From a virus: a DNA stretch of 64,000 bases. Where the stretch lies: the IMG/VR virus record IMGVR_UViG_3300009177_000031, positions 24,310 through 88,309 of that record; one strand, given 5' to 3'. A program made the position numbers and the translations under genes. The notes beneath the pieces are model-generated. The model was not told where the DNA came from. It searched no databases and saw nothing but the letters and a program-made list of their open reading frames with translations. Below, in pieces: positions 1-64,000 of this stretch (within the stretch, counting starts at the first letter, position 1; each line of letters begins with the position of its first letter).

Positions 1-4
1 AGCG

Positions 5-3000
5 GTGCGCGGCTTGATGGACCGCTACCGCAAAGCGCTGCACGAAGATCCGAAGGTGCAAGCGCTCGCGCAAGCCGCAGCGGAGAAGCGCGAAGCCGAG
101 CGCAACGCGTTCTACCTGACGTGCGAGCACACCGCGGAGGAGTTCTCGCCGCTCGCCGGCGATCTTGTCACGAAGGAGGACTTCGAGGATCTGACGTTCA
201 AAGCGACCGCTGCAATGGCGCAGATGGGTCTCATCGAGCGCGGTGGCAAAGGCAGCGTTGCTCAGCGCCGCATGCGCGGTGCAATCGTTCCGAAGTCGAG
301 CATGCTGTTGCAGGACAAGCGCAACATGGGTTCGCTTTGGAAGGACGATCAGCTCGAACGTCTCAGCGCGCCGCAGCTGATGGCGGTGCACATTGCAGTC
401 GATGCGCAGGAGTCGTTCTCGAAGGACAACACCTACGAGTACGAGCCTGGTGCGCCAAACGCGAACCGCGACCGCGTGTTCGATCTCATTTGCAGCAAGC
501 TCGGCGTCGACCCGGACGATCAGGTCGCGAAGAACACGCTGAAGCGCAAGCTGGAGAAGACGACGGAAGCGACGCTGCGCGCGATGACGAACTACAACAC
601 CGGACAGGATCCGATGTTCGCGCTCGCGATGACGAAGCGCATCTGTGACATCTACAAGAACGCCGATTGGCTAGAAGACCACAAGAAGAAGGTCGCCGAG
701 GAGCAATCGCGCATTCAGGAGATCCTCGCTGCGCAAGAGGACACGTCGTTCGAGCCTCCACCGTCGATGGTAAACGGCGTTTGGAACGGCAAGACGCTGA
801 AGGATGCGAACAAGCCAGAGAAGGGCGTTTGGGCTCCGTTCGAGTACCAGAAGAAGTACATCAACTGGATGCTCAAGGCGAAGCGCGGTGTGATTGCAGC
901 CGATGCCGGCATGGGCAAGACGCCGATCGTGATCGCGTTCCGTGAGCTGCTTGCATCGCAGGGCAAAGACGTTCCTGCCATTTGCTTCCTACCACCGTCG
1001 TTGATGGAGCAGTGGCCTGCGGCGATCCAGAAGTTCGCGCCAGAGAACGCCGACAAGATCCTCAACCTCAGTGGTCTCTCGTTGGAGGAGCGCAAGGTCG
1101 CTTTGCAAAGCGACATGGCGAAGAAGGCTCGCTACATCTTCATCAGCACCGGCACGCTCACCGGTGACGTGCCGGATCCGAACTCGACGGAAGACGAGAA
1201 CGATGGCACCGGTGGTTCTGACCACGAGATGGTCGAGATCCTGAAGAACCTCGAAGGCGCGGTGTTCATCGACGAAGCGCACCAAGGCGGTTACAAGAAA
1301 GCCGGCAACACGCGCCACGAGATTGCAAAGGCGGTGATGGAGGGTCGCGAGTACGCGTTCGGCATGACGGCTACGCCGATGCCAAACGATCCGATGGACG
1401 TCTATCACCTCGCGAACCTGTTTGCGCCTGGCAGCGTTGGTGACGCCGAGCTGTGGGCTGGTCGCACCGCTGGTGTGGCGTGGAACGAAGAGGAAGGTCG
1501 TTATGAGGTGTCGAACCCGGAGCACCTTGCAGAGCTGAACCAGCGCCTCAAGCCGTTCGTGTTCTACAAGAGCGTCAACGATCCAGACGTCGTGAAGGAC
1601 ATGGGCAAGGGTCTTCCGCAGAAGACCGGTGTGCACGAAGACTCAGCGATGCACGAGGGTGAGGGCGATCTGAATCTGTCAGGTCACTCGAACGCGCAGA
1701 ACGGTTTGTCGCAGCACGACTACTTCAAAGAGGGTGGTGTCATTGACACCATGATCGAGCTGCGCATCGCGCGTTTGGTGCGCGAGCGAGCGGAGAAGAT
1801 TGCAAACGGCGAAGTGAATCCTTCGACCGGTGAGCCGTACAAGGCGTACCACCCCAAGTTCCTTCAGCTGATGGCTGGCGGCATGAAGATCATGCTGCAA
1901 CGGCAAGCGTCGATCTCGCCAGCGCTCATCGATCACACGTATCGCAAGTCCGATGGTGGCGTTGCGCACTCGCCGAAGATCAAGGCGCTGTGCGATGACA
2001 TCGTCGCGCACTTCTCAAACGGTGGTCAGGGTGGTGACGACGCGAAGCCGCTCGTCGTGTTCTCATCGTTCCCTGGCAAAGCGTTTCCGCTCGTGCGCAA
2101 AGCGCTCGCCGAACGCGGTGTGGATCCGTCGCTCATCGAGACGATTGCAGGCGACGTCGCTCCGACGGAGCGCGGCTACATGCAGGACAAGCTGAACAAG
2201 GGCCACGCGAAGGTGCTCCTTGTCGGCACGATGTCAGGTGGCGCCGGTCTGAACCTTCAGGAAGCGGCGAACAAGACGCTGTTCCTCGATGAGCCGTGGA
2301 ACCCGGCTGCAAAGCGTCAGGCGATTGGTCGCGTTTGGCGCACCGGACAGAACAACGTCGTGCACGAGAAGACGTACCGTTCGGTTGGTACGTACGACTC
2401 GGTGGTGGAGCAGAAGATCGCAGGCAAGCAAGCGATGGTCGCTGCGCTTCTCGGAAAGGACATGCCGACGGAGGCATCGTTCAAGCCGGACACGTCGATC
2501 AAGGAGCTGCTTGGTCGCGTGAAGGGCACCGACTACACCGAGGATCAGATCAAAGCGATCATGGAGAACTCGAAGAACTACGATTTGGCTTCGAGTGAGC
2601 ACAAGCAAGCCGAACAGCTTTTGCAATCGATGCACGATGAGGATTGGAAGGAGAAGGCCGGTGGTCAGGGCTTCGGTGGTGGCGTTTCCGCAACGCTGAC
2701 CGACAAGGACTTCGAGCCGAACAAGGAAGCGCAGAAGACGCTCAAGAACAAGGGCGCGCACAAACTCACCGAAGCGTTCGATGAGAAGGAGTTCCGCGGC
2801 AAGTGGGAGATGGATCGCGATAAGCGCCGCTCGAAGCAGAACTACGAGATGGCGAACCTGATGGCTGACGTGTACAGCCAGCAAGGGAACAAAGAGAAAG
2901 CTGACGAGTACAAGCGTCGCGCTGACGAGCTTGCCGAGAAGTACCCTGAACTCGGTGGTGCAAAGGACGGTGGTGCGAAGAAGAAGGGCAAGGACGAGAA

Positions 3001-3628
3001 GCCGAAGGCCGAGAAGAAGGGCGACGAGAAGAAGCCTGCGAAGGGTGGCGACAAGAAGCAATCGAAGGAAGGTGGCGAGAGCGAGCAAACGAAACCGCCA
3101 CCGCGCGCGACTGCAACGGTTGCTGACGCCGAGCACGAGCTGAAGCAAAAGGCGAAGGCGCAGGACGCGCACACCAAGACGCAAACGGAGAAGGTGAAGC
3201 AGCGCAAGCCGCAAGAGACGACGAACAAGCTCGGTGGCAATCCTGACGAGCAAGAGGCGCCGGTCAAGCCGGCGACCTTGAAGCAGCCGGTGGTGAAGCG
3301 CAACGAAGCGCTCGGTGTCGACTTCCACTCGAAGGACAATCCGTTCCCGGAGAACGGACGCAAGGTGAAGGGCACCGACGTCTCGAACGCGGAAGCGAAC
3401 TACGTACTCGATGTGCTGCACAAAGAGAAGAAGCTGAAGTCGTGGGACGAGTTCATCACGACGCACATCAAGCCGGTTTGGGACGAAGAGGACGGTCGCA
3501 ATCCGTTCTCGATGAAGGCTGCGCACGAGTACGTCGGCAAGATCGTCGACGCGATCTCGAATCAAGGCTTGATGACGCTCAACGAGCCGATGAAGGCTGC
3601 GAAGAAGCAGACCAAGAAGGAGAAGTAG
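5..3628 (+). CDS. SNF2-family DEAH helicase, 5' end possibly outside window
   Basis: ATP-dependent DNA translocase/helicase of superfamily 2, SNF2 type. Seen: Walker A with GMGKT near residue 301, DEAH box in VFIDEAH near 420, motif III (GMTATP) near 455, and a helicase C domain with GGAGLNLQEA and the arginine-finger motif GRVWRTGQ near 775. After about residue 960 comes a Lys/Glu-rich low-complexity linker, then a short ordered C-terminal segment. The first start codon is a GTG at position 5, but the frame is open to the window edge, so the gene may begin upstream. It lies just upstream of minor head genes; phage P1 DarB is a known example of a virion-packaged SNF2-type protein used against restriction. 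A similar role here is inference from position only. Confidence 0.9.
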   Translation: MRGLMDRYRKALHEDPKVQALAQAAAEKREAERNAFYLTCEHTAEEFSPLAGDLVTKEDFEDLTFKATAAMAQMGLIERGGKGSVAQRRMRGAIVPKSSMLLQDKRNMGSLWKDDQLERLSAPQLMAVHIAVDAQESFSKDNTYEYEPGAPNANRDRVFDLICSKLGVDPDDQVAKNTLKRKLEKTTEATLRAMTNYNTGQDPMFALAMTKRICDIYKNADWLEDHKKKVAEEQSRIQEILAAQEDTSFEPPPSMVNGVWNGKTLKDANKPEKGVWAPFEYQKKYINWMLKAKRGVIAADAGMGKTPIVIAFRELLASQGKDVPAICFLPPSLMEQWPAAIQKFAPENADKILNLSGLSLEERKVALQSDMAKKARYIFISTGTLTGDVPDPNSTEDENDGTGGSDHEMVEILKNLEGAVFIDEAHQGGYKKAGNTRHEIAKAVMEGREYAFGMTATPMPNDPMDVYHLANLFAPGSVGDAELWAGRTAGVAWNEEEGRYEVSNPEHLAELNQRLKPFVFYKSVNDPDVVKDMGKGLPQKTGVHEDSAMHEGEGDLNLSGHSNAQNGLSQHDYFKEGGVIDTMIELRIARLVRERAEKIANGEVNPSTGEPYKAYHPKFLQLMAGGMKIMLQRQASISPALIDHTYRKSDGGVAHSPKIKALCDDIVAHFSNGGQGGDDAKPLVVFSSFPGKAFPLVRKALAERGVDPSLIETIAGDVAPTERGYMQDKLNKGHAKVLLVGTMSGGAGLNLQEAANKTLFLDEPWNPAAKRQAIGRVWRTGQNNVVHEKTYRSVGTYDSVVEQKIAGKQAMVAALLGKDMPTEASFKPDTSIKELLGRVKGTDYTEDQIKAIMENSKNYDLASSEHKQAEQLLQSMHDEDWKEKAGGQGFGGGVSATLTDKDFEPNKEAQKTLKNKGAHKLTEAFDEKEFRGKWEMDRDKRRSKQNYEMANLMADVYSQQGNKEKADEYKRRADELAEKYPELGGAKDGGAKKKGKDEKPKAEKKGDEKKPAKGGDKKQSKEGGESEQTKPPPRATATVADAEHELKQKAKAQDAHTKTQTEKVKQRKPQETTNKLGGNPDEQEAPVKPATLKQPVVKRNEALGVDFHSKDNPFPENGRKVKGTDVSNAEANYVLDVLHKEKKLKSWDEFITTHIKPVWDEEDGRNPFSMKAAHEYVGKIVDAISNQGLMTLNEPMKAAKKQTKKEK

Positions 3629-3631
3629 GCG

Positions 3632-4096
3632 ATGCCAAATCGCGAGAAGTCGAACCACGTCGTGTTCCGCACCGTCAATCGCGGTGACGGAAAGAAGGGC
3701 ATCGAGGCGCACACGCCTGAGAAGGTGCTTCCGATCCACGACAAGAAGGAACTCGAAGCGCAGCTGAAGCACTACGCGAAGTTTCTTCTATCGCTGACGA
3801 CAGGAAGTAACGTCGCTGCGCGTCGGAAGTATGTCGAGCTGATTCGTCCGGCGCTGCGCTACTACTGCAAGAAGTTCAACGTGCAGGCACCGAAGTGGCT
3901 CGCAAACGACGACTACTACACCAAGACGATGGACACCGCGACGAAGCAGCAGATGTTCGGCATGCGCCCGCTTCGCATCGGGGAGTTTCAGAAGCTGAAG
4001 CCGGTCGAAGGTGTCGAGAGCGTTTCGTATCCAGGCAAGGAGCCGGATGCGGAGGAGCAAGGAGCAAAGGCAAATGGGCAAGCCCCTCAGCGATAA
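3632..4096 (+). CDS. Hypothetical protein in head gene cluster
   Basis: 154 residues, starting 3 bases after the helicase stop and overlapping the next gene by 23 bases, so it is probably co-translated. It is basic in its first half (YCKKFNVQAPKWLANDDYY around residues 71-89) and has no signal peptide, membrane segment or motif that I recognise. Its position between the SNF2 helicase and the MuF-like protein suggests a head-associated role, which is inference only. Confidence 0.7.
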   Translation: MPNREKSNHVVFRTVNRGDGKKGIEAHTPEKVLPIHDKKELEAQLKHYAKFLLSLTTGSNVAARRKYVELIRPALRYYCKKFNVQAPKWLANDDYYTKTMDTATKQQMFGMRPLRIGEFQKLKPVEGVESVSYPGKEPDAEEQGAKANGQAPQR

Positions 4097-5027
4097 GCAA
4101 CGAGAGAAGATCAGCAAGCTGATTGCTGACCATCACCTCGCGTTTGCCGTCGAGGTGCTTGGGCCTGACGCGATTCCGCGCGCTGAGCTTCAGCGTTTGC
4201 AGCGTGAAGGCATCCTGAAGCAGCACGAAGTCGAGCACGCGCAGGTTGCGATTCCAGCTGCGCACATGCTTGGCAAGCAAGCAGCGTCAAACGCGCAGCT
4301 CGCGCGCATGCCGCCAGAGCAGTTCTGGCAGTTCATCGAGCACGCACCGCCGCAGTTCAGCAAGCACGATCTCGACGCGATGAACGCGGCGAAAGCTGTG
4401 GTTGGTCGTTTGATCGTCAACCTCGGTGTCGGTTTGCTCAACGAGTTCGAGAGTGCCAGCCATGAAGAAGCAGCAAAGCTTCGTCAGGAAGCGTTGGGGG
4501 TTGTACAACACGAGGTTGCGCTCGGCATCGCACGACGTTCTGCGAAGGAGAAAATCCAGCGTCGCTTGCGAGACAAGCTCGGCGAGTCGGAACGCAATTG
4601 GGCGCTTGTGGTACAAACCGAACTCCACAACGCGCAGGAGTACGGCAAGGCGCTCGGACTCGGCGCTGACGGGCGAGACCCGATCGTCTACAAGCGGCCA
4701 CGTCCTGACGCTTGTCGTTTCTGCAAGCTCCTGTACCTCGTCGATGGTGTACGTCCTCGTCTCTTCCGTCTCTCAGTGCTCGTGAAGAACGGCACGAACT
4801 ACGGAAAGCGTGCGCGACGTCCTTCGTTCCGTGGTGCAGGCGCAACGGAATGGAAGGCGACCGTCGGCTGCGTGCATCCTGGTTGTCAGTGCGAGATGCA
4901 CCAGATGCCGGAAGGCATGACGTTCGACAAGCAGGGGAAGCTCGTTGCGTCTGTGCGCAAGAGCATCGAGCCTGACGTTCTCACCGCCGATCTTCGGAAG
5001 CTCATCGGTCACCGGTGCGTCGCATGA
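4074..5027 (+). CDS. MuF-like minor head morphogenesis protein
   Basis: 317 residues. The ATG at 4074 is chosen because GGAGCAAAGG precedes it; the frame is open 63 bases further up, but those codons lack a ribosome site. The C-terminal half carries the features of the phage Mu gpF / SPP1 gp7 minor head family: a helix with VQTELHNAQEYGKALG, a CRFC pair, and the terminal GCVHPGCQCEM cysteine/histidine cluster typical of the MuF fold. Known members sit on or inside the portal region of the capsid and can be ejected with the DNA. It overlaps the following kinase-like gene by ATGA. Confidence 0.8.
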   Translation: MGKPLSDKQREKISKLIADHHLAFAVEVLGPDAIPRAELQRLQREGILKQHEVEHAQVAIPAAHMLGKQAASNAQLARMPPEQFWQFIEHAPPQFSKHDLDAMNAAKAVVGRLIVNLGVGLLNEFESASHEEAAKLRQEALGVVQHEVALGIARRSAKEKIQRRLRDKLGESERNWALVVQTELHNAQEYGKALGLGADGRDPIVYKRPRPDACRFCKLLYLVDGVRPRLFRLSVLVKNGTNYGKRARRPSFRGAGATEWKATVGCVHPGCQCEMHQMPEGMTFDKQGKLVASVRKSIEPDVLTADLRKLIGHRCVA

Positions 5028-5893
5028 CTCAGCTCGAAACCATCGTGAAGCGGATGAAGCCGGTCTCGATCAAGATGATCGCGGAAGGCAACGTCGGCGC
5101 ACGTCTGGTGACGTATCCGAACGGCGCGCAGGTCGTGATGAAGATCTGTTCGTCTGTAACGACGAAGAACCAGCGCACGACGCAACGCGGTCTGCCCACC
5201 GAGACAGAACCGAAGCGCGAAGTCGCGTTCTATCGGCTGTGCAAGTTGCTCGGTTGGGACATCGTGCCGGAAACCGTTTTGGGCGAATTCGCCGGTTTCC
5301 CTGCGTCGTTTCAGCAATACATGACGGCGGCGAAGCTCTACGACGTGGAGCCGCGCCTGCGGAACCCGGGCAAGAACAGGGTGGCGTGGCAGATCGCGCT
5401 GCGCGAAACCTTGCGAGACAAGGTTCCATTTGAAGACACGCTGCGCCTGACAGTGCTAGATTTCCTGGCAGGGTCGCGCGATCGTCATGCTGCTAATTAT
5501 GGTGTTCGTTTGGATGTGTCTGCCAACAAAGCTCGTTGGCGACTCATCGGTTGGGACAACGGTTGCTCGTTTGGTTTGACGCAAGCGTTGTACAAATGCG
5601 TCGCTCACAAGTGGGTCTTCCGTTACGCGTTCGATCTGTCGACTGTTTGGGATGACCTTCGACGCATTCGACGTTCAGAACTCGCTTCTGCACTGAGTGG
5701 CCTGATCGACGACGAAGCTATCGACCACGTTTGGCATCGAGTTCAGTTTGTACTCACGTTTCCACATCGCATGCCGTGGAAGACGCTTTCGCAAGGGCAT
5801 GACGACGGTGACTCCTTTCCGTCGTACGCAGAATGGTTCAAACCGATGCTGGGCACCAAACCCTTCTACATCTTGCAAACGCAGGCGCTGTAG
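5024..5893 (+). CDS. HipA / PI3-4-kinase-like protein kinase
   Basis: 289 residues; the ATG at 5024 overlaps the stop of the MuF gene (ATGA). Seen: a candidate ATP-binding lysine K40 in QVVMKI, an N-lobe helix KREVAFYRLCKLLG, a catalytic loop DFLAGSRDRHAANYG with D153 and N158, and a metal-binding DNG at 178-180 (IGWDNGCSFG). This order of DRHxxN followed by DxG is the signature shared by HipA-type toxin kinases and PI3/4-kinase-like bacterial proteins. A phosphotransferase is therefore well supported, but its substrate is unknown. The position between minor head protein and prohead protease is odd for a kinase and suggests packaging in the virion (inference). Confidence 0.78.
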   Translation: MTQLETIVKRMKPVSIKMIAEGNVGARLVTYPNGAQVVMKICSSVTTKNQRTTQRGLPTETEPKREVAFYRLCKLLGWDIVPETVLGEFAGFPASFQQYMTAAKLYDVEPRLRNPGKNRVAWQIALRETLRDKVPFEDTLRLTVLDFLAGSRDRHAANYGVRLDVSANKARWRLIGWDNGCSFGLTQALYKCVAHKWVFRYAFDLSTVWDDLRRIRRSELASALSGLIDDEAIDHVWHRVQFVLTFPHRMPWKTLSQGHDDGDSFPSYAEWFKPMLGTKPFYILQTQAL

Positions 5894-5917
5894 AGGTACT
5901 CCTAGGAGCCGGGTTCA

Positions 5918-6664
5918 ATGCGTGACAACGACCTTCTAGACGGCAAAGACGACTTCTTGATTTGGACGCCGAGCTGCGTCGAGATCATCATGAAGGCTGG
6001 TGTCGACATCGAGCGCACGCGTCCAATCGGTGGAACGTGTTCGACCGAGCGTCTCGATCGCCAGGACGAGAAGGTGTTCGCGAAGGGACTCGACTTCAAC
6101 GAGTTCGTGAACCACGGCTACTTCAACGACAACCACAAGCAGAACACGGCTGACATCCTCGGCTATCCGAACATGGCCGAGCTACGCAAGGGTCGTTGGT
6201 GGACCGAAGGCAACTTGCTTCTCGATTGGGAGCCTGCAAATCGTGTTTGGGCGCTCGCGAAAGCGCTCTCAAAGAGCACTGCGAAACGCAGGCTCGGCTT
6301 CTCGATCGAAGGCAAGGTAACGGAGCGCGGTTACGACAACCGCATCACGAAGGCGATCATTCGCCACGTCGCAATCACCAATTCGCCGGTGAACACCGAT
6401 TGCACGTGGGACATTCTCGCGAAGGCGTTTGGCTCGATGGAGGAGCTGGAAGGTGCTTCGTTGCGTCGCGCGCTGAGCGCGGGTGCTTCGTCGCCGGGTT
6501 CCAGTGGAGGCGCAGCGCTCGCAGGTGGGCGTGTGGAGCGCAAGCCGATCGAGCTGACGTTCGACGAAGCGGTGAAGGTTCTTAAAGCGCATCGTCCGCA
6601 GTACGCGTGGGGAACGTGCGAGCGGCTCGCTCGTGTGATTTTCAAACAAGAACGGAGGAACTGA
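5918..6664 (+). CDS. Prohead maturation protease
   Basis: 248 residues, with ribosome site AGGAG about 12 bases before the ATG. The central part has the caudovirus prohead serine protease pattern: RLGFSIEGKV with candidate nucleophile S129, followed by a strand with RHVAITNSPVN (conserved I-x-H-V-A-I-T-x-x-P-x-N block). Such enzymes are packaged in the procapsid and cut the scaffold and the N terminus of the capsid protein before DNA packaging. It lies directly before the candidate decoration, scaffold and capsid genes, as expected. The C-terminal 60 residues, Gly/Ser/Ala-rich then basic, may be a self-cleaved tail. Confidence 0.82.
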   Translation: MRDNDLLDGKDDFLIWTPSCVEIIMKAGVDIERTRPIGGTCSTERLDRQDEKVFAKGLDFNEFVNHGYFNDNHKQNTADILGYPNMAELRKGRWWTEGNLLLDWEPANRVWALAKALSKSTAKRRLGFSIEGKVTERGYDNRITKAIIRHVAITNSPVNTDCTWDILAKAFGSMEELEGASLRRALSAGASSPGSSGGAALAGGRVERKPIELTFDEAVKVLKAHRPQYAWGTCERLARVIFKQERRN

Positions 6665-6665
6665 A

Positions 6666-7019
6666 ATGGCAAAGCGAACTCCTACGGGCAAGCCGCTTAC
6701 GGGTGCTCAAATCCAACAGGCCAACGACCTGATGGGAACTGTCACGTTCACCGGATCGGTGATCGTGTCGCTCAACAACGTCATCATCCGTCGCAAGGGC
6801 AACAAGATCTTGTCCTCGACGGATCTGAAGAGCTTCTTCATCACCGGTCTCACCTTCATCGATGCTGGTGGTGCCGCGACGGTTCACCGTCTCGCGGCGG
6901 TGAACAACGGCGATGGCACCTTCACGATCAACGCGTCGAAGGAGACCGGTGTCGCCGGCACGTACGCCACCGCGACGAACCCCTGCACCGTCACCTGGTG
7001 CGTCACGCTCGCGCAGTAA
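6666..7019 (+). CDS. Small beta-rich structural protein, possible capsid decoration
   Basis: 117 residues, ribosome site GGAGGA upstream, start 1 base after the protease stop. The sequence is Thr/Val/Ala-rich with alternating hydrophobic positions, as in small beta-sandwich virion proteins, and has no signal peptide. It lies between the prohead protease and the capsid gene, where head decoration or cement proteins are usually found. No family is recognised; the role is inferred from position. Confidence 0.7.
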   Translation: MAKRTPTGKPLTGAQIQQANDLMGTVTFTGSVIVSLNNVIIRRKGNKILSSTDLKSFFITGLTFIDAGGAATVHRLAAVNNGDGTFTINASKETGVAGTYATATNPCTVTWCVTLAQ

Positions 7020-7031
7020 CGAAGGCATCTA

Positions 7032-7048
7032 AACGCCGTTGAGGCGTT
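7032..7048 (+). other. Intergenic mRNA hairpin
   Basis: AACGCC (7032-7037) and GGCGTT (7043-7048) form a 6-bp stem with a 5-base loop between two small structural genes. No U-tract follows, so it is more likely an mRNA-stabilising or processing hairpin, or a weak attenuator, than a strong terminator. Confidence 0.4.
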
Positions 7049-7072
7049 CGACATCTTGCAAAGGAGAAACAC

Positions 7073-7468
7073 ATGTCTCGTCAGAATCTCGTGCGCTTCA
7101 ACGTTGGCGGTAAGGATCCGCTCACTCCATTCGGCGTCAAGGTGAGCACCTCGTTCACCATCCCGACGACGAAGCAAGTCGCTTCCGCGGTCGATTCCGC
7201 GTTCGGCGGCGCCAACCTCGCATCGATCATCAACACCGTTGGTGGTCAGCTGCTTCTCGCGATGAACGATGGCGCGGCCGGTACGGCGTGCGTCTTCGAT
7301 CTCACGATGCAAGACGTTTGCGATCTGCGTCCTGGTGACGTGGTCGCGATGTCTGCGGTCGCGACGAACATCGTCACGCTGACGGTCACCAGCGTCGACG
7401 GTACGGTGCGCACCTTCCTCATCACCGGCGTCACCACCACGGCGACCGTCGTCGGCTACTTCGCGTAA
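7073..7468 (+). CDS. Small structural protein, possible capsid decoration
   Basis: 131 residues, preceded by AAAGGAG. Rich in Val, Thr and Ala with regular hydrophobic alternation (VVAMSAVATNIVTLTVTSVD), suggesting an all-beta fold. Its place beside the 117-residue protein and upstream of scaffold and capsid genes suggests a head accessory protein. No domain is recognised. Confidence 0.7.
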   Translation: MSRQNLVRFNVGGKDPLTPFGVKVSTSFTIPTTKQVASAVDSAFGGANLASIINTVGGQLLLAMNDGAAGTACVFDLTMQDVCDLRPGDVVAMSAVATNIVTLTVTSVDGTVRTFLITGVTTTATVVGYFA

Positions 7469-7504
7469 GCGAAGCGGTTGCAAAACCACCAAGGAGAAAC
7501 GCAA

Positions 7505-8524
7505 ATGGCAAATCCAAGCCAAGACGAACTTCTCGCCGAGCTGGATAAGCTGGAGAAGTCGACGCTCAAGAAGGGTGGCGACGCACTTCAGAACGCCCCA
7601 CACGACGGTGGTTTTGCCACCCAAGGGACGAACATCCAGGAGAAGGCGAAGAAGATGTACAAGGCTCTCCGCAAGGGAGGGTTCTCGAAGAAGGAAGCGA
7701 AGAAGGCCGTCTACAAGGCGTTCGGCGACGAGGAAAGCTCGTCGGACGAGTCTTCGGCGATGTCTTCGGTCGAGAAGGCGATCGGAAGCGCCGATTCGAT
7801 GTCGAGCGATGATGCGAGCGGCGATGACGAATCGTCGGATGGCACGTCGAGCGAAGACGAATCGTCCGACGAGTCTTCGGCGATGTCGTCGCCGATGAAG
7901 AAGTCGACCGGCGCTGCGGCGATGGCGAACGCTGTCGCTGGCGCGAAGCCGCAAGAGGATTCGATTCGCAAGGCGCTCACCGACGAGCATCCTGACGTCG
8001 CTGGTGCGCTCGATGCGGTTCCGATTCTCGGTCAGCTGATCGACGCAATCGATCGCATGGCCAAGGGCGGTGGCAAGTCGAGCAAGAAGGCGCTGGGCAG
8101 CATTCGCAAGGCGCTCGTCGCCGAGTCGGAAGCGCGCAACGACTTCAACAGCCGTCTCGCGAAGGCGCTCGTGCACATGACCGGGCGCATGATCGGCATC
8201 GAGGATCTCGTGAAGAAGATGGCGAGCGAGCCGGTGAACACCGGCAATCGTCAGCCGTCGCTTCGCAAGAGCGATTTGCAGCAACCGTCGTTTCACGATG
8301 GCGGTACGCAGCGAATCACCGGTGGCAACGGCGATCCCAACCAGGTGTCGCCGCTGACGCAACTTCCCTACCTGCAAATCCAAGAGGCTCTCACCGAGCT
8401 GTGCATGAAGGGCGGTGCCGAGCTGATGGACATCACGAAGTTCGAGAACAGCAAGGGCGACCTGCGGCTGTTGCCGCCGAACGTCATCGAGCAACTGGAG
8501 AAGCGTCTCTGCGCTGCGGCGTAA
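7505..8524 (+). CDS. Scaffold/core-like head protein with acidic Ser/Asp/Glu tract
   Basis: 339 residues. The start at 7505 is chosen over an in-frame TTG at 7478 because AAGGAG lies 8-13 bases before it. Residues about 75-140 are an extremely acidic Ser/Asp/Glu tract, flanked by helical, Lys/Ala-rich segments. The composition and position directly before the capsid gene fit a scaffold or prohead core protein. HDGG occurs at residues 33-36 and 264-267, bracketing the core; the same motif occurs at residues 41-44 of the capsid protein, so these are candidate protease processing sites. An alternative is a head-fibre or internal protein. Confidence 0.65.
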   Translation: MANPSQDELLAELDKLEKSTLKKGGDALQNAPHDGGFATQGTNIQEKAKKMYKALRKGGFSKKEAKKAVYKAFGDEESSSDESSAMSSVEKAIGSADSMSSDDASGDDESSDGTSSEDESSDESSAMSSPMKKSTGAAAMANAVAGAKPQEDSIRKALTDEHPDVAGALDAVPILGQLIDAIDRMAKGGGKSSKKALGSIRKALVAESEARNDFNSRLAKALVHMTGRMIGIEDLVKKMASEPVNTGNRQPSLRKSDLQQPSFHDGGTQRITGGNGDPNQVSPLTQLPYLQIQEALTELCMKGGAELMDITKFENSKGDLRLLPPNVIEQLEKRLCAAA

Positions 8525-8565
8525 GCAGACAGCAACGACGAAACGCAAACTGAAAGGAGTCTGAG

Positions 8566-9966
8566 ATGGAAGGCAATCACGTTGGTCTGTCTGACTACGA
8601 GGGACTGACCGGGTTCGGTCTGCTCCCGACCGGAGACACCGAGGAGATCCAAAAGGCTCTCTCGGCCGGCTACCAATCGCCGCGTCACGACGGCGGTTCC
8701 GCACTGCGCGTGGAGTCGCTCGAAGCGACGCTGCGCATCCTCACGTTCTCGCAAGGACACGTGAAGCTCTGGAAGGACATTCCGAAGCTTCCGGCGTACT
8801 CGACGAGCGAGGAGTACACCGTGCAAACGGCGTACGGCGGTGAGAACGGACCGTTCACTCGTGAAGGCGAGCTTCCGCAAGTCCAGGATGCGACGTACGA
8901 GCGTCGTGTCGAGCTGGTGAAGTTCCTCGGCACGCAGCGCGAAGTGACGCATCCGGCGACGCTCGTGCGCAATGCGTACGGCAACATCATCGCTCGCGAG
9001 ACGCAGAACGGCGCGATCTGGCTGATGGAGCGTCTGGAGCGCAACCTGTTCCGCGGTCAAGCGTCGGTCATCCCGGAGTGCTTCGACGGCATCGACGAGC
9101 AGATCCTCCGCGATCCGTTCGCGAGCGCGAACAACGTGCTCGATCTTCGCGGCGGTCCGATCACGGAAGACGTGATGGAAGAGGCGACGAACATCATCGT
9201 GGAGAACTACGGTCTCTCCTCGGCGCTGTACCTCGCACCGCGCGCGCATTCGGACATGTCGAAGCAGTTCTACTCGCGTCAGCGCGGTGGCTTCGGCGAG
9301 CGCGAGGGTCGCATCGGCTACTCGGCGAAGATGATGGAGACGAACGCGGGCGACATCGCGCTTCGTGGCGACATCTTCCTGCGCAGCGGCAAGAACAACG
9401 GCGTCAAGACGGCACCGGCCGGCCAGACGTCGGTGCGCGCGCCGAACGCTCCGACGACGGTCACGGGCGCGCACGGCGCGAACGCTGGCTCGCTGTTCGG
9501 TGCGGCGGATGCCGGCACGTACCAGTATTGCGTCACCGCGCTGAACCGCTTCGGCGAGTCGGCGCTGACGCAGGTTGCTGGTGGCGTTGCGCCGGTGTCC
9601 GGTGACGCGGTCACGCTCACGATCACCGATGGTGGTGGTGGTGACACGGCCACGGGTTACCGCGTCTACCGCTCGAAGAACGGTGGTGCGGTGGGCACGG
9701 AGCAATTCGTGCTCGACATCCCGCGTCCGACCGGCGCGGCGACGACGGCGTTCGTCGACGTCAACCAGTTCCTGCCAGGCACGTCGCGCGCGTACCTGTT
9801 GCAGATGAACCTGCAATCGCTGTCGTTCCGACAGCTCGCTCCGATGATGAAGATCCCGCTCGCGACGCTCGCCGCGTCGATCCGCTGGATGCAGCTCATC
9901 TACGGAACGCCGATCGTGTACGCACCGCGCAAGAACCTGATCCTCATCAACGTCGCCGACGACTGA
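8566..9966 (+). CDS. Major capsid protein (HK97-like) with Ig/Fn3-like insertion
   Basis: 466 residues, strong AAAGGAG site. Features: N-terminal segment of about 45 residues ending at HDGG (41-44), then a typical capsid start (VESLEATLRILTF), an E-loop-like stretch with PFTREGELPQVQDATYERR, and a long helix TEDVMEEATNIIVENYGL resembling the HK97 backbone helix. Residues about 285-395 look like an inserted beta-sandwich (YCVTALNRFGESA, GYRVYRSKNGG, as in Fn3/Ig-like domains). The fold then resumes with a C-terminal segment ending in IVYAPRKNLILINVADD. It is followed by a terminator, as often seen for the most highly expressed virion gene. Confidence 0.85.
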   Translation: MEGNHVGLSDYEGLTGFGLLPTGDTEEIQKALSAGYQSPRHDGGSALRVESLEATLRILTFSQGHVKLWKDIPKLPAYSTSEEYTVQTAYGGENGPFTREGELPQVQDATYERRVELVKFLGTQREVTHPATLVRNAYGNIIARETQNGAIWLMERLERNLFRGQASVIPECFDGIDEQILRDPFASANNVLDLRGGPITEDVMEEATNIIVENYGLSSALYLAPRAHSDMSKQFYSRQRGGFGEREGRIGYSAKMMETNAGDIALRGDIFLRSGKNNGVKTAPAGQTSVRAPNAPTTVTGAHGANAGSLFGAADAGTYQYCVTALNRFGESALTQVAGGVAPVSGDAVTLTITDGGGGDTATGYRVYRSKNGGAVGTEQFVLDIPRPTGAATTAFVDVNQFLPGTSRAYLLQMNLQSLSFRQLAPMMKIPLATLAASIRWMQLIYGTPIVYAPRKNLILINVADD

Positions 9967-9978
9967 TGTAGGGACGTA

Positions 9979-10015
9979 AAGCGAGTGAGCGTGCTGTTTG
10001 GCGCTCGCTTGTTTT
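9979..10015 (+). terminator. Rho-independent terminator after capsid gene
   Basis: AAGCGAGTG (9979-9987) pairs with CGCTCGCTT (10002-10010) as a 9-bp stem with one G-U pair, followed immediately by GTTTT. It starts 13 bases after the capsid stop codon. Partial termination here would make capsid mRNA more abundant than downstream mRNA. Confidence 0.75.
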
Positions 10016-10052
10016 GCTGCTTCTACACCCACTCATCAGAAGGAGATTGCAA

Positions 10053-10655
10053 ATGGAGAACGCTGCTACGAACGACGATGTGAAGACGATGGATCCGAAC
10101 ACGATGATCAAGCTGAACGTCGTGTCCAAGGATAATGCTGGACGTGCGCCGTCGACACGATGGGGCAAGGTCTCGTTCGACGAGAACGGCGAGGGTACCG
10201 TCGAGATGCCGCTCAAGGACATCGCTCTCTTCAGCCAGCTGAAGTGGTTGCGACCGGAGGACATGGAGAAGTATCTCGGCATCAGCCAGCAAGCTGCGGC
10301 TGTGGTGACGACGGAGCAAGCGAGCGATCTACAGCAACAGCTCGACGCGACGAAGTCTGCAAACGTGCGCCTCGCTACGAAGAACGCCGAGCTGGAAGCG
10401 AAGCTCGACGAGATCCTCGCGCGGTACCAGAAGGAGTTCAAGGGGTACGAGGAGAAGGTGATGGCGGACATGCAATCGATTCGCGAGGATCTCGACAAGG
10501 CGAATGATCGCATGAACGCGGTTGCCGCCGAGAACGATGCGCTGAAGAACGAGAACGCCGCGCTGAAGGCGCAGCTCGCACCGCCTGCGGAGAAGGCGCC
10601 CGAGACGAAGCCGGAAACCCCGGCTGCGAAGGCCGAGAAGGCGGCGAAGAAGTAA
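10053..10655 (+). CDS. Coiled-coil head-region protein
   Basis: 200 residues; the ATG at 10053 follows AAGGAG, and an in-frame extension to 10014 overlaps the terminator and is discarded. Residues about 1-80 look globular. Residues about 85-180 show heptad-like repeats (AELEAKLDEILARYQKEF, AAENDALKNENAALKAQL), a clear coiled coil, and the last 25 residues are a Pro/Ala/Lys tail. No family is recognised. It could be a head fibre, trimeric capsid appendage or assembly factor. Confidence 0.7.
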   Translation: MENAATNDDVKTMDPNTMIKLNVVSKDNAGRAPSTRWGKVSFDENGEGTVEMPLKDIALFSQLKWLRPEDMEKYLGISQQAAAVVTTEQASDLQQQLDATKSANVRLATKNAELEAKLDEILARYQKEFKGYEEKVMADMQSIREDLDKANDRMNAVAAENDALKNENAALKAQLAPPAEKAPETKPETPAAKAEKAAKK

Positions 10656-10658
10656 CCG

Positions 10659-11459
10659 ATGTCGCTCTCTGATGGTGATATCTCGCTCAGCCGCTCGGAT
10701 TTGACTCCGACGTGGCTGAAGAAGAACTTCCTGACCGGTCTCCAATTCGTTGATGAGCACGGCACGGAGTACGGCGACGACTTCTTCGACTACCATTTGA
10801 GCAATGCGGTAGCGAAGTTGGAGAAGCTCTGCGACATCGCCATTCTTGAGCTGGACATCAAGAGCGAGGAACACGATTACCTCGTCACCGATTACCTGAA
10901 TTGGGGCTGGATGCAGCTCTACAAGGTGCCTGTGAAGCAGGTCAACGAGCTTCGAGGCGTCTACCCGCTCGGTACAAACGTAGTGAAGTACCCGAACGAA
11001 TGGATTCAGGTGAACGGTGAAGCGGGCCAAATCAACGTCGTTCCCACACAAGGTGCAATTGGCGCGGTGATCATCGGACAAGGTGGTGACTTCGTGCCGC
11101 TCGTTTACGGTGGTGTCTCGCGCGTGCCGAACCTTTGGCAAGTCGATTACGTGGCTGGAATGGATCCTGACAACATGCCGCGCATGGTTGTCGAAGGCAT
11201 CGCAAAGCTCGCGTGCATGGACTTGCTCACGATCGTCAGCGACACCACGCGACCGGTAGGTGTGACGAGTCAGAGCGCTTCCGTCGATGGCCTGTCGCAA
11301 AGCCAGAGCTACGCGGTTCCTGCGTTCCAAGGACGTTTGCAGCGCTACACGGCCGATCTGTACGGTCCTGAAGGCAAGCAACAGGATCTCACGATGACGT
11401 CTGGTTTGCTGCGCCAGATCCGAGACGCGTATCGACCGATCACGTTGGCGAGCATCTAA
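10659..11459 (+). CDS. Head-tail connector / head completion protein
   Basis: 266 residues, starting 3 bases after the previous stop. The N-terminal half is helical and acidic (DYHLSNAVAKLEKLCDI), followed by a beta region and a C-terminal VEGIAKLACMDLLTIVSD helix and RYTADLYGP segment. This arrangement resembles connector or adaptor proteins encoded right after the capsid gene in many myophages. The call rests on gene order plus overall pattern, not on a decisive motif. Confidence 0.6.
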   Translation: MSLSDGDISLSRSDLTPTWLKKNFLTGLQFVDEHGTEYGDDFFDYHLSNAVAKLEKLCDIAILELDIKSEEHDYLVTDYLNWGWMQLYKVPVKQVNELRGVYPLGTNVVKYPNEWIQVNGEAGQINVVPTQGAIGAVIIGQGGDFVPLVYGGVSRVPNLWQVDYVAGMDPDNMPRMVVEGIAKLACMDLLTIVSDTTRPVGVTSQSASVDGLSQSQSYAVPAFQGRLQRYTADLYGPEGKQQDLTMTSGLLRQIRDAYRPITLASI

Positions 11460-12313
11460 TGGCAGTGAAGCAGCTCGGTGGAGTTCGTGTTGATGGTGAT
11501 CCAAACCAGATCGCCCAACCCTCGCCTTCACCGAACGTGCGTGGTGACCAAGACGGCTTCAACGTTCCGCTCGATCGCGATCTGTTCACGAAGCTGATCA
11601 AGTCACACGGCTACGATGTCACATGGGAGAAGGCAACCTTCTGTCCGTTCCTCAAGGGCACCGATCCGAAGGCGCACGATCTCAATTGCACGCAGTGTCA
11701 CAACGGCTTCATGTACTACGGCTTGGTGCCGACGCGAATGCACCTAGCGCCGCTCAACGTGCAGCAACAGTTCTTCGCGTACGGTCGCTTCGACAGCGGT
11801 AAGGCACAGATCACCGCGTATCCAGAGTTCAAGATGTCGTTCTTCGATCGCATCACGCTCACGAAAGCGCGAGCGCGACACTCGGATCGCGTGATGCGGC
11901 AACGAGGCACGAACCGAGACCGTCCGAAGTTCAATCCGATCTCGGTGGACGATTTGCGCTGGGCGACAGGTGATAAGACGATCGGTATCGCGGTGCAGAA
12001 CACCGACTTCACGCTCGATGCGGTGACAGGTGAGATCGTCTGGCTCACGAACAATCGACCAAACGCGGATCAGCTCTACAGCATCGTGTACTACTTCCAT
12101 CCGCAGTACATCGTGCTCGACGTTCCTCACCACATTCGCGACCAACCCATTCTTGGTGCCGACACGTCGACGGATCAGCAATGGGAGTTTCCGGTTCAGG
12201 TCGTTGCGCAAATCGATCAGTTCATCCGTGACGAGCGATTGGACCCAAGTAATGAAGGTGCGGCTGTCAATCCATTCCCGGCTCAAGGCCAAACTCGTTG
12301 GCAAGGTTCGTGA
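11459..12313 (+). CDS. Neck/connector protein with cysteine cluster
   Basis: 284 residues; the ATG overlaps the preceding stop by one base. A cluster CPFLKGTDPKAHDLNCTQC near residues 62-80 could bind zinc. The remainder is a beta-rich virion-type sequence (YSIVYYFHPQYIVLDVPHHIRD). It overlaps the HK97 gp10-like gene by 62 bases. Its position between connector and tail completion genes indicates a neck component; the family is not identified. Confidence 0.62.
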   Translation: MAVKQLGGVRVDGDPNQIAQPSPSPNVRGDQDGFNVPLDRDLFTKLIKSHGYDVTWEKATFCPFLKGTDPKAHDLNCTQCHNGFMYYGLVPTRMHLAPLNVQQQFFAYGRFDSGKAQITAYPEFKMSFFDRITLTKARARHSDRVMRQRGTNRDRPKFNPISVDDLRWATGDKTIGIAVQNTDFTLDAVTGEIVWLTNNRPNADQLYSIVYYFHPQYIVLDVPHHIRDQPILGADTSTDQQWEFPVQVVAQIDQFIRDERLDPSNEGAAVNPFPAQGQTRWQGS

Positions 12314-12992
12314 CGCCACCAACGCGGTGATGGAGAGCGCGGTTTCACACGCAATCGACGCTCTCTCGAACATCGCGGACTCGGAGCTTCACGGCACTGC
12401 GCAAGCGTACAAGGATGGTTTGCGCAACGCGGTCACGGCGAAGAACGGAACGCTCAAGATCGAATTGACAGGAGTAGCGAAGGATCTCGAAGTCGGCTAT
12501 CCAGCGCGCGACATGAAGAAGGAGCTGCTAGCGTCACCGAGCGCGAAGCAGGGCAAGAATGGGAAGTACATCGACATCCCATTCAAGCACAAGATGAGCG
12601 AGGCACCGACGGAGATCAAAGCGAAGGCGCAGGCAGCGATTCGCGCAGAGAACAGCCGAGCGAAGCTAGAGAACAGAGACCCACGCAATCCGATGCGTGT
12701 CATCGGCAACCTGCCAGGCAAGAAGAACGTCCAGCAACGGTTCAACGCACGAGGTGGAACGAAGCAGGTAGAGGTGCAGCACAAGACGAGCGTGTTCTCG
12801 AACATGATCAGGACGAAGCTCGGAAGCAATCAAGCATCGTACAACACGATTCGCCGCATCTCTGCAAACAGCGACCCGCAATCGTGGCACCACCCCGGCT
12901 TCAAAGGCATCCATGCTCTGAAGCGCATCGAGAAAGACCTTCGCCAGATGTTGCGTAAGGAACTCAAACGAGAGCTACAGCGGAACAAATGA
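12252..12992 (+). CDS. HK97 gp10-like head-tail joining protein
   Basis: 246 residues, starting at 12252 inside the end of the previous gene; the frame is open further up, but those codons read as a shadow of the previous gene. The C-terminal motif RRISANSDPQSWHHPGFKG closely matches the R(T/I)xSxxSxxxSWxHPG signature of HK97 gp10-like tail completion proteins, and a basic amphipathic tail follows. Overlaps the next gene by ATGA. Such proteins join head and tail. Confidence 0.72.
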   Translation: MKVRLSIHSRLKAKLVGKVRDATNAVMESAVSHAIDALSNIADSELHGTAQAYKDGLRNAVTAKNGTLKIELTGVAKDLEVGYPARDMKKELLASPSAKQGKNGKYIDIPFKHKMSEAPTEIKAKAQAAIRAENSRAKLENRDPRNPMRVIGNLPGKKNVQQRFNARGGTKQVEVQHKTSVFSNMIRTKLGSNQASYNTIRRISANSDPQSWHHPGFKGIHALKRIEKDLRQMLRKELKRELQRNK

Positions 12993-13765
12993 CGACAGCA
13001 TCCACACTCCCAACGCCAAACAGCAGCACCGGCTTCATGTACTTCGAGCCGGTGCTGCGGCAGTTCTTGGCCTACCAGCTGAAGCAGATCATCGCGAACG
13101 TGAACGATCCAGGCATCACGTTCATCGATGAGATGTTTGCGCGTTGGGGTGACGACGTGCGTTTGCAAATCAAGAAGTGGCTGGCGACGACAGGTAACAT
13201 CAGCGTCGACATCAACTTCCCTCAAGAGCACATGACGCTTCCGCTGATCGCGGTCGTGTCCGCAGAGGACAACGAGAAGACGGCTGAAGCAGTGCTCGGC
13301 GACTTCGGCGGCACGCTCTACATCGGTGGGAGTCAGGTCACGAAGTCGAATCCGCAAACGCTACCGCCGAACGTGTACGGTCAAGCAGAGGCGTTGCCGG
13401 ATGATCGGCCGCTCGCAATGGAAGCGCGCTACTTGCTGTCGGTGCCGGAAGCACGCATCACGCGTTTGTACATCGCGACCGACGACGCGGACTCGGTGCT
13501 GTACCTCTACACGATCGTGAAGGCGTTGCTGATCGTGAACAAGCTGGACTTCGATCAATTCGTCGGTGTGCGTAACCTGAAGCTGAACGGTGGCGACTTG
13601 GAGCACCGACAGGATCTGCTTCCGCAGTTCGCGTACATGAAGCAGCTCACGCTCAGCTACGACACCAACTTCGACGTTCCGACTTCCCCAACTGGAACGA
13701 TTGGGGGCATGAACGTTTCGATCACCGCAGCCTTCAACGGCGCGAACATCTCGCTCACTACGTAG
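12989..13765 (+). CDS. Tail completion/terminator-like protein
   Basis: 258 residues, coupled by ATGA to the gp10-like gene. It is beta-rich with a helical N terminus (YFEPVLRQFLAYQLKQI). It sits between the neck genes and the sheath gene, the usual place for the tail terminator or sheath-capping protein. No diagnostic motif was seen, so the specific role is inferred. Confidence 0.58.
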   Translation: MTTASTLPTPNSSTGFMYFEPVLRQFLAYQLKQIIANVNDPGITFIDEMFARWGDDVRLQIKKWLATTGNISVDINFPQEHMTLPLIAVVSAEDNEKTAEAVLGDFGGTLYIGGSQVTKSNPQTLPPNVYGQAEALPDDRPLAMEARYLLSVPEARITRLYIATDDADSVLYLYTIVKALLIVNKLDFDQFVGVRNLKLNGGDLEHRQDLLPQFAYMKQLTLSYDTNFDVPTSPTGTIGGMNVSITAAFNGANISLTT

Positions 13766-13774
13766 GAGGGATAG

Positions 13775-14131
13775 ATGGCTGACAGCAAGCTACCGGGTAC
13801 GCGCCAAACGGAGGAAGTCATCCTTGGGAAGAAGTTCCAAGGCGAGACGTTCGTGACCGTGAAGTCGGCTGCACAAGTCGAAGAGGTTGCGAAGCTGCAC
13901 GAGACGTACGCTCACGAACACGCGGTTCCAATCGAGGCGTACTTCTCGATTCGCGGCCACAACGAACCCCACATGCGATCGATGTTGCTCGCGTACACGC
14001 AGGTGCGAAAGGCGACCGTCGAAGCGTTCGACGACATCTTCCACCTGTTCTTCCACACGACACCAAAGCCCCCAAAGGCTGCGCCAGAGGCAGATGCGCC
14101 AACGGCAACTGAACCTGCAAAGGAGGTCTGA
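13775..14131 (+). CDS. Small hypothetical tail-cluster protein
   Basis: 118 residues, ribosome site GGAGGG. Acidic and helical, ending in a Pro/Ala/Glu-rich tail. Encoded directly upstream of the sheath gene. Function not recognised. Confidence 0.62.
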   Translation: MADSKLPGTRQTEEVILGKKFQGETFVTVKSAAQVEEVAKLHETYAHEHAVPIEAYFSIRGHNEPHMRSMLLAYTQVRKATVEAFDDIFHLFFHTTPKPPKAAPEADAPTATEPAKEV

Positions 14132-14134
14132 ACC

Positions 14135-15925
14135 ATGTCTCGTCAAGTTCTCTTCAACGGCGCAGTTCTGGTGCGTCCAGGCGCGTACACCAAGATCGAC
14201 GCATCGCAGTTCCAGAGCATCGTGCTCAACGGCATCGGTGTCGTCGGCATCATCGGCAACGCCGATGGCGGACAGCCGCGTGTCGTGCAGATCTTCAACA
14301 GCGCCGCAGCTGTGAAGGCTGCATATCGCAGCGGTGACATCGTCGAAGCCGCAGGGATTCTCTGCAATCCTGGCAACGACGATCTCATTCCTGCGGGCGC
14401 GCAAACGATCGTCACCTACAAGGTGAACAATGGAACGCAGGCGACGCTCGCAGCTGCACCGTTCACGTTCACGTCGAAGGATTGGGGGCTGTCGCAGAAC
14501 TCGATCAACGTGCAGCTGACATCGCAAGGTGGCAACCTGCGCACGTTCATCTCGCAGGGTCTCGATCAGCTGAGCAACCTGATCGTCGAGACGTCGCCGC
14601 AGTTCGGCGATCCGACGAAGTACGGCAAGTTCACGCTGAAGTACAACGGCACCGGCACGGCTGCGACCGTCACGATCACGTCGACGACGCTCACCACGAC
14701 GGTTACCGCTGGTCCTGGTAGCGAGAACCTCGCGATCACGTTTGCGAACTTCGCTTCTCTGAACGACATCCTGTTCTTCATCAACGGCTTTGCCGGCGGT
14801 GTTTACGTCGCGACAGCACTCATCACGAACGCGCTGTCATTCAACCCGGCGAACCTCGATGCGGTCTCCGCGCTCGATATCAAGACGACGGCGCTGACGC
14901 TGATGGCGAACAACTTCGACGTCAGCGACTGGATCAACAACAACAGCCAGCTGATCACGTGCGTGCTGACGCAGGGACAAACCGGTCCTCGCGCTGCGCT
15001 CACGCTCACGGCTCTCGCTGGTGGAACGCTCGGCACGAGCGCGAACGCCGATTGGGTGACCGGCTTCACCGCTCTCGGTGGTGTTCGCATCAACCAGGTC
15101 GTGCCGCTCGCATCTGCGGATGCAACGACGGCACAAGGCACGTACACGATTGCGTCGGTCAACGCCGGTTTGCAATCGCACTGTTCGTTGCTGAGCGCGA
15201 CCGCAGGCAAGAGCGAGCGTCAAGGTTGGGCGTCGTTCTCTGGAACGAAGACGAACCTGATCCTCGCGGCGCAGGGCCTGAACAGCCAGGACGTTTGCAT
15301 CAGCTCGCAGAAGCTGACGCGGCAGAGCGCGGTCACCGGCAACATCACGCAGTTCCCGGAGTGGTCACTGTCGTGTGTGCTCGCAGGCATGCGTGCAGGC
15401 GCACCGCTCGGCGAACCGCTGACGCACAAGTTGATCCTCGCGACCGCAATCGCGAGCGACGCATCGTGGTCGCCGAGCACGACGCAAGACGTGATCGATC
15501 TGCTTCTGAACGGCATCATCCTGGTGACGTCGGTGCAGGGTCGTGGTTTCCAGATCGAGAAGGGAATCACGACGTACACCAAGAGCAACAACGACGCCTT
15601 CATCGAGGAGACGATCGTCCAGTGCTGGAAGTACATCGCGTTCACGTGGCGCACGAACCTGGAGAACCGCTACACCGGCCGGCCGATGGACATCGGTCAG
15701 ATCAAGACGGTGATTCCGTTCTCTGTCTCGGTGTTGAACGGTTTGCGCCAGCAAGGCGTCATCACCGACAGCCTCGTGAACGGCGTGCAAACGCCTGGCT
15801 TCAGCAACCTGCAAGTCACTGCGAGCGGTGACGTGCTGAACGTGTCCGGCAACGTGCAACCGACGTCCGGCATCAACTTCATCTTGAACACCGCAGTGCT
15901 CGTTCCGGCGCAGTTCTCGGTCTGA
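14135..15925 (+). CDS. Contractile tail sheath protein
   Basis: 596 residues, site AAAGGAGG. Seen: the N-terminal PGAYTKIDASQF start typical of sheath proteins, GVVGIIGNADGG, a long variable beta domain in the middle, and a conserved C-terminal region with FIEETIVQCWKYIAFTWRT, YTGRPMDIGQIKTVI and a beta-strand tail ending INFILNTAVLVPAQF. The sheath surrounds the tube and contracts during injection. It is followed directly by the tube gene, as in other myophages. Confidence 0.88.
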   Translation: MSRQVLFNGAVLVRPGAYTKIDASQFQSIVLNGIGVVGIIGNADGGQPRVVQIFNSAAAVKAAYRSGDIVEAAGILCNPGNDDLIPAGAQTIVTYKVNNGTQATLAAAPFTFTSKDWGLSQNSINVQLTSQGGNLRTFISQGLDQLSNLIVETSPQFGDPTKYGKFTLKYNGTGTAATVTITSTTLTTTVTAGPGSENLAITFANFASLNDILFFINGFAGGVYVATALITNALSFNPANLDAVSALDIKTTALTLMANNFDVSDWINNNSQLITCVLTQGQTGPRAALTLTALAGGTLGTSANADWVTGFTALGGVRINQVVPLASADATTAQGTYTIASVNAGLQSHCSLLSATAGKSERQGWASFSGTKTNLILAAQGLNSQDVCISSQKLTRQSAVTGNITQFPEWSLSCVLAGMRAGAPLGEPLTHKLILATAIASDASWSPSTTQDVIDLLLNGIILVTSVQGRGFQIEKGITTYTKSNNDAFIEETIVQCWKYIAFTWRTNLENRYTGRPMDIGQIKTVIPFSVSVLNGLRQQGVITDSLVNGVQTPGFSNLQVTASGDVLNVSGNVQPTSGINFILNTAVLVPAQFSV

Positions 15926-15942
15926 AAGAAAGGAGCTGAGCA

Positions 15943-16431
15943 ATGGCGGCAGAACTTCCATTCAGCGACGTCGGCACACGGACTTTCTCCGGTGCGCGTG
16001 CGCGCTTCTACTTCAACGGTACGCAGGTGGCGTACGCATCAGGCTGCGATGGGTCCGAGGAGATCCAAATGGAGCCTGTCGAGGTGCTGGACAACCTCGC
16101 GGTGAAGGAACACGTTCCGGTCGGCTACCGGGTGACGTTCAACGCGAGCATCTTCCGCACCGTCGCGAGCGGCGCGAGCACGGATGTGGCGCCTGGCTCT
16201 CTCAAGGAGCAAGGCATCTTTCCGAAGTTCGGTACGCGCGGTGAGCGCATCCTGCAACTGACGCCTGTCACGGTGTTCATCCAGGATCGCAACAGCGGCA
16301 AGGTGCTGTACGTGATCGAGGGCGTCAAGCCGTCGTCGCAAAACTTCAGCATCACGGCGCGCGGTGTCGTGGCGCAGAACGTCTCCTTCGTCGCGATCAC
16401 GATGAAGGACGAAGCCGAGATCAACGCGTAA
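15943..16431 (+). CDS. Tail tube protein
   Basis: 162 residues, site AAAGGAG. Beta-rich (RARFYFNGTQVAYASGCD, VTVFIQDRNSGKVLYVIEG), with size and position right after the sheath matching the myophage tail tube. Known tube proteins form stacked hexameric rings and share this fold with baseplate hub domains. Confidence 0.8.
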   Translation: MAAELPFSDVGTRTFSGARARFYFNGTQVAYASGCDGSEEIQMEPVEVLDNLAVKEHVPVGYRVTFNASIFRTVASGASTDVAPGSLKEQGIFPKFGTRGERILQLTPVTVFIQDRNSGKVLYVIEGVKPSSQNFSITARGVVAQNVSFVAITMKDEAEINA

Positions 16432-16446
16432 CGAAAGGAGACTGAC

Positions 16447-16962
16447 ATGACTGCACGTTTACGCTCGGACATGACGAACATCCTCACCGGTGTCGTCACT
16501 GCCGGTAGCACACCGCCGATTGTCGAGACGCAGACCAACCTGTTTCTCGATCTGATCGACAGCTCGTACTTCAGCACCGACACGCTTCCGTCGTTCTCGC
16601 CTGCGGTGGGAACGCCGTTGCCAATCGTGTTCGGTGTTCCTGTCTTCGCCGACGTCAACATCCCGGATGCGGCTGGTACCAACACGTACCAGGTCATCAT
16701 GCCGTTCAAGGGAACGCTCATCGGCATCGACGTCAACAAGTCGGTTGCAGGCGCTGGCAACACGATCCAGATCACGCAGGCAGGCGGTACGGCAATCACC
16801 GATGCGATTGTCGCAGCGGTCGACAAGGCGGTGACTCACGTCGGCACGATCGATCCTGCGGTGCGCGACTTCGCGGCTGGCGACATCCTCAAGATCGTCG
16901 CGGTGCGTGCGGCCGGTTCGATGCTTTGCAAGGTTCGGTTTTGGGTCATCAAGACGCCGTGA
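16447..16962 (+). CDS. Hypothetical virion-type protein
   Basis: 171 residues, site AAAGGAG. The N-terminal half is polar; the C-terminal half is beta-rich (YQVIMPFKGTLIGIDVNKS, AGDILKIVAVRAAGSMLCKV), resembling small carbohydrate-binding or virion accessory sandwiches. It lies just after the tube gene. No family assigned. Confidence 0.62.
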   Translation: MTARLRSDMTNILTGVVTAGSTPPIVETQTNLFLDLIDSSYFSTDTLPSFSPAVGTPLPIVFGVPVFADVNIPDAAGTNTYQVIMPFKGTLIGIDVNKSVAGAGNTIQITQAGGTAITDAIVAAVDKAVTHVGTIDPAVRDFAAGDILKIVAVRAAGSMLCKVRFWVIKTP

Positions 16963-16969
16963 GGAACTG

Positions 16970-17308
16970 ATGCCATCGCTTCGTCAGCTGGAAGCGCATT
17001 TCGTCAAATACTTCCACGAAGGCATCGTGGAGTATTGGCAACGCGTTGACACGCTCGCCGAAGCGGATGGTCTCTGGTTTCTCTGTCCGAAGTGTTTTGC
17101 AAACGTAGGTCATACCGGTTGTCACGGTGTGCTTTGTTGGTTTGAGTACAAGGTACCTGACGATGTGAAGCCAGGGCCTGGTCGCTGGAACCCACAAGGG
17201 ACATCGCTGGACGATCTGTCGTTTGTGCCAGGCAAGAAGTCGCACAGCGTTCAGCTGAACGGCGGATGCAATTGGCACGGCTTCGTCACAAACGGTCAAG
17301 CAGAGTAG
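16970..17308 (+). CDS. Small Cys/Trp-rich protein, conserved phage type
   Basis: 112 residues; the ATG at 16970 follows GAGGAACTG, and the open frame upstream overlaps the previous gene. It has CPKC near residue 39, further cysteines at GCHGVLC, and a terminal block GRWNPQGTSLDD ... GGCNWHGFVTNG. The layout of N-terminal CxxC and C-terminal GCxxHxFVxxG resembles DUF6527-like small phage proteins, and zinc binding is likely. Function unknown. Confidence 0.62.
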   Translation: MPSLRQLEAHFVKYFHEGIVEYWQRVDTLAEADGLWFLCPKCFANVGHTGCHGVLCWFEYKVPDDVKPGPGRWNPQGTSLDDLSFVPGKKSHSVQLNGGCNWHGFVTNGQAE

Positions 17309-17318
17309 AGGGGTAAAC

Positions 17319-17675
17319 ATGTCGACGAGCGCGCAACGAGTCACCACCGTGCAGTTCACTGGAGACGTCACGTTTCCGTTGACGCCGACACCGACGGCGA
17401 ACAATCCGACGTCGCCTGCGAGCGAGATCCTGATGTCGCTCTCAGCTGGCGACAACGTCATCGCGATCCCAACGACCGGTGCGCCAGCTGCGGCGGTGAT
17501 GATCTTGAAGCCGAGCGGCAACAACATCGTGCTCAAGCTCAAGGGCATCGCCGGTGACACCGGGGTGCTGTTGCACAAGACGGACTACGACATCATCAGC
17601 CTGGATCCGACGGCGGTGTCGTTCATCATCAACGCCGCTTCGCAGGTGAACGGCGTGCGTTTGGTTTGGATGTAA
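17319..17675 (+). CDS. Small beta-rich hypothetical protein
   Basis: 118 residues, site GAGGGG. Pattern of short beta strands with Thr/Pro-rich N terminus (VTFPLTPTPTANNPTS). Similar in style to the other small virion proteins of this cluster. No family recognised. Confidence 0.6.
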   Translation: MSTSAQRVTTVQFTGDVTFPLTPTPTANNPTSPASEILMSLSAGDNVIAIPTTGAPAAAVMILKPSGNNIVLKLKGIAGDTGVLLHKTDYDIISLDPTAVSFIINAASQVNGVRLVWM

Positions 17676-17698
17676 ACGAAAGGAGTCGTGCGCTGTAC

Positions 17699-17714
17699 GC
17701 GGCAACGAAGCCGC
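17699..17714 (+). other. Small intergenic hairpin
   Basis: GCGGC (17699-17703) and GCCGC (17710-17714) form a 5-bp stem with a 6-base loop, between two small genes. An AAAGGAG just upstream has no usable start codon at normal spacing. Confidence 0.3.
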
Positions 17715-17730
17715 AGAAAGCGAGACAGCT

Positions 17731-18057
17731 ATGGATAAGACGAAGGCACTCAAGGTTGGCGACCACATCATCTTCGTGGACGAGAAGCGCGTTGCTCACG
17801 ATGCTCTTGTCGAAACGTGGTGGTTGGGTGCGACTTACGTGGACGGTAAGGCCATTGCAAACGACTCGATCGAGAAATTCGAGCGCGAGTTCGGTGAAGG
17901 CAAGCGACCGGCTGTGAACCTGGTGTTCATCTCCGACGATCCGGATCACCGCGATCAGTACGGTGGACAGAAGGTGCACAAGGGTTCTGTCATTCACGGC
18001 GATGTGCAAACGCCTCCGCGCCTTGGGAACTACTGGTTGTTCGCCAGTGAGCTGTAG
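17731..18057 (+). CDS. Hypothetical protein before tail chaperone genes
   Basis: 108 residues. Features include KVGDHIIFVDEKRVAHDALVE near the N terminus, like a small SH3/beta-barrel, and LVFISDDPDHRDQYG. The ribosome site is weak (GCGAGACAG). Function not recognised. Confidence 0.58.
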   Translation: MDKTKALKVGDHIIFVDEKRVAHDALVETWWLGATYVDGKAIANDSIEKFEREFGEGKRPAVNLVFISDDPDHRDQYGGQKVHKGSVIHGDVQTPPRLGNYWLFASEL

Positions 18058-18159
18058 TTGAGTCAAGCGTCGGCGAGGAACCGAGTAGGGACCGAGCAAA
18101 GCCGAAGCTGTTTCGTAGTCGCGTAGAGAGCACGAACCAAAACCTAGAAGGAGAAGCCG
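18058..18159 (+). other. 102-base gene-free leader
   Basis: Holds two direct ACCGAG repeats (18080 and 18091), an ACCAAAACC box at 18136-18144 and the AAGGAG site of the next gene. TCGGC/GCCGA could pair across the repeats. No clear promoter or terminator is visible. Confidence 0.35.
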
Positions 18160-18585
18160 ATGTCAGACGAGAAGCCGGAAGAGAAGAAGGACGAGAAGAA
18201 GGAGCACGTGGAAGTTCGAGACGTCACCGCAGAGGGTGCCGAGAAGAACAAAGAGCTGCGCTTCACGAAGCGCTTCCACATGGTCGTTCGCGACGAGGGC
18301 GGCGAGACCATGCACGAGGGTGAGTTCACGATCAAGCGTCCGACGATCGGCGAGTCCGCGCGCATCGGCGTGTTGATGGCCGAGTACCGTCAGGACAAGC
18401 CGATCTCAGCGCTCGACTACGCCACCGTGAAGACGCACGAGTGGCTGGCGACATGCGTGGTGTGCGTGACGAAAGCGCCTCCGTGGTGGGACCCGGAGAA
18501 CATGTACGACAACGAACCGCTTGCGAAGTGCTACGCAGAGGTCGTAGCTTTCGTGAACTCGTTTCGTAAAGCTGTGGAGAAATGA
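18160..18585 (+). CDS. Tail assembly chaperone, first frame
   Basis: 141 residues, strong site AAGGAG. The Lys/Glu-rich N-terminal 40 residues are followed by a compact helical domain (FTIKRPTIGESARIGVLMAEY, HEWLATCVVCVTKAPPWW). Location between tube and tape measure genes and the presence of a second overlapping frame fit the gpG-type tail assembly chaperone that coats the tape measure during tail assembly. Confidence 0.7.
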   Translation: MSDEKPEEKKDEKKEHVEVRDVTAEGAEKNKELRFTKRFHMVVRDEGGETMHEGEFTIKRPTIGESARIGVLMAEYRQDKPISALDYATVKTHEWLATCVVCVTKAPPWWDPENMYDNEPLAKCYAEVVAFVNSFRKAVEK

Positions 18586-18601
18586 CTTCGAGAAGCTGCG
18601 C

Positions 18602-19051
18602 ATGGTCGCAGCTGCGAAGCTTCAAGCTGACCAATTGCAATGGTGGTGGTGCAATCACTACCGCAGGCCGCTCAAAGATCCGCTGCTTCAGGAGTACACG
18701 CTAGAGGAGCTTCAGATCGAACACTTCATGTACCTCATCGATGAGGATCCGCAGCAAGCCTACCCACGCGGCGACATGGGAAACATCCAGTTCAGAACTG
18801 GTGATCCGATCATCGACGAATGGGAGAAGCAGCTAGCTGAAGGCAAGGACCCTTCGCAAATCGATTGGGACGTTGGTGTCGATCAGGACTTCCTCAAGCG
18901 GTTCAAGGAATACTCGAAGCGCGTTGCCGAGCGTTTGGATCCAGCGCTCGCAGAAGCTCGTTTGAAAGAGGAAGTCGCTCCGCAATTGCCACCGTTGGAG
19001 CGTGACGAGTTCCTCGAAAGCTTGGTCGGAGGCTTCAAAGACACCTATTGA
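18602..19051 (+). CDS. Tail assembly chaperone, second frame (likely frameshift extension)
   Basis: 149 residues from the first ATG. The frame is open back to 18557, overlapping the last 29 bases of the first chaperone gene, and reads VKLWRNDFEKLRM before this ATG. No good ribosome site precedes 18602. The segment KLQADQLQWWWCNHYRRPL and the acidic helical rest resemble the T part of G-GT chaperone pairs. Production as a +1 or -2 frameshift fusion is therefore likely. The tape measure gene follows 8 bases later. Confidence 0.66.
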   Translation: MVAAAKLQADQLQWWWCNHYRRPLKDPLLQEYTLEELQIEHFMYLIDEDPQQAYPRGDMGNIQFRTGDPIIDEWEKQLAEGKDPSQIDWDVGVDQDFLKRFKEYSKRVAERLDPALAEARLKEEVAPQLPPLERDEFLESLVGGFKDTY

Positions 19052-19059
19052 GGTAGCAC

Positions 19060-21375
19060 GTGGCTGACGAACCTGACGCGACACTCACAATCGAACCGGA
19101 CGAGCCTGCATTCGTCAAAGCCATCGGCGAGATGGCGAAGGCGATGGAGGAGCGTTTCAAGAAGTCTGGCCAGGCGATGAAAAGCGTCTTCGGCGCAGGC
19201 GTGTTCGGTTTGAATCCAGGGCAGAGCTTCAGCCAATCTCCGATGGTCCAACAGACCAAGGAGATGGAGAAGCAACTGAAGTGGGCGAAGGAGCTGAACA
19301 AGGTCGAGCGCGATCGGCGTGAGGTTGCGCGCGCACGTCGTTTCGATGAGAACCGAGCGCGCTACGGTGACAGTGTCGAGCTGGACGAGAACGGCAACGT
19401 CAAGCGTCGACGTCGTGTTGGTGGCGACGAGGAACGTCAAGCTGCGCGCGGTCGCGCCTACGCAACCGGCATCGGCGCAGCTGGCAGCATCGCGTTTGGC
19501 GGTGGCTCGATGCAGTCTGGTTTGCAGGCAGGTCAGATGCTCGCAAACGCGATTGCACCGGAAGCTGCGCCGGTGACGAACGCGATCACCGGTTTGGTGA
19601 TGGACGCGTTGAACGCAGCTGACACACGAACGGAAGCAGCGCTTCGCGCGTACCAGGTCGGTGGATCGAAGGGCGCAAACCAGATCTTGCAGAGCGGCGA
19701 CGCAAACGCGTGGCGTGGTTTCGACTACGAGCGCTACGTGAACATGCAGGTCGCTCTCGGACGTCGCACCGGTCAAACTGGTGCAGGTATGGGCTCAGCG
19801 ATGAACGCTGAGAACGGCTTTGGTCTCGGCGGCAACCTCATCAACCTGTTTGGTGCGTCGACGCGATCCGGTACCAACATCGCCAAAGGTGGCAACGAAG
19901 AGAAGATCGTCGGCACCGCGTTCGGTCTCGCCGTCTCGGAGAACATCGGCAAGGGCCGCTTTGGCGAAGTGCTCGATCAGCTCACCGGAGCGATGGAGCA
20001 GAACACGAAGGGCGTTGCCGACATCGGTGAAATCGCAGACCGCTTCCAGTTCATTTCGCAGCTCGGCGATCAGTACAAGGGCAACAGCGCTGGCTCGCGC
20101 GAGATGAACCAGAGCCTGACGGCGCTGTCGCAAGGCAATCGTCCGTACACGCAATTGGCGATGCTGCGCGCAGCCGGGTTTGGAAAGCCTGGCGTGAGCT
20201 ACGCGCAAGCGTGGCTGCGCACGCAAACCGGTCTCGACGTAGCTGGTGGCGTGTCCAGCGAGGACATGATCAAGAACAACTTCGGTTCGTACATCCCTGC
20301 GTACGCGAAGGGTGACGCGAACCAGAAGGCATCGATCGTGATGCAGCTTAGTTTGCTCACTGGTATGAACGGTGCGCAGGTGAAGGCGATCATGGATCGG
20401 CTCGCGTCAGGGCCGCTCGGTCATGTCGATTCAGCGTCCGGCATGGCTGCGTTCAACCAAATGACAGCGTATGGGCCTGGCTCGGATCTCGACAAGCTCA
20501 CGCGTGTCCGGCAAGAGCGTGCGAAGGCCGAGTCGGCGAAAGCGCGCGCAGGCAACTCGACACGCAATTGGATCGACGCGATCGGTGACGTTGTGCTCGG
20601 ACCGCTCGGCTCCAAGATCCTTCCTGCGGCTGACAATCAGGGTGGGCTCGATAGCCTTCCAAACGGCACTGGCAATGCTGTTGGTGGTGGAGGTGGCGCA
20701 GGTGGAGGTGGTGGCGCATTCGATCCAGCTAGCGTTCAGAACAACACGTCGTTTGTGAACGATTGGATCAGGATGGAGTCTGGTGGAAACATTCAGAGCC
20801 GCGACTCAGGTATCGGTTTGGAGGATTGGCGTGGAGCACGTGGCTACGCGCAGCTCACGCGTGAGGAAGCGCGCGGACTCGGCATCACGTCCGACGAAGA
20901 CTTCCGTCGTTTGTCGACGGACCCTGAATACTCGATGGAGATGAGCAAGAAGCTCATCGCGTCGAAGGCGATCCAAGCTGTCGCGGTCGCGAAAGCGCGC
21001 GGTTTGCAGTGGTCGCAATCCGACATGCTGCACCTGACGAAGTACGAGCACGGTGGTTCAGGCTTCGTCGAAGCTGGTTTGAATCAGTTCGTGTCGAAGG
21101 TCGGACGCAATCCGCAATCGTGGAACGAATACTACCAAGCGATGAACAAGAATCTGCAAGACGATCCGTCGCGTGGTGTCACCGCGTACCAAGCGCAGCG
21201 CGCGCTCGACAACGCGAACAACATCAAGACTGGCGGTGGCCAGGTCACGGTGGTCGTTGTCGACAAGACGCAGCACGGTGTCGACGTGCAGCACGAAACG
21301 CAGTCGTACGCGCAGCAAGCTCGGAAGGCTGCACCTGGCGACGTTCCAATCACGAGTCCTGATCAGCTCCCATGA
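19060..21375 (+). CDS. Tail tape measure protein with transglycosylase-like domain
   Basis: 771 residues, GTG start with GAGGTAG upstream. The N-terminal half is helical with Ala/Gly-rich membrane-like stretches (AYATGIGAAGSIAFGGGS), as in tape measure proteins that span the tail lumen. After a Gly-rich linker near residue 555, residues about 565-700 form a lytic transglycosylase-like domain: candidate catalytic E573 in DWIRMESGG and the GYAQLT motif. Such domains open peptidoglycan during injection. Length is modest for a myophage, suggesting a tail of roughly 100-120 nm by the usual 0.15 nm per residue rule. Confidence 0.78.
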   Translation: MADEPDATLTIEPDEPAFVKAIGEMAKAMEERFKKSGQAMKSVFGAGVFGLNPGQSFSQSPMVQQTKEMEKQLKWAKELNKVERDRREVARARRFDENRARYGDSVELDENGNVKRRRRVGGDEERQAARGRAYATGIGAAGSIAFGGGSMQSGLQAGQMLANAIAPEAAPVTNAITGLVMDALNAADTRTEAALRAYQVGGSKGANQILQSGDANAWRGFDYERYVNMQVALGRRTGQTGAGMGSAMNAENGFGLGGNLINLFGASTRSGTNIAKGGNEEKIVGTAFGLAVSENIGKGRFGEVLDQLTGAMEQNTKGVADIGEIADRFQFISQLGDQYKGNSAGSREMNQSLTALSQGNRPYTQLAMLRAAGFGKPGVSYAQAWLRTQTGLDVAGGVSSEDMIKNNFGSYIPAYAKGDANQKASIVMQLSLLTGMNGAQVKAIMDRLASGPLGHVDSASGMAAFNQMTAYGPGSDLDKLTRVRQERAKAESAKARAGNSTRNWIDAIGDVVLGPLGSKILPAADNQGGLDSLPNGTGNAVGGGGGAGGGGGAFDPASVQNNTSFVNDWIRMESGGNIQSRDSGIGLEDWRGARGYAQLTREEARGLGITSDEDFRRLSTDPEYSMEMSKKLIASKAIQAVAVAKARGLQWSQSDMLHLTKYEHGGSGFVEAGLNQFVSKVGRNPQSWNEYYQAMNKNLQDDPSRGVTAYQAQRALDNANNIKTGGGQVTVVVVDKTQHGVDVQHETQSYAQQARKAAPGDVPITSPDQLP

Positions 21376-23324
21376 CGACACCTCAAGTCCAAATCCCGGA
21401 AGTAATCGAGGGCTACAGCGATGTGCGCGTCGTTTGGTACAACGCGCAAATGAAGCCGTCGTGGTTTCGCGTGAACATCGGTGCTGGTGACGCGGAAGGT
21501 GGACCACCTGTTCTCGATCCAGAGCAGAACACGCAAAACGCGGTGCAGGCGCAGCTCGCGCAGCAAGCTGGCAACGCGAAGCAACAGCTGACGGAGCTGA
21601 ACAAGTTCCCAATTGCAGCGCGCGGCACCGAGTACGAGAACGGCAACGAGCTGATCACGGACGGCGACAGCGACGTGGCGCAGATGTCGTGGAACAAGGA
21701 CATGGAGTCGCCTGCGGGCGTACTCAACCTCGTCCTGTTTCCGAAGCGCGACTACGCGCACCTGATGCAGCCGGAAGACATCCTCATCATCTACGGTCGT
21801 GCCGACAAGTACAAACCGGAGACGATGCTCGCGATGGTGTCGGTCGACTCGGTTCGTTTGTCGCGCGTGGTCGATGGAAGCGGTGCGACGATCGAACGCG
21901 TGAACGTGACGGCGCGCGATTTGGGCAAGGTGTTGATGGAGACGCCGACGGTTTACGACCAAGCGTTTGGTGGGAAGACGATCCAGAAGTTCTTCTCGCA
22001 GTTCGTCAAGGCGTTCACCGAAGGTCAAGCGCAAGGAGGGCCGAGTCTCGTCGTGCAAACGATGCTCGCCATCTTCTTCTCGATTCGCCAAAACTTTGTC
22101 ACGACGTCGGTGGGTGCCGAGGTGCCGACGTCCGACGAGCCTGCCCTGCAATCAGGTCCGCTTCGCTCGTGGCGCTTCCCTGGCACGCGCGACATCTCGC
22201 TGTTCTCGTACATCGATCTGTCGTCGTTCGTGCAAACGCCGATGGTGGGTGCGCTCGTCGTTGAAGGCACGGTGTTGCAGAACGCCGGCAACCTCTGGCA
22301 GCTCTGTGACATGTACGCGAACCGTTTGGTGAACGAGTTCTTCATCGACACGCGTGATCTCGTCGACGGCTACGACGCGCCTCACAAACGCGCTGGCTAC
22401 TTCGCACAGCAATTCCTCAAAGGCCAAGGCGACGACGGCACCGATCAGAAGCAGAAGATCGACTCGCTTCAGCGCACGATTACGCTGGCGCCAGAGCTGT
22501 TGGAGGACTCGAAGAACAAGCCAGAGCTGTTGAGCAAGATCGCGGCTGCGGACTTCAACCACTCGCCGCAATCAGGCAACGGTGCAGGCAGCGTCATCGC
22601 GCTCGTGCACCGCCAGTACCCGTACGACACGTTCTCGTTCTACATGCTTCCGACCACGGTCATCTACGAGACCGAGGTGTTCGACGTCGCATTGGAGCGT
22701 GGCTCGCACGACATCCTCAACTTCTTCCGTGTGCGCTTCCCTGGCTTGGTCGAAGGTGTCTCGCAGGATCTTCAGTTCGGCACCACGATCAATCGTTTGT
22801 CGTGCGAGCAACACGGCATCCGTCGGTTCGAGGGCGAGAGCATCTATCCGTACGTCAACGACAAGACGGACAACAACGGCTTCATCTCGTCGTTTCAGCC
22901 GACGTTCGATTACTACATGTCGTGCGTCACCGCGTGGTATGCGTACAACGAGCGTTTGCTCGAAGGCACGATGACGATGCGGTTCCGACCGGACATCCGC
23001 ATTGGAACGCGTTTGACGTTCGTCTACACGCGTAAAGGCAAGGTGCAGGTCTCTGACTTCTACGTGCAGCGCGTCTCGCACACGTACACGCCGCAACCGA
23101 ACACGTCGCGAACGACGGTGGATCTCGTGCGTGGCGTGGAGCGTCTCGATGTGTCGACGGTTGGCGATTCGCCGGAAACGCACTTGTACTGGACGAACGA
23201 AGGGCGCTCGCTCGATCCAGATCCGTACGAGACGGTGGTGTCGGAGGACATCTTCACGACGTCGAACGTGCAAGCGCCAGACGTTCAGCCGACGCAGCTC
23301 GCGCCGGACCAAGGAGACTCGTGA
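21372..23324 (+). CDS. Baseplate hub protein (gpD / T4 gp27-like)
   Basis: 650 residues, ATGA overlap with the tape measure gene. Beta-rich N-terminal part with WNKDMESPAGVLNLVLFP and ILIIYGRADKY, matching the start of late-control/hub proteins. The second half has TMTMRFRPDIRIGTRLTFVY and FYVQRVSHTYTPQPNTSRTTV, the typical hub tube-like domain that connects tube and spike. It precedes the spike gene as in Mu and P2. Confidence 0.75.
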   Translation: MTTPQVQIPEVIEGYSDVRVVWYNAQMKPSWFRVNIGAGDAEGGPPVLDPEQNTQNAVQAQLAQQAGNAKQQLTELNKFPIAARGTEYENGNELITDGDSDVAQMSWNKDMESPAGVLNLVLFPKRDYAHLMQPEDILIIYGRADKYKPETMLAMVSVDSVRLSRVVDGSGATIERVNVTARDLGKVLMETPTVYDQAFGGKTIQKFFSQFVKAFTEGQAQGGPSLVVQTMLAIFFSIRQNFVTTSVGAEVPTSDEPALQSGPLRSWRFPGTRDISLFSYIDLSSFVQTPMVGALVVEGTVLQNAGNLWQLCDMYANRLVNEFFIDTRDLVDGYDAPHKRAGYFAQQFLKGQGDDGTDQKQKIDSLQRTITLAPELLEDSKNKPELLSKIAAADFNHSPQSGNGAGSVIALVHRQYPYDTFSFYMLPTTVIYETEVFDVALERGSHDILNFFRVRFPGLVEGVSQDLQFGTTINRLSCEQHGIRRFEGESIYPYVNDKTDNNGFISSFQPTFDYYMSCVTAWYAYNERLLEGTMTMRFRPDIRIGTRLTFVYTRKGKVQVSDFYVQRVSHTYTPQPNTSRTTVDLVRGVERLDVSTVGDSPETHLYWTNEGRSLDPDPYETVVSEDIFTTSNVQAPDVQPTQLAPDQGDS

Positions 23325-24241
23325 TCGCGCGGCGGCGAATCGGTCAAGCAGGTATCCGTGGTGCTCGGGTAGCCGGCAAGTACCCTGCGTTCTCGAAGGG
23401 CGTGCCTGTCGAGTGCGTCGTGATCGCGGTGTATTTCATCGACGACACCGGCAACCTGTCGAAGAAGTACACCGAGTACGACGTCAAGGATCTGCGCACC
23501 GGTCAGATCTATAACAACGTGCGTCGCGTCGATTCGGTTGCAGGCATGGATGACGGTGAAGAGAACGTGCTCCGTCCTGCGCAGAAGCTCATCGGTGCGC
23601 AATCGTCCTCGTTCGATCCGAAGATCGATCAGCTCTCACAATCGGACGGCGACCGCGTTGCGGTGACGTTCAGTTACGGTGCGCAGCACACGCCGGTCAT
23701 CACCGACGTGCTTCCACATCCACAGCTCTCGTACGGTACGACGAAAGCGCAAGGGCAGCGTCGTTTCCAAACGCACAAGGGTACGTCGATTGAGACGAAG
23801 TCGGATGGCACGTACCAGATCAAGCGCAACGACACCACGATCACGCTCAACGCCGATGAGACGATCGACATCGTTCACAAGAGCGGTTCGGTGATGCACT
23901 TCCGCGACAACGGCGACATCGAGGCGACTGCAAACGCGAACATGGTCGTGGACGGTCAAGCGGTCATGCTCGGCACGAGCACAGCGGCAATTCACCCTGC
24001 ACCAGAATTCGATGTCTATCGCGCATCTGAGACCACGCTACACGTAGCACTAACGGCACTGGTCACTGCAATCGGTGCGTTTGGAACAGCGACAGCTGGC
24101 GACCCGACAATGGTGATTCACCCAATCACGGTTGCAGCTGCAACTGCACTCACCGCAGCCACGGTTCCGGCGATTGCTGCGATTCAGGCGTTCGAGGCTG
24201 CGGCTGCTACGTACCTGTCCAAGAAAGTCACCAACGAGTAA
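23321..24241 (+). CDS. Baseplate central spike-like protein (gpV / gp45-like)
   Basis: 306 residues, GTG start overlapping the hub stop (GTGA). The N-terminal half looks like an OB-fold with FSYGAQHTPVITDVLPH. It is followed by a short repetitive beta-helix (TSIETKSDGTYQIKRNDTT, ITLNADETIDIVHKSGS), typical of membrane-piercing spikes. The last 90 residues are Ala/Thr-rich and helical, unlike a spike tip, and may be a separate accessory module. Confidence 0.7.
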   Translation: MIARRRIGQAGIRGARVAGKYPAFSKGVPVECVVIAVYFIDDTGNLSKKYTEYDVKDLRTGQIYNNVRRVDSVAGMDDGEENVLRPAQKLIGAQSSSFDPKIDQLSQSDGDRVAVTFSYGAQHTPVITDVLPHPQLSYGTTKAQGQRRFQTHKGTSIETKSDGTYQIKRNDTTITLNADETIDIVHKSGSVMHFRDNGDIEATANANMVVDGQAVMLGTSTAAIHPAPEFDVYRASETTLHVALTALVTAIGAFGTATAGDPTMVIHPITVAAATALTAATVPAIAAIQAFEAAAATYLSKKVTNE

Positions 24242-24245
24242 AACC

Positions 24246-26450
24246 ATGGCTGACATCACCGAAGACCCTAGCGTAAAGATGCCGCCACTCGCCAATTGGG
24301 TGGCTCAAACGTTTGCGTATGGCTTCTTGCTCGATCGCTCGGCAGTGCTGGACTACAGCGGCAACGCTGCGCCCAATCAGAGCGGACGCTCTGGTTTCGA
24401 CAGTCCGCAGCCTGACGATTTGCATTTGCTCAACCTCAATCCGCAACAGCTGTCGATGCAAGAGCCGCTCGCTACGGCTATCGCTCCCACGCAGGGCGGT
24501 GGTAAGTTCATCGAGTCGCGCGGTGGCGTGATGAAGACGCTGACGATCCACGGCACCACCGGCTTCCTTCCGCCTGTCGCTCCGTACGCGACGCACATGC
24601 GTCAGCCGTCATCGCTCATCGACGTGTCGAGCACAGGCACCGAGCTGATCACGTCGCCGAATCCGTCGGTGCAACAGAACCAAACCGGCTTCTTCGAGTT
24701 CTACCGTTTGCGGAAGCTGTTCCGGCAATTCGGTTTGGAACGCAAGCAAGGCAAGGCAGTGCAAATGCACTGGCTGGACTTCAAGGGTGACGAGTTCTGG
24801 ATGGTCGAGCCGCAGTCGTTCGACATGGACCGCACGCGGTTCGGCTACGTCTACAACATCCGTTGCAACCTGATCATGCCTTCGCAGCTGAAGCTGAAGC
24901 ACAAGGACCAAGGTCAGGATGCGAAGATTCGTGGTCTCGATTCGCGCGACTACGGCGCGGCGTTGCTGAAGAACCCGATCAACGGTGCGCTCGATCCGTC
25001 GCAGCTCAGCTTGCTCACGCGCATGACGCAGATGGCGAACGGTGCAGCTGCGTTCGTCAACAACTACGCGCTCGGCGTGGTCGGCTTGAAGCTGCAAGGC
25101 ATCCTCAGCGCAATCGGTGCCGTGCAGCAATTCTTCTCGGACATCGCAGCGGTTCGGCGAGCTGTGCTCGACACCGCGCTGAACCTCTACAAGCAAACGT
25201 ACAGCGCGATCCAAGGGCTGTCGGATGCGTGGGATGACGTCACGCCGGATGCCTTCAAGAAGGACATCAACGAGTGGCAGATCGAAATGCAGGGCGTGAC
25301 CGAAGGGCTGATGAACAACCATTTGCTCACGTTCGGTGCAAACGCGCTCGGTTTCCAGAGGGAGAACCAGAAGTACACCACACCGCTCGCTGTCGGCGGC
25401 ACGAAGACGGCGTTGCTCACCGAGACGTCGAACGCGAGCCAACAGGTGACGCAGGTCAGCGCTGGTCTCGCACTGATCGGCAACATCGAGCAAATGATGT
25501 CGACGACGGCAATGCGTGCCGAGGACATCCTCAGCGGCGAGACGATCTTCGACATTGCGCAGCGATGCCTCGGTGATGCAAACCGCTTCATCGATCTGGT
25601 GCTCATCAACCAGCTGAAGCCACCGTTCATCGTCTCTGACCTTGCAAACAAGCTTCCTGGCACGCTCGCGTGGACGGAGAAGATCCTCGTTCCTGCGAGC
25701 GAGGAGTCCGCGTCGATCAGCTCGGCCGCACCGGTGCAATCCGCTGTGCCTTCGTTTGCAGGCTCTGTTGCAGTGGTTCCTGTTTTTCCGCTCAGCCCTA
25801 CGCTGCAATTCCTCATCACGACGCCGCAGGTGCCGTACCGCGATGAGATGTGGCTCGGTTTCACGGTGACGTGGTTGACCGGGAGCAACGCTGGTCAGAC
25901 GCGCGTCATCACCGACAACACGAACCAGGGTGACGGTACGACGCTGTTCACGTGCAATCGCGCGCTGTCGAATCCTGTCGTGGTCGGTGACACGTTCTCG
26001 GTGTCGCTCATCCTGTTCACGTCGCGCAAACCGGTGACACCGGAGAACGCGGCGTACGGCATGGACATCATGGGTGTGTTCGCGAAGTCGAACGGCATCA
26101 ACACGGATGGCACGATCGACATCTTGCTCGGTCCGACGAAGGACCTAGCCACGATCGAGGGCATCGAGAACTTCGAGCAAGCCATCACGCTCGCTTTGCA
26201 AACGCCGCGTGGCTCGAACAAGTCCAATCCGCTTTACGGCACGTCGAACGTGATCGGCCGGATGTTGGAGCCGAACGTTCTCGCGCTGAATGTCTTCTAC
26301 GTTCGTCAGTCGCTGTTGCAGGATCCGCGAATCGCTGCGGTCGAAAGGCCGCAGATGGTTTACGACAACGACACTGGAGCGCTCTACTTCACTGTCTACG
26401 TCCGTCCTGTCCGAGTGCAGCGCACTTTCTTCCTTCGCATTCCAGTCTGA
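24246..26450 (+). CDS. Baseplate protein with LysM domain and gp25-like C terminus
   Basis: 734 residues; the ATG at 24246 follows the spike stop by 4 bases, and the open frame upstream lies inside the spike gene. Residues about 440-500 look like a LysM domain (GETIFDIAQRCLGDANRF, PGTLAWTEKILVPA). The last 150 residues contain IEGIENFEQAITLALQTPRG and LLQDPRIAAVERPQM, which resemble the gp25/gpW baseplate wedge core (helix, then the E/D-P-R turn). A single protein thus seems to combine two baseplate functions usually encoded separately. The N-terminal 420 residues are unassigned. Confidence 0.68.
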   Translation: MADITEDPSVKMPPLANWVAQTFAYGFLLDRSAVLDYSGNAAPNQSGRSGFDSPQPDDLHLLNLNPQQLSMQEPLATAIAPTQGGGKFIESRGGVMKTLTIHGTTGFLPPVAPYATHMRQPSSLIDVSSTGTELITSPNPSVQQNQTGFFEFYRLRKLFRQFGLERKQGKAVQMHWLDFKGDEFWMVEPQSFDMDRTRFGYVYNIRCNLIMPSQLKLKHKDQGQDAKIRGLDSRDYGAALLKNPINGALDPSQLSLLTRMTQMANGAAAFVNNYALGVVGLKLQGILSAIGAVQQFFSDIAAVRRAVLDTALNLYKQTYSAIQGLSDAWDDVTPDAFKKDINEWQIEMQGVTEGLMNNHLLTFGANALGFQRENQKYTTPLAVGGTKTALLTETSNASQQVTQVSAGLALIGNIEQMMSTTAMRAEDILSGETIFDIAQRCLGDANRFIDLVLINQLKPPFIVSDLANKLPGTLAWTEKILVPASEESASISSAAPVQSAVPSFAGSVAVVPVFPLSPTLQFLITTPQVPYRDEMWLGFTVTWLTGSNAGQTRVITDNTNQGDGTTLFTCNRALSNPVVVGDTFSVSLILFTSRKPVTPENAAYGMDIMGVFAKSNGINTDGTIDILLGPTKDLATIEGIENFEQAITLALQTPRGSNKSNPLYGTSNVIGRMLEPNVLALNVFYVRQSLLQDPRIAAVERPQMVYDNDTGALYFTVYVRPVRVQRTFFLRIPV

Positions 26451-26458
26451 GGTAGCCG

Positions 26459-28561
26459 ATGCCTACGCCGTTCCAGCTGAAGACATTCCCTGAGATCCTC
26501 GCTGCGATGTTCGCGACCGCGCGTTCGCAGCTCGATCCAGACATCGACCTGAACATCGGTTCGATCCTGCGCGCGATCTACGAAGCGTGCTCGCTGCAAG
26601 ATGCTGAGCAGTACGTTCAGATCGGCAAGCTTCTCGATCTGTTCTCGCGCGGCAATGCGATTGGCGACGATTTGGATCGTCGCGGTCTCGACTTTGGCGC
26701 TGACGTCTTCACCGACATGCGGCGACGTCAGGCGAACACGAGCATCTCGGCAATCGTGGTTGGCGATGGAACGATCCAGCGCTCGGCAACGCTCGTTGCT
26801 GACGTACCTGCAACGTCGTCGTCGTTCTCGATCAGCGACCCAACGAATTGGCCTGCGGCTGGCTCGATGATGATGGAGCCTGGAACGCTGCGCCAGGAAG
26901 AGGTGTTCTTCACGCTGTCTGGTGCCGTCGTCACAATCGTGTCGCCTGCAACCGGAACGGTGAACCCTCACCTGCAAGGCGGAACGGTCAAGACGATTGC
27001 GACGCGTTCGGTGCTCGCGGTGCAATTGAACGCTGGTGGTACCTCAGCGTCGATCCAATCAGGCACCGAAGGCGCGTGGCCTTCGAGCGGTTCGGTCATC
27101 TTCGAGCGCGACACGGTTCGACGCGAGCTGCGCACGTTCACACGTGTCGGCACGACGCTGACGCTCGGTGTTGCAGCGACGTTCACGCACGCAGCTAGCT
27201 CGGACGTGACGTTGTCGACGTTCGGGTCAGACCGTCCGGTCGGTAGCGGTAGCGCGTGCCTCGTGCCGGCCACGACGTCCACCGCGTCGATTCTGTTCCG
27301 CACCACCGCAGCGGGTACGCTGATGGACGGCGACTATGCGTCCGATCCGATTGCTGTCGAGTCTGACGGCGTTGGTTCTACGACGCGCGTTGGTGCAAAC
27401 ACGATCACGCAATGGCAGTCGCCTCCGTTCGCAAACGCGACGGTGACGAATCCGAACGCAGCGGTGCGCGGTCGCGATCGTGAAGACGACGCGTCGTACA
27501 ACACGCGCATCTCCAACTTCATTCAGAGCCTGTCGCGTGCGACAGCGCTCGCGATCGAAACGCTGACGGCCGGACAGCAGGATCCGTTCACGAATCTGAT
27601 CATCTCGTTCGCGCAAACGGTGGAGCCTGTCGCGCCAGGCCAATCGTTGCTGTACGTCACCGATGGCAGCACGACGTTCGCGATCGACTACCAGGTGAAG
27701 CCTGGACGAATCATCCTGATCAACGATGCGCGCACGAACGACAAGCGCGCTCACCTACCGGACTACGGTCCGTTCCAGGAAGTGCTCGCACCGACGGCGC
27801 AGGTCACGCCGCGTTTGTACAAGAGCGATCCAGGAGCGTCGAACGTGTCGACGCTCACCGGTGCAAACTTCATCGAAGATTCGACGCAAGGCTGGACGGT
27901 GAACCAGTGGGCAGGTTTCACGGTGAAGGCTACCGATGGGCAGTTCTATCCGGTCACCAGCAACACGGCGATCCGTTTGACCGTGACAGCTGGTGGCGCA
28001 ACGCCAGCGCTCGGTCAGTACGCGGTGTTCGATTTGCGCGTCTCCGCTGCGCCGCTCGTGCCGGAAACGGACTACGTGTTCAACTCGTCCACGGGTGATT
28101 TGGAGCTGGTCGTTCCGCTCGCGCAGCATCAATCGATCATCGCAGCGGATGACAACGCGACCGCGGTTGGTGCGTACGTTTACTCGCGCGGTCTCGCTGC
28201 GTACGCGCAGCGTTTGGTGAACGGCGACCGCACGGACCTGCAAGACTACCCTGGCATCAAAGCGCTCGGTACGTCGTGCCTCGTCACCGCACCGACGGTC
28301 ATCACGCCGACGATCGTCATCCAGATCATCACGGCGTCAGGACTCACCGATGCAGATCTCGCGTCGACGGTGCAGAGCGTGGTGCAATCGTACGTGAACG
28401 GTCTCGGCATCGGTCAGCAAGTGCTCATCTCCGAGATTATGCGTCTCGTGAAGAACCTCAACGGCGTCACCGATTGTCGCGTCATCTCGCCGACGGCAAA
28501 CGTGCAGGTACCTGACGGACAAATCGCGCGCATGAACACGACTGACGTGCAGGTGGTGTGA
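26459..28561 (+). CDS. Baseplate J-like wedge protein
   Basis: 700 residues, site GAGGTAG. Starts PTPFQLKTFPEILAAMFATA with an early DLNIGSILRAIYEA segment. It carries the J-family block GRDREDDASYNTRISNF followed by a helix RATALAIETLTAGQQDP, and the C-terminal VVQSYVNGLGIGQQVLISEIMRLVKNL part is also typical. Homologues (P2 gpJ, Mu gp47, T4 gp6) build the iris of the baseplate. The middle contains extra beta domains, making it longer than P2 gpJ. Confidence 0.82.
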   Translation: MPTPFQLKTFPEILAAMFATARSQLDPDIDLNIGSILRAIYEACSLQDAEQYVQIGKLLDLFSRGNAIGDDLDRRGLDFGADVFTDMRRRQANTSISAIVVGDGTIQRSATLVADVPATSSSFSISDPTNWPAAGSMMMEPGTLRQEEVFFTLSGAVVTIVSPATGTVNPHLQGGTVKTIATRSVLAVQLNAGGTSASIQSGTEGAWPSSGSVIFERDTVRRELRTFTRVGTTLTLGVAATFTHAASSDVTLSTFGSDRPVGSGSACLVPATTSTASILFRTTAAGTLMDGDYASDPIAVESDGVGSTTRVGANTITQWQSPPFANATVTNPNAAVRGRDREDDASYNTRISNFIQSLSRATALAIETLTAGQQDPFTNLIISFAQTVEPVAPGQSLLYVTDGSTTFAIDYQVKPGRIILINDARTNDKRAHLPDYGPFQEVLAPTAQVTPRLYKSDPGASNVSTLTGANFIEDSTQGWTVNQWAGFTVKATDGQFYPVTSNTAIRLTVTAGGATPALGQYAVFDLRVSAAPLVPETDYVFNSSTGDLELVVPLAQHQSIIAADDNATAVGAYVYSRGLAAYAQRLVNGDRTDLQDYPGIKALGTSCLVTAPTVITPTIVIQIITASGLTDADLASTVQSVVQSYVNGLGIGQQVLISEIMRLVKNLNGVTDCRVISPTANVQVPDGQIARMNTTDVQVV

Positions 28562-29970
28562 TGACAGCTTCAACCGACGTCAAGGATCTGTACAAGGTCT
28601 ACCAGCTGCTTCAAGGTTTGCCGCCTTCGTTCAAGCGAACGAAGGATGGCGTTCTCGCAGCTGCGCTCACAGCATGTGGCGAGCGCGACAACTTCATCGG
28701 CGGTCTGTTCGGCAAACGCAACTTCCTCGGCGAGACGTCGCTGCTTCTGAGTGGGCCTGGCATCATCAACACGACCGCAGGGCTGTCGCAGAACGCTACG
28801 AACGGCAAACCGCCTGGACCGACGGTTCCAACTGGTGCCGATTTGAGCGTGAGCGGTGGCGTCGTTTGGACCGCGGTGATGACGACGACAGCGCTCACCA
28901 CGGTGTCGTTCTCGATTGCAGTGCTCGCAGGTGCGCCAGCGCCAAACGGCATCACGGTGAACGACAACCAGTATTGGGACACGAACCTGAACTCGTGGCA
29001 GACCGCGACCGGCAACGTCGGGGTGCTCATCGGTTTGGGCGGTGGCGGTGTCACGGTTGCGACGCTCGAAGCGGCGATCAACTCGAAGTCGCGTTTGCTG
29101 CGCGTGACGTCGCCTGATGTCACAAACGCTGCGCACACGATTCCAGCGCAAACCGCTCTCGTTGGGCCTGTCAACATGTCGAACGTGCAGGATCGCAGCG
29201 CGATCGATCAGGCGCGCGATTCGATGTTCGTGAACACGGCGAGCGGCAAGTTCCTCACGGACCTTGGCTCGAACTACGGCGTACCTCGTCCTCCGCAATC
29301 GCCGTTCGACGACGAGCTGTTCCGGCGCATCGTCCCTGTGCTCGCGTGGCTTCCGAAGACGCCGTTGCTCGTGACGTACAAGCTCGCTGAGGTGATCTTC
29401 GGTACGCAAGCGGTGGTGCAAACGCAGTACGGACACACGTGGCAGATCTACGAGGTGAACCCAAACGAGATCATCTTCGAGTGTCCGATTGGGCTCATCG
29501 CTGGAAACACAGAAACCGCTAGCTACATGCACGGCTACCCTGGAACCACAGGAGCGGTGACAGGACCGACGAACACGATCACCAACGTTGGATCAGATGC
29601 GCGCCTCGCAGTTTCAGGAAGCAACCTGACAGGCTTCACGATCTACGTGTTCTTTACTGGTGCCTGGCAGACGTACACGATTAGCTCGTCTAGCTACAAC
29701 CTCGGAACGCAGACGAACACGTTTGTGTTGAGCGCATCGACGGTACCGACTGGTGACAGCTATCCGTTCTTCATCGACATCCCAAGCGCGAACAGCTTCA
29801 ACCCTGGCGATTACATGATGAGCGACGCGACGGTGACAGCGGACGGTACGAATCCTCCGCACAACGATTTGGTTTACTTGTTCGGTAAGGCCCGGCTTGA
29901 TATCTTTGAGTTCTACATGAACAACTTTGTGCGAGCTGCGGGCGTCAGCTTGCGCAGCGAGATTCTGTAA
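28561..29970 (+). CDS. Baseplate wedge / tail protein I-like
   Basis: 469 residues; its ATG shares one base with the J-gene stop. The N terminus is helical (DLYKVYQLLQGLPPSF). A block FLTDLGSNYGVPRPPQSPFDDELFRR near residues 230-255 is typical of proteins encoded after gpJ. The C-terminal third is a Thr/Ser-rich beta domain followed by a helical end. It is probably the wedge component that links the J-like protein to the tail fibres. Confidence 0.62.
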   Translation: MTASTDVKDLYKVYQLLQGLPPSFKRTKDGVLAAALTACGERDNFIGGLFGKRNFLGETSLLLSGPGIINTTAGLSQNATNGKPPGPTVPTGADLSVSGGVVWTAVMTTTALTTVSFSIAVLAGAPAPNGITVNDNQYWDTNLNSWQTATGNVGVLIGLGGGGVTVATLEAAINSKSRLLRVTSPDVTNAAHTIPAQTALVGPVNMSNVQDRSAIDQARDSMFVNTASGKFLTDLGSNYGVPRPPQSPFDDELFRRIVPVLAWLPKTPLLVTYKLAEVIFGTQAVVQTQYGHTWQIYEVNPNEIIFECPIGLIAGNTETASYMHGYPGTTGAVTGPTNTITNVGSDARLAVSGSNLTGFTIYVFFTGAWQTYTISSSSYNLGTQTNTFVLSASTVPTGDSYPFFIDIPSANSFNPGDYMMSDATVTADGTNPPHNDLVYLFGKARLDIFEFYMNNFVRAAGVSLRSEIL

Positions 29971-29979
29971 GGAGCGATC

Positions 29980-32799
29980 ATGGCGACAGGCGATAAGACC
30001 ACAGCGACGCGACCGGTTGGTCAATCCAACATGCGGTTGGATCTGGTCGACTACGCCGCGATGGCGTTGGTCGGTCAGCTCGCAGTCGAAGCGGCGAACC
30101 GCTCGCTCGCAGCGACACCGAAGGCGACAGCTGGTGCAGCTGTCGGTGAGCGCTGGCTCGGAAGCATGACGGCGAATCCCACGACCGGTTCGGACGGCTT
30201 GTTTCGTCTCGACTCCACGACGTTCGTTGGTCTCGATGCGAACGGCGGCATGCTCATCAAGCCGAACGGTACCGCGCTCTCGATCACGATCCCAGCTGGT
30301 GGTGCGAGCCAACAGGTGTATGCGTACGTCAGCGACGTCTCCGAGAACACGCAGGTGCGTCGCTTCCTTCCTGCAACCGGCCCGTTCAACGAGTTCGCGA
30401 GCGCGATCAACGTGGCGCTTCGCCAAACGGTTGGGCTCTACGTGCGTGCAGGAACGCTCGGAAGCGTTGTGGCGCAGGATGCGGTTGCAGGCATCACGCG
30501 TCCGCTTCTGTTCCTCGGTATCGCAACGAACACCGGTGGTGTCGTCACGTTCACGCCTGGTACGAACACGCTCGAAACGGTGCGCACGCCTGCGAGCGTT
30601 CCGCAAACTGACAGCGGCACGACGACGGTCAAGACGACGGTTACCGGTTCGCAGAACACATTGCGCGAGCTGATCAACGCTGCGCTCTACGCAGTGGGCA
30701 ACGCGATGTTCAAGGGTAGTGACTTCATCACGCCTGCGGACGGCAACAATTGGGGTGCGTACAACGTCGCGTCGCTCTCTGGCGGTATCGACAAGACGTT
30801 CCGCCAAGCGCTCGGGTACGTCATCATCGGCAACGGCACGACGGTGTTTGGCGACTTCAACACGAACGCGTATGCAAACAGCAAGCTGTTGATGGATGCA
30901 GCGTTTGCGTCGCTCCCAGCACAAGGTGGCACGATCATCATCAAGCGTGGTGTGCAGCTCACCAATTGGGGTGGCGTCACGTGCAATGCGCCTACGGCGA
31001 AGACCGTCGTCATCATTGGCGACCACACGAACACGCCGAACAACTTCCCACAACTCAACTTCGCCACCGGTGAATCGATCACCGCAGGAAGCACCGGTGC
31101 ACTCATCTTCCAGAACGTGCACATCCGGTGGGTGCAGAACGCAATCATCGCTGCGGCAACTGGTGCAGGTTCGTACCTGAAGTTCGTCGATTGCTACATC
31201 GACAAGGCCGGTGCCGCGGACACAGGGGCCTTCATCACCGGTACGACGGTGAGCGACGTCCATTTCGAGCGCTGCAACGCGCTCGTGTCTGTCACGAGCG
31301 GTACCGCAAACGGCATGCTGATTCGCGCGACAAGCCAGTGTCAGCGTTGGGCGGTGAAGAAGTGCAACTTCACCGCTGGTAGCGCTGATATGGCGTGGTT
31401 TCAATTTGGCGACATGCGCGCCGATTTGGACTTCACCGATTTGACGTTTGCGGACTTCGGAACGCAAACCGGAGCTACCGCTGGTGTCGGTTGTTTTACG
31501 TGCGCTTCGTCTGACAACTCGACGGTGGCGAACATCGTCGGTCGGCGTTTCAGGAACATCTACAACACGACGTCGGTTCCGACGTTTTTCCTGTCGACCG
31601 CAGGCAATCTCGACATCTCGAACGTCGAGCAATTGAAAGCGTCGACGGTTGCGTTCAGCGCATCAGGCTACAGCGGTACAGGGCCAATCAAGGTGCGTCA
31701 CAGCAGGATCGTAGGCGTCACGCTCGCCGGCGCGTACCCTGACATCGCGTTCCAAGACGTCACGTTCTTCGGGACAGGTTCGACGCTTGGAAGTGTCACG
31801 AGCAACCAAGGCACGATTGAAATCACGCGTTGTCGTTTCATGCCGACGATCGCGGGGCGGCCGATTCTCGTTGGTGGTTTGACGATCAACGAGCTTCGTG
31901 TCGACAGCTGTTACTTCGAGGGCGTGTTTCACACGACGACGGACATCGCGTGCTTCGCGGTGCAAGCAAACACGAAGCTCACGAAGTGCGTGATCCAGAA
32001 CAACGAGGTGAACGGCTTCCAGAACATCGCGTGGGCTGGTGGCGCAAGCGTCTACTCGCGCTGCTTCGAGCTGGACGTCGTGACGGTCACGTCTGTCGTG
32101 TTCCAGAACAACACCGCTACGAACCTGATGAGCAGCTCGTCAGGAACGGCACGTGTTGGCGTGTACATGTTGGAGCTGAACTCGCACGATCGCGCAACGG
32201 TGGAATTGGGCATTGGTGGTTTGGTGTACCGCAACAACACGATCGGCGATGACGGCTCGCGATGCATGATGCTGATGGTGGCGAACTACGGATCCGTCAC
32301 CGACGTGTTCATCCAGAACAATCGGTGGGGTGGGACGTACGACAACGGTGCAGCGAACGCGTGTTCGCTTTCGCACATCATCAACTTCGCTTCACCTGGC
32401 TCTGGCACGCAAACGCTGTCGTTCGTCAAGGTCGAAGGCAACCACATGACGTTGCTTGCTGGCGCAGGCAACATGAACGCGATCGCAATCGACTTCGCTC
32501 GGTTCATGCAGTTCTTCTCGGTGTTGCCGATCTTCGCGCTGTCGATCTCGCACAACCACTTCGATTGCTCGTCCGGTAACCCGGCTGCATTTGATGCCGT
32601 CAACGGCTTCGGCGTCAACATGAGCTTCGCTGTTTGGAGTTTCGAGCTGTGGGGGAACACCGCCATCTATGGCGCGAGCACGGTGGTGAACTTCTTCCAG
32701 ATCAACATCGGAAGTGCAATCAGCTTCAACGCAAGCTCTGGCGCGTTGCCGACAGCCGGTTCGGTGTTCACAAGCAACATCCAGATCAAGCGTCACTAA
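29980..32799 (+). CDS. Tailspike / tail fibre with right-handed beta-helix
   Basis: 939 residues, site AAGGAGCG. The N-terminal 130 residues look like a baseplate-attachment domain. From about residue 300 the sequence shows pectate-lyase-like coils (GGTIIIKRGVQLTNWGG, YLKFVDCYIDKAGA, VHFERCNALVSVTSG, IEITRCRFMP, VVFQNNTATNLM) with regular Cys/Asn ladders. This is a host-surface recognition or glycan-degrading protein. Specificity cannot be read from the sequence. Confidence 0.8.
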   Translation: MATGDKTTATRPVGQSNMRLDLVDYAAMALVGQLAVEAANRSLAATPKATAGAAVGERWLGSMTANPTTGSDGLFRLDSTTFVGLDANGGMLIKPNGTALSITIPAGGASQQVYAYVSDVSENTQVRRFLPATGPFNEFASAINVALRQTVGLYVRAGTLGSVVAQDAVAGITRPLLFLGIATNTGGVVTFTPGTNTLETVRTPASVPQTDSGTTTVKTTVTGSQNTLRELINAALYAVGNAMFKGSDFITPADGNNWGAYNVASLSGGIDKTFRQALGYVIIGNGTTVFGDFNTNAYANSKLLMDAAFASLPAQGGTIIIKRGVQLTNWGGVTCNAPTAKTVVIIGDHTNTPNNFPQLNFATGESITAGSTGALIFQNVHIRWVQNAIIAAATGAGSYLKFVDCYIDKAGAADTGAFITGTTVSDVHFERCNALVSVTSGTANGMLIRATSQCQRWAVKKCNFTAGSADMAWFQFGDMRADLDFTDLTFADFGTQTGATAGVGCFTCASSDNSTVANIVGRRFRNIYNTTSVPTFFLSTAGNLDISNVEQLKASTVAFSASGYSGTGPIKVRHSRIVGVTLAGAYPDIAFQDVTFFGTGSTLGSVTSNQGTIEITRCRFMPTIAGRPILVGGLTINELRVDSCYFEGVFHTTTDIACFAVQANTKLTKCVIQNNEVNGFQNIAWAGGASVYSRCFELDVVTVTSVVFQNNTATNLMSSSSGTARVGVYMLELNSHDRATVELGIGGLVYRNNTIGDDGSRCMMLMVANYGSVTDVFIQNNRWGGTYDNGAANACSLSHIINFASPGSGTQTLSFVKVEGNHMTLLAGAGNMNAIAIDFARFMQFFSVLPIFALSISHNHFDCSSGNPAAFDAVNGFGVNMSFAVWSFELWGNTAIYGASTVVNFFQINIGSAISFNASSGALPTAGSVFTSNIQIKRH

Positions 32800-32809
32800 G
32801 GAGGCGTTC

Positions 32810-33172
32810 GTGTCCGCTGCAATCCCAAAGGTCTCGTACGGACAAACCGTCACTCGCATCAAACAGGGCGACACGCTTCCGATCCTCACGTACACGACGC
32901 AGGACGAGAACCAGCAAATGGTTCCAATCACCGGCGCGACCGGCGTGCAGTTTCGCTACTGCTTGAAGGGCGCCGATCCGGCAACTGCAATCGTTCGTCA
33001 GGCGACGATCCTCGCAGCTGACCAAGGTCAATTGACGTACGCCTGGATTGCAGCCGACACGGCGCAGCCTGGCACTTACAACGGCGAATGGATCGTCGCC
33101 TTCCCAAATGGTGGACAGCAAACCTTCCCTGTGCGCGGCTATCAGCCGTTCGTTGTGGAAGCGAAACTCTGA
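32810..33172 (+). CDS. BppU N-terminal-like Ig-fold tail protein
   Basis: 120 residues, GTG start after AAGGAGG. Reads like the BppU-N / phage Ig-like family: a QGDTLPILTY start, ITGATGVQFRYCLKG, QGQLTYAWIAADTAQPGTYN, FPNGGQQTFPVRGYQP and a terminal VVEAKL. In other phages such domains anchor receptor-binding proteins to the baseplate. Encoded directly after the tailspike. Confidence 0.7.
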   Translation: MSAAIPKVSYGQTVTRIKQGDTLPILTYTTQDENQQMVPITGATGVQFRYCLKGADPATAIVRQATILAADQGQLTYAWIAADTAQPGTYNGEWIVAFPNGGQQTFPVRGYQPFVVEAKL

Positions 33173-33189
33173 AGTGAAAGGAGACCACA

Positions 33190-33540
33190 ATGAGCGCTAG
33201 CGGCAAACTGATGTCATTCGGCGGTACGGCGACCACGACGGAGACGCGCGTTGCGTTTCCGCAGGCGTACCGTAGGGGCTACCCAAACGCGAACCCTGGT
33301 GCTGGTGTTCAGACGTATCCGACACCGCAAAAGCCACCTTCGTTCATGAAAAACCTGCGCATCCGGTGCACCGATGCGACGAACGATTTGCTCATCCGCA
33401 TCAACGGCGGTTCGCAAATCACGGTGAAGCACACCGATGCGCAGCCGTTCCAGTTCGATCCTGGTGAGGTTCACGATCTCACCGTGCAATCGAGTGCGGC
33501 GACGGCTGCGTGGGAAGCTGTCGGCGTCGTGTCGGCATAA
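33190..33540 (+). CDS. Small beta-rich tail-region protein
   Basis: 116 residues, site AAAGGAG. Beta-sandwich-like C-terminal half (NLRIRCTDATNDLLIRING, HDLTVQSSAATAAWEAVGV). Similar proteins are common next to receptor-binding genes, but no named family is recognised. Confidence 0.62.
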   Translation: MSASGKLMSFGGTATTTETRVAFPQAYRRGYPNANPGAGVQTYPTPQKPPSFMKNLRIRCTDATNDLLIRINGGSQITVKHTDAQPFQFDPGEVHDLTVQSSAATAAWEAVGVVSA

Positions 33541-33552
33541 ACGGAGGCGACG

Positions 33553-33990
33553 ATGAACCCTGTCGTAACGCTTGCGCAAGCGGCGCCCATCGAGAAGTCG
33601 GGCACCGATTACATGGTGCAGTACGGCGTCGTTGGCATCATGTGCGTGGTGTTCGCGTACATCATCTTCTACCTCTACCGCGAGAACCGAGCTGACCGAC
33701 GCGAAGCAGCTGCAAACGAGAAGAACCATGCCGCCGAGCTGATGGCGTGCAAGGAGCAGTGCAAGACGGAGAAGGAAGCGCTGGAGAAGCTGTTCGAGAA
33801 ACGCAATCGCGAGATCCTCGAAGGCTACACGCAACAGCTCATCGTGATCCGTCAGTCGTGCGAGAAGCGCGAGGACGACATCCGGCGCGAGTTCAACGCG
33901 CTCGCAGAGAAGCTCGCCAACGGCAACAAGGAATCCAGCGAGGCGTTGGTCGAGATGCTTCAGCAGTTTCTCAACAAGGTGGTCAAGTGA
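33553..33990 (+). CDS. Single-TM coiled-coil protein, possible lysis protein
   Basis: 145 residues. One predicted transmembrane segment (about residues 23-42, VQYGVVGIMCVVFAYIIFYL) is followed by a charged coiled coil to the C terminus. This topology fits a holin-like or spanin-like protein or a phage membrane anchor. No endolysin gene is adjacent; the only other transglycosylase-like gene is 23 kb away. Confidence 0.62.
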   Translation: MNPVVTLAQAAPIEKSGTDYMVQYGVVGIMCVVFAYIIFYLYRENRADRREAAANEKNHAAELMACKEQCKTEKEALEKLFEKRNREILEGYTQQLIVIRQSCEKREDDIRREFNALAEKLANGNKESSEALVEMLQQFLNKVVK

Positions 33991-34001
33991 AAGGAGCTTC
34001 C

Positions 34002-34244
34002 ATGGCGCTCTCGCAGAACGCAAAGGATGCTGTGCAGGAAGCTACGGCTTCATGTGAGCGCGTTGCTGAACGTGCTCGCACGATCACCGCCGCAATTGCA
34101 AATCGACCTACGCGTGCTCGAACGAATCCGTTCATCAAGATCGAGGACAGCGAGTTCGAGCAAGAGGATAGCATGGTGATGTCGATCGAGAAGGTCATCA
34201 GCACGCAAAGCAACGCGGCGATCGAAGTGCAAAAGGACGAGTAA
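34002..34244 (+). CDS. Small hypothetical protein
   Basis: 80 residues, site AAAGGAG, 11 bases after the one-TM protein. Helical and charged, with a basic middle (ANRPTRARTNPF) and acidic end. Could work with the neighbouring membrane protein; no motif recognised. Confidence 0.6.
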   Translation: MALSQNAKDAVQEATASCERVAERARTITAAIANRPTRARTNPFIKIEDSEFEQEDSMVMSIEKVISTQSNAAIEVQKDE

Positions 34245-34245
34245 C

Positions 34246-34674
34246 GTGGGAACAACCGGTGCGTACAACGTGGCGAAGTTTCAGCTCGCCACGAAGCAGC
34301 TCGATCTGTCGTCAGCCGACTTGCGCGTGCTGTTGGTCGCGAGCGGCTACGTGTTCAACCCTGACCATCGTGTGGTCTCCGACATCACGTCCGAGCTGAG
34401 CGGCACCGGGTACCTTCGTCAGCAATTGCAAACCATCAGCGTCGTTGAAGACGACGTGAACAACGTCGTGACGTTCGATGCAGCTGACATGTTGTGGGCA
34501 GGTGCAAATTTCACCGGCGGTGCTGTCGATGCAGCGATCATCTACATCGAAAGCTCGAACACCGATTCGCTGCGACAGCTCGTTTGCAGCGTCAACCTGA
34601 ATCCAAAGATCACAACGGCTGGCTCAAACTACACGGTCTCGTGGGGTGCAAACGGCATCCTTCGCTTGTCCTGA
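34246..34674 (+). CDS. Small tail-region protein
   Basis: 142 residues, GTG start one base after the previous stop. Begins GAYNVAKFQLATKQLDL and has LLVASGYVFNPDHRVVSD, a pattern common in small phage proteins of tail-fibre clusters. Function unknown. Confidence 0.6.
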   Translation: MGTTGAYNVAKFQLATKQLDLSSADLRVLLVASGYVFNPDHRVVSDITSELSGTGYLRQQLQTISVVEDDVNNVVTFDAADMLWAGANFTGGAVDAAIIYIESSNTDSLRQLVCSVNLNPKITTAGSNYTVSWGANGILRLS

Positions 34675-34686
34675 AGGAGCAATCGC

Positions 34687-35001
34687 ATGCAGTGGAACGT
34701 TCGTGAAGACGGACCCTACGTCGTCATCCCTGGTGGTAGGGAGGTTCTGATCACTGAAGCCGTGCCGTTCATAGCGGCAGATGGTTCGCTCGTCATTCGC
34801 ATTCCAGCGCGTGATGTGAACGTCATCACGCCGATCGTTCCAGAGCTGCACTACGACATGACGGACGTGGTGCGTTTGGTGATCGCAGTGGTCAGGGGTG
34901 GGCTCACGATCGCTCAAATCTCTGCGGTTCGTCCAAATGTCGCAACCGCAGTGCAAACGTTCATGACCAACCACGGTCTCGTCGCAGGATCAGCACCATG
35001 A
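34687..35001 (+). CDS. Small hypothetical protein
   Basis: 104 residues, site GAAGGAGC, ATGA overlap with the repeat-domain gene that follows. Mixed alpha/beta, no Cys and no membrane segment. Co-translated with the next protein, so possibly its partner. Confidence 0.6.
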   Translation: MQWNVREDGPYVVIPGGREVLITEAVPFIAADGSLVIRIPARDVNVITPIVPELHYDMTDVVRLVIAVVRGGLTIAQISAVRPNVATAVQTFMTNHGLVAGSAP

Positions 35002-36728
35002 CGGCAATCAAAGACGCAATCGATCTCATCACGCAGAAGTCAAACGGTCTCGTCACGACGGCGGATCAAATCGCGTCGTTGATGACGGATGGTGGCGCTG
35101 TTGCGATGGAGACGATCTACTCGCACAAGGAGCCGCGTGTTGCAGGCGCTGCGGCTTCAGCCGCGATCATCGGTCAGCCACTCTCGATGTGGCAGTTCGA
35201 GGGAACACCTCTGACTCACGGGGCGGTGCCGACGGTTTGGGCAAACCCAACGCGTGCAACGCTTGGTGGTTTTCAGCAAGCGAATCCTGGTGGCGGTCGT
35301 ACGAAGCTGATGCTCTCGCTGATCGCCGGTTGTCAGAACGGTGGCTACCTGATCATCGGTGATCGTTTGGGCCACATGGGCGGTCTCGATGGCACACTTA
35401 CCACTGCGCAAAACGTCAACGGTGGTTCGCCTGGCGCACCCACGCGCAACACAGGTGGTGTTGGCAATCTGTTGCTGATCGAAATCTACACAGCGGTTGG
35501 CGCTACAGCTACCACGATCACCGCAAACTACACGAACGATCAAGGAACCGCAGGTCAGGTGACGCAACCGATCGTGTTTGGTGGCGCCAGTCGTCAGGAA
35601 GCACAACGCGTGATGGTGATGTCGCTCGCCGCAGGCGACAAGGGTGTTCGCTCGGTCACGAGCGTCACGGTGCTCGCGACGACAGGCACCGCAGGTAACT
35701 TCGGCGTGACGCTGTTCCGACCGCTGATGTGCATTCCGTTTGCGAGCGCGACAGGCTGCGGTCACATCATCAACGCGCTCAATCACGCGATGTCGGTGCT
35801 GGACACGGATGCGTGCCTCAGCATGATCTTCGTTCCCACGGTAGCGGCATTGCCGATTACCGACATCGTCATGAACAACGTCGAAGTCGCTGGTACGCCA
35901 GGCACGACGACGGAGACGATTCACCAGTGGAAGGAGCTGCGCCTCGGTGGTGCTGCATACGCCACCGCATCGATGGCTGGTAAAGAGCTGTCGATGTGGC
36001 AAGCAGAAGGTTCGCCGAGCCATGGCGCAGCTCCGGGTGCATTTGCAAATCCGACCAACGCAACGGCCGGAAGCTTGATGCAAACCGATCCGGCTGGTGG
36101 CAAACAGAAGTGGCTCACGTCGCTGATGTTCCCTGGCGGCTACATCGGCTCATCGTGGATGTTGATGGATCGTCTGATGCACGCTGGTGGCTTCAGCGGT
36201 ATCGTCACGACAGCGCAAAACCTCAACGGTGGTTCGCCAGCGACGTTGACGCGGCACTATGCAGACAGTACCGGCGCTCTAGATGTCGGCAACCAGATCT
36301 TCATCGAGATCAACGCTGCGCTTGGTGCAACCGGAACAACGGTGACTGCGGTGTACGCAAACGAGAACGGCGTTTCGCACACGACGCAAGCTGTTACGAT
36401 TGGCGGCACCAGCTTCTTCAATCCAGGGCGTTGGATCCAACTACCGCTTGCCGCAGGCGACAGGGGCGTGCAGTCGGTGACAAGCGTAACGCTTGCAGGA
36501 ACCACAGGAACCGCAGGCGCGTTTAGCGTCGTGGTTGTTCACCCTCTGCTTCACCTTCCGGTTTCGCAAATGCAACCTGACTCGTGGCAAGGCGCAATCG
36601 ACACGCCTGGCAACATCGAGATCAAAACAGGTGCGTGTTTGTTTTGGTCGTGTTTGCAATCCGCAGGTGCGACGTCAGCTCTGCTCCCAGCACTACCGCT
36701 GGTTCAATTCTCCTTCGTGGATAAGTGA
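34998..36728 (+). CDS. Tandem repeat-domain virion protein (two copies)
   Basis: 576 residues made of two homologous halves of about 260 residues. Matching landmarks: ETIYSHKEPRVAGAA / ETIHQWKELRLGGAA, LSMWQFEGTPLTHGA / LSMWQAEGSPSHGA, LTTAQNVNGGSP / VTTAQNLNGGSP, LAAGDKGVRSVTSVT / LAAGDRGVQSVTSVT. A third copy forms the next gene. Beta-rich, without signal peptide; its location among tail-tip genes suggests a virion or receptor-binding protein. Family unknown. Confidence 0.68.
   Translation: MTAIKDAIDLITQKSNGLVTTADQIASLMTDGGAVAMETIYSHKEPRVAGAAASAAIIGQPLSMWQFEGTPLTHGAVPTVWANPTRATLGGFQQANPGGGRTKLMLSLIAGCQNGGYLIIGDRLGHMGGLDGTLTTAQNVNGGSPGAPTRNTGGVGNLLLIEIYTAVGATATTITANYTNDQGTAGQVTQPIVFGGASRQEAQRVMVMSLAAGDKGVRSVTSVTVLATTGTAGNFGVTLFRPLMCIPFASATGCGHIINALNHAMSVLDTDACLSMIFVPTVAALPITDIVMNNVEVAGTPGTTTETIHQWKELRLGGAAYATASMAGKELSMWQAEGSPSHGAAPGAFANPTNATAGSLMQTDPAGGKQKWLTSLMFPGGYIGSSWMLMDRLMHAGGFSGIVTTAQNLNGGSPATLTRHYADSTGALDVGNQIFIEINAALGATGTTVTAVYANENGVSHTTQAVTIGGTSFFNPGRWIQLPLAAGDRGVQSVTSVTLAGTTGTAGAFSVVVVHPLLHLPVSQMQPDSWQGAIDTPGNIEIKTGACLFWSCLQSAGATSALLPALPLVQFSFVDK
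35667..35709 (+). repeat. 43-bp exact direct repeat, copy 1
   Basis: Identical to 37342-37384. It encodes the VTVLATTGTAGNFGV block in two related genes; flanking bases differ. Confidence 0.9.
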
Positions 36729-36735
36729 GGCGCCG

Positions 36736-37572
36736 ATGTCTGTCTCAACCTACGCTGCGTTGCTGAACAAGCTTTTGAACCCTACGCAAGAGATCAAAGC
36801 GATTGCAGCTGCGACATCGCCAGCGCAGAGCACGCAAACGTGTCCGCTCGTCAGCGAGTGGATCACAGCTGGTCGCGGTCCTACGGTTGGTGTTGCGCCA
36901 GGTGCAGCTGCGATTCCAACAAATGCGACAGCTGGTGCGCTCGGTCAATCGAACAAGGCTGGTACCGAGCAACGCGCGTGGTTGAAGCGTTTCGACATCT
37001 CGTACGGTCAGAACACACCGGGCGTCGGTATGTTCTTGCTGGTCGATCGACTCGCTCACATGAGCGGTTTGAGCGGCATCGTTACGACTGCGCAAACGGT
37101 CGGCTTCCCTGCGCTGACGCGTTTTACGAGCGGTGCAGGCGTTTGGGCTGCAATCGAGTTCTACGTGGCGGTTGGCGCAACCGGTACGACGTTGACGATG
37201 TCGTACACCAACACGGTACCGACGGCTGGTCAGACATCGCAGCCGATTGCGTTTGGAGGCACCGGTCTGAACAACATCCGTCGCATTCTTCCGATCTCGC
37301 TCGCGAGCGGCGACACTGGCGTAACTGCGGTGGCGTCAGTGACGGTGCTCGCGACGACAGGCACCGCAGGTAACTTCGGCGTGAACCTGTTCAAGACGCT
37401 CGCTGCATGGCCTGCGGTCAGCGCGATTCCGTACTTGATGAGCGGACAGCCGTTGCCTTACTTCGGCATGATGCCGGCGATTCCTGACAACGCGTGTTTG
37501 CAATTCCTCTACATCGGCGGTTCCGGTTTGGGCAACACGAACGTCCAAGTCGTGGACTTCTTCGAGGACTAA
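36736..37572 (+). CDS. Repeat-domain virion protein (third copy)
   Basis: 278 residues; ATG at 36736 after GAGGCGCC, with the long open frame upstream being a shadow of the previous gene. One copy of the repeat unit: DRLAHMSGLSGIVTTAQT, YVAVGATGTTLTMSY, ISLASGDTGVTAVASVT, VLATTGTAGNFGV. It differs from the two-copy protein in its N-terminal 50 residues and C-terminal tail. A 43-bp stretch is identical to the first copy at DNA level. Confidence 0.67.
   Translation: MSVSTYAALLNKLLNPTQEIKAIAAATSPAQSTQTCPLVSEWITAGRGPTVGVAPGAAAIPTNATAGALGQSNKAGTEQRAWLKRFDISYGQNTPGVGMFLLVDRLAHMSGLSGIVTTAQTVGFPALTRFTSGAGVWAAIEFYVAVGATGTTLTMSYTNTVPTAGQTSQPIAFGGTGLNNIRRILPISLASGDTGVTAVASVTVLATTGTAGNFGVNLFKTLAAWPAVSAIPYLMSGQPLPYFGMMPAIPDNACLQFLYIGGSGLGNTNVQVVDFFED
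37342..37384 (+). repeat. 43-bp exact direct repeat, copy 2
   Basis: Second copy of the sequence at 35667-35709. Exact identity over 43 bases within otherwise diverged paralogues suggests recent exchange between them. Confidence 0.9.
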
Positions 37573-37575
37573 CCA

Positions 37576-37956
37576 ATGCTATTCGGCGGACACAACGCGA
37601 CACCTCTGTTTCTGGACGGCTACGCTCAGAACTTTGGCGTCTTTCCGCTCATCGCAAGCTCCACGATCACCGGGACCGTGTTGATTGGAGGCGAGCCTCT
37701 GGCTGACGGCGCCACGATCAACATCTACAGCGATGTCGGTGGGCTTATCACGTCAACGACGACGACAGGCGGCGCTGGTGGTTTCTCGGTGAACGTTCCT
37801 GACGTCAACACCGTTTACTTCGCGAGCTACACCGACGGTTCAACGATCGCAGCTCGAAGCCTCGGTCACACGGCTACGGCGTCTCTCGTTTACAACATCA
37901 CCACAAACCGTGCAGCCTCGCCGCTAGGCTCGTTGGTGGTTAGGAGCAACGTATGA
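37576..37956 (+). CDS. Small beta-sandwich tail protein
   Basis: 126 residues. The middle reads as a carboxypeptidase-regulatory-like or Ig-like sandwich: STITGTVLIGGEPLADGATI, TSTTTTGGAGGFSVNVPD. Overlaps the next gene by ATGA. Probably a tail-tip appendage; binding target unknown. Confidence 0.62.
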   Translation: MLFGGHNATPLFLDGYAQNFGVFPLIASSTITGTVLIGGEPLADGATINIYSDVGGLITSTTTTGGAGGFSVNVPDVNTVYFASYTDGSTIAARSLGHTATASLVYNITTNRAASPLGSLVVRSNV

Positions 37957-38489
37957 TGGGATACGCCGCACTCGGCGAAACACGCCGTTTGCTGTTCTCG
38001 ACGCAGAATGCGACTGGTGCAGCGACAAACGCCGACAGCTTGCCGACGGTCTCGGTCTACCAGCAAGGCACACTGATCGGTGCAGGTTCGCCAGTCGTGA
38101 CGAACAAAGCGACCGGTTTGTACGAGGTGGCGATCGTGCTCACCACGGCGAACGGCTTCGCTGTCGGCAAGGAGTACAGCGTCGCAGCAAACGCAACGGT
38201 CAACACCGTTGCAGGCGTCATCCCTGTCGCAAACTTCGTGATCGATCCGCAGATCGTTCGTGGTCTCACTTCTGGTTCACCTACCACGACGATCATTCCG
38301 ACGAACATCACGGTTGCGTCCGCGGACTACTACAAAGATGCGTGGCTGCTTCTCGAAGACGGTGCGCTCGCAGGTCAAGTGAAGCGCATCGGAGCGATGA
38401 CGGTTGGCGGTCAAATCACGTTGGCTGCAAGCTACGCGTTCAGCCTGGCGCCTGCGGCTGGCGTCAATTGCCGCATCATCAACCGGTGA
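37953..38489 (+). CDS. Tail-tip associated protein
   Basis: 178 residues, coupled by ATGA. N-terminal half like a BppU/Ig-type domain (SLPTVSVYQQGTLIGAGSP, ATGLYEVAIVLTTANGFAVG). C-terminal half has SADYYKDAWLLLEDGALAGQ, a pattern often found in phage fibre-associated proteins. Start may be either of two adjacent ATGs (37953 or 37956). Confidence 0.62.
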   Translation: MMGYAALGETRRLLFSTQNATGAATNADSLPTVSVYQQGTLIGAGSPVVTNKATGLYEVAIVLTTANGFAVGKEYSVAANATVNTVAGVIPVANFVIDPQIVRGLTSGSPTTTIIPTNITVASADYYKDAWLLLEDGALAGQVKRIGAMTVGGQITLAASYAFSLAPAAGVNCRIINR

Positions 38490-38492
38490 AGC

Positions 38493-38717
38493 TTGTCGCT
38501 GCGTCGCACATCAGCGTTCGTCATCCTCACGTCAGACGACGTGTTTGTGCCGCCATCTGGCGATGTCGTTGTGGCGGATACGGCGATGATCCTGGTGAGC
38601 GTGCAAGACGCGTCTGCATCGCAGGTTGTTTTGCCGCGTCCAACGCAGGTCATCACCGGTGACATCCGGGTGCTCGGCGAGATTCAGGGCCGCATCACCG
38701 TGGTTGGAGGTTCGTAA
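38493..38717 (+). CDS. Small hypothetical protein, TTG start or readthrough
   Basis: 74 residues. The frame is the same as the preceding gene, separated only by TGA and one codon, and the only early start is a TTG at 38493 with no ribosome site. It may be translated by reinitiation, by stop-codon readthrough, or from a different start. The sequence (VVVADTAMILVSVQDASAS) looks like a real beta protein and the frame runs exactly to the next gene. Confidence 0.45.
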   Translation: MSLRRTSAFVILTSDDVFVPPSGDVVVADTAMILVSVQDASASQVVLPRPTQVITGDIRVLGEIQGRITVVGGS

Positions 38718-39052
38718 TGGCATCGTCCGTCATCGTTGGAACGCGTGCGCGGTTGCAGATGACGTTCAAGCGCGACATCGGTGACGGCAACGGTCCGCAG
38801 CCGTTCGATCCGCAGGTCATCCTGTTCACGTCTACGTTCACGCCTGGTTCTGTTGGCCTACCTCAAACTAAGGAAGCTCTACAGTACGGTGTGGATGCAG
38901 ACGTTGTTCGACTCTCACAGGGCATCTACTACGTGCAACGGTTGTTGGACACGATCGGCACGCTCAAGTTCACGTATCGGTCAACGGCGTGGGGTGAGGA
39001 ACTGAACATGGAAGAGATCTGCAAGGTGGCTGCACGCTCGGTCATCGAGTAG
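38717..39052 (+). CDS. Last protein of the tail block, Ig-like
   Basis: 111 residues; ATG overlaps the preceding stop by one base. The pattern GTRARLQMTFKRDIGDGN ... SQGIYYVQRLLDTIGTLKFTYRS resembles phage Ig-like domains. It ends the structural block; a 119-base gene-free region follows. Confidence 0.6.
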   Translation: MASSVIVGTRARLQMTFKRDIGDGNGPQPFDPQVILFTSTFTPGSVGLPQTKEALQYGVDADVVRLSQGIYYVQRLLDTIGTLKFTYRSTAWGEELNMEEICKVAARSVIE

Positions 39053-39091
39053 AGCGAGTTCTTCGACGAGAACCTACGCTCGAACCTGGTG

Positions 39092-39133
39092 CAGATCTCG
39101 GTGCAGATCTCCAAGTGTCAGAGGCGTGTCGTA
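39092..39133 (+). promoter_or_regulatory. Composite element: two CAGATCT boxes + GTCAGAGGCGTGTCGTA
   Basis: CAGATCT at 39092-39098 and 39104-39110, then GTCAGAGGCGTGTCGTA at 39117-39133, all in the 119-base gap before the UvsW-like helicase gene. The same parts, in the same order, occur at 57691-57747. A phage-specific promoter with operator boxes is the likeliest reading; no clear host-type -35/-10 pair is visible. Confidence 0.55.
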
Positions 39134-39171
39134 AGACCATGCGCGCGATGTAGTGTCACGAGCTGAGCGAG

Positions 39172-40896
39172 ATGAAGGAGAAGGTAACAGTCGAAGTGCT
39201 GAGCAACGTGCGCTGTCGAATGACAGGCGCACCGAAGGCGTTGCTGAAGCACCTCGACGATTCGCTCGCCGAGCAACAGAAGGGCAGCGAATGGTCGCCA
39301 CGTCACCGCCGCTTCGGTGGGAAGTGGGACGGCAAGAAGCATCACTTCCATCGCTCGCCGACATTCGCAGGCGTAGGCACTTTCGCGAGGGGTTTGCTGT
39401 CGCGCGTGAAGCGTCTCAGCAAGCTGAAGGGCTACAAGGTGCGCGTGGTGGACAAGCGCAAGGGCGTGTTCCCACCGATCGACACGTCGAAGCTGAAGCC
39501 GGACATGCTCATCGGCGTGCGCATGGATGGCGAATATAGCTACCAGCTGGACGCTGTGAAAGCTGCGTTGACCGGGGAGGCAGGCGTCCTCTTCATGGCC
39601 ACGAACGCAGGCAAGACGGAGATCGCAACCGCGCTGATCAAGGTGCTGCACGAGCGTTCGGTGTTGTTCGTGGTGCCCAAAGCGATCCTGTTGAAGCAAA
39701 CGCGCGAGCGCATCGCTGAGCGCCTAGGAACGATTCCAGAGAACATCGGTGTGATTGGTGGCGGTCGCTTCGAGCCGAAGGACATCACGATCGCGATCAT
39801 CAACAGCATCACGCCTGCGCGCAAAGCGAAGTCAGCGCGCGGTAAGAAACGAAACGCGATCCTGCGCAAGTACCTCAAGACGGTGGAGTGCGTGTTCCTC
39901 GATGAAGGCCATCACGCCAAAGCGAACACGTGGTACCGCCTCATGTCCGCGTGCTCGAATGCGCAGTATCGCTACCTGATGAGCGGCACGCCGTTCAACG
40001 GCGACAACGATCTGATGGTCGAAGCAGCCGCAGGGCCGGTGCTCTGCGAGATCAGGAACGACGATCTCATCAAGCTCGGCGTGAGCGCGAAGCCACGCGT
40101 ACGGCTCATCACGATCGACGAGCCGGATCTCGAAGGTAAGGACGCGCTCGACGATGAATCGTGGGACTCGGTGATGAAAGCCGGTATCGTCGAGAACGAG
40201 CTGCGCAATCGCATCATCGCGCGTGAAGCGGTGCGCTACGCGAAGCAAGGCAAGAACGTGCTCGTGCTGATGCGCATCCTTCAGCAAGGCTCGACGATCC
40301 GGCAGTTCATCGCGGCGAAGAAGGTGCCGGTGGAGTTCGCGCACGGCAAGATGCCTGGTAGCGAGCGCGATCAAATCGTCGAGTGGTTCCAGGAGTCGAA
40401 CGGCGTCGTGCTCGTCGGCTCGAACATCTTCGATGAAGGCTTCAGCGTGAACGGCATCAACGCGCTCATCGTCGCTGACGGTGGCAAGAGCCTGCGTGCA
40501 GTGCTTCAGAAAGTGGGCCGCAGCATCCGACGGAAGAAGAAGGGTGCAAACGTGGTGGACGTGGTGGACTTCGCCGATTGCACGCATCACTGGTTGGCGA
40601 AGCATGCGCTCGAACGGTTCGACATCTACACAGGGGAAGGCTTCGATGTCGTCGAAGAAGACCCGAACGCGAAAACAGAAGAAGCAGGAGTCAGAGGAGA
40701 TGGAAGCAAGCCAGCTAAAGCCGCTCGCAAGGAAGCTGTTCAAGCACTACCACGCGAAGCTGATGGCAGAGACGTCATTCCTTGGGACGCTCGACAATTC
40801 GCACTTCGACACGCTCGACTCGCAACCGGACAAGGTGCAGACGTGCTTTCAGAAAGCGAGCATGTCATGCGCTGGCGTTGGCGCTCGGCCGCGTGA
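39172..40896 (+). CDS. UvsW-like superfamily 2 DNA helicase
   Basis: 574 residues. N-terminal region with FAGVGTFARGLLSRV and a YQLDAVKAAL Q-like motif, Walker A ATNAGKT with K148, DEGHH at 244-248, SGTPF motif III, SNIFDEGFSVNGINALIVAD and motif VI QKVGRSIRRKKKG. T4 UvsW, the best-known relative, remodels recombination and replication forks. The last ~83 codons overlap the next gene in another frame and read as shadow sequence (WDARQFALRHARLATG), so the functional protein probably ends near residue 490. The ATG lacks an obvious ribosome site; AAGGAGAAGG lies just after it. Confidence 0.85.
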   Translation: MKEKVTVEVLSNVRCRMTGAPKALLKHLDDSLAEQQKGSEWSPRHRRFGGKWDGKKHHFHRSPTFAGVGTFARGLLSRVKRLSKLKGYKVRVVDKRKGVFPPIDTSKLKPDMLIGVRMDGEYSYQLDAVKAALTGEAGVLFMATNAGKTEIATALIKVLHERSVLFVVPKAILLKQTRERIAERLGTIPENIGVIGGGRFEPKDITIAIINSITPARKAKSARGKKRNAILRKYLKTVECVFLDEGHHAKANTWYRLMSACSNAQYRYLMSGTPFNGDNDLMVEAAAGPVLCEIRNDDLIKLGVSAKPRVRLITIDEPDLEGKDALDDESWDSVMKAGIVENELRNRIIAREAVRYAKQGKNVLVLMRILQQGSTIRQFIAAKKVPVEFAHGKMPGSERDQIVEWFQESNGVVLVGSNIFDEGFSVNGINALIVADGGKSLRAVLQKVGRSIRRKKKGANVVDVVDFADCTHHWLAKHALERFDIYTGEGFDVVEEDPNAKTEEAGVRGDGSKPAKAARKEAVQALPREADGRDVIPWDARQFALRHARLATGQGADVLSESEHVMRWRWRSAA

Positions 40897-41242
40897 CTTC
40901 ATCGAGGCGCAGTTCGTGATGTTCGAGGAGTTCACGCGGTTCCTCGGCAAACGCATCGTGCCGCAACCGTCGCAGCTGTTCGGCTTGAACGCGCAAGCGC
41001 GATACGCGCAATGGCGATCGGAGCGAGAGCAAGAGGACTATCGCGACGAGCGCAAGGAGCGGAAGGTGGTGCGCGGAAGCTTCACGCTCGACGAGCGCAA
41101 CCTCAAGGCGCTGATGCGCTCGCTGCGTTTGCCTGAAACGGATGTGCTCGTCGAGAAGCCAGAGGAGTTCTCGATTCCGTTTCTCAAGAGCAAGGGCATC
41201 TATCAGCTCGTGCGCAGGCGTCGATCCGAGGCGATGTCGTGA
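40646..41242 (+). CDS. Hypothetical protein in replication block
   Basis: 198 residues, with GGGGAAGG before the ATG at 40646; ATG 40700 is an alternative. It overlaps the helicase 3' end by 251 bases. Starts with a Lys-rich tail, then an alpha-helical body (RDFIEAQFVMFEEFTRFLG, LKALMRSLRLPETD). No family recognised; close association with two helicases and a primase suggests a replication accessory factor (inference). Confidence 0.62.
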   Translation: MSSKKTRTRKQKKQESEEMEASQLKPLARKLFKHYHAKLMAETSFLGTLDNSHFDTLDSQPDKVQTCFQKASMSCAGVGARPRDFIEAQFVMFEEFTRFLGKRIVPQPSQLFGLNAQARYAQWRSEREQEDYRDERKERKVVRGSFTLDERNLKALMRSLRLPETDVLVEKPEEFSIPFLKSKGIYQLVRRRRSEAMS

Positions 41243-41478
41243 GCGAGCGTGCTTCGATTGAGAAGCTCGCCGAGCGTGGGACGTGGGTCGACGACTTCAA
41301 CGAGACACGGCTTCGTCAGTCTGACGGCGTGATCGTTGACTACGTCGAGATCGATCCGCGTTTGCGACCGAAGCAGAAGCGCGTGTGGCTGTTCTTCTGG
41401 AAGAACGGCGAGCACACGAAGCAGGCTTTTGACGAGCAGTGCACGCAAGATTGGAGACGGCGCTTGGCAAATGGCTAG
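41239..41478 (+). CDS. Small hypothetical protein
   Basis: 79 residues, GTG start overlapping the previous stop (GTGA). Compact, with VDYVEIDPRLRPKQKRVWLFFWKNG in the middle. Overlaps the next small gene by 8 bases. Function unknown. Confidence 0.58.
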   Translation: MSERASIEKLAERGTWVDDFNETRLRQSDGVIVDYVEIDPRLRPKQKRVWLFFWKNGEHTKQAFDEQCTQDWRRRLANG

Positions 41479-41665
41479 CTGGCGCTTTGTACAGCCTGGA
41501 CGAAACCAGGTTGCGGTGGTGATGCACGACACTGCGAACGAGGGTCGCATTTGGCTCGTGCCGTTGGACATCGTTTACCTCGATCATGAAGGTTTTCACG
41601 TGCGACTTCATCAGAAGCCAATGAGCCTGTTCATGCGCTGGCATTGGCGCAGGTGCGTGCGATGA
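41471..41665 (+). CDS. Small beta-rich hypothetical protein
   Basis: 64 residues, ATG 41471 within the end of the previous gene. Beta-rich (VAVVMHDTANEGRIWLVPLD) and ATGA-coupled to the DnaB-like helicase. Function unknown. Confidence 0.55.
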   Translation: MASWRFVQPGRNQVAVVMHDTANEGRIWLVPLDIVYLDHEGFHVRLHQKPMSLFMRWHWRRCVR

Positions 41666-43098
41666 AGACGCGCGAGCGCAAAGAGCGCACGAAGCTGACG
41701 TACGACCACAGCTTCCAAGAACGCATCGTCCGCACGCTCTACCAGGATCCTGATTGGTGCATGCAGTTCGGCGTGTTCCATCTGACGCCGCAGCTGTTCG
41801 AGAACAACGTGCATTCGTGGTTCGTCGATCGCATCGTCGGCTACGCGAAGAAGTACGCGAGCGGTATCACGCGCGCTGCGCTGAAGATCGAAGCGAAGCA
41901 CGCCTACAATTCTGGTCGCCTGATCCGTCGACGCGACAAAGCGGTGGTGAACGCGCTCGTCGCGAAGATGCGCAAGCCAGTCACCGATCGCAGCTACATC
42001 AAGCGAGAGCTGTACCGGTTCGTCAAGACGCAGACGTTGAAGGACGTCATGCTGAACGACGCGACCGAGTTGGTGAAGAACAACGACGTCGACAAGTACG
42101 ACATCGCAATGCAGCGCGTGCTCGACATCCAGCCCCCGAGCGAGGGTGGGGTGGGGCACTTCATGGGCGACGATCGCAACGAGCGCTTCAAGCGACGTCG
42201 CGATTGGGTGCCTGACGGCATTGCGACAGGGCTCGAAGTCGACGGCTACATCAAAGCCGGTGGGCCACGTCGCAAGCAGCTCGCTGCGGTGGTTGCACCG
42301 CCGCACACCGGCAAGACGATGATGCTCTGCCACCTGGCGAAGCAAGCGGTGTTGCTGTCGCACAAACGCGTGCTATTTGTTTCGCTCGAAGAGAACGACG
42401 AGACGATCGAAGACCGTTTGGACTCCGCGTTCACCGGCATCAACATCAACGAGCTGGAGTCGCGCAAGAACTGTCGGAAGGTGCGCCGCTACTGGCGCAA
42501 GCTGCGCAAACGCTTTGGCCAAGAGATGTTGGTGGTCAAAGAGTTTCCGATGGGCGTCACGAAGGTGTCGCAGATCGAGCGGCACATCAAGATGCTCGAA
42601 CGGAAGGGCTTCTACCCGGACGTCGTGTTCATCGACTACGCTGGCTTGCTGCTACCTGACGGTGAGACCGCTGATGGTCGCTCGCGATCTGACGACAGCC
42701 GTTACGAGGAAGTCGGAAGCATCTACGTCGAGCTGCGCTCGATGGCGCAGCGGCTGAAGCTTCTCGTGTGGACGGCGCACCAAGGCAACCGTTCGTCGAT
42801 GGGCAAGAAGCTCGTGACGATGAAAGATCTCGCCGAGTCGTTCAAGCCAGCGATGCACTCGGACCTGTTGCTCGCGATCTGCCAGACGGAACAGGAACAG
42901 CTTCGCGAGAAAGCGCGCATCTACTCGATGAAGGTTCGTGGTGGTCGCGCGCACATGGAGTTCAACGTGAAGCTTGACTACGAATTGGTGAGGTGTATCA
43001 ACAGAGATTCCGGCCATGAACCACACCGAAGACCGAAGCTCAGATCCAAAGCTGTGGATGCACGACGATCATCGCGAGAGAGCCGAGCGGCTGCTTAG
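41662..43098 (+). CDS. DnaB-like replicative helicase
   Basis: 478 residues; the ATG at 41662 overlaps the previous stop (ATGA). Helical N-terminal domain, then a RecA-type motor: Walker A APPHTGKT with K218, VLFVSLEENDETI (motif 1a region), Walker B VVFIDYAGLLLPD, and WTAHQGNRSS (motif 3 region). C-terminal motif IYSMKVRGGR. This 5'-3' hexameric helicase unwinds the replication fork and pairs with the primase encoded 1.6 kb downstream. The last ~27 codons overlap the next gene and read as shadow sequence. Confidence 0.85.
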   Translation: MKTRERKERTKLTYDHSFQERIVRTLYQDPDWCMQFGVFHLTPQLFENNVHSWFVDRIVGYAKKYASGITRAALKIEAKHAYNSGRLIRRRDKAVVNALVAKMRKPVTDRSYIKRELYRFVKTQTLKDVMLNDATELVKNNDVDKYDIAMQRVLDIQPPSEGGVGHFMGDDRNERFKRRRDWVPDGIATGLEVDGYIKAGGPRRKQLAAVVAPPHTGKTMMLCHLAKQAVLLSHKRVLFVSLEENDETIEDRLDSAFTGININELESRKNCRKVRRYWRKLRKRFGQEMLVVKEFPMGVTKVSQIERHIKMLERKGFYPDVVFIDYAGLLLPDGETADGRSRSDDSRYEEVGSIYVELRSMAQRLKLLVWTAHQGNRSSMGKKLVTMKDLAESFKPAMHSDLLLAICQTEQEQLREKARIYSMKVRGGRAHMEFNVKLDYELVRCINRDSGHEPHRRPKLRSKAVDARRSSRESRAAA

Positions 43099-43282
43099 CG
43101 AGGGGAAGCCATTGTCGATTCACTTCAACGGCGAGATGTACGTGCACGGTTCGTTTGTGCACGTTCCGCTTTGGGTTGGTGACACGCTCACGTGGGCGAC
43201 GCTACCGAACTGCGGCACGCCTGGCTTCGGTGCACACGAGGAAGCGACGCAAGTGTGGCGTCGCAGGATGCTCGTGTCGTGA
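43016..43282 (+). CDS. Small hypothetical protein overlapping helicase end
   Basis: 88 residues, starting 83 bases before the helicase stop. Seen: HFNGEMYVHGSFVHVPLWVG in the middle. No clear ribosome site at 43016; ATG 43058 is an alternative. GTGA-coupled to the next gene. Confidence 0.52.
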   Translation: MNHTEDRSSDPKLWMHDDHRERAERLLSEGKPLSIHFNGEMYVHGSFVHVPLWVGDTLTWATLPNCGTPGFGAHEEATQVWRRRMLVS

Positions 43283-43491
43283 GCCTCAAGTCGATTTGGC
43301 AACGTCGCGCGTACGAGCGCGGCTTCGTGATCAAGACGGACCACGGCGACATCCGCGTTGTTGCGGACCCGACGATGGCGACTGACACGATCAAGTGGAC
43401 GCAGGTCATGTACGGAACGCCGTTGCGGTACGTGCCAGGACCGAAGCGTTCGATCATCTTCGTGGACGTCGACAAGGTGGAAGTCGTATGA
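43279..43491 (+). CDS. Small hypothetical protein
   Basis: 70 residues, GTG start in GTGA overlap; longer open frame upstream is shadow. Basic N terminus (SLKSIWQRRAYERGF), then beta strands (RSIIFVDVDKVEVV). Its final block TQVMYGTPLRYVPGPKRSI recalls the C terminus of the capsid protein (QLIYGTPIVYAPRKNLI), probably by chance. ATGA-coupled to the next gene. Confidence 0.55.
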   Translation: MSLKSIWQRRAYERGFVIKTDHGDIRVVADPTMATDTIKWTQVMYGTPLRYVPGPKRSIIFVDVDKVEVV

Positions 43492-44153
43492 GCGTCAAGG
43501 GCGTTTGGAACAAACGAGTCGAAGCAATCGTCGATGCGAAACGTCGCGCTGATGAGGAAGCGAAGCGCTTCACGCGTACGTGCTTTCCGTTGCGACGCAA
43601 CAAGGCACCGGTCAGTCTCATCGACGTGCCGCCTGAACCGTCGCCGTGGGAAGGCGTAGATCGATCGTCGATCCAAACGATCGACGGACGCGAGTACACC
43701 GTCATCAGTCGCCGCACGATGTTTGGTGACTACAAAGAGGTGGAGCGCAGGCTCACGGAAGTGGTGGTAGCGCCGATCTCGTTCAGGTCGCTGAAACCGA
43801 TGGCGCCGATGGTGATGGGGCCACGCGGCTTGCCTCCGCTTCCGCCGTACCACTACGTCAAGTTCACGTCGAAGTCAGCTGTTGAAGAAGCGGCTACCGA
43901 GATGGTGGAGCGGATCAACAAGCTGTACGCAGAGTACGCACCGAAGCCAAAACCGAAGCTGTACCCATACCAGGAAAAACTCGTCAGCGAGTTCTTTGCA
44001 AAGGAGAAGAAAGAAAATGACATCACACGCACAAACGAAGGACTCGTTAACCGAGGAGACCAAGCGCGAGACGGCGCAGTGGGCACCCGTCGACGCGTAC
44101 ATCAAGCAGACGCTCGAAAGCTGGGAAGGAAAGGGCGCGTACACGGCCGATGA
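43488..44153 (+). CDS. Hypothetical protein, Pro-rich middle
   Basis: 221 residues from the ATG at 43488 (ATGA overlap). Basic N terminus, then a Pro/Met-rich stretch (LKPMAPMVMGPRGLPPLPP) and a helix TEMVERINKLYAEYAP. The C-terminal ~45 codons overlap the next gene, which has its own strong ribosome site, and look like shadow sequence. Function unknown. Confidence 0.58.
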   Translation: MSVKGVWNKRVEAIVDAKRRADEEAKRFTRTCFPLRRNKAPVSLIDVPPEPSPWEGVDRSSIQTIDGREYTVISRRTMFGDYKEVERRLTEVVVAPISFRSLKPMAPMVMGPRGLPPLPPYHYVKFTSKSAVEEAATEMVERINKLYAEYAPKPKPKLYPYQEKLVSEFFAKEKKENDITRTNEGLVNRGDQARDGAVGTRRRVHQADARKLGRKGRVHGR

Positions 44154-44733
44154 GGTGAAGACGTTCCTTGCTGGCAACCTTCACGCACTCGCAGCGTGGA
44201 TGTTCGAGCGTGAGGAGCGCGAAGAGTCGCGCGCAATGGAGGACATGCGGATCGAGCTGGCTGGAAAGAAGAAGGCGCTCGAAGCTGCGTACACGACGCT
44301 GAAGGATGCAGGCAAGGACACCGCCGATTACGGCTTGCTGCAAACGTACGTGCGCGAGGTGTCGCAATTCCATCGACAGTTCCTGATTCCGCTTGTCGGT
44401 GTCGTGACGCAGATCTTGGAGCAAGCGGACAAGATCGCCGATGAGGACGGCAAGGCGAAGCTCGCGCAGGTGATCAAGTTCGTGAAGGCGATCGAAGATC
44501 GCTCGAAGCACTACGAGAGCCAAGCGCTCGTAGAGAAGGCACGCAAGCAAGCTGAGGACGAGCTGAAGAGGATGACGGTGAAGACCGGTTTGAGCGGCGA
44601 GACCGGTGCGGTGAAGGTGAACATGACGACTGGCGAGCTTGCAGCTGGAACGCACGCGAGCCATTGCGCGAAGGCGCACGATCACTCGAAGCGCTGCGAC
44701 TGTCATCTCGCCAGCAACTATCCGCCGCCATGA
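44017..44733 (+). CDS. Helical hypothetical protein in replication block
   Basis: 238 residues; ATG 44017 follows AAGGAGAAGAAAG. Almost wholly helical and charged (LAGKKKALEAAYTTLKDAG, QILEQADKIADEDGKAK). It ends with a Cys/His cluster HASHCAKAHDHSKRCDCH that may bind metal. ATGA-coupled to the primase gene, so possibly a primase or helicase partner (inference). Confidence 0.65.
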   Translation: MTSHAQTKDSLTEETKRETAQWAPVDAYIKQTLESWEGKGAYTADEVKTFLAGNLHALAAWMFEREEREESRAMEDMRIELAGKKKALEAAYTTLKDAGKDTADYGLLQTYVREVSQFHRQFLIPLVGVVTQILEQADKIADEDGKAKLAQVIKFVKAIEDRSKHYESQALVEKARKQAEDELKRMTVKTGLSGETGAVKVNMTTGELAAGTHASHCAKAHDHSKRCDCHLASNYPPP

Positions 44734-45851
44734 ACCTCAACCTCCGCCGTCTTGAGAAGCGGTTCGATTTGCAAACGTACATCGAACAGTACGACTTCAA
44801 GATGGTCGGGGAGAACGCGGTGATGCACTGTCCGCAGTGCGAGCGCGACGACAAGCTGTACGTGCTGATGCAGGACAAGCGCGACGAGCGCGGAGAGACG
44901 AAGCCTCGCGGCACGTGGATCTGTTACTACTGCAACGATCAGGAAGAAGGTGGGGGCGCAGGGCGCACGTGTTTGTCGCTGATCGAATGGCTCGAAGACG
45001 TCGAATGGCTCGATGCGGTTCGACGACTCGCCGAAGGCGGCACCTCAGCTGACGCGGACTTCATCGGCGCGATGGAGAAGACGCTCGCCGAGCTGGATGA
45101 CGACGAAGACAAGGACGAGGCGCCAGTGCCGACGATCCAATTGCCGCGCGAGTTCATCCGCATCGACGAGCGTCGCTACCCGCCCTACGTCGCCGAGCGT
45201 GGCATCAGCGTCGATCGAGCGATGCGCTTTCGTTTGGGCTACTGCAAGAGCGGCTACTACGAGAACAGGCTCATCGCGCCGGTCTACTTCGAGCAACGCC
45301 TGGTTGGCTTTCAAGCGCGCTACATGAAGAAGAAGCCACCGGTGTGCACGGCGCACGAGCTACCGTGCTCGATCTGCGGTGGCGATGACGAGCACAAGCG
45401 GCTGAAGAAGACGAAGCACGCGAAGGGCGCGAAGATGTCGCGCGTGCTCTACAACTACGATGAGGCACGCGAAGCGAATCGGCTCGTGCTCGTGGAGTCA
45501 CCGTGGGCGGTGATCAAGCTTGGGCGATGCGCAGCTGGAACGTTCGGCAAGAACCTCAGCGCGTCTCAGCTAGAGCTGGTGATGAAGTCGGACGCGAAGG
45601 AAGTCGTCATCATTTGGGACCGCGATGCGGACCATGCGCCAGGGAAAGGCGGCTACGACAAGAGCGTGGCGCTCGCTGAGCGGCTAGCTCAGTTCGTTCG
45701 CGTGCGAGCTGTGAAGCTCGGTGCGAAGGTCGACATCGATGATCTCAGCACGCGTGAGATCGGCGAGCTGATCGCGCGAACCAAGGCGCTCGATGTAAAC
45801 GCTGCGTGGGCTGAGAAGGTCGCGCGCCGCGTTGGCTGGATCGAAGACTGA
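44730..45851 (+). CDS. DnaG-like DNA primase
   Basis: 373 residues, ATGA overlap. N-terminal zinc ribbon with C34, C37, C65, C68 (CPQC ... CYYC). Then comes a primase core with YPPYVAERGISVDRAMRFRL and RLVGFQARYM, and a TOPRIM domain with E256 in LVLVESPWAVIKL and D297/D299 in VVIIWDRDAD. A second CSICGG cysteine motif lies in the core near residue 215. Short for a DnaG because no helicase-binding C-terminal domain is evident. Makes RNA primers for the replisome with the DnaB-like helicase. Confidence 0.85.
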   Translation: MNLNLRRLEKRFDLQTYIEQYDFKMVGENAVMHCPQCERDDKLYVLMQDKRDERGETKPRGTWICYYCNDQEEGGGAGRTCLSLIEWLEDVEWLDAVRRLAEGGTSADADFIGAMEKTLAELDDDEDKDEAPVPTIQLPREFIRIDERRYPPYVAERGISVDRAMRFRLGYCKSGYYENRLIAPVYFEQRLVGFQARYMKKKPPVCTAHELPCSICGGDDEHKRLKKTKHAKGAKMSRVLYNYDEAREANRLVLVESPWAVIKLGRCAAGTFGKNLSASQLELVMKSDAKEVVIIWDRDADHAPGKGGYDKSVALAERLAQFVRVRAVKLGAKVDIDDLSTREIGELIARTKALDVNAAWAEKVARRVGWIED

Positions 45852-45878
45852 AACGGCCGATTTCCAGCAAACGGCCGA
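45851..45878 (+). repeat. Direct repeat AAACGGCCGA x2
   Basis: AAACGGCCGA at 45851-45860 and 45869-45878, start-to-start spacing 18 bases, at the primase stop codon and just before a terminator. Could be an operator or processing site; function unknown. Confidence 0.5.
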
Positions 45879-45899
45879 GACAGTTGCGCCCAAGTTCCT

Positions 45900-45928
45900 G
45901 TTTCCACAGGGAAACTTTTTTCTTTTTT
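45900..45928 (+). terminator. Rho-independent terminator after primase gene
   Basis: GTTTCC (45900-45905), loop ACAG, GGAAAC (45910-45915), then a T-run TTTTTTCTTTTTT. An alternative stem CCTGT/ACAGG overlaps it. It ends the replication block. Confidence 0.75.
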
Positions 45929-45997
45929 CCTGGGATTCTGAAGCCGTATAGGGGACAGAACGCGATAAAACGGCAACCAAAACAAGGGATGGTTCAG

Positions 45998-46519
45998 ATG
46001 GTGAAGAAGACGAAGCGTGGGAAGCATACGCCGCAGCGCGAGCAAGCGGCGAACGAACAGAACGCAGCACGTCAGATCGAAGCGACGGTCGAACGTACGG
46101 AGCACTTCAACATGCTCCAAAAGAAGTTCGGACCGAAGGGTCCCAAGGTTGAGCCTGCACGCTTCAGCAAGGCAGGCGAACCGACCAAGCGCACGGTGGC
46201 GGAAGCGATCGAGCGGCTGCGCACCGAGCTGCAAATCGTGTACGGCAGCGATTACACGTTCGTCGTGATGGATGCGAACCAGCGAGTCATCGCGTCGCAT
46301 CGCAGCGGACTCAACCACGACACGTTCATCGCGTGCACGAACGACACGCTCGAACAGGCGAAGATCACGGACGCGATCGTGGACGAAATCATCGCGGAAG
46401 ACGACGAGACGCCACCCTGCGGCGCGTGCGGTGGCGAGCTGACGTCGCTCGGTACGCTCGGCAATCGCAAACACTATCGTTGCCGCAACTGCGGCGCTGA
46501 CCAATCCAAGGAGGGCTAG
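45998..46519 (+). CDS. Zinc-ribbon hypothetical protein
   Basis: 173 residues; ATG 45998 has AAGGGA at good spacing (ATG 45989 is an alternative). The longer frame upstream crosses the terminator and is rejected. The Lys/Arg-rich N terminus is followed by a helical body and YGSDYTFVVMDANQRVIASH. It ends in a zinc ribbon (CGACGG ... YRCRNCG). First gene of the accessory region. Function unknown. Confidence 0.62.
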   Translation: MVKKTKRGKHTPQREQAANEQNAARQIEATVERTEHFNMLQKKFGPKGPKVEPARFSKAGEPTKRTVAEAIERLRTELQIVYGSDYTFVVMDANQRVIASHRSGLNHDTFIACTNDTLEQAKITDAIVDEIIAEDDETPPCGACGGELTSLGTLGNRKHYRCRNCGADQSKEG

Positions 46520-46523
46520 GACC

Positions 46524-46721
46524 ATGGCGTACAAAATCATCCGTCACTTCTTCAACAGCAACCGCAAGGTCACGATCAAGACTGGCATCACGCTCGAAGA
46601 GGCGCAGGCCCATTGCAACGACCCGGAGACGTCGTCGTCGACGTGCACCAAGTCCGCAGGCAAGCGCCGCACGAAGCTGTACGGCAAGTGGTTCGACGGC
46701 TACACGGAGTGCAAGCGATGA
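46524..46721 (+). CDS. Small conserved-type phage protein
   Basis: 65 residues, site AAGGAGG. Starts AYKIIRHFFNSNRKVTIKTG, with LEEAQAHCNDPETSSSTC and GKWFDGYTE, a pattern I know from many phage genomes as an unnamed small protein. ATGA-coupled to the next gene. Confidence 0.65.
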   Translation: MAYKIIRHFFNSNRKVTIKTGITLEEAQAHCNDPETSSSTCTKSAGKRRTKLYGKWFDGYTECKR

Positions 46722-47143
46722 GCAACCTCAGCATCAGCATCGATCCTCGTCTCTGTCTGTCCTGCAACCAAACGCGCACGCAGGGCGACTTCATCAACGA
46801 CCGCGGCGCACCGATGGCTCACTGCATCTACTGCGAGAGCAAGCTAGGCATGCGGATCCGCATGTGGCAGGTGCAGATGCAGGTCATCACGACGCGCGAT
46901 GGTTGGACGTCCTCGCGTGGCACGCCGACGTTCTTCATCCTCGCGATGAATGCTGACCACGCGTGGGCGCAGGGCAAGAACGTCACCCTCGCTGCGGACT
47001 ACAACAGCGCTACGACGAAGGTGAAGCTGAGCGGCACGGTCGCAATCGCGAAGCCTGTCGCAAACGGCGAGTTCGGCGCGCTGTACGATCTCGTCGACGT
47101 CGATGGTGAAGGCTACAAATCGTTCGTGGAGGACATCGTATGA
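46718..47143 (+). CDS. Hypothetical protein with N-terminal CxxC pairs
   Basis: 141 residues; ATGA start at 46718, with the open frame upstream being shadow. CLSC at residues 13-16 and CIYC at 34-37 form a likely zinc knuckle, followed by a beta-rich body. ATGA-coupled to the next gene. Function unknown. Confidence 0.62.
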   Translation: MSNLSISIDPRLCLSCNQTRTQGDFINDRGAPMAHCIYCESKLGMRIRMWQVQMQVITTRDGWTSSRGTPTFFILAMNADHAWAQGKNVTLAADYNSATTKVKLSGTVAIAKPVANGEFGALYDLVDVDGEGYKSFVEDIV

Positions 47144-47340
47144 CGCCTATCGAGCCAAATGCGATGTCGCACTTCGCGGCGATTCAGGAAGTGCTGAAGC
47201 TCCACGGTAAGGAGTTCGTGCTGCGAGACTTCAAGCCGAACGAGCTACGCATCATGATCGAACGTTTGGCGAAGCGATCGATCCCTGACGTCGTAAACGA
47301 CGTTCTCAACAATCGCGCTTTAGCTTCTGAAAGGAGGTGA
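47140..47340 (+). CDS. Small helical hypothetical protein
   Basis: 66 residues, ATGA start. Helical (EVLKLHGKEFVLRDFKPNEL, LRIMIERLAKRSIPDVVNDV). Its 3' end AAAGGAGGTGA doubles as the ribosome site of the next gene. Function unknown. Confidence 0.6.
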   Translation: MTPIEPNAMSHFAAIQEVLKLHGKEFVLRDFKPNELRIMIERLAKRSIPDVVNDVLNNRALASERR

Positions 47341-47343
47341 AAC

Positions 47344-47586
47344 ATGGAAGACGAAGACATCGACCTAGCGGTGGCGTACCAAGAGGCGGTTGCGAAAGGC
47401 AACGAGCTGCGACGCACGCTGAACGCTGTGCTTCGGAATCGCAAACGCGTTCCGCCGCACAAGATGTACAAGTTCGAGGCGCTGGTCGCGAAGATTCGCG
47501 GCAAGATCGAGTACCACAGCGAGCTGATCGCGCAGCTGGAAGCGAGCATCATCGCCGAAGGTGGCGAGGTGGTTCCGCGAGCGTGA
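47344..47586 (+). CDS. Small helical hypothetical protein
   Basis: 80 residues, perfect site AAAGGAGG. Two helices, charged (AVAYQEAVAKGNELRRTL, ALVAKIRGKIEYHSEL). Function unknown. Confidence 0.62.
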   Translation: MEDEDIDLAVAYQEAVAKGNELRRTLNAVLRNRKRVPPHKMYKFEALVAKIRGKIEYHSELIAQLEASIIAEGGEVVPRA

Positions 47587-47594
47587 GGGCTAAA

Positions 47595-47882
47595 ATGAAC
47601 CTTCCATTCCACGGCAAACGCAAATGGACGAACCTGACGCCTGCACAGCAACGTGCGTTTGTGCGTGCGTTCAACGCTGGCAATGAATCATGTAGCGTCA
47701 TCCCTCGCAAGGGCTCGCATGACGAGCGCATGCTAGCAGGGCGCATCGGTTACAAGCTCAAGAGCAGAGAAGGCACGCTCTACGCGGTGATTCCGTTCTC
47801 GGTCTTTGCGAGGAACGGTAACAAATGCGTCTCGCATCCGCTGAGCTACACCACCACCGTTTACATTTCACCGTTTCGCTGA
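47595..47882 (+). CDS. Small hypothetical protein before structured leader
   Basis: 95 residues. Begins NLPFHGKRKWTNLTPAQQRA and is basic overall. No SD-like site is obvious (GTGAGGGCTAAA). Its stop codon lies at the start of a conserved leader element. Function unknown. Confidence 0.52.
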   Translation: MNLPFHGKRKWTNLTPAQQRAFVRAFNAGNESCSVIPRKGSHDERMLAGRIGYKLKSREGTLYAVIPFSVFARNGNKCVSHPLSYTTTVYISPFR

Positions 47883-47950
47883 AACGTAGCTAGATGGTGC
47901 CGAGCAATCGGCGCTATCAGGGTGCGCTTCGCATCGACAACCAAATAGGG
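47881..47950 (+). promoter_or_regulatory. Structured leader element, copy B
   Basis: GAAACGTAGCTAGA (47881-47894), hairpin 1 (47896-47915; 8-bp stem with GCAA loop), TCAG, hairpin 2 (47921-47935; GGTGCG-CTT-CGCATC), then CAACCAA and ATAGGGA. The same order occurs at 49774-49856 with compensating changes in hairpin 2. It precedes the GHKL/HExxH gene. Confidence 0.6.
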
Positions 47951-47966
47951 ACAGAGGAGAAAGACC

Positions 47967-49331
47967 ATGTCGAAATTCGAGCTGAGCATCAACGTGAAGT
48001 ACCTCCCGGAGTGGGGCGTGTGGGAAGGCATCCGCGAGCTGATCCAGAACGGCAAGGATGCCGAGGTGGAGCACAACGCACCGCTGACCGTCGACTGGAA
48101 GAACGGCACGCTGCGCATCGAGAACGAAGGCGCGTTGCTGACGCGCGAAGCGCTCCTGTTCGGCACGACGAGCAAGGGCGGTCGCGCTGACCTGATCGGC
48201 AAGTTCGGCGAGGGTCTGAAGCTCGGCGTGCTCGCGCTGGTTCGCGCAGGACGCTCGGTGACGATCCGCAGCGGTGGCGAGGTGTGGGAGCCGACGATCG
48301 CTCGCAGCGAGAAGTACGACGCCGACGTGCTCGTGTTCGACATCAAGACTGGACGCGAAGAGAAGAAGCGCGTGCGCGTCGAGATCGACGGCGTGATCGA
48401 GAGCGAGTGGCTGGACTTCCGCAACCGCTTCCTGTTCCTCAAGGACAAGCGCGAGAGCAACAGGAAGCACATCGTGTCGACGTGGTACGGCGATCTGCTT
48501 CTCCACGAGCGCAACGCCGGCAAGCTGTACTGCAAAGGCATCTACGTTTGCGATGCGAACACGCGGTTCGGCTACAACTTCAAGGATGCCGAGCTGGATC
48601 GCGATCGGAAGATGATCGCGGACTACGACCGCCGCGCGAAGATGGGCTACATCCTCAACGAAGCGGCGAACATCGAGCCGACGAAGGTGCTCGATTCGTA
48701 CATCAGCATTGTGGAGTCGCCTGACAGCGAGGAAGGGAAGGGCATCAACGAGTACCGCCTCCCGGCGCCCAAGATCACCGCTGCGATCGTGAAGCGTTTC
48801 AAGGAGAAGCATGGCGACAACGCTGTGCCGGTCCGCTCGCTCGCCGAGTCGCAGGACGTCGAGCACTTCGGTGTGCGCGGCGTCGTCGTCTCCGAGGCGC
48901 TCGCTGCGATTCTGAAGAAGGATCTCGGCAACGCGGAGACCACCAAGAGCAAGTTCGCCAACTCGACGTTGCGCGAGTTCAGCTACGGCGATCTGACGCA
49001 CGACGAGAAGGCGGCGCTGTTCAACGCAATCGACAAGGTGAGCTGCGGAAACGCATCGCTCCTTGATGGCTCGAACGCGTACGACACGAAGCTGCGCAAG
49101 CGCATCGCAATCGTCGAGTTCCGCGATGCGAACCTCAACGGCCTCCACCACGGTGAGCGCATCGAGATCGCGCGCAAGATGCTCGCTGACGAGTTCGAGA
49201 CGCTTCGCGTGCTCGTGCACGAGCTGGCGCACGACGCTGGTAGCGATGGCGACAAGAGCCACGTAGCGCAAATCGAACGCACGTGGGCGAACATCGCTCG
49301 CTACCTCAGCGGCAAGGCGGTGCGCTCGTGA
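47967..49331 (+). CDS. GHKL ATPase fused to HExxH metalloprotease motif
   Basis: 454 residues, site AGAGGAG. N-terminal GHKL/HATPase fold: N-box GIRELIQNGKDAE with E24 and N28, TLRIENEGALL (a G1-like strand), and G-box IGKFGEGLKLGVLAL. Middle region of about 250 residues without known domain. The C-terminal end has LVHELAHDAGSDGDKSHV: HExxH with H418, E419, H422 and a candidate third ligand H432. It resembles phage proteins annotated only as ATP-binding protein. The stop overlaps the receiver gene (GTGA), so the two are made together. It is neither a normal histidine kinase (no H-box or sensor seen) nor MutL-like. Confidence 0.8.
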   Translation: MSKFELSINVKYLPEWGVWEGIRELIQNGKDAEVEHNAPLTVDWKNGTLRIENEGALLTREALLFGTTSKGGRADLIGKFGEGLKLGVLALVRAGRSVTIRSGGEVWEPTIARSEKYDADVLVFDIKTGREEKKRVRVEIDGVIESEWLDFRNRFLFLKDKRESNRKHIVSTWYGDLLLHERNAGKLYCKGIYVCDANTRFGYNFKDAELDRDRKMIADYDRRAKMGYILNEAANIEPTKVLDSYISIVESPDSEEGKGINEYRLPAPKITAAIVKRFKEKHGDNAVPVRSLAESQDVEHFGVRGVVVSEALAAILKKDLGNAETTKSKFANSTLREFSYGDLTHDEKAALFNAIDKVSCGNASLLDGSNAYDTKLRKRIAIVEFRDANLNGLHHGERIEIARKMLADEFETLRVLVHELAHDAGSDGDKSHVAQIERTWANIARYLSGKAVRS

Positions 49332-49771
49332 AGATCCTCCACATCGAAGACGACGCGTTCCTACAGCGCGCTGTGAAGCGCACGCTCGAACGTGCGTTTG
49401 GCGAGCACACGGTGGTGGAGAGCGTGGCTGACGCACCGACGGCGATTCGCTACCTACAGGCAGCGCTCGCGACGTTCGGCTGCTTCCACTACGACCACAT
49501 CATCAGCGACTACAACCTCACCGAAGGCACCGGTGGTGACGTGCTCGCGTGGATCAAGAACACCACCGACGCGATGCTCAACGACTGGCAAACGGCGTTC
49601 GACGGCAAGTCCTCGCGTCAGGTGTTGCTCGAACGCTTCACGTTCCTCACGGCGAATCGCGATGCGCTCGCGCTGCACGATCGGTTCATCGAGAAGCCAA
49701 TCCGGCCTAGCACGCTGGCGAGGCTTCTGAGCACGAAGGGACCGCTGCGCATCACGAACGAGATCGGCTGA
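49328..49771 (+). CDS. Response-regulator receiver-domain protein
   Basis: 147 residues, GTG start overlapping the previous stop. All receiver hallmarks are present: E7-D8-D9 acid cluster after ILHI, phosphoacceptor D61 in HIISDYNLTEG, T108 in FLTAN and K123 in IEKPIRP. There is no output domain; about 16 residues follow alpha-5. A stand-alone receiver whose partner is presumably the GHKL protein encoded with it, or host kinases. Insert of about 20 residues before T108 (NDWQTAFDGKSSRQVLL) is unusual. Confidence 0.82.
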   Translation: MKILHIEDDAFLQRAVKRTLERAFGEHTVVESVADAPTAIRYLQAALATFGCFHYDHIISDYNLTEGTGGDVLAWIKNTTDAMLNDWQTAFDGKSSRQVLLERFTFLTANRDALALHDRFIEKPIRPSTLARLLSTKGPLRITNEIG

Positions 49772-49773
49772 AC

Positions 49774-49856
49774 GAAACGCAGCTAGAGCGTCGCTAGGAA
49801 GCCTAGCGGCACTCAGGGTACGTTTCGTACCGAACCACAACCAAGGCATAGGGAGA
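49774..49856 (+). promoter_or_regulatory. Structured leader element, copy A
   Basis: GAAACGCAGCTAGA (49774-49787), hairpin 1 (49790-49810; 9-bp stem with AAG loop), TCAG, hairpin 2 (49817-49831; GGTACG-TTT-CGTACC), then CAACCAA and ATAGGGA. Relative to copy B, the second hairpin keeps pairing despite base changes. The terminal AGGGAGA also serves as the ribosome site of the lipoprotein gene. Confidence 0.6.
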
Positions 49857-49862
49857 ACGCAA

Positions 49863-50126
49863 ATGAAGACCATCATCGCTCTGTTCATCACGATCGCGGC
49901 GTGCGGCGACAACACCAAGACGCAGTCGCTCGACGAGGCGCGCGCGACCATCAAGGCCGAGTGCGGCGACGCGCCGGTCGCGCCCGGCTACTCGGTGTCC
50001 TCCGAGACCATCAACGGCTTCGACCGCGTCTGCACGACGGTCGACGGCTGGAACCAGCTGGCGACCTGGTACAACGACGTCGAGACCTACACGGCGTGCG
50101 TGCAGGGCTTCGCCATCAACCACTAA
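49863..50126 (+). CDS. Predicted small lipoprotein
   Basis: 87 residues. Short signal sequence KTIIALFITIAAC with a lipobox-like TIAAC at the cleavage site (lipidated Cys15 or so), then a soluble domain with three further cysteines likely forming disulfides. Phage lipoproteins such as T5 Llp block receptors and prevent superinfection; that role here is a guess. Its base composition looks richer in GC than its neighbours (e.g. many GCC/GAC/ACC codons), which hints at separate origin. Confidence 0.68.
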   Translation: MKTIIALFITIAACGDNTKTQSLDEARATIKAECGDAPVAPGYSVSSETINGFDRVCTTVDGWNQLATWYNDVETYTACVQGFAINH

Positions 50127-50156
50127 ACGATCGCAACGGAGAAGAAGGAGAAGGTC

Positions 50157-50660
50157 ATGAGCAATCACAATCAGCCCCACGAAACCATCACCGAGAACGT
50201 GCAGACCGTCGTCGACGGCGAGCGCAAGGTGCAGCCTGTTCTCGCGTTCCTCTGCGTTTACGAAATCAGCCGGCACTACGGCGGCGCTGAGGAAGGCGGT
50301 TGGTGGTACGACAGCTACACGTTCACCGGCGCTGCGTTCCCTTTCCAGGCGATGCAGGAGTTCGAGGCGCAGGTGCTCGAAGGCGACGACACTTCGAGCG
50401 GCACCGACGATCATCGTCAGATCTGGTACGACGAGGACACGAAGGAGTACAAGGCGTGGGTGCCGGTCGGTTTGCCGATCGTCACCGACGAGCCGACGCG
50501 CGTGCGTTTGGAGAGCGCGCGTGCGCACTTCATCGCGATGTTCGGCGAGCCTGACTCGCGCTACCGCTTCAGCGTCCGACCGCGCGGCGAAGACTTCGCG
50601 TATATCTACGAGCTTCGTCCTGGCGAGCGCGGTGAGCAACCGCGTCCGAGGTATTGCTGA
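50157..50660 (+). CDS. Hypothetical protein
   Basis: 167 residues, site AAGGAGAAGG. Contains VLAFLCVYEISRHYGGAEEG and a Trp/Tyr-rich WWYDSYTF segment; acidic, no membrane span. Ends close to the next gene (one base apart). Not recognised. Confidence 0.62.
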   Translation: MSNHNQPHETITENVQTVVDGERKVQPVLAFLCVYEISRHYGGAEEGGWWYDSYTFTGAAFPFQAMQEFEAQVLEGDDTSSGTDDHRQIWYDEDTKEYKAWVPVGLPIVTDEPTRVRLESARAHFIAMFGEPDSRYRFSVRPRGEDFAYIYELRPGERGEQPRPRYC

Positions 50661-50661
50661 G

Positions 50662-51675
50662 ATGAGCGAGCTACCGCGAAGCGGCGTTCACGATCTCACC
50701 TGCAAATGGGTTTGCAAGAACCCACAACCTAGCTGCGAGCATTCGTGCTCGTTTTGCAATCAAGGAGTCGGTCACATGCGGTTCGAGAACATTCTGGAGT
50801 GGTACAGCGGCAAGGCGCGCGACACGATCGCGCAGTTCGTCATCCCGGCGCTCGTCGAGTGCGAGGAGTTGGGGTGCTGGAAGAAGGGCGTGTCGCGCTC
50901 GGTGAAGGGCGCGCTGAACAAACAGAACGTCGCGAAGAAGTGGGTCGACACCAAGGCGTGGAAGCCGCACGGTTCGCCTGACCTGGTGCCGACGCACGGC
51001 AACTTGCTGGAGAAGATCGAGGTGCCGTCGAAGAAGCCGCGCGAGACCGGCACGAGCGGTTGGTACCTGGCGCACGCGATGCGCTTCGGTAGCTTCGAGC
51101 TGGCGAAGTCGAACATCGCGCTCGCTGAGAAGCTCGAACACGTCGCCGAGGTGGCGCCGCGCGAGACCTACGAAGCGTGGGGCGTGGCGCTGCGGTGGGC
51201 GAAAGCGTTCGCGCCTATCGCCGAGCTGGTGAGGCTTCTCGACGCTAGTAGGCCGAAGCAAACCGTCGTGATGAAGACGCTGTCACCGACGGTGATGGAG
51301 AACCTCAGCAAGCACGTCGGCATCGACATGCGCTCGATCCAATCGCCACCGATGAAGGGTGAGTGGCGCGAAGAGACGATCGTCGTCGGTGGCAAGTCGA
51401 AGCAGGTGCGCGTTTGGCGCGTGCGCATCGAGTGGCCGGAAGGCACGCTGCACAATCGGTCGAAGTTCTTCCACAGCGGTGAGAACTGGCAGTGCCAAGC
51501 GTGCGGTCACGCGATTCGCAATCCGTTCAATTGGGTGCCGATCCTCGCGTACGGCGACAACACGCTCGGCACGAAATCGACTCCCTACTCGCTCATCGTC
51601 GGACGTGACTGCGCTGAGAAGCTGTTCGGCTGCGAAGTCGACGGCGACATGCTCATCGAGAACCGCGATCACTAA
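50662..51675 (+). CDS. Hypothetical protein with cysteine-rich ends
   Basis: 337 residues from ATG 50662; a second ATG at 50776 has a much better site (AAGGAG), so both forms may be made. The N-terminal part has six cysteines (CKWVCKNPQPSCEHSCSFC). The body is mainly helical. WQCQACGHAIRNPFNWVP near the C terminus is a zinc-ribbon half, and further C residues follow. A nucleic-acid-binding role is plausible but not shown. Confidence 0.65.
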   Translation: MSELPRSGVHDLTCKWVCKNPQPSCEHSCSFCNQGVGHMRFENILEWYSGKARDTIAQFVIPALVECEELGCWKKGVSRSVKGALNKQNVAKKWVDTKAWKPHGSPDLVPTHGNLLEKIEVPSKKPRETGTSGWYLAHAMRFGSFELAKSNIALAEKLEHVAEVAPRETYEAWGVALRWAKAFAPIAELVRLLDASRPKQTVVMKTLSPTVMENLSKHVGIDMRSIQSPPMKGEWREETIVVGGKSKQVRVWRVRIEWPEGTLHNRSKFFHSGENWQCQACGHAIRNPFNWVPILAYGDNTLGTKSTPYSLIVGRDCAEKLFGCEVDGDMLIENRDH

Positions 51676-51728
51676 ACTAGCTTTGCAAACAGCGACCAAA
51701 ACCTCATACGGAGAAGCAGGAGAAGACC

Positions 51729-52622
51729 ATGGAGATCATCACGAACGAGACCACCACCACGAACAGCAACCCGACCGCTGGCGGACCGCCTGGCACGCCG
51801 AAGGTGAACAAGAAGGTCCAGAAGCAGCTCGCCGAGCTGATCGCAAACACGCCGAGCCTCACCGCCGAGCCGGCGCCGAAGGTGTCGACGAAGAAGGCCA
51901 TGAAGTGGGCGCTGAAGAAGTTCGGTGCCGAGGGTGTCTACGCTGACGGCGAGCGCAGCGAGAAGCAGGCGAAGCGGTGGGCGGTGGAGCAGTACGTCGA
52001 GTACAAGGCGAGCAAGAAGGCGAAGCCGTCGAGCGATGGCGTCATCGACATGATCGCGAAGACGAACAAGGATGCGATCAAGGCGAACGACGCGATGGAG
52101 GCGCTCGCGAGCGGTGCGGTGAAGCGTAAGGCAGCGAAGGCGAAGAAGGACGAAGCCAAGGCGAAAGCCGAAGCGCAAACGCGCGACACCGAGATCAGCA
52201 CGGCGTTCACCGCGCTGAAGCTGTCGCTCGACGAACAGCTGAAGAACGCGACGCTCAACTTCATCAACGGTCCGGTGAAGGACGTGATGGACTCGTTCGT
52301 CAAGCTGTTCACGTCGCGCAGCTCGGACGGCGAGAGCGACGAGGCAGTGCTGGCGCTCGACGCGTGCAAGAAAGCGTTCGACGCGTGCGGTCTGATCCTC
52401 GCTGACGTCGAGACCAAGTCGAAGAAGAAGGCGAAGGTGAGCACCGAGAAGGCGCCACCTGAGACGGCGAAGGACGCGAAGCGCGAGCTGCGTCACGAGC
52501 TGCGCGAGTTCGTGAATAGCAAGACGAAGAAGCGCAAGCCGCTCACCGAGAAGCAGCGCGAGGCGAAGAACAAGAAGGACCGCGAGCGTCGCGCGGCGAA
52601 GTCGAAGAAGGGGGCGAAGTAA
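51729..52622 (+). CDS. Lys-rich helical protein, possible DNA-binding
   Basis: 297 residues, site GGAGAAG. Low-complexity Pro/Thr start, basic helices (TKKAMKWALKKFGAEGVY, VEQYVEYKASKKAKPSS) and a Lys/Arg-rich tail. Composition fits a nucleic-acid-binding or nucleoid-like phage protein; no named domain seen. Confidence 0.62.
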   Translation: MEIITNETTTTNSNPTAGGPPGTPKVNKKVQKQLAELIANTPSLTAEPAPKVSTKKAMKWALKKFGAEGVYADGERSEKQAKRWAVEQYVEYKASKKAKPSSDGVIDMIAKTNKDAIKANDAMEALASGAVKRKAAKAKKDEAKAKAEAQTRDTEISTAFTALKLSLDEQLKNATLNFINGPVKDVMDSFVKLFTSRSSDGESDEAVLALDACKKAFDACGLILADVETKSKKKAKVSTEKAPPETAKDAKRELRHELREFVNSKTKKRKPLTEKQREAKNKKDRERRAAKSKKGAK

Positions 52623-52624
52623 TC

Positions 52625-52864
52625 ATGACGACGACGTTCATCATCGTGTACGAGGATCGCGAGTACGGAGAGATTCACGCTGAGCGTTTGTTGTCCAAAG
52701 CTGATGTTCTGAACCGCATCTCTGGACTCGTCGACGAAGACGGTGTCGATGTCGACGACCTTGAGCTGTACGAAGCCGTGAAGGTTGCGTTCGTGGTCGA
52801 AACCGTCGCGACGGAGATCAAGACGCAGCCGAAGGTCAAACCGAAGAAGAAGGCGAAGAAGTAG
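52625..52864 (+). CDS. Small hypothetical protein
   Basis: 79 residues, 2 bases after the previous stop. Starts TTTFIIVYEDREYGEIHAER (beta), has an acidic middle (DEDGVDVDDLELYEAV) and ends in a Lys tail. Function unknown. Confidence 0.6.
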   Translation: MTTTFIIVYEDREYGEIHAERLLSKADVLNRISGLVDEDGVDVDDLELYEAVKVAFVVETVATEIKTQPKVKPKKKAKK

Positions 52865-52893
52865 CTCTCACAATCAAGGCGAAGGAGTAGAAG

Positions 52894-53388
52894 ATGGTGG
52901 AAGCGAAAGCGCCGCGGACCACGCACGAGCTGGTGTGCGTCGGTCTGCGGCTAACAGACAAGAAGAAGCTCGTCCCGGTCTTCAACGAGATCGTGGACGG
53001 TAGGCGCGGCAAGGTAGAGCTGTCGTGGGACGCGCTGAAGGCGCACACCGGCAACGTCTACCAAATCGAAGCAGAGACGTGGGAGGAAGGTGGCTCCCAC
53101 GTCATCTTCGTTCCGAAGGGCGGTCGTTTGCCGTGGCTGCGGTTGTGGCCCAACGCGGAGGACCGCGCGCTGTGGGAAGCCGCAGCTGACACCACGAAGG
53201 CAAACCAGGCGCGCGAGAAGCTCCAACAGAACGCAGAGAAACAGCGCGAGCTGGTGAAGCTCACCGAACCGCTCGCGGTGATCTTCCGCGGTCTCGCGTG
53301 GGGCAATCGCACGGCGTTCCTGATCCACGTCCAAGAGCTGATCCTCAGACACCCAACGGCACAAAAGAAAGGCGCAGACGATGAGTAA
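52894..53388 (+). CDS. Hypothetical protein
   Basis: 164 residues, site GAAGGAG. Beta-rich first half (HELVCVGLRLTDKKKLVPVF, HVIFVPKGGRLPWLRLWP) and helical second half. Overlaps the next gene by 8 bases. Not recognised. Confidence 0.62.
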   Translation: MVEAKAPRTTHELVCVGLRLTDKKKLVPVFNEIVDGRRGKVELSWDALKAHTGNVYQIEAETWEEGGSHVIFVPKGGRLPWLRLWPNAEDRALWEAAADTTKANQAREKLQQNAEKQRELVKLTEPLAVIFRGLAWGNRTAFLIHVQELILRHPTAQKKGADDE

Positions 53389-53878
53389 TCACAAGATCAA
53401 GTTCACGCTGTTTCGTGAGCGTCCGGCGACGCAGGCCGATCTCGACGCTGAAGCGGCATACGTTGCAGAACACGGAAGGCCGAACTACGGCGAAGACCTG
53501 AAGCTCGGCGAGCCGATGGACTTCGAGGACGAGATCGAACTCCCGGCCCGCTGGGAGATCTGCGACCGCTGCGACGGCGAGGGGCAGCACGTCAACCCCA
53601 ACGTCGACGGTCACGGCATCAGCGCGGAGGAGTGGGAACAGGATTGGGACGAGGAGTCGCGCGAGGGTTACTTCCGCGGCGACTACGACGTCCCCTGCGA
53701 GGCGCGCTGCAACGGCGGCAAGATGCTCGTCGTCGATGAGAAAGCGTGCAAGAACGAGCCGCTGAAGTCGCTCTACGAAGCGTACGAGAAGCAGGAAGCT
53801 GAGCGTGCGCAATCGGAAGCCGAGGACCGCCGCACGCTCTATTGGGAGAGCGGTGGGCGTGAAGGGAGTCGGTACTAA
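53381..53878 (+). CDS. DnaJ-type zinc-finger-like phage protein
   Basis: 165 residues, strong start after AAAGAAAGG. Contains CDRCDGEGQHVNPNVDGHG near residues 61-80 and CEARCNGGK near 107, a zinc-finger pair (CxxCxGxG) known from small unnamed phage proteins. Acidic overall. GC content and codon use look higher than in most neighbours. Function unknown. Confidence 0.66.
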   Translation: MSNHKIKFTLFRERPATQADLDAEAAYVAEHGRPNYGEDLKLGEPMDFEDEIELPARWEICDRCDGEGQHVNPNVDGHGISAEEWEQDWDEESREGYFRGDYDVPCEARCNGGKMLVVDEKACKNEPLKSLYEAYEKQEAERAQSEAEDRRTLYWESGGREGSRY

Positions 53879-54324
53879 TGAAGGGGAAGAAGGAAGCAAT
53901 CATGTTGCAACAGCGTGCGCACGCGCTGGTGTGGCCTAAGTCGGACGATGCAGCGTCGCAGTTCGCGCAGTTCAAACGCGACTTGCGAGACATCGTGCTC
54001 GCAAACCTCAACCTGCACGGTAGCAATCGCGACGCAGCCGAATCGTGGGACTACGACGAGGACGGTGAAGAGTTCTTCTTCACGATCTCGGAGTCGCTGG
54101 CGATCGAAACGAAGCCAGGTTTGACGCGTCGCTGCGGAGTCACGACGATGTTCGTGCTTCCCAAGGCGTGGTTGAACGATATCCCCCTCAGCATCGAGAT
54201 GCTCAACGACGACATAGTGACGTGGCGCAAGTCGCTGCACCACGTTCGCAAGCTGCAATTGCAGCATGTGCTGGCCACCGAAGGTCAGGATGCGTTCATC
54301 GCAGCGACGGAAAGGACCCTGTAG
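53878..54324 (+). CDS. Hypothetical protein
   Basis: 148 residues; ATG shares a base with the previous stop, and a second ATG at 53902 has a better site (AAGGAAG). Contains RDAAESWDYDEDGEEFFF and TKPGLTRRCGVTTMFVLPK. No domain recognised. Confidence 0.6.
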   Translation: MKGKKEAIMLQQRAHALVWPKSDDAASQFAQFKRDLRDIVLANLNLHGSNRDAAESWDYDEDGEEFFFTISESLAIETKPGLTRRCGVTTMFVLPKAWLNDIPLSIEMLNDDIVTWRKSLHHVRKLQLQHVLATEGQDAFIAATERTL

Positions 54325-54327
54325 CCC

Positions 54328-54630
54328 ATGACGAAGAAGGACTACGAGCTGATCGCGAAGGTGATCAAGCAGTCGCACGACAACATCTCGACGCTCGCAA
54401 ACGGTATGCTTCCGAAGACGAAAGTTGAGGCGCAGCTCGCTGGCGTTGCGTTCGTGGCGCTCGCCATGGCAGCACATCTCGCCTGCGACAACCCTCGCTT
54501 CGAGGCGAAGCGGTTCTTCACCGCGTGTGGCTTCGTCGAGCAGCCTGACGGCACCCTGCGCTCGCTTGAAGAGGTGAGCAAGGAAGCGGCTGCAAACGCG
54601 CGTGCAGCTCGCAAAGGAGGGAAGCTGTGA
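54328..54630 (+). CDS. Small conserved-type phage protein
   Basis: 100 residues. Starts TKKDYELIAKVIKQSHDNI and has AAHLACDNPRFEAKRFFTACG. This is a well-known small protein of unknown function in many phages (I recognise the pattern, not a role). Overlaps the next gene by GTGA. Confidence 0.68.
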   Translation: MTKKDYELIAKVIKQSHDNISTLANGMLPKTKVEAQLAGVAFVALAMAAHLACDNPRFEAKRFFTACGFVEQPDGTLRSLEEVSKEAAANARAARKGGKL

Positions 54631-54953
54631 TTGCAATCCCTCGCAAGCTGCGCCGCATCGCAAAGTTGCTCGCCGAGCGCGTAGGTCCGTCCTACAACGC
54701 GCCTGGCTTCACCAAACAGGACGTGATGAACGACCGAGCGAAGATCCGAGACGCGTACCTGCAAGGCTACAGCGATGCAGCTGAAGCGTTCCTCGCGAAT
54801 CTCGAAGAGGTGTACGTACGGTCGGACCTGCGCAGGCCGGAAATGCGGCGTTCCGAGATGCTTCGCCTGATGGCGAAGAAGCCGGTGATCGCTGACCACG
54901 ACTGCGAGAACGGTGGCGGTGAGTGCAATCACCCGGACTGTCAGGAGGTCTAG
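54627..54953 (+). CDS. Small hypothetical protein with terminal Cys/His cluster
   Basis: 108 residues, GTG start in GTGA overlap, strong site AAAGGAGG. Helical body with IAIPRKLRRIAKLLAERVG. It ends with HDCENGGGECNHPDC, a compact potential metal site. Function unknown. Confidence 0.62.
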   Translation: MIAIPRKLRRIAKLLAERVGPSYNAPGFTKQDVMNDRAKIRDAYLQGYSDAAEAFLANLEEVYVRSDLRRPEMRRSEMLRLMAKKPVIADHDCENGGGECNHPDCQEV

Positions 54954-54954
54954 G

Positions 54955-55278
54955 GTGGGGGCGCAGGAAGACTACGAAGCGAAGCTGGTCAGGACCACGG
55001 TGAAGCCTTTGCTGAGGCTTGCCTTTGAAGTCGAGCACGCGACGCACGAAGGTACGCTCGCGAGCGTCGCGGTCACCGTCGGCAACGCTGGTGATCGCGT
55101 GCCGTGGAATCCCAATTGGGCCTACACGGTGTTCAAGGTGTGCATCGACATGCCTGACGAGAAGGCTGGTACCGTCGAAGGCTTCTGGCACGAAGAGGAC
55201 TTCATGAAGAAGCCTGACGACGCTACCGTGCGCGTCGTCGAGGCGTTTGCAAAGCTCGTGTTGGAAATGGAGGCGTAG
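54955..55278 (+). CDS. Small hypothetical protein
   Basis: 107 residues; GTG 54955 preceded by AGGAGG. Contains AFEVEHATHEGTLASVAVTV and a C-terminal helix RVVEAFAKLVLEME. Directly abuts the next ATG. Function unknown. Confidence 0.6.
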   Translation: MGAQEDYEAKLVRTTVKPLLRLAFEVEHATHEGTLASVAVTVGNAGDRVPWNPNWAYTVFKVCIDMPDEKAGTVEGFWHEEDFMKKPDDATVRVVEAFAKLVLEMEA

Positions 55279-55701
55279 ATGGGAGCGCACTACGTCAACG
55301 TCGCGCCGCGCTACACGTGCGGTTCACCAGCAGCCGTCGACATCGACATCGCTGAGCGTCTCGCGAAGGACGAGCGCGAATCGTACGAGTTCATCATCGA
55401 AGGGCGCGAAGGGCAGGAGCGTGCAGCCAAAGCGAAAGCCGAAGGGCTGAAGCTCATCGTGTTCGAGATGGTGGAGCACTCGAAGCAGTGGCTCGTCTTC
55501 GATTGGCTCACGAACGAGCTGCACGTTTGGCCGTTCCACGAGAAGTGTCCGAAGTGCAAAAAGCGCTTCTCGTGCACGCGCGGCTGGATCAACGAGCACG
55601 GATGTCCGTTCAGGTTCGAGGGGTACGTAGGTCACCTCATGAACGAGAACGAGCGCATCAAGTACGCACGACGTTTCTTCAAGCAGCCGGACGGAACGTG
55701 A
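55279..55701 (+). CDS. Hypothetical protein with CxxC zinc motif
   Basis: 140 residues, abutting the previous stop. Contains CPKCKKRFSCTRGWINEHGC, a likely zinc-binding loop, and LKLIVFEMVEHSKQWLVFDW. GTGA overlap with the next gene. Function unknown. Confidence 0.63.
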   Translation: MGAHYVNVAPRYTCGSPAAVDIDIAERLAKDERESYEFIIEGREGQERAAKAKAEGLKLIVFEMVEHSKQWLVFDWLTNELHVWPFHEKCPKCKKRFSCTRGWINEHGCPFRFEGYVGHLMNENERIKYARRFFKQPDGT

Positions 55702-55853
55702 CCGAGACGATGGCGATCGACATCGATTGCACCAAATGCGGTGCGCTCGCTGGCGTTCGTTGTCCAGGAAATCGCTTCTGCCAAACGCGGTGCACTGAAG
55801 CGCAGCGTTTGACGCGTGAAGCAAACAAACAACTCAGGGAGAGACAGCCATGA
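55698..55853 (+). CDS. Small CxxCGA zinc-finger protein
   Basis: 51 residues, GTG start in GTGA overlap; the long open frame upstream is a shadow. The core IDCTKCGALAGVRCPG ... CQTRCTEA matches the small zinc-finger pattern CxxCGAxxGxxC found in actinobacterial and phage proteins. ATGA-coupled to the next gene. Confidence 0.6.
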   Translation: MTETMAIDIDCTKCGALAGVRCPGNRFCQTRCTEAQRLTREANKQLRERQP

Positions 55854-56194
55854 ACCAGTTCCAAGGCGTGAAGGTATTCTCAGCAACCAAGGCGCGCGAC
55901 CGCGAGATGCTCGGTGAAGTGATCACCGACTGGCTTCGCACGAACAGCGACAAGGATGTGGTCGACAAGATCATCACCCAATCGTCGGACAGCGAGTTCC
56001 ACTGCCTGACGATCACGCTGTTCTACACGTTCGCGACGCAACCGCGTAAACCGATGTGCGAAGTCGATTGGTGCGAGGAGCGTCGAGGGCACGACGGACC
56101 GCACACCGGTGAGACGCCGAAGGCACCGCCGAAGCGCCTCAAGTTCAACGACCCGCCAGACCGCTCGCACCGCACCTACGGTCGCGAGGAGTAG
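55850..56194 (+). CDS. Small conserved-type phage protein
   Basis: 114 residues, ATGA overlap, site CAGGGAGAG. Starts NQFQGVKVFSATKARDREML, with DVVDKIITQSSDSEFHCLTI and LFY, a block I recognise from other large phages with unknown function. C-terminal half is Cys/His-containing and Pro-rich. Confidence 0.66.
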   Translation: MNQFQGVKVFSATKARDREMLGEVITDWLRTNSDKDVVDKIITQSSDSEFHCLTITLFYTFATQPRKPMCEVDWCEERRGHDGPHTGETPKAPPKRLKFNDPPDRSHRTYGREE

Positions 56195-56197
56195 ACG

Positions 56198-56428
56198 ATG
56201 AGCCGTTGGATTCACCCAACGCTTGTTTGCCCAAAGCACGGCAAGCCGTTCCTGGTGACGAGGAGCGGCGTCGTGTTCTGCGGCGAAGGGCTCGACGAAA
56301 ATCACAACCCAACATGCGAGGTGCCGTCCGAAGTGACGGTCCCAAAAGCAGTGGCGCGTGCGATGCACCGACTTCGGAAGCGCACGCGCCGCATGCTTCG
56401 CAAGAAAGCGAGGGCACGCGGTGACTAA
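56198..56428 (+). CDS. Small zinc-binding-like protein
   Basis: 76 residues. VCPKHGKPF and FCGEGLDENHNPTC form a likely zinc site. The C-terminal 20 residues are strongly basic (RLRKRTRRMLRKKARARG), suggesting nucleic-acid or membrane contact. Overlaps the next gene by 8 bases. Confidence 0.6.
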   Translation: MSRWIHPTLVCPKHGKPFLVTRSGVVFCGEGLDENHNPTCEVPSEVTVPKAVARAMHRLRKRTRRMLRKKARARGD

Positions 56429-56783
56429 ACGCATGCCCACGCTGTGGGTGTTCATCGAGCAGTACCTGGCGCGCGGTAGCAAATGGCCCAACAACTCGTG
56501 GGTCACCTGCCACGGCTTCGCGCACCTGTACGTTCGCATCACGTCACGCGTCATCGGTGACGAAAAACTTGCCCCGGTCCTAGACCTGGCGAACATGGAG
56601 GCGAGGGAGCCTGGCAAGGGCGCCTTCGGCAATATGTTCCGACGACTCAGGGCCGAGCATCCGCATCTTCACATCTACGTCGAACAAACGCACGAGCGGT
56701 TCGGCGCGCATCTATTCAGGCTCGGCTTCCTCAAGCTGGATCCGTACGTCTACGGCGACAGCTACATCTACAAGGCAGGGTGA
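56421..56783 (+). CDS. GNAT-like hypothetical protein
   Basis: 120 residues from GTG 56421 (ATG 56433 possible). Contains IEQYLARGSKWPNNSWVTC, and a block AREPGKGAFGNMFRRLRAE followed by HIYVEQTHERFGAHLFRLGF, which resembles the acetyl-CoA loop and final strand/helix of GNAT acetyltransferases. Weak similarity; treat as unassigned. Confidence 0.55.
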   Translation: MTKRMPTLWVFIEQYLARGSKWPNNSWVTCHGFAHLYVRITSRVIGDEKLAPVLDLANMEAREPGKGAFGNMFRRLRAEHPHLHIYVEQTHERFGAHLFRLGFLKLDPYVYGDSYIYKAG

Positions 56784-56784
56784 C

Positions 56785-57180
56785 ATGAAACGTCTCGGAG
56801 CAATGCAGGTCAAAGCGCGCGACAAGCACGCGGTGGAGCTTCGCAACACCACCAACGAGCTGAACGCGGCAATCACGAAGTACAACGAAGCCGTCGAGGC
56901 TGCGAAGGGAGAACTCGAAGCGGCGATCACGAAGCACAACGAGAAGCTCAACGAGGTTCGCGAGTGGTGCAGCGAGATCGTGAGCGACATGGAGAGCTAC
57001 GTTGGCGAGCGCTCGGACAAGTGGAGCGAGAGCGACGCGGCGAGCGAGTACGAGGACTGGAAACAGTCGTTCGAGAACCTCGAAGTCGAGGACGTCGAGA
57101 TCGAGTTTCCTGATGAACTCGAACAGGTGAGCGAGGACGCCGCGGACGCGGTGGACAATCTCCCGGAGTCGCCTGGCTAG
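56785..57180 (+). CDS. Coiled-coil acidic hypothetical protein
   Basis: 131 residues, 1 base after the previous stop. First half is a clear helix with repeats ITKYNEAVEAAKGELEA / ITKHNEKLNEVREWCSE; second half is very acidic. Similar unnamed proteins occur in large phages. Function unknown. Confidence 0.65.
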   Translation: MKRLGAMQVKARDKHAVELRNTTNELNAAITKYNEAVEAAKGELEAAITKHNEKLNEVREWCSEIVSDMESYVGERSDKWSESDAASEYEDWKQSFENLEVEDVEIEFPDELEQVSEDAADAVDNLPESPG

Positions 57181-57198
57181 ATCGTGGTATAGGGCGGC

Positions 57199-57663
57199 AT
57201 GAACCAGATCATCGCGTTCCTGCATTTGCTGTTTGCAGCGCACCAGCTTCCTGACACCAAGGCGGTTGACGTGCTGCGCTTCGTGATCGCAGCTGCACAA
57301 GAAGAGACGCCAGACGTACCGGCGTCTCTTCTTGTCGCGCTCGGCTGGCCGGAGTCTCGGTTCCAGCTGGACGCACAGCCAGCGTGCGGCGTGATGCAGG
57401 TTTACCCCCACGACATCAACCGGCCGGACAGCGATTGCGCTGTCTGGCGTGAAGACGTACGCGCTGGCGTTCACGCTGGCGTGGTCGAGATCGAGATGCT
57501 TCTCGCTGACCGTCGCGTGAACCGGAACATGCATCGTGCGCTGATGTACCGAGCGTGCGGCAACAAGTTCTTCGATGGGACATGCGACGCAGCGAAAGCG
57601 GTGTGGGTCGACAACGCCATCGCTCGTTGGCGGTGGTTGGAGTCGACAGGGATCGGCACGTAG
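57199..57663 (+). CDS. Lytic transglycosylase-like protein (lysis or injection)
   Basis: 154 residues, AGGGCGG before the ATG. The motif ALGWPESRF holds the candidate catalytic glutamate and ACGVMQVYP is the G-x-M-Q strand of SLT-type transglycosylases. The first 15 residues are hydrophobic (QIIAFLHLLFAAH), possibly a short signal or membrane-anchor. This is the best endolysin candidate in the window. A perfect 15-bp inverted repeat lies inside its coding sequence (57297-57335). Confidence 0.68.
   Translation: MNQIIAFLHLLFAAHQLPDTKAVDVLRFVIAAAQEETPDVPASLLVALGWPESRFQLDAQPACGVMQVYPHDINRPDSDCAVWREDVRAGVHAGVVEIEMLLADRRVNRNMHRALMYRACGNKFFDGTCDAAKAVWVDNAIARWRWLESTGIGT
57297..57335 (+). repeat. Perfect 15-bp inverted repeat within coding sequence
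   Basis: ACAAGAAGAGACGCC (57297-57311) and GGCGTCTCTTCTTGT (57321-57335), loop of 9 bases. It forms a very stable mRNA hairpin inside the transglycosylase-like gene without a following T-run. Confidence 0.9.
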
Positions 57664-57690
57664 CTCGACGGTGTCAAGACGTTCTGAGAG

Positions 57691-57747
57691 CAGATCTCCC
57701 CTCGAAAAACAGGGCAGATCTACCTCGAACGTCAGAGGCATGTCGTA
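57691..57747 (+). promoter_or_regulatory. Composite element: two CAGATCT boxes + GTCAGAGGCATGTCGTA
   Basis: CAGATCT at 57691-57697 and 57715-57721, then GTCAGAGGCATGTCGTA at 57731-57747. The 17-base box differs from that at 39117-39133 in one base. It lies in a 162-base gap before the CobS/CobT block. The two CAGATCT boxes with CCCT/AGGG between them could also form a hairpin. Confidence 0.55.
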
Positions 57748-57754
57748 TGTACAC

Positions 57755-57804
57755 GACCACGAACCAAGTACGATGCGTGGTCAGAACCGCAGACAGATGT
57801 CTGC
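57755..57804 (+). other. Two leader hairpins downstream of composite element
   Basis: GACCACG (57755-57761) pairs with CGTGGTC (57776-57782), the 14-base loop holding ACCAA; then GCAGAC (57789-57794) with GTCTGC (57799-57804). Both precede the AAGGAG site of the next gene, recalling the two-hairpin layout of the leaders at 47881 and 49774. Confidence 0.5.
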
Positions 57805-57825
57805 ATAGAAGAAGGAGCAGAGACG

Positions 57826-58107
57826 GTGACTACGATCGAACGCACGCGTGAGGACTCGATGCTGCTAGCCAACGGCATCATCTTCACGATCAAAGAACTG
57901 CACGACAACAACGTGCACTACTTCAACCAGAAGCGCGCTGATGCGATGCGACGCTTCTGTCAGCCTGAGATCGCGGCGTTCTCGATGCAGCTGCTAGAGC
58001 TGTCGTTTGGGCTCGCAGCGCTCGCGGTGCACGCTGCGAAGCTGCAAGAGGCAGCTGAGAGCGACGAGTACGCGAAGAAGTTCTGGTCGAGCACGACGAT
58101 CAACTAG
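57826..58107 (+). CDS. Small helical hypothetical protein
   Basis: 93 residues, GTG start after GAAGGAGC. Helical throughout (MQLLELSFGLAALAVHAAKL). First gene after the composite regulatory element. Function unknown. Confidence 0.62.
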   Translation: MTTIERTREDSMLLANGIIFTIKELHDNNVHYFNQKRADAMRRFCQPEIAAFSMQLLELSFGLAALAVHAAKLQEAAESDEYAKKFWSSTTIN

Positions 58108-58109
58108 CC

Positions 58110-58718
58110 ATGCAGCGTAGCAAGGCTTTGGCGATCCTCACGCGCCAGATCATCCATCGTTGTCCGTACAAGGGTCAGGACACGTACCTCGCGACCTGCT
58201 ACATCAACGCGCAGGATGGCGAGCACGAGTTCTGCTATGGCTGCGACCACATCGAGAAGCTGAAGGCGAAGTACGGCCTGAAGACGTTCAACCGCAAGGT
58301 GGTGACGTCCTCGTGCCGCAATTGCTCTGACTCGGCATCGCTTCACAGCGATGAGCCACCGCACAAGAGCGAGCGCGACACGCGTTGTCCTGGCTTCGCA
58401 CCGCAGCTCGATGACGCGAAGGTGTACGTACCCACGAACCTGGAGTGCACCGAATGGATGATCGTGGATCTGGCGACCGGCATGCGTACCCCGTACGCGG
58501 TGGCTCGTGCGAAGTGGGACCCAAACGCTCGTCGCCTGCAAATCGGTTTGCTCGGTGCGCCTGGAACAGTGCCGTCTGATTCGCGTGACGAACGACGGCG
58601 CCAGCTGGCGCACGAAGCAACCAAACGTCGTGGCAGGCCAGACATGGTTGTGCTCGACGATGACGGCAACGAGGTTCAACAGACCGTCAGAATCAAGAAG
58701 GGCAAGAAGTCCAAATGA
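58110..58718 (+). CDS. Cys-rich hypothetical protein
   Basis: 202 residues. Contains CYGCDHIEKLKAKYGL and CRNCSDSASLH, at least one probable zinc site, then VYVPTNLECTEWMIVDLATG. Basic tail. ATGA-coupled to the AAA+ gene, which suggests a shared pathway. Not recognised. Confidence 0.62.
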   Translation: MQRSKALAILTRQIIHRCPYKGQDTYLATCYINAQDGEHEFCYGCDHIEKLKAKYGLKTFNRKVVTSSCRNCSDSASLHSDEPPHKSERDTRCPGFAPQLDDAKVYVPTNLECTEWMIVDLATGMRTPYAVARAKWDPNARRLQIGLLGAPGTVPSDSRDERRRQLAHEATKRRGRPDMVVLDDDGNEVQQTVRIKKGKKSK

Positions 58719-59875
58719 ACGAACCGATCAAATGCGCGCTCTGCGAGTTCCGTGGTCACACGCTCGCGAGGCACGTTTGGGTGGTTCACAACGTCAACCC
58801 TGTTGACTACACGATCGAACACGGCGCTTTGCTGTCGCCGTATGGAGTGCAGAAGATGAAGGAGCTGAAGATGCGTGAGCCGTTCAAGACGAAGACCGTG
58901 AAGATGTCCGAGTTGTTCTCCAACTGGACGCAGGCGTTTGCAGAGGACAACACCTACGAGGTGGGCGTCGAGGATCATCCGCTGATCCCCACGCTCGATC
59001 CGAACTACAGCTTCCCGGAGGACGCAGCGCTCGAAGTGCTGACGCTTCTGGAGAAGAAGGTGCGGAACAACCTGTGGGTGCAGGGACCGACGCAAGCCGG
59101 CAAGTCGACGCTGATCCAGAACCTCGCAGCGGTGATTCGACGTCCGCTGTTCCGCCTCAATTGCAACGTACACATGACGCCGTCGCACTTCTTCGGCAAG
59201 ACGCGCGCTCGCGCTGGCGAGACCTACTTCATGTACGGCGTGATCGTGAAGTGGATGCGCACGCCTGGCGCGTGGCTTCTGATGGACGAGTACGACACGC
59301 TCGACACGGAATGCACCAACGCGCTCAAGAGCGTGCTGGAGTTCCCTCGTCGCGCGTGCCTGACCGAGCATGACGACGAGATGGTGGAAGGCCATCCTGA
59401 CAATCGGCTCATCGTCGCGTGCAACACGCGCGGTCGCGGCGACGACACCGGAATGTTCATCAACACGCAGGTGCAATCGATCGCCGATCTCGCGCGGTTC
59501 AACGGCTACATCGAGATCGACTACATCGGCGAGGAGCAAGAGAAGGCGCTTCTCGCGAAGATGTTCGAGAACGTTCCGAAGAAGGCGATCGACAACATCG
59601 TGGCGGTGGCGAACAAGACGCGCGAGCAGTTCAAGCGTGGGCAGCTCGCGCGCGTCATCTCGACGGCAGAAGCGATCAACTGGTGCGAGAACTACGCGCT
59701 GTTCTACACCGGTCATCACAGCGCGCGCATCTCGTTCCTCAACGGCTACGACGAGGTTTCGCGCACCGCGGTGAAGGAGCTGATCAACAACGCGTTTGGA
59801 CAAGAGGACAGCGAAGTCCTCAACGACGCGCGTGCGGCTGCGCGTGCTGCGGACGCTGCGACCGACGAGGGATGA
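58715..59875 (+). CDS. CobS/MoxR-like AAA+ ATPase
   Basis: 386 residues, ATGA overlap. N-terminal C2H2-like finger (CALCEFRGHTLARHVWVVH), then a MoxR/CobS AAA+ domain: Walker A GPTQAGKS with K130, HFFGKTRARAGETYF, Walker B WLLMDEYDTLD, sensor VACNTRGRGDDTG, and a lid helix. Works with the VWA protein encoded two genes downstream; such pairs act as chaperones or metal-insertion machines in bacteria and also occur in large phages. Here their client is unknown. Confidence 0.82.
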   Translation: MNEPIKCALCEFRGHTLARHVWVVHNVNPVDYTIEHGALLSPYGVQKMKELKMREPFKTKTVKMSELFSNWTQAFAEDNTYEVGVEDHPLIPTLDPNYSFPEDAALEVLTLLEKKVRNNLWVQGPTQAGKSTLIQNLAAVIRRPLFRLNCNVHMTPSHFFGKTRARAGETYFMYGVIVKWMRTPGAWLLMDEYDTLDTECTNALKSVLEFPRRACLTEHDDEMVEGHPDNRLIVACNTRGRGDDTGMFINTQVQSIADLARFNGYIEIDYIGEEQEKALLAKMFENVPKKAIDNIVAVANKTREQFKRGQLARVISTAEAINWCENYALFYTGHHSARISFLNGYDEVSRTAVKELINNAFGQEDSEVLNDARAAARAADAATDEG

Positions 59876-59876
59876 C

Positions 59877-60485
59877 GTGCCGGCGCGTCCAAACGGTGCG
59901 GTGATGGCGTGGTGGTACCTCACGTGCGGACCTGGAAACGCGCACTGCTTCATCGCGGTGTTCGTCCACAACGTGCGTGACGAGCTGATGGTGTGCATCG
60001 CCGAAGGGAAGTCGAGCATGCTCGGCTTTCCAAAGGACGACTACATCACGAAGCAAGGCTGGTGCTACGAGAGCGGCTCGCTCACCACGCGTCGCCAGGC
60101 GTACGGTCGAGCGCTGAAGTACGCGTACGAGATCGTGAGGGAGCGAATCAATCGCGACTTCAAATGCGCCGCACACTCGTTCAACGAGAACACCGGTACG
60201 GACGAAGACGCGGCGATGAGTAGGTGGGAGCGCATCCACGACACGTTGCAGAACCTCACGCTGTCGCAGACTCCCCGGCCGGACTGGTGGCCTACGAAGG
60301 GGAACCTCTGGTGGATGCCGAACCGCTCCTTGGAGCGGCGAGAAGATCTCCACCAGGAAGGGTTCGATCTCGTCGGTTTGGTAAACAGTGCACACAGCGC
60401 CACGAGCAAGCGGCGCAGGAAGAAGCGAAACCATGCTAGGACGTACCGCCGCGTCGGACGATTCCTCGTCCGTGCAAAGGACTAA
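59877..60485 (+). CDS. Hypothetical protein between CobS- and CobT-like genes
   Basis: 202 residues from GTG 59877 (GAGGGA upstream); ATG 59904 is also possible. Contains AWWYLTCGPGNAHCFIAVFV and GTDEDAAMSRWERIHDTL. C-terminal end is basic (KRRRKKRNHARTYRRVGRF). Position suggests association with the AAA+/VWA pair. Not recognised. Confidence 0.58.
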   Translation: MPARPNGAVMAWWYLTCGPGNAHCFIAVFVHNVRDELMVCIAEGKSSMLGFPKDDYITKQGWCYESGSLTTRRQAYGRALKYAYEIVRERINRDFKCAAHSFNENTGTDEDAAMSRWERIHDTLQNLTLSQTPRPDWWPTKGNLWWMPNRSLERREDLHQEGFDLVGLVNSAHSATSKRRRKKRNHARTYRRVGRFLVRAKD

Positions 60486-60489
60486 GGCG

Positions 60490-62634
60490 ATGTCGAAGAT
60501 GAGCCTGAACCGTCGTGCGATGCTGGAGTTGATCCAGCGTTACGAGCACGGAATGGAATCCGCGATCCAGATGCAAACGAGCCTCTACAACTTGAGGGTC
60601 GTTTTCGAGGGAACGCGCGCATTCACCGATGGCAACACGATCACGCTCCCAAACGTGCGCGTGTTTGCTCAGCACGACCACATCAGCGACGAGGACATCG
60701 AGAACGCTCGCGCGTACTTCATGGCGCTGCGCGGCTACGCGTGGCAACAGGCTGCGCGCATCGTCGAGAGCGATCTCGACTTCCTCAAGGTGTGGCAGGC
60801 GAAGCATGGCTCGTTTGCGCTCGCGCTGCACAACGCGCTCGACGACATCCGAATCGAGCATCGATTCGGCAAGACGGCGCAGGGCATCCAAGAGGCGATG
60901 GACTTCATGCGCGAGACGTGGCTGTGGCCACGCTACGTGCGGAAGAAGGAGCGTGGCACGTTCGACGTGATGTACGAGATGCTGGTCGGTTTGCAGTGCT
61001 TCATGAAGCACTACGAGTCGATCGAGTCGCATCCGCTGTGGAACGCGCTCGATCCTGCGGTGCAATCGTGGGTGCGCCGCAACCAGGACGATCTCGACGT
61101 CGCGTACGACACGCTCAAGATGGAGAAGCGCAAGGGCACCGAGCGCCTCACCGAGTGTGTCGAGCGCATGATCGCCCGGTGGAGCGAGGAGTACGCGCTG
61201 GTCGAGCCGCTGTGTCCGAAGTCGGAAGCCAAGGCTGTCGAAGACGACACCAAGGCGAAGCGAAAGGACACGCAGTTCGACAACTTCTTCGGTGCGCTTC
61301 AGAAGAAGCTCGGTGAGCAAAAGAAGAAGCTCGTCGGCACCGAGGAAGAGAAGCAGATGGACGAGATGGCGGACCTACTCACGAACGCCATGAAGCCTCC
61401 GCTTCTGTTCGTCACGCTCGGACCGCGCGTCACCACGTTCGTCTCTGCGCCGTTTGCAGGGAAGTACGTGCAGCGCGTGGAACCGGTTCCAGCGCCAGAC
61501 AACAAGGAAGGCTGGGAGCGGCTGACGCAGCTCGGTGCGAACGAGTCGCGTACGATCGTGCTGCACCCACCGGATCCGCGTTTGGAGCAAGCGCTCGACA
61601 AGGCGATGGGCGACCTGGTGGGCGCGATGATGAGCGCTGCGGCTGAGGTGCAGAAGGAAGCGCAGAAGGCAATCGACGACGCGCAAGCGCACATCGAGCG
61701 GTTGCCGGAAGACGAGAAGGCGTACCTCGTCTATTCGACGAAGAACGATCGCTTCGAGCGCACGCCAGAAGCATCACCGACGGACCTGAAGCGCATGCGC
61801 GATCAGGTGCAGCAGCACGTCGGTATCGTGAAGAACCGTTTGCAGGTGCTGCTACGTTCGCGTACGCGAACGCGGTGGCGCGGCAATCGCGAGGAAGGCG
61901 AGGAGTTGGATCAGAACTCGGTCGCCGACATCGCGATGGGTCGCATCCTGAACAACAACGACCCGAGGCCGTTTCGCGTCCGTGTCGAGTCCGACGACTT
62001 GCTCGACACCGCGTCCATGCTGTTGGTGGACTCGTCTGGCTCGATGCAGGGGCGCAAGCTTCAGCTCGCTCGGTGGGCTGCGCTGTGCTTCGCGGAGGCG
62101 CTTGACCTGTCGAAGATGCGCTTCTCGCTGGCTGCGTTTTCGTCCATCGAGGACGAATGGCAGGAGTCGTATCAGCACGCGAGCGAAGCGGACCGCGAGC
62201 TGTATGGTCGCTTCGGTGCGCTCTACATCGAGACGTGTAAGACGTTCGACGAACCATGGCGTGCGGTCGCAAACCGCGTTCCTCGTCTCGGTTCGGTGAA
62301 CGAAGCGAACTACGACGCGGATAGCGTGCGGTGGGCTGGCTCGCAGCTGCTAGCTCAGAAGGCGTCACGGCGCGTTCTGTTCGTGTTCAGCGACGGTTTG
62401 CCTGCAACGAGCGAGATGCCATTGCAGGTGGCTCGTCAGCAACGTCATTTGAAGGACGTTGTCAAAGCGCTGATGGGGCAAGGCGTCGAGGTTGTCGGCG
62501 TTGGCATCTGCGACGAAAGCGTTCGGTTCTACTATCCGAACCACGTCGTGATACACAACGCAAACGACCTGCCCAAAGTGGTCATGAACCAAATGGAGTT
62601 TTTGCTGCTTCACCGTCGCTCATCACGACGGTGA
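60490..62634 (+). CDS. CobT-like VWA-domain protein
   Basis: 714 residues from ATG 60490 (60499 possible); open frame further up overlaps the previous gene. N-terminal half helical with IEHRFGKTAQGIQEAMDFM, an acidic/Lys-rich middle, and a von Willebrand A domain with MIDAS motif DSSGS at 514-518 (LLVDSSGSMQGRK) and FVFSDGLPA near residue 635. Layout equals cobaltochelatase CobT: a scaffold whose VWA domain binds the AAA+ partner. No cobalamin gene is seen, so the function is not B12 synthesis in any visible way. Confidence 0.8.
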   Translation: MSKMSLNRRAMLELIQRYEHGMESAIQMQTSLYNLRVVFEGTRAFTDGNTITLPNVRVFAQHDHISDEDIENARAYFMALRGYAWQQAARIVESDLDFLKVWQAKHGSFALALHNALDDIRIEHRFGKTAQGIQEAMDFMRETWLWPRYVRKKERGTFDVMYEMLVGLQCFMKHYESIESHPLWNALDPAVQSWVRRNQDDLDVAYDTLKMEKRKGTERLTECVERMIARWSEEYALVEPLCPKSEAKAVEDDTKAKRKDTQFDNFFGALQKKLGEQKKKLVGTEEEKQMDEMADLLTNAMKPPLLFVTLGPRVTTFVSAPFAGKYVQRVEPVPAPDNKEGWERLTQLGANESRTIVLHPPDPRLEQALDKAMGDLVGAMMSAAAEVQKEAQKAIDDAQAHIERLPEDEKAYLVYSTKNDRFERTPEASPTDLKRMRDQVQQHVGIVKNRLQVLLRSRTRTRWRGNREEGEELDQNSVADIAMGRILNNNDPRPFRVRVESDDLLDTASMLLVDSSGSMQGRKLQLARWAALCFAEALDLSKMRFSLAAFSSIEDEWQESYQHASEADRELYGRFGALYIETCKTFDEPWRAVANRVPRLGSVNEANYDADSVRWAGSQLLAQKASRRVLFVFSDGLPATSEMPLQVARQQRHLKDVVKALMGQGVEVVGVGICDESVRFYYPNHVVIHNANDLPKVVMNQMEFLLLHRRSSRR

Positions 62635-62671
62635 GGCGAGAAGGCTTCAGCAAACCGAGAAGGAGATGCAG

Positions 62672-63757
62672 ATGGCAAAGCACGAAGAGATGATCAAGAA
62701 GCTGTTCACCAAGTACGTGAAGCCGATGAAGCTTCCGCCGCGCTTGGCTGGACAAATCAACCACGCGATGGAAGCGGCTGCGAAGAAGTCGAAGGGCGAC
62801 GTGAAGGCCACGAAGAAGGCCATCAAGGCGTACCTGACCGAGCGTGGCTACGATCCGGAAACCGGCAAGAAGCTTCCCAAGGCGAAGCGCGCGAAGGCGA
62901 AGAAGGAGGCAAAGGCGAAAGCGAAGGCTCGCAAGACACGCGAGGAGAACGACGACAACGGCGACGAGGAGAGGCCGAAGAAGAAGTCGAAGAAGTCCGA
63001 CGCCGACCCGGCGAAGGAGAAGCTCGAAGCCGCTGGCGCGAAGAAGGCGCTGAAGGGCGATGCTGACACCGGCGTTCCGGCTGGCAACATCGACCTGCGC
63101 AAGCTCAATCGGCCTACGATGAAGGGCATGGCGAAGGATCTCGGCATTGGCTACAAGAAGAAGTGGACCGACGACGAGCTGCGCACGAAGCTCGCGAAGT
63201 CGATGATCGGCATCGACGACAAGGTCATGAAGGAGATCGCGAAAGCGGATCCTGCCAAGATCGAGGGTCTCGACAACTGCATCGGCGTGTTGCTCGATCT
63301 CTCGAAGGCCATCTGCATCACGTGTCCGGCGCAAACGGACTGCCGCAAGCAGTTCGAGGCGCACCGCAGCGATGGCTTCAAGGTGTTCGCGACGCTTCAG
63401 CCTGGCTCGACGCAGAGCGATCCTACGGTCGTTCCTGCGGCGAACCTGACGAAGAAGTCGTCGCCGATGCCGAAGCCGGTCGATGCGTTCAACGCCGATC
63501 GCAAGATCGAGGTGTACGACTTCGAGAAGGTCAAGGAGCTTCCGAAGGTCGAAGTCGACGGTGCGAAGGTCAAGTCGAACATGGAGCACAAGGCGTTCCT
63601 GCGCGCGGTGAAGAAGACCGTGCCGGAAACGCTCGGCGAGTTCCGTGACGTCGTGATCAAGCACTACAACGCCGAGCCGACGGACACGGACGCGGTGAAG
63701 CTGACCATGTGGTTCGCGCGGTATTGCACCGCGCTCGAAGTCATCAAGTTGGTGTGA
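62672..63757 (+). CDS. Lys/Ala-rich hypothetical protein
   Basis: 361 residues; ATG 62672 lies 6 bases after AAGGAG (ATG 62666 is too close). Helical start (AKHEEMIKKLFTKYVKPM), a very Lys-rich, charged linker (residues about 65-120), then a folded part with CIGVLLDLSKAICITCPAQTDC, a four-cysteine cluster. May bind nucleic acid. Not recognised. Confidence 0.63.
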   Translation: MAKHEEMIKKLFTKYVKPMKLPPRLAGQINHAMEAAAKKSKGDVKATKKAIKAYLTERGYDPETGKKLPKAKRAKAKKEAKAKAKARKTREENDDNGDEERPKKKSKKSDADPAKEKLEAAGAKKALKGDADTGVPAGNIDLRKLNRPTMKGMAKDLGIGYKKKWTDDELRTKLAKSMIGIDDKVMKEIAKADPAKIEGLDNCIGVLLDLSKAICITCPAQTDCRKQFEAHRSDGFKVFATLQPGSTQSDPTVVPAANLTKKSSPMPKPVDAFNADRKIEVYDFEKVKELPKVEVDGAKVKSNMEHKAFLRAVKKTVPETLGEFRDVVIKHYNAEPTDTDAVKLTMWFARYCTALEVIKLV

Positions 63758-63774
63758 AGGTCAAGAAGTATCCA

Positions 63775-63810
63775 CCAGGGACTGTCGAACACACGCTAAA
63801 CAGTCTCTGG
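63775..63810 (+). other. Leader hairpin before the last gene
   Basis: CCAGGGACTGT (63775-63785) pairs with ACAGTCTCTGG (63800-63810) over 11 bp with one G-U, loop 14 bases, in the 116-base gap between genes. No T-run follows. Confidence 0.6.
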
Positions 63811-63873
63811 TCTTTCATCAAAGAGCGTGAGCAACGTCTGTTTACAAACGTGACCGTAGAAGGAGCATCTCAA

Positions 63874-64000
63874 ATGGCGAAGAAGGCAAAGGCTGCGAAG
63901 AAGTCCAAGAAGTCCGACAAGGCCGCGAAGGGCGAGAAGGCGCCCAAGAAGAAGGGCCTGTCGATCAGCATCGTCCAGGTGCCCACCAACTTCGTGCTGA
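63874..64000 (+). CDS. Lys/Ala-rich protein, 3' end outside window
   Basis: ATG 63874 with AAGGAG upstream; 42 codons visible. N terminus resembles histone-like tails (AKKAKAAKKSKKSDKAAKGE). The same frame is open back to GTG 63754, which overlaps the previous stop (GTGA) and would add 40 residues; which start is used cannot be decided. The gene runs off the window end. Confidence 0.55.
   Translation, partial: MAKKAKAAKKSKKSDKAAKGEKAPKKKGLSISIVQVPTNFVL

What the first reader, a model, noticed from the sequence alone, without database searches (positions are those of the whole stretch)
47967..49771. GHKL ATPase with HExxH protease motif, co-translated with a stand-alone receiver protein
Seen: one protein carries an N-terminal GHKL ATP-binding fold (E24, N28, IGKFGEGLKLG) and a C-terminal HELAH metalloprotease motif (H418/E419/H422). 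Its stop overlaps a complete response-regulator receiver (D61, T108, K123). Known: GHKL folds and receivers pair in two-component signalling, but no H-box is visible and the protease end is not part of that scheme. Inference: a phage-coded ATP-controlled protease module gated by, or acting on, a phospho-receiver, perhaps to rewire host signalling or sense infection state.
Basis: partly seen in the sequence, partly recalled or inferred. Interest (0 to 1): 0.85.

Follow-up and report, generated by a model that had tools for sequence, protein, structure and literature searches.

The report
Phage ATPase fused to a metalloprotease
A virus of microbes makes a protein that joins an Hsp90-like ATP-driven clamp to a zinc-protease end; both active sites are kept together in dozens of phages and a few microbes, so it looks like an undescribed kind of ATP-gated protease, and in two of those phages it is coupled to a signalling 'receiver' gene.

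Summary
ORF 47967-49331 (454 aa) has a GHKL ATPase core (PHROG 6077, unknown function) and a C-terminal domain ending HELAH...DG...H. In 35 phage clusters (90% identity) that carry the motif, E24, N28, G78, G83, H418, E419 and H422 are all invariant (H432 in 32). The predicted structure is confident (pLDDT 91.7). Its N-terminal part matches Hsp90, MORC and topoisomerases, not histidine kinases. The isolated C-domain matches Wss1 best, a DNA-protein-crosslink protease, but weakly. About 360-aa forms without the protease are common in cultured phages; full-length forms occur in Moorella and Exiguobacterium phages, rarely in microbes, often beside restriction or defence genes. I found no description of this fusion.

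The receiver (49328-49771) is genuine. A homologous receiver overlaps the same gene in one other phage (L132) and is absent from the sister phages L014, L015 and L020. The pairing is therefore real but optional: a regulator or partner, not a core part.

Best reading: a dimeric ATP-gated clamp that positions a SprT/Wss1-like protease on DNA-bound or complexed proteins, serving phage DNA metabolism or counter-defence. The architecture is well supported; catalysis, substrate and receiver role are inferred.

The parts
47953..47959 (+). AGAGGAG, Shine-Dalgarno-like site 7 nt before the ATG
   Evidence: sequence printed
47967..49331 (+). GHKL ATPase - zincin fusion gene, 454 aa
   Evidence: PHROG 6077 E 8e-57 over aa 1-326; full-length relatives
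48033..48059 (+). N box R23-E24-xx-Q27-N28-xx-D31 (general base E24, Mg ligand N28)
   Evidence: R23, E24, Q27, N28, D31 invariant in 35/35 clusters
48195..48221 (+). G2 glycine loop IGKFGEGLK (aa 77-85)
   Evidence: G78 and G83 35/35, G81 34/35; also in archaeal and plasmid relatives
48816..49328 (+). C-terminal region modelled as the protease domain (aa 284-454)
   Evidence: A4; AF2 pLDDT 88; Foldseek top hits Wss1
49218..49232 (+). HELAH zinc/catalytic motif (H418, E419, H422)
   Evidence: 35/35; invariant in A6 including archaeal, plasmid and cultured-phage relatives
49260..49262 (+). H432, probable third zinc ligand in DGxxxH
   Evidence: 32/35 clusters; D427 34/35, G428 32/35
49328..49771 (+). 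stand-alone receiver protein, 147 aa, GTG start overlapping the GHKL stop (GTGA)
   Evidence: Pfam Response_reg 5e-6; homologous coupled receiver in L132
49508..49510 (+). receiver phospho-acceptor D61
   Evidence: shared with the L132 receiver
49694..49696 (+). receiver conserved K123
   Evidence: shared with the L132 receiver

Best explanation
The 454-aa protein is an ATP-gated metalloprotease. An Hsp90/MORC/topoisomerase-type GHKL module probably dimerises on ATP binding and closes as a clamp around DNA or a protein complex. A linker region and a C-terminal SprT/Wss1-like zincin (HELAH + H432) then cut proteins held in or next to the clamp. In the phage it most likely removes or cleaves DNA-bound or complexed proteins, either crosslinked/stalled proteins during phage DNA metabolism or host defence/nucleoid proteins. 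In this phage and one relative a translationally coupled receiver protein is an optional regulator or targeting partner. Shown: joint conservation of both active sites, fold of the ATPase part, zincin-like arrangement, receiver pairing in two phages. Inferred: dimerisation, ATP hydrolysis, proteolysis, DNA link, substrate, receiver role.
For: Both active sites are kept together in 35 phage clusters, and across phage, archaeal, plasmid and cultured-phage relatives (E24, G78, G81, G83, H418, E419, H422, G392 invariant). AF2 pLDDT 91.7. Foldseek: Hsp90/TRAP1 5e-10 and 2e-9, asfarvirus topoisomerase 3e-6, MORC4 2e-5. C-domain: five of the six best Foldseek hits are Wss1; profile hit Wss1 5xbn E 0.07; SprT-like in 12 of 28 members, best 8e-5, and Zincin_1 in 6. 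Neighbours: primase in the window and at L014, Ku at L017, helicase/SSB in Moorella phage, DNA ligase/helicase in Exiguobacterium phage, Mre11-Rad50 next to one archaeal homologue. Defence contexts of other cellular homologues: type I RM, Mrr-ResIII-methylase, DUF499 and ThsB-TIR, GHKL + AAA_13. Precedent for a GHKL domain proposed to control a C-terminal effector: VcSduA, GHKL + nuclease (PMC12137116).
Against: No biochemistry. C-domain hits to Wss1/SprT are individually weak (Foldseek E 0.2; Pfam below cut-off). The third ligand varies: H432 is 32/35 in phages, and the cellular and cultured-phage relatives have D..REFE-like motifs instead. The G1 box is degenerate (ENEGALL). Several long relatives lost the protease motif (L024/L025 EEVSH; L046, L052, L053, L056, L059, L065) and about 360-aa forms lack the domain, so the ATPase has a role without proteolysis. 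DNA association rests on few, non-conserved neighbours in regions where phages often keep DNA genes.
Confidence: 0.5

Rival explanations
1. Counter-defence protein of the RIIA type: the GHKL clamp binds and neutralises a host defence complex, and the protease end is one of the variable C-terminal effectors of this class, sometimes lost.
For: BFVD fold hits are dominated by RIIA proteins after the family's own members. RIIA orthologues are described as GHKL + highly variable C-terminal domain and as counter-defence (PMC7824862). Short protease-less forms are common. Cellular relatives sit in defence neighbourhoods.
Against: Sequence profile against T4 RIIA: hhalign probability 12%, N box and G2 only. 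RIIA function is itself unclear. No host target is known.
Confidence: 0.25
2. Signalling module as first proposed: ATPase-protease gated by, or acting on, the phospho-receiver, rewiring host two-component signalling.
For: GTGA-coupled receiver with D8/D9, D61, T108, K123 and a homologous coupled receiver in L132 with DD, D, S, K; two separate branches of the tree carry it.
Against: Absent next to the gene in L014, L015, L020, L133, L214 and all other zincin loci. No histidine kinase family match. Receivers elsewhere in such phages are far away, and also occur in control records (3 of 40).
Confidence: 0.12
3. The protease site is structural or vestigial: a zinc-binding module stabilising the C-terminal end, the ATPase being the functional part (a chaperone-like or DNA-compacting MORC-like role).
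For: Some relatives have lost the motif while keeping the ATPase.
Against: E419, which zinc binding alone does not need, is invariant in all 35 motif-bearing clusters (though selected as HExxH) and in every cellular and cultured-phage relative inspected that has the domain.
Confidence: 0.1

Closest known systems
PHROG 6077 (phage family of unknown function, about 366 aa; annotated 'hypothetical' or 'histidine kinase-like ATPase')
   Same: N-terminal 326 residues, E 8e-57; all 55 members of A2 match
   Different: the family model ends before the zincin domain; most cultured members lack it
RIIA proteins of phages (GHKL ATPase + variable C-terminus)
   Same: fold of the ATPase part (BFVD hits), phage-borne, variable C-terminal end
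   Different: no significant sequence profile match to T4 RIIA; RIIA is about 725 aa and carries no such protease in the sources read
Wss1 / SPRTN / SprT-like DNA-protein-crosslink proteases
   Same: HExxH on a helix behind a small sheet with third His at the next helix; top Foldseek and profile hits
   Different: below family cut-offs; fused to a GHKL ATPase; HExxH-x9-H spacing
MORC / paraMORC ATPases
   Same: GHKL fold match (MORC4 2e-5); cellular relatives here also sit by RM genes
   Different: no MORC sequence match; protease domain not mentioned in the paper (PMC2292703)
VcSduA (Shedu with GHKL N-terminus)
   Same: GHKL domain proposed to control a C-terminal effector
   Different: effector there is a PD-(D/E)xK nuclease, here a zincin; VcSduA is a host defence protein

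Membership tests
Two-component histidine kinase | phospho-accepting H-box (HisKA-type dimerisation domain) | tested here: not met
   no HisKA-type Pfam match; fold match is Hsp90/MORC/topoisomerase
GHKL ATPase superfamily | N box (E..xN) and G2 loop with Bergerat fold | tested here: met
   E24, N28, G78, G83 35/35; Foldseek Hsp90 5e-10; HATPase_c/HATPase_c_3 in some members
GHKL ATPase superfamily | G1 box DxGxG | tested here: not met
   ENEGALL in the window protein; DDGPGL-type in archaeal and Moorella-phage relatives
GHKL ATPase superfamily | ATP binding/hydrolysis and ATP-dependent dimerisation | not testable with these tools
   needs purified protein
PHROG 6077 | match to the family profile | tested here: met
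   E 8e-57, 322 of 366 positions
SprT/Wss1-like zincin | HExxH plus third His ligand in the right order | tested here: met
   H418, E419, H422 35/35, H432 32/35; helix/strand order
SprT/Wss1-like zincin | profile or fold match above cut-off | tested here: inconclusive
   SprT-like best 8e-5 but the window protein is below the gathering score; Foldseek Wss1 prob 0.96, E 0.2
SprT/Wss1-like zincin | protease activity | not testable with these tools
   needs assay
RIIA | sequence relationship to T4 RIIA | tested here: not met
   hhalign probability 12%
RIIA | GHKL fold with variable C-terminus | tested here: met
   BFVD hits to RIIA proteins from rank 9 on, best E 1.4e-9
Shedu (VcSduA type) | DUF4263 nuclease domain | tested here: not met
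   no DUF4263 match
Response-regulator receiver (49328-49771) | DD, phospho-Asp, T/S, K and Rec profile | tested here: met
   Pfam Response_reg 5e-6, slightly under the cut-off in bits; residues D8/D9, D61, T108, K123

The most novel reading that the evidence does not exclude
A distinct class of ATP-gated proteases in which a GHKL clamp, not an AAA+ ring, controls a zincin protease, shared between phages and patchily distributed prokaryotic mobile/defence loci, with a phospho-receiver as an optional input in some phages.
Probability: 0.4. Interest if true: 0.85.

Novelty: new variant of a known kind. Interest (0 to 1): 0.66.

Why it matters
ATP-dependent proteolysis is usually driven by AAA+ machines (general knowledge). 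A GHKL-zincin fusion would be another way to couple ATP to proteolysis, in a family that over a hundred sequenced phages carry in short form without known function. It makes the role of this phage GHKL family, a structural neighbour of RIIA, testable through an active site that can be mutated cleanly, and it links phage and host-island versions of one architecture.

Tried and rejected
Single-sequence scans of viral contigs found no relatives; alignments were needed. I first concluded that the receiver pairing was unique to this phage; a deeper set then revealed L132, so that conclusion was withdrawn. A first alignment of the L132 receiver used the wrong frame and was redone. cREC receivers (PF20274) are present in four of these phages but are not adjacent. 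The Mre11-Rad50 linkage looked general but holds in one genome only; an 86% identical homologue lacks it. Receiver enrichment in zincin phages (8 of 43 records against 3 of 40 controls) is not convincing because control contigs are shorter. PADLOC gives only TmtA N-box/G2 matches. Searches for papers on a GHKL-protease fusion found none describing it.

Full report
Observation. The GHKL gene has a good Shine-Dalgarno site; the receiver has none and starts at GTG 49328 inside the GTGA that ends the GHKL gene, so it is probably translated by coupling. The window is part of an 88,309-base viral record with a major head protein and baseplate genes, and with DnaB, helicase and primase genes upstream.

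The N-terminal part. Residues 1-326 belong to PHROG 6077, a phage family of unknown function, found in 112 phage records at 24-32% identity in the rows listed. These proteins are about 355-400 aa and stop before the window protein's protease domain. Structure prediction of the full protein with 55 relatives gave pLDDT 91.7 and pTM 0.80. Foldseek matches are Hsp90, TRAP1, topoisomerase ATPase domains, MORC4, topo VI, GyrB and MutL. Hence this is the clamp-type GHKL ATPase, not a histidine kinase.

The C-terminal part. A scan with the family alignment found full-length relatives in many viral contigs, up to 435 kb, and a second scan more. Among 122 distinct viral relatives, 47 are at least 425 aa long and 39 carry HExxH in the right place; none of the shorter ones does. 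In 35 clusters at 90% identity, R23, E24, Q27, N28, D31, G66, K70, G78, G83, W107, G191, D213, R214, G392, H418, E419 and H422 are invariant; D427 is 34/35 and H432 32/35. These clusters were chosen for HExxH, so the independent facts are its fixed position, the added DGxxxH and the co-conserved G392. In the model HELAH ends a helix after three strands and H432 opens the last helix. The domain alone has Wss1 entries as five of its six best PDB fold matches, the profile finds Wss1 at E 0.07, and SprT-like matches 12 of 28 members. Each result is weak; they agree.

Spread and evolution. Cultured full-length members are Moorella phage MTATph1 (HETLH) and Exiguobacterium phage vB_EalM-132 (HETIH). 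Plasmid relatives include Salinibacter ruber pSR56, inside a type I RM operon. In sampled genomes matches are rare: 2 of 151, 3 of 245, 5 of 250, not all with the protease end. Neighbours of the archaeal ones include Mre11-Rad50 (once), an Mrr-ResIII-methylase enzyme, DUF499 with a ThsB-type TIR, and a GHKL/AAA_13 pair. In a tree of the ATPase part the short forms fall almost wholly in one clade (98/92), with one long-branched zincin form (L039) beside them, and zincin forms lie around it. The root is not known, so one gain, or an early fusion with a later loss, are both possible. L024/L025 keep the ATPase but have EEVSH.

The receiver. Response_reg searches over 39 and 13 records and a two-receiver profile over the flanks of all zincin loci find a neighbouring receiver only in the window and in L132, where it starts at GTG 4317 and overlaps the GHKL stop by 16 nt. 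The two receivers are 34% identical and share IEDDxxLQRAxxRT, D61 and K123. The window gene is sister to L014 and L132 is sister to L015; both sisters lack the receiver. L014 keeps the gene that follows further downstream (window 50157-50660), so the receiver is an optional cassette at a syntenic place. Two homologous, overlapping pairs in separate branches are unlikely by chance, yet the receiver cannot be needed for the basic function.

Mechanism. From established knowledge, clamp-type GHKL ATPases close as dimers on ATP, and SprT/Wss1 proteases cut DNA-bound proteins (for SPRTN, abstract of PMC5127644). The simplest reading is an ATP clamp that brings a protease to proteins held on DNA or in complexes. 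A RIIA-like counter-defence role is the main rival and may overlap with it, since RIIA proteins are GHKL + variable C-terminus and are the next fold neighbours. VcSduA is a precedent for a GHKL domain proposed to control a C-terminal effector. Not shown: catalysis, zinc, dimer, DNA binding, substrate, receiver effect.

Novelty. The parts are known kinds; their fusion, its spread and the optional coupled receiver were not described in any paper found, within an open-access library only. I rate it a new variant of a known kind.

Noticed in passing
window 60388-62634: Protein matching CobT/cobalamin-biosynthesis phage families (phrog_17276, phrog_5298), followed by a 363-aa ORF at 62666-63757 that may be its CobS/MoxR-like partner (not checked).
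   Followed up: no
window 5-3628: 1207-aa helicase-like protein with a DarB-like antirestriction match (phrog_62, phrog_10089).
   Followed up: no
L018 6740-8386: A second GHKL/sacsin-like protein (548 aa) directly downstream of the GHKL-zincin gene in a 435-kb phage contig.
   Followed up: partly
L017 6835-7608: Ku (NHEJ) homologue two genes downstream of a GHKL-zincin gene in a 233-kb phage contig.
   Followed up: partly
L121 5787-10816: Archaeal GHKL-HETSH gene directly after Rad50- and Mre11-like genes; an 86% identical homologue (L127) lacks these neighbours.
   Followed up: yes
L111 3935-9177: Salinibacter ruber plasmid pSR56: GHKL-HELAH protein between HsdS and HsdR, followed by a separate SprT-family protease gene.
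   Followed up: partly
L130 6973-7365: Only the protease half of an archaeal homologue remains open, near DUF499 and a ThsB-type TIR gene: a decaying copy.
   Followed up: no
L014 6498-7300: Two successive ORFs begin with the same stretch (FACQGDDLYRRFGALNQ in one frame), a repeated leader at the place where the window has the receiver.
   Followed up: no
L024/L025 (HELAH position): Intact ATPase core but EEVSH in place of HExxH and a shortened loop: probable protease-dead form.
   Followed up: partly
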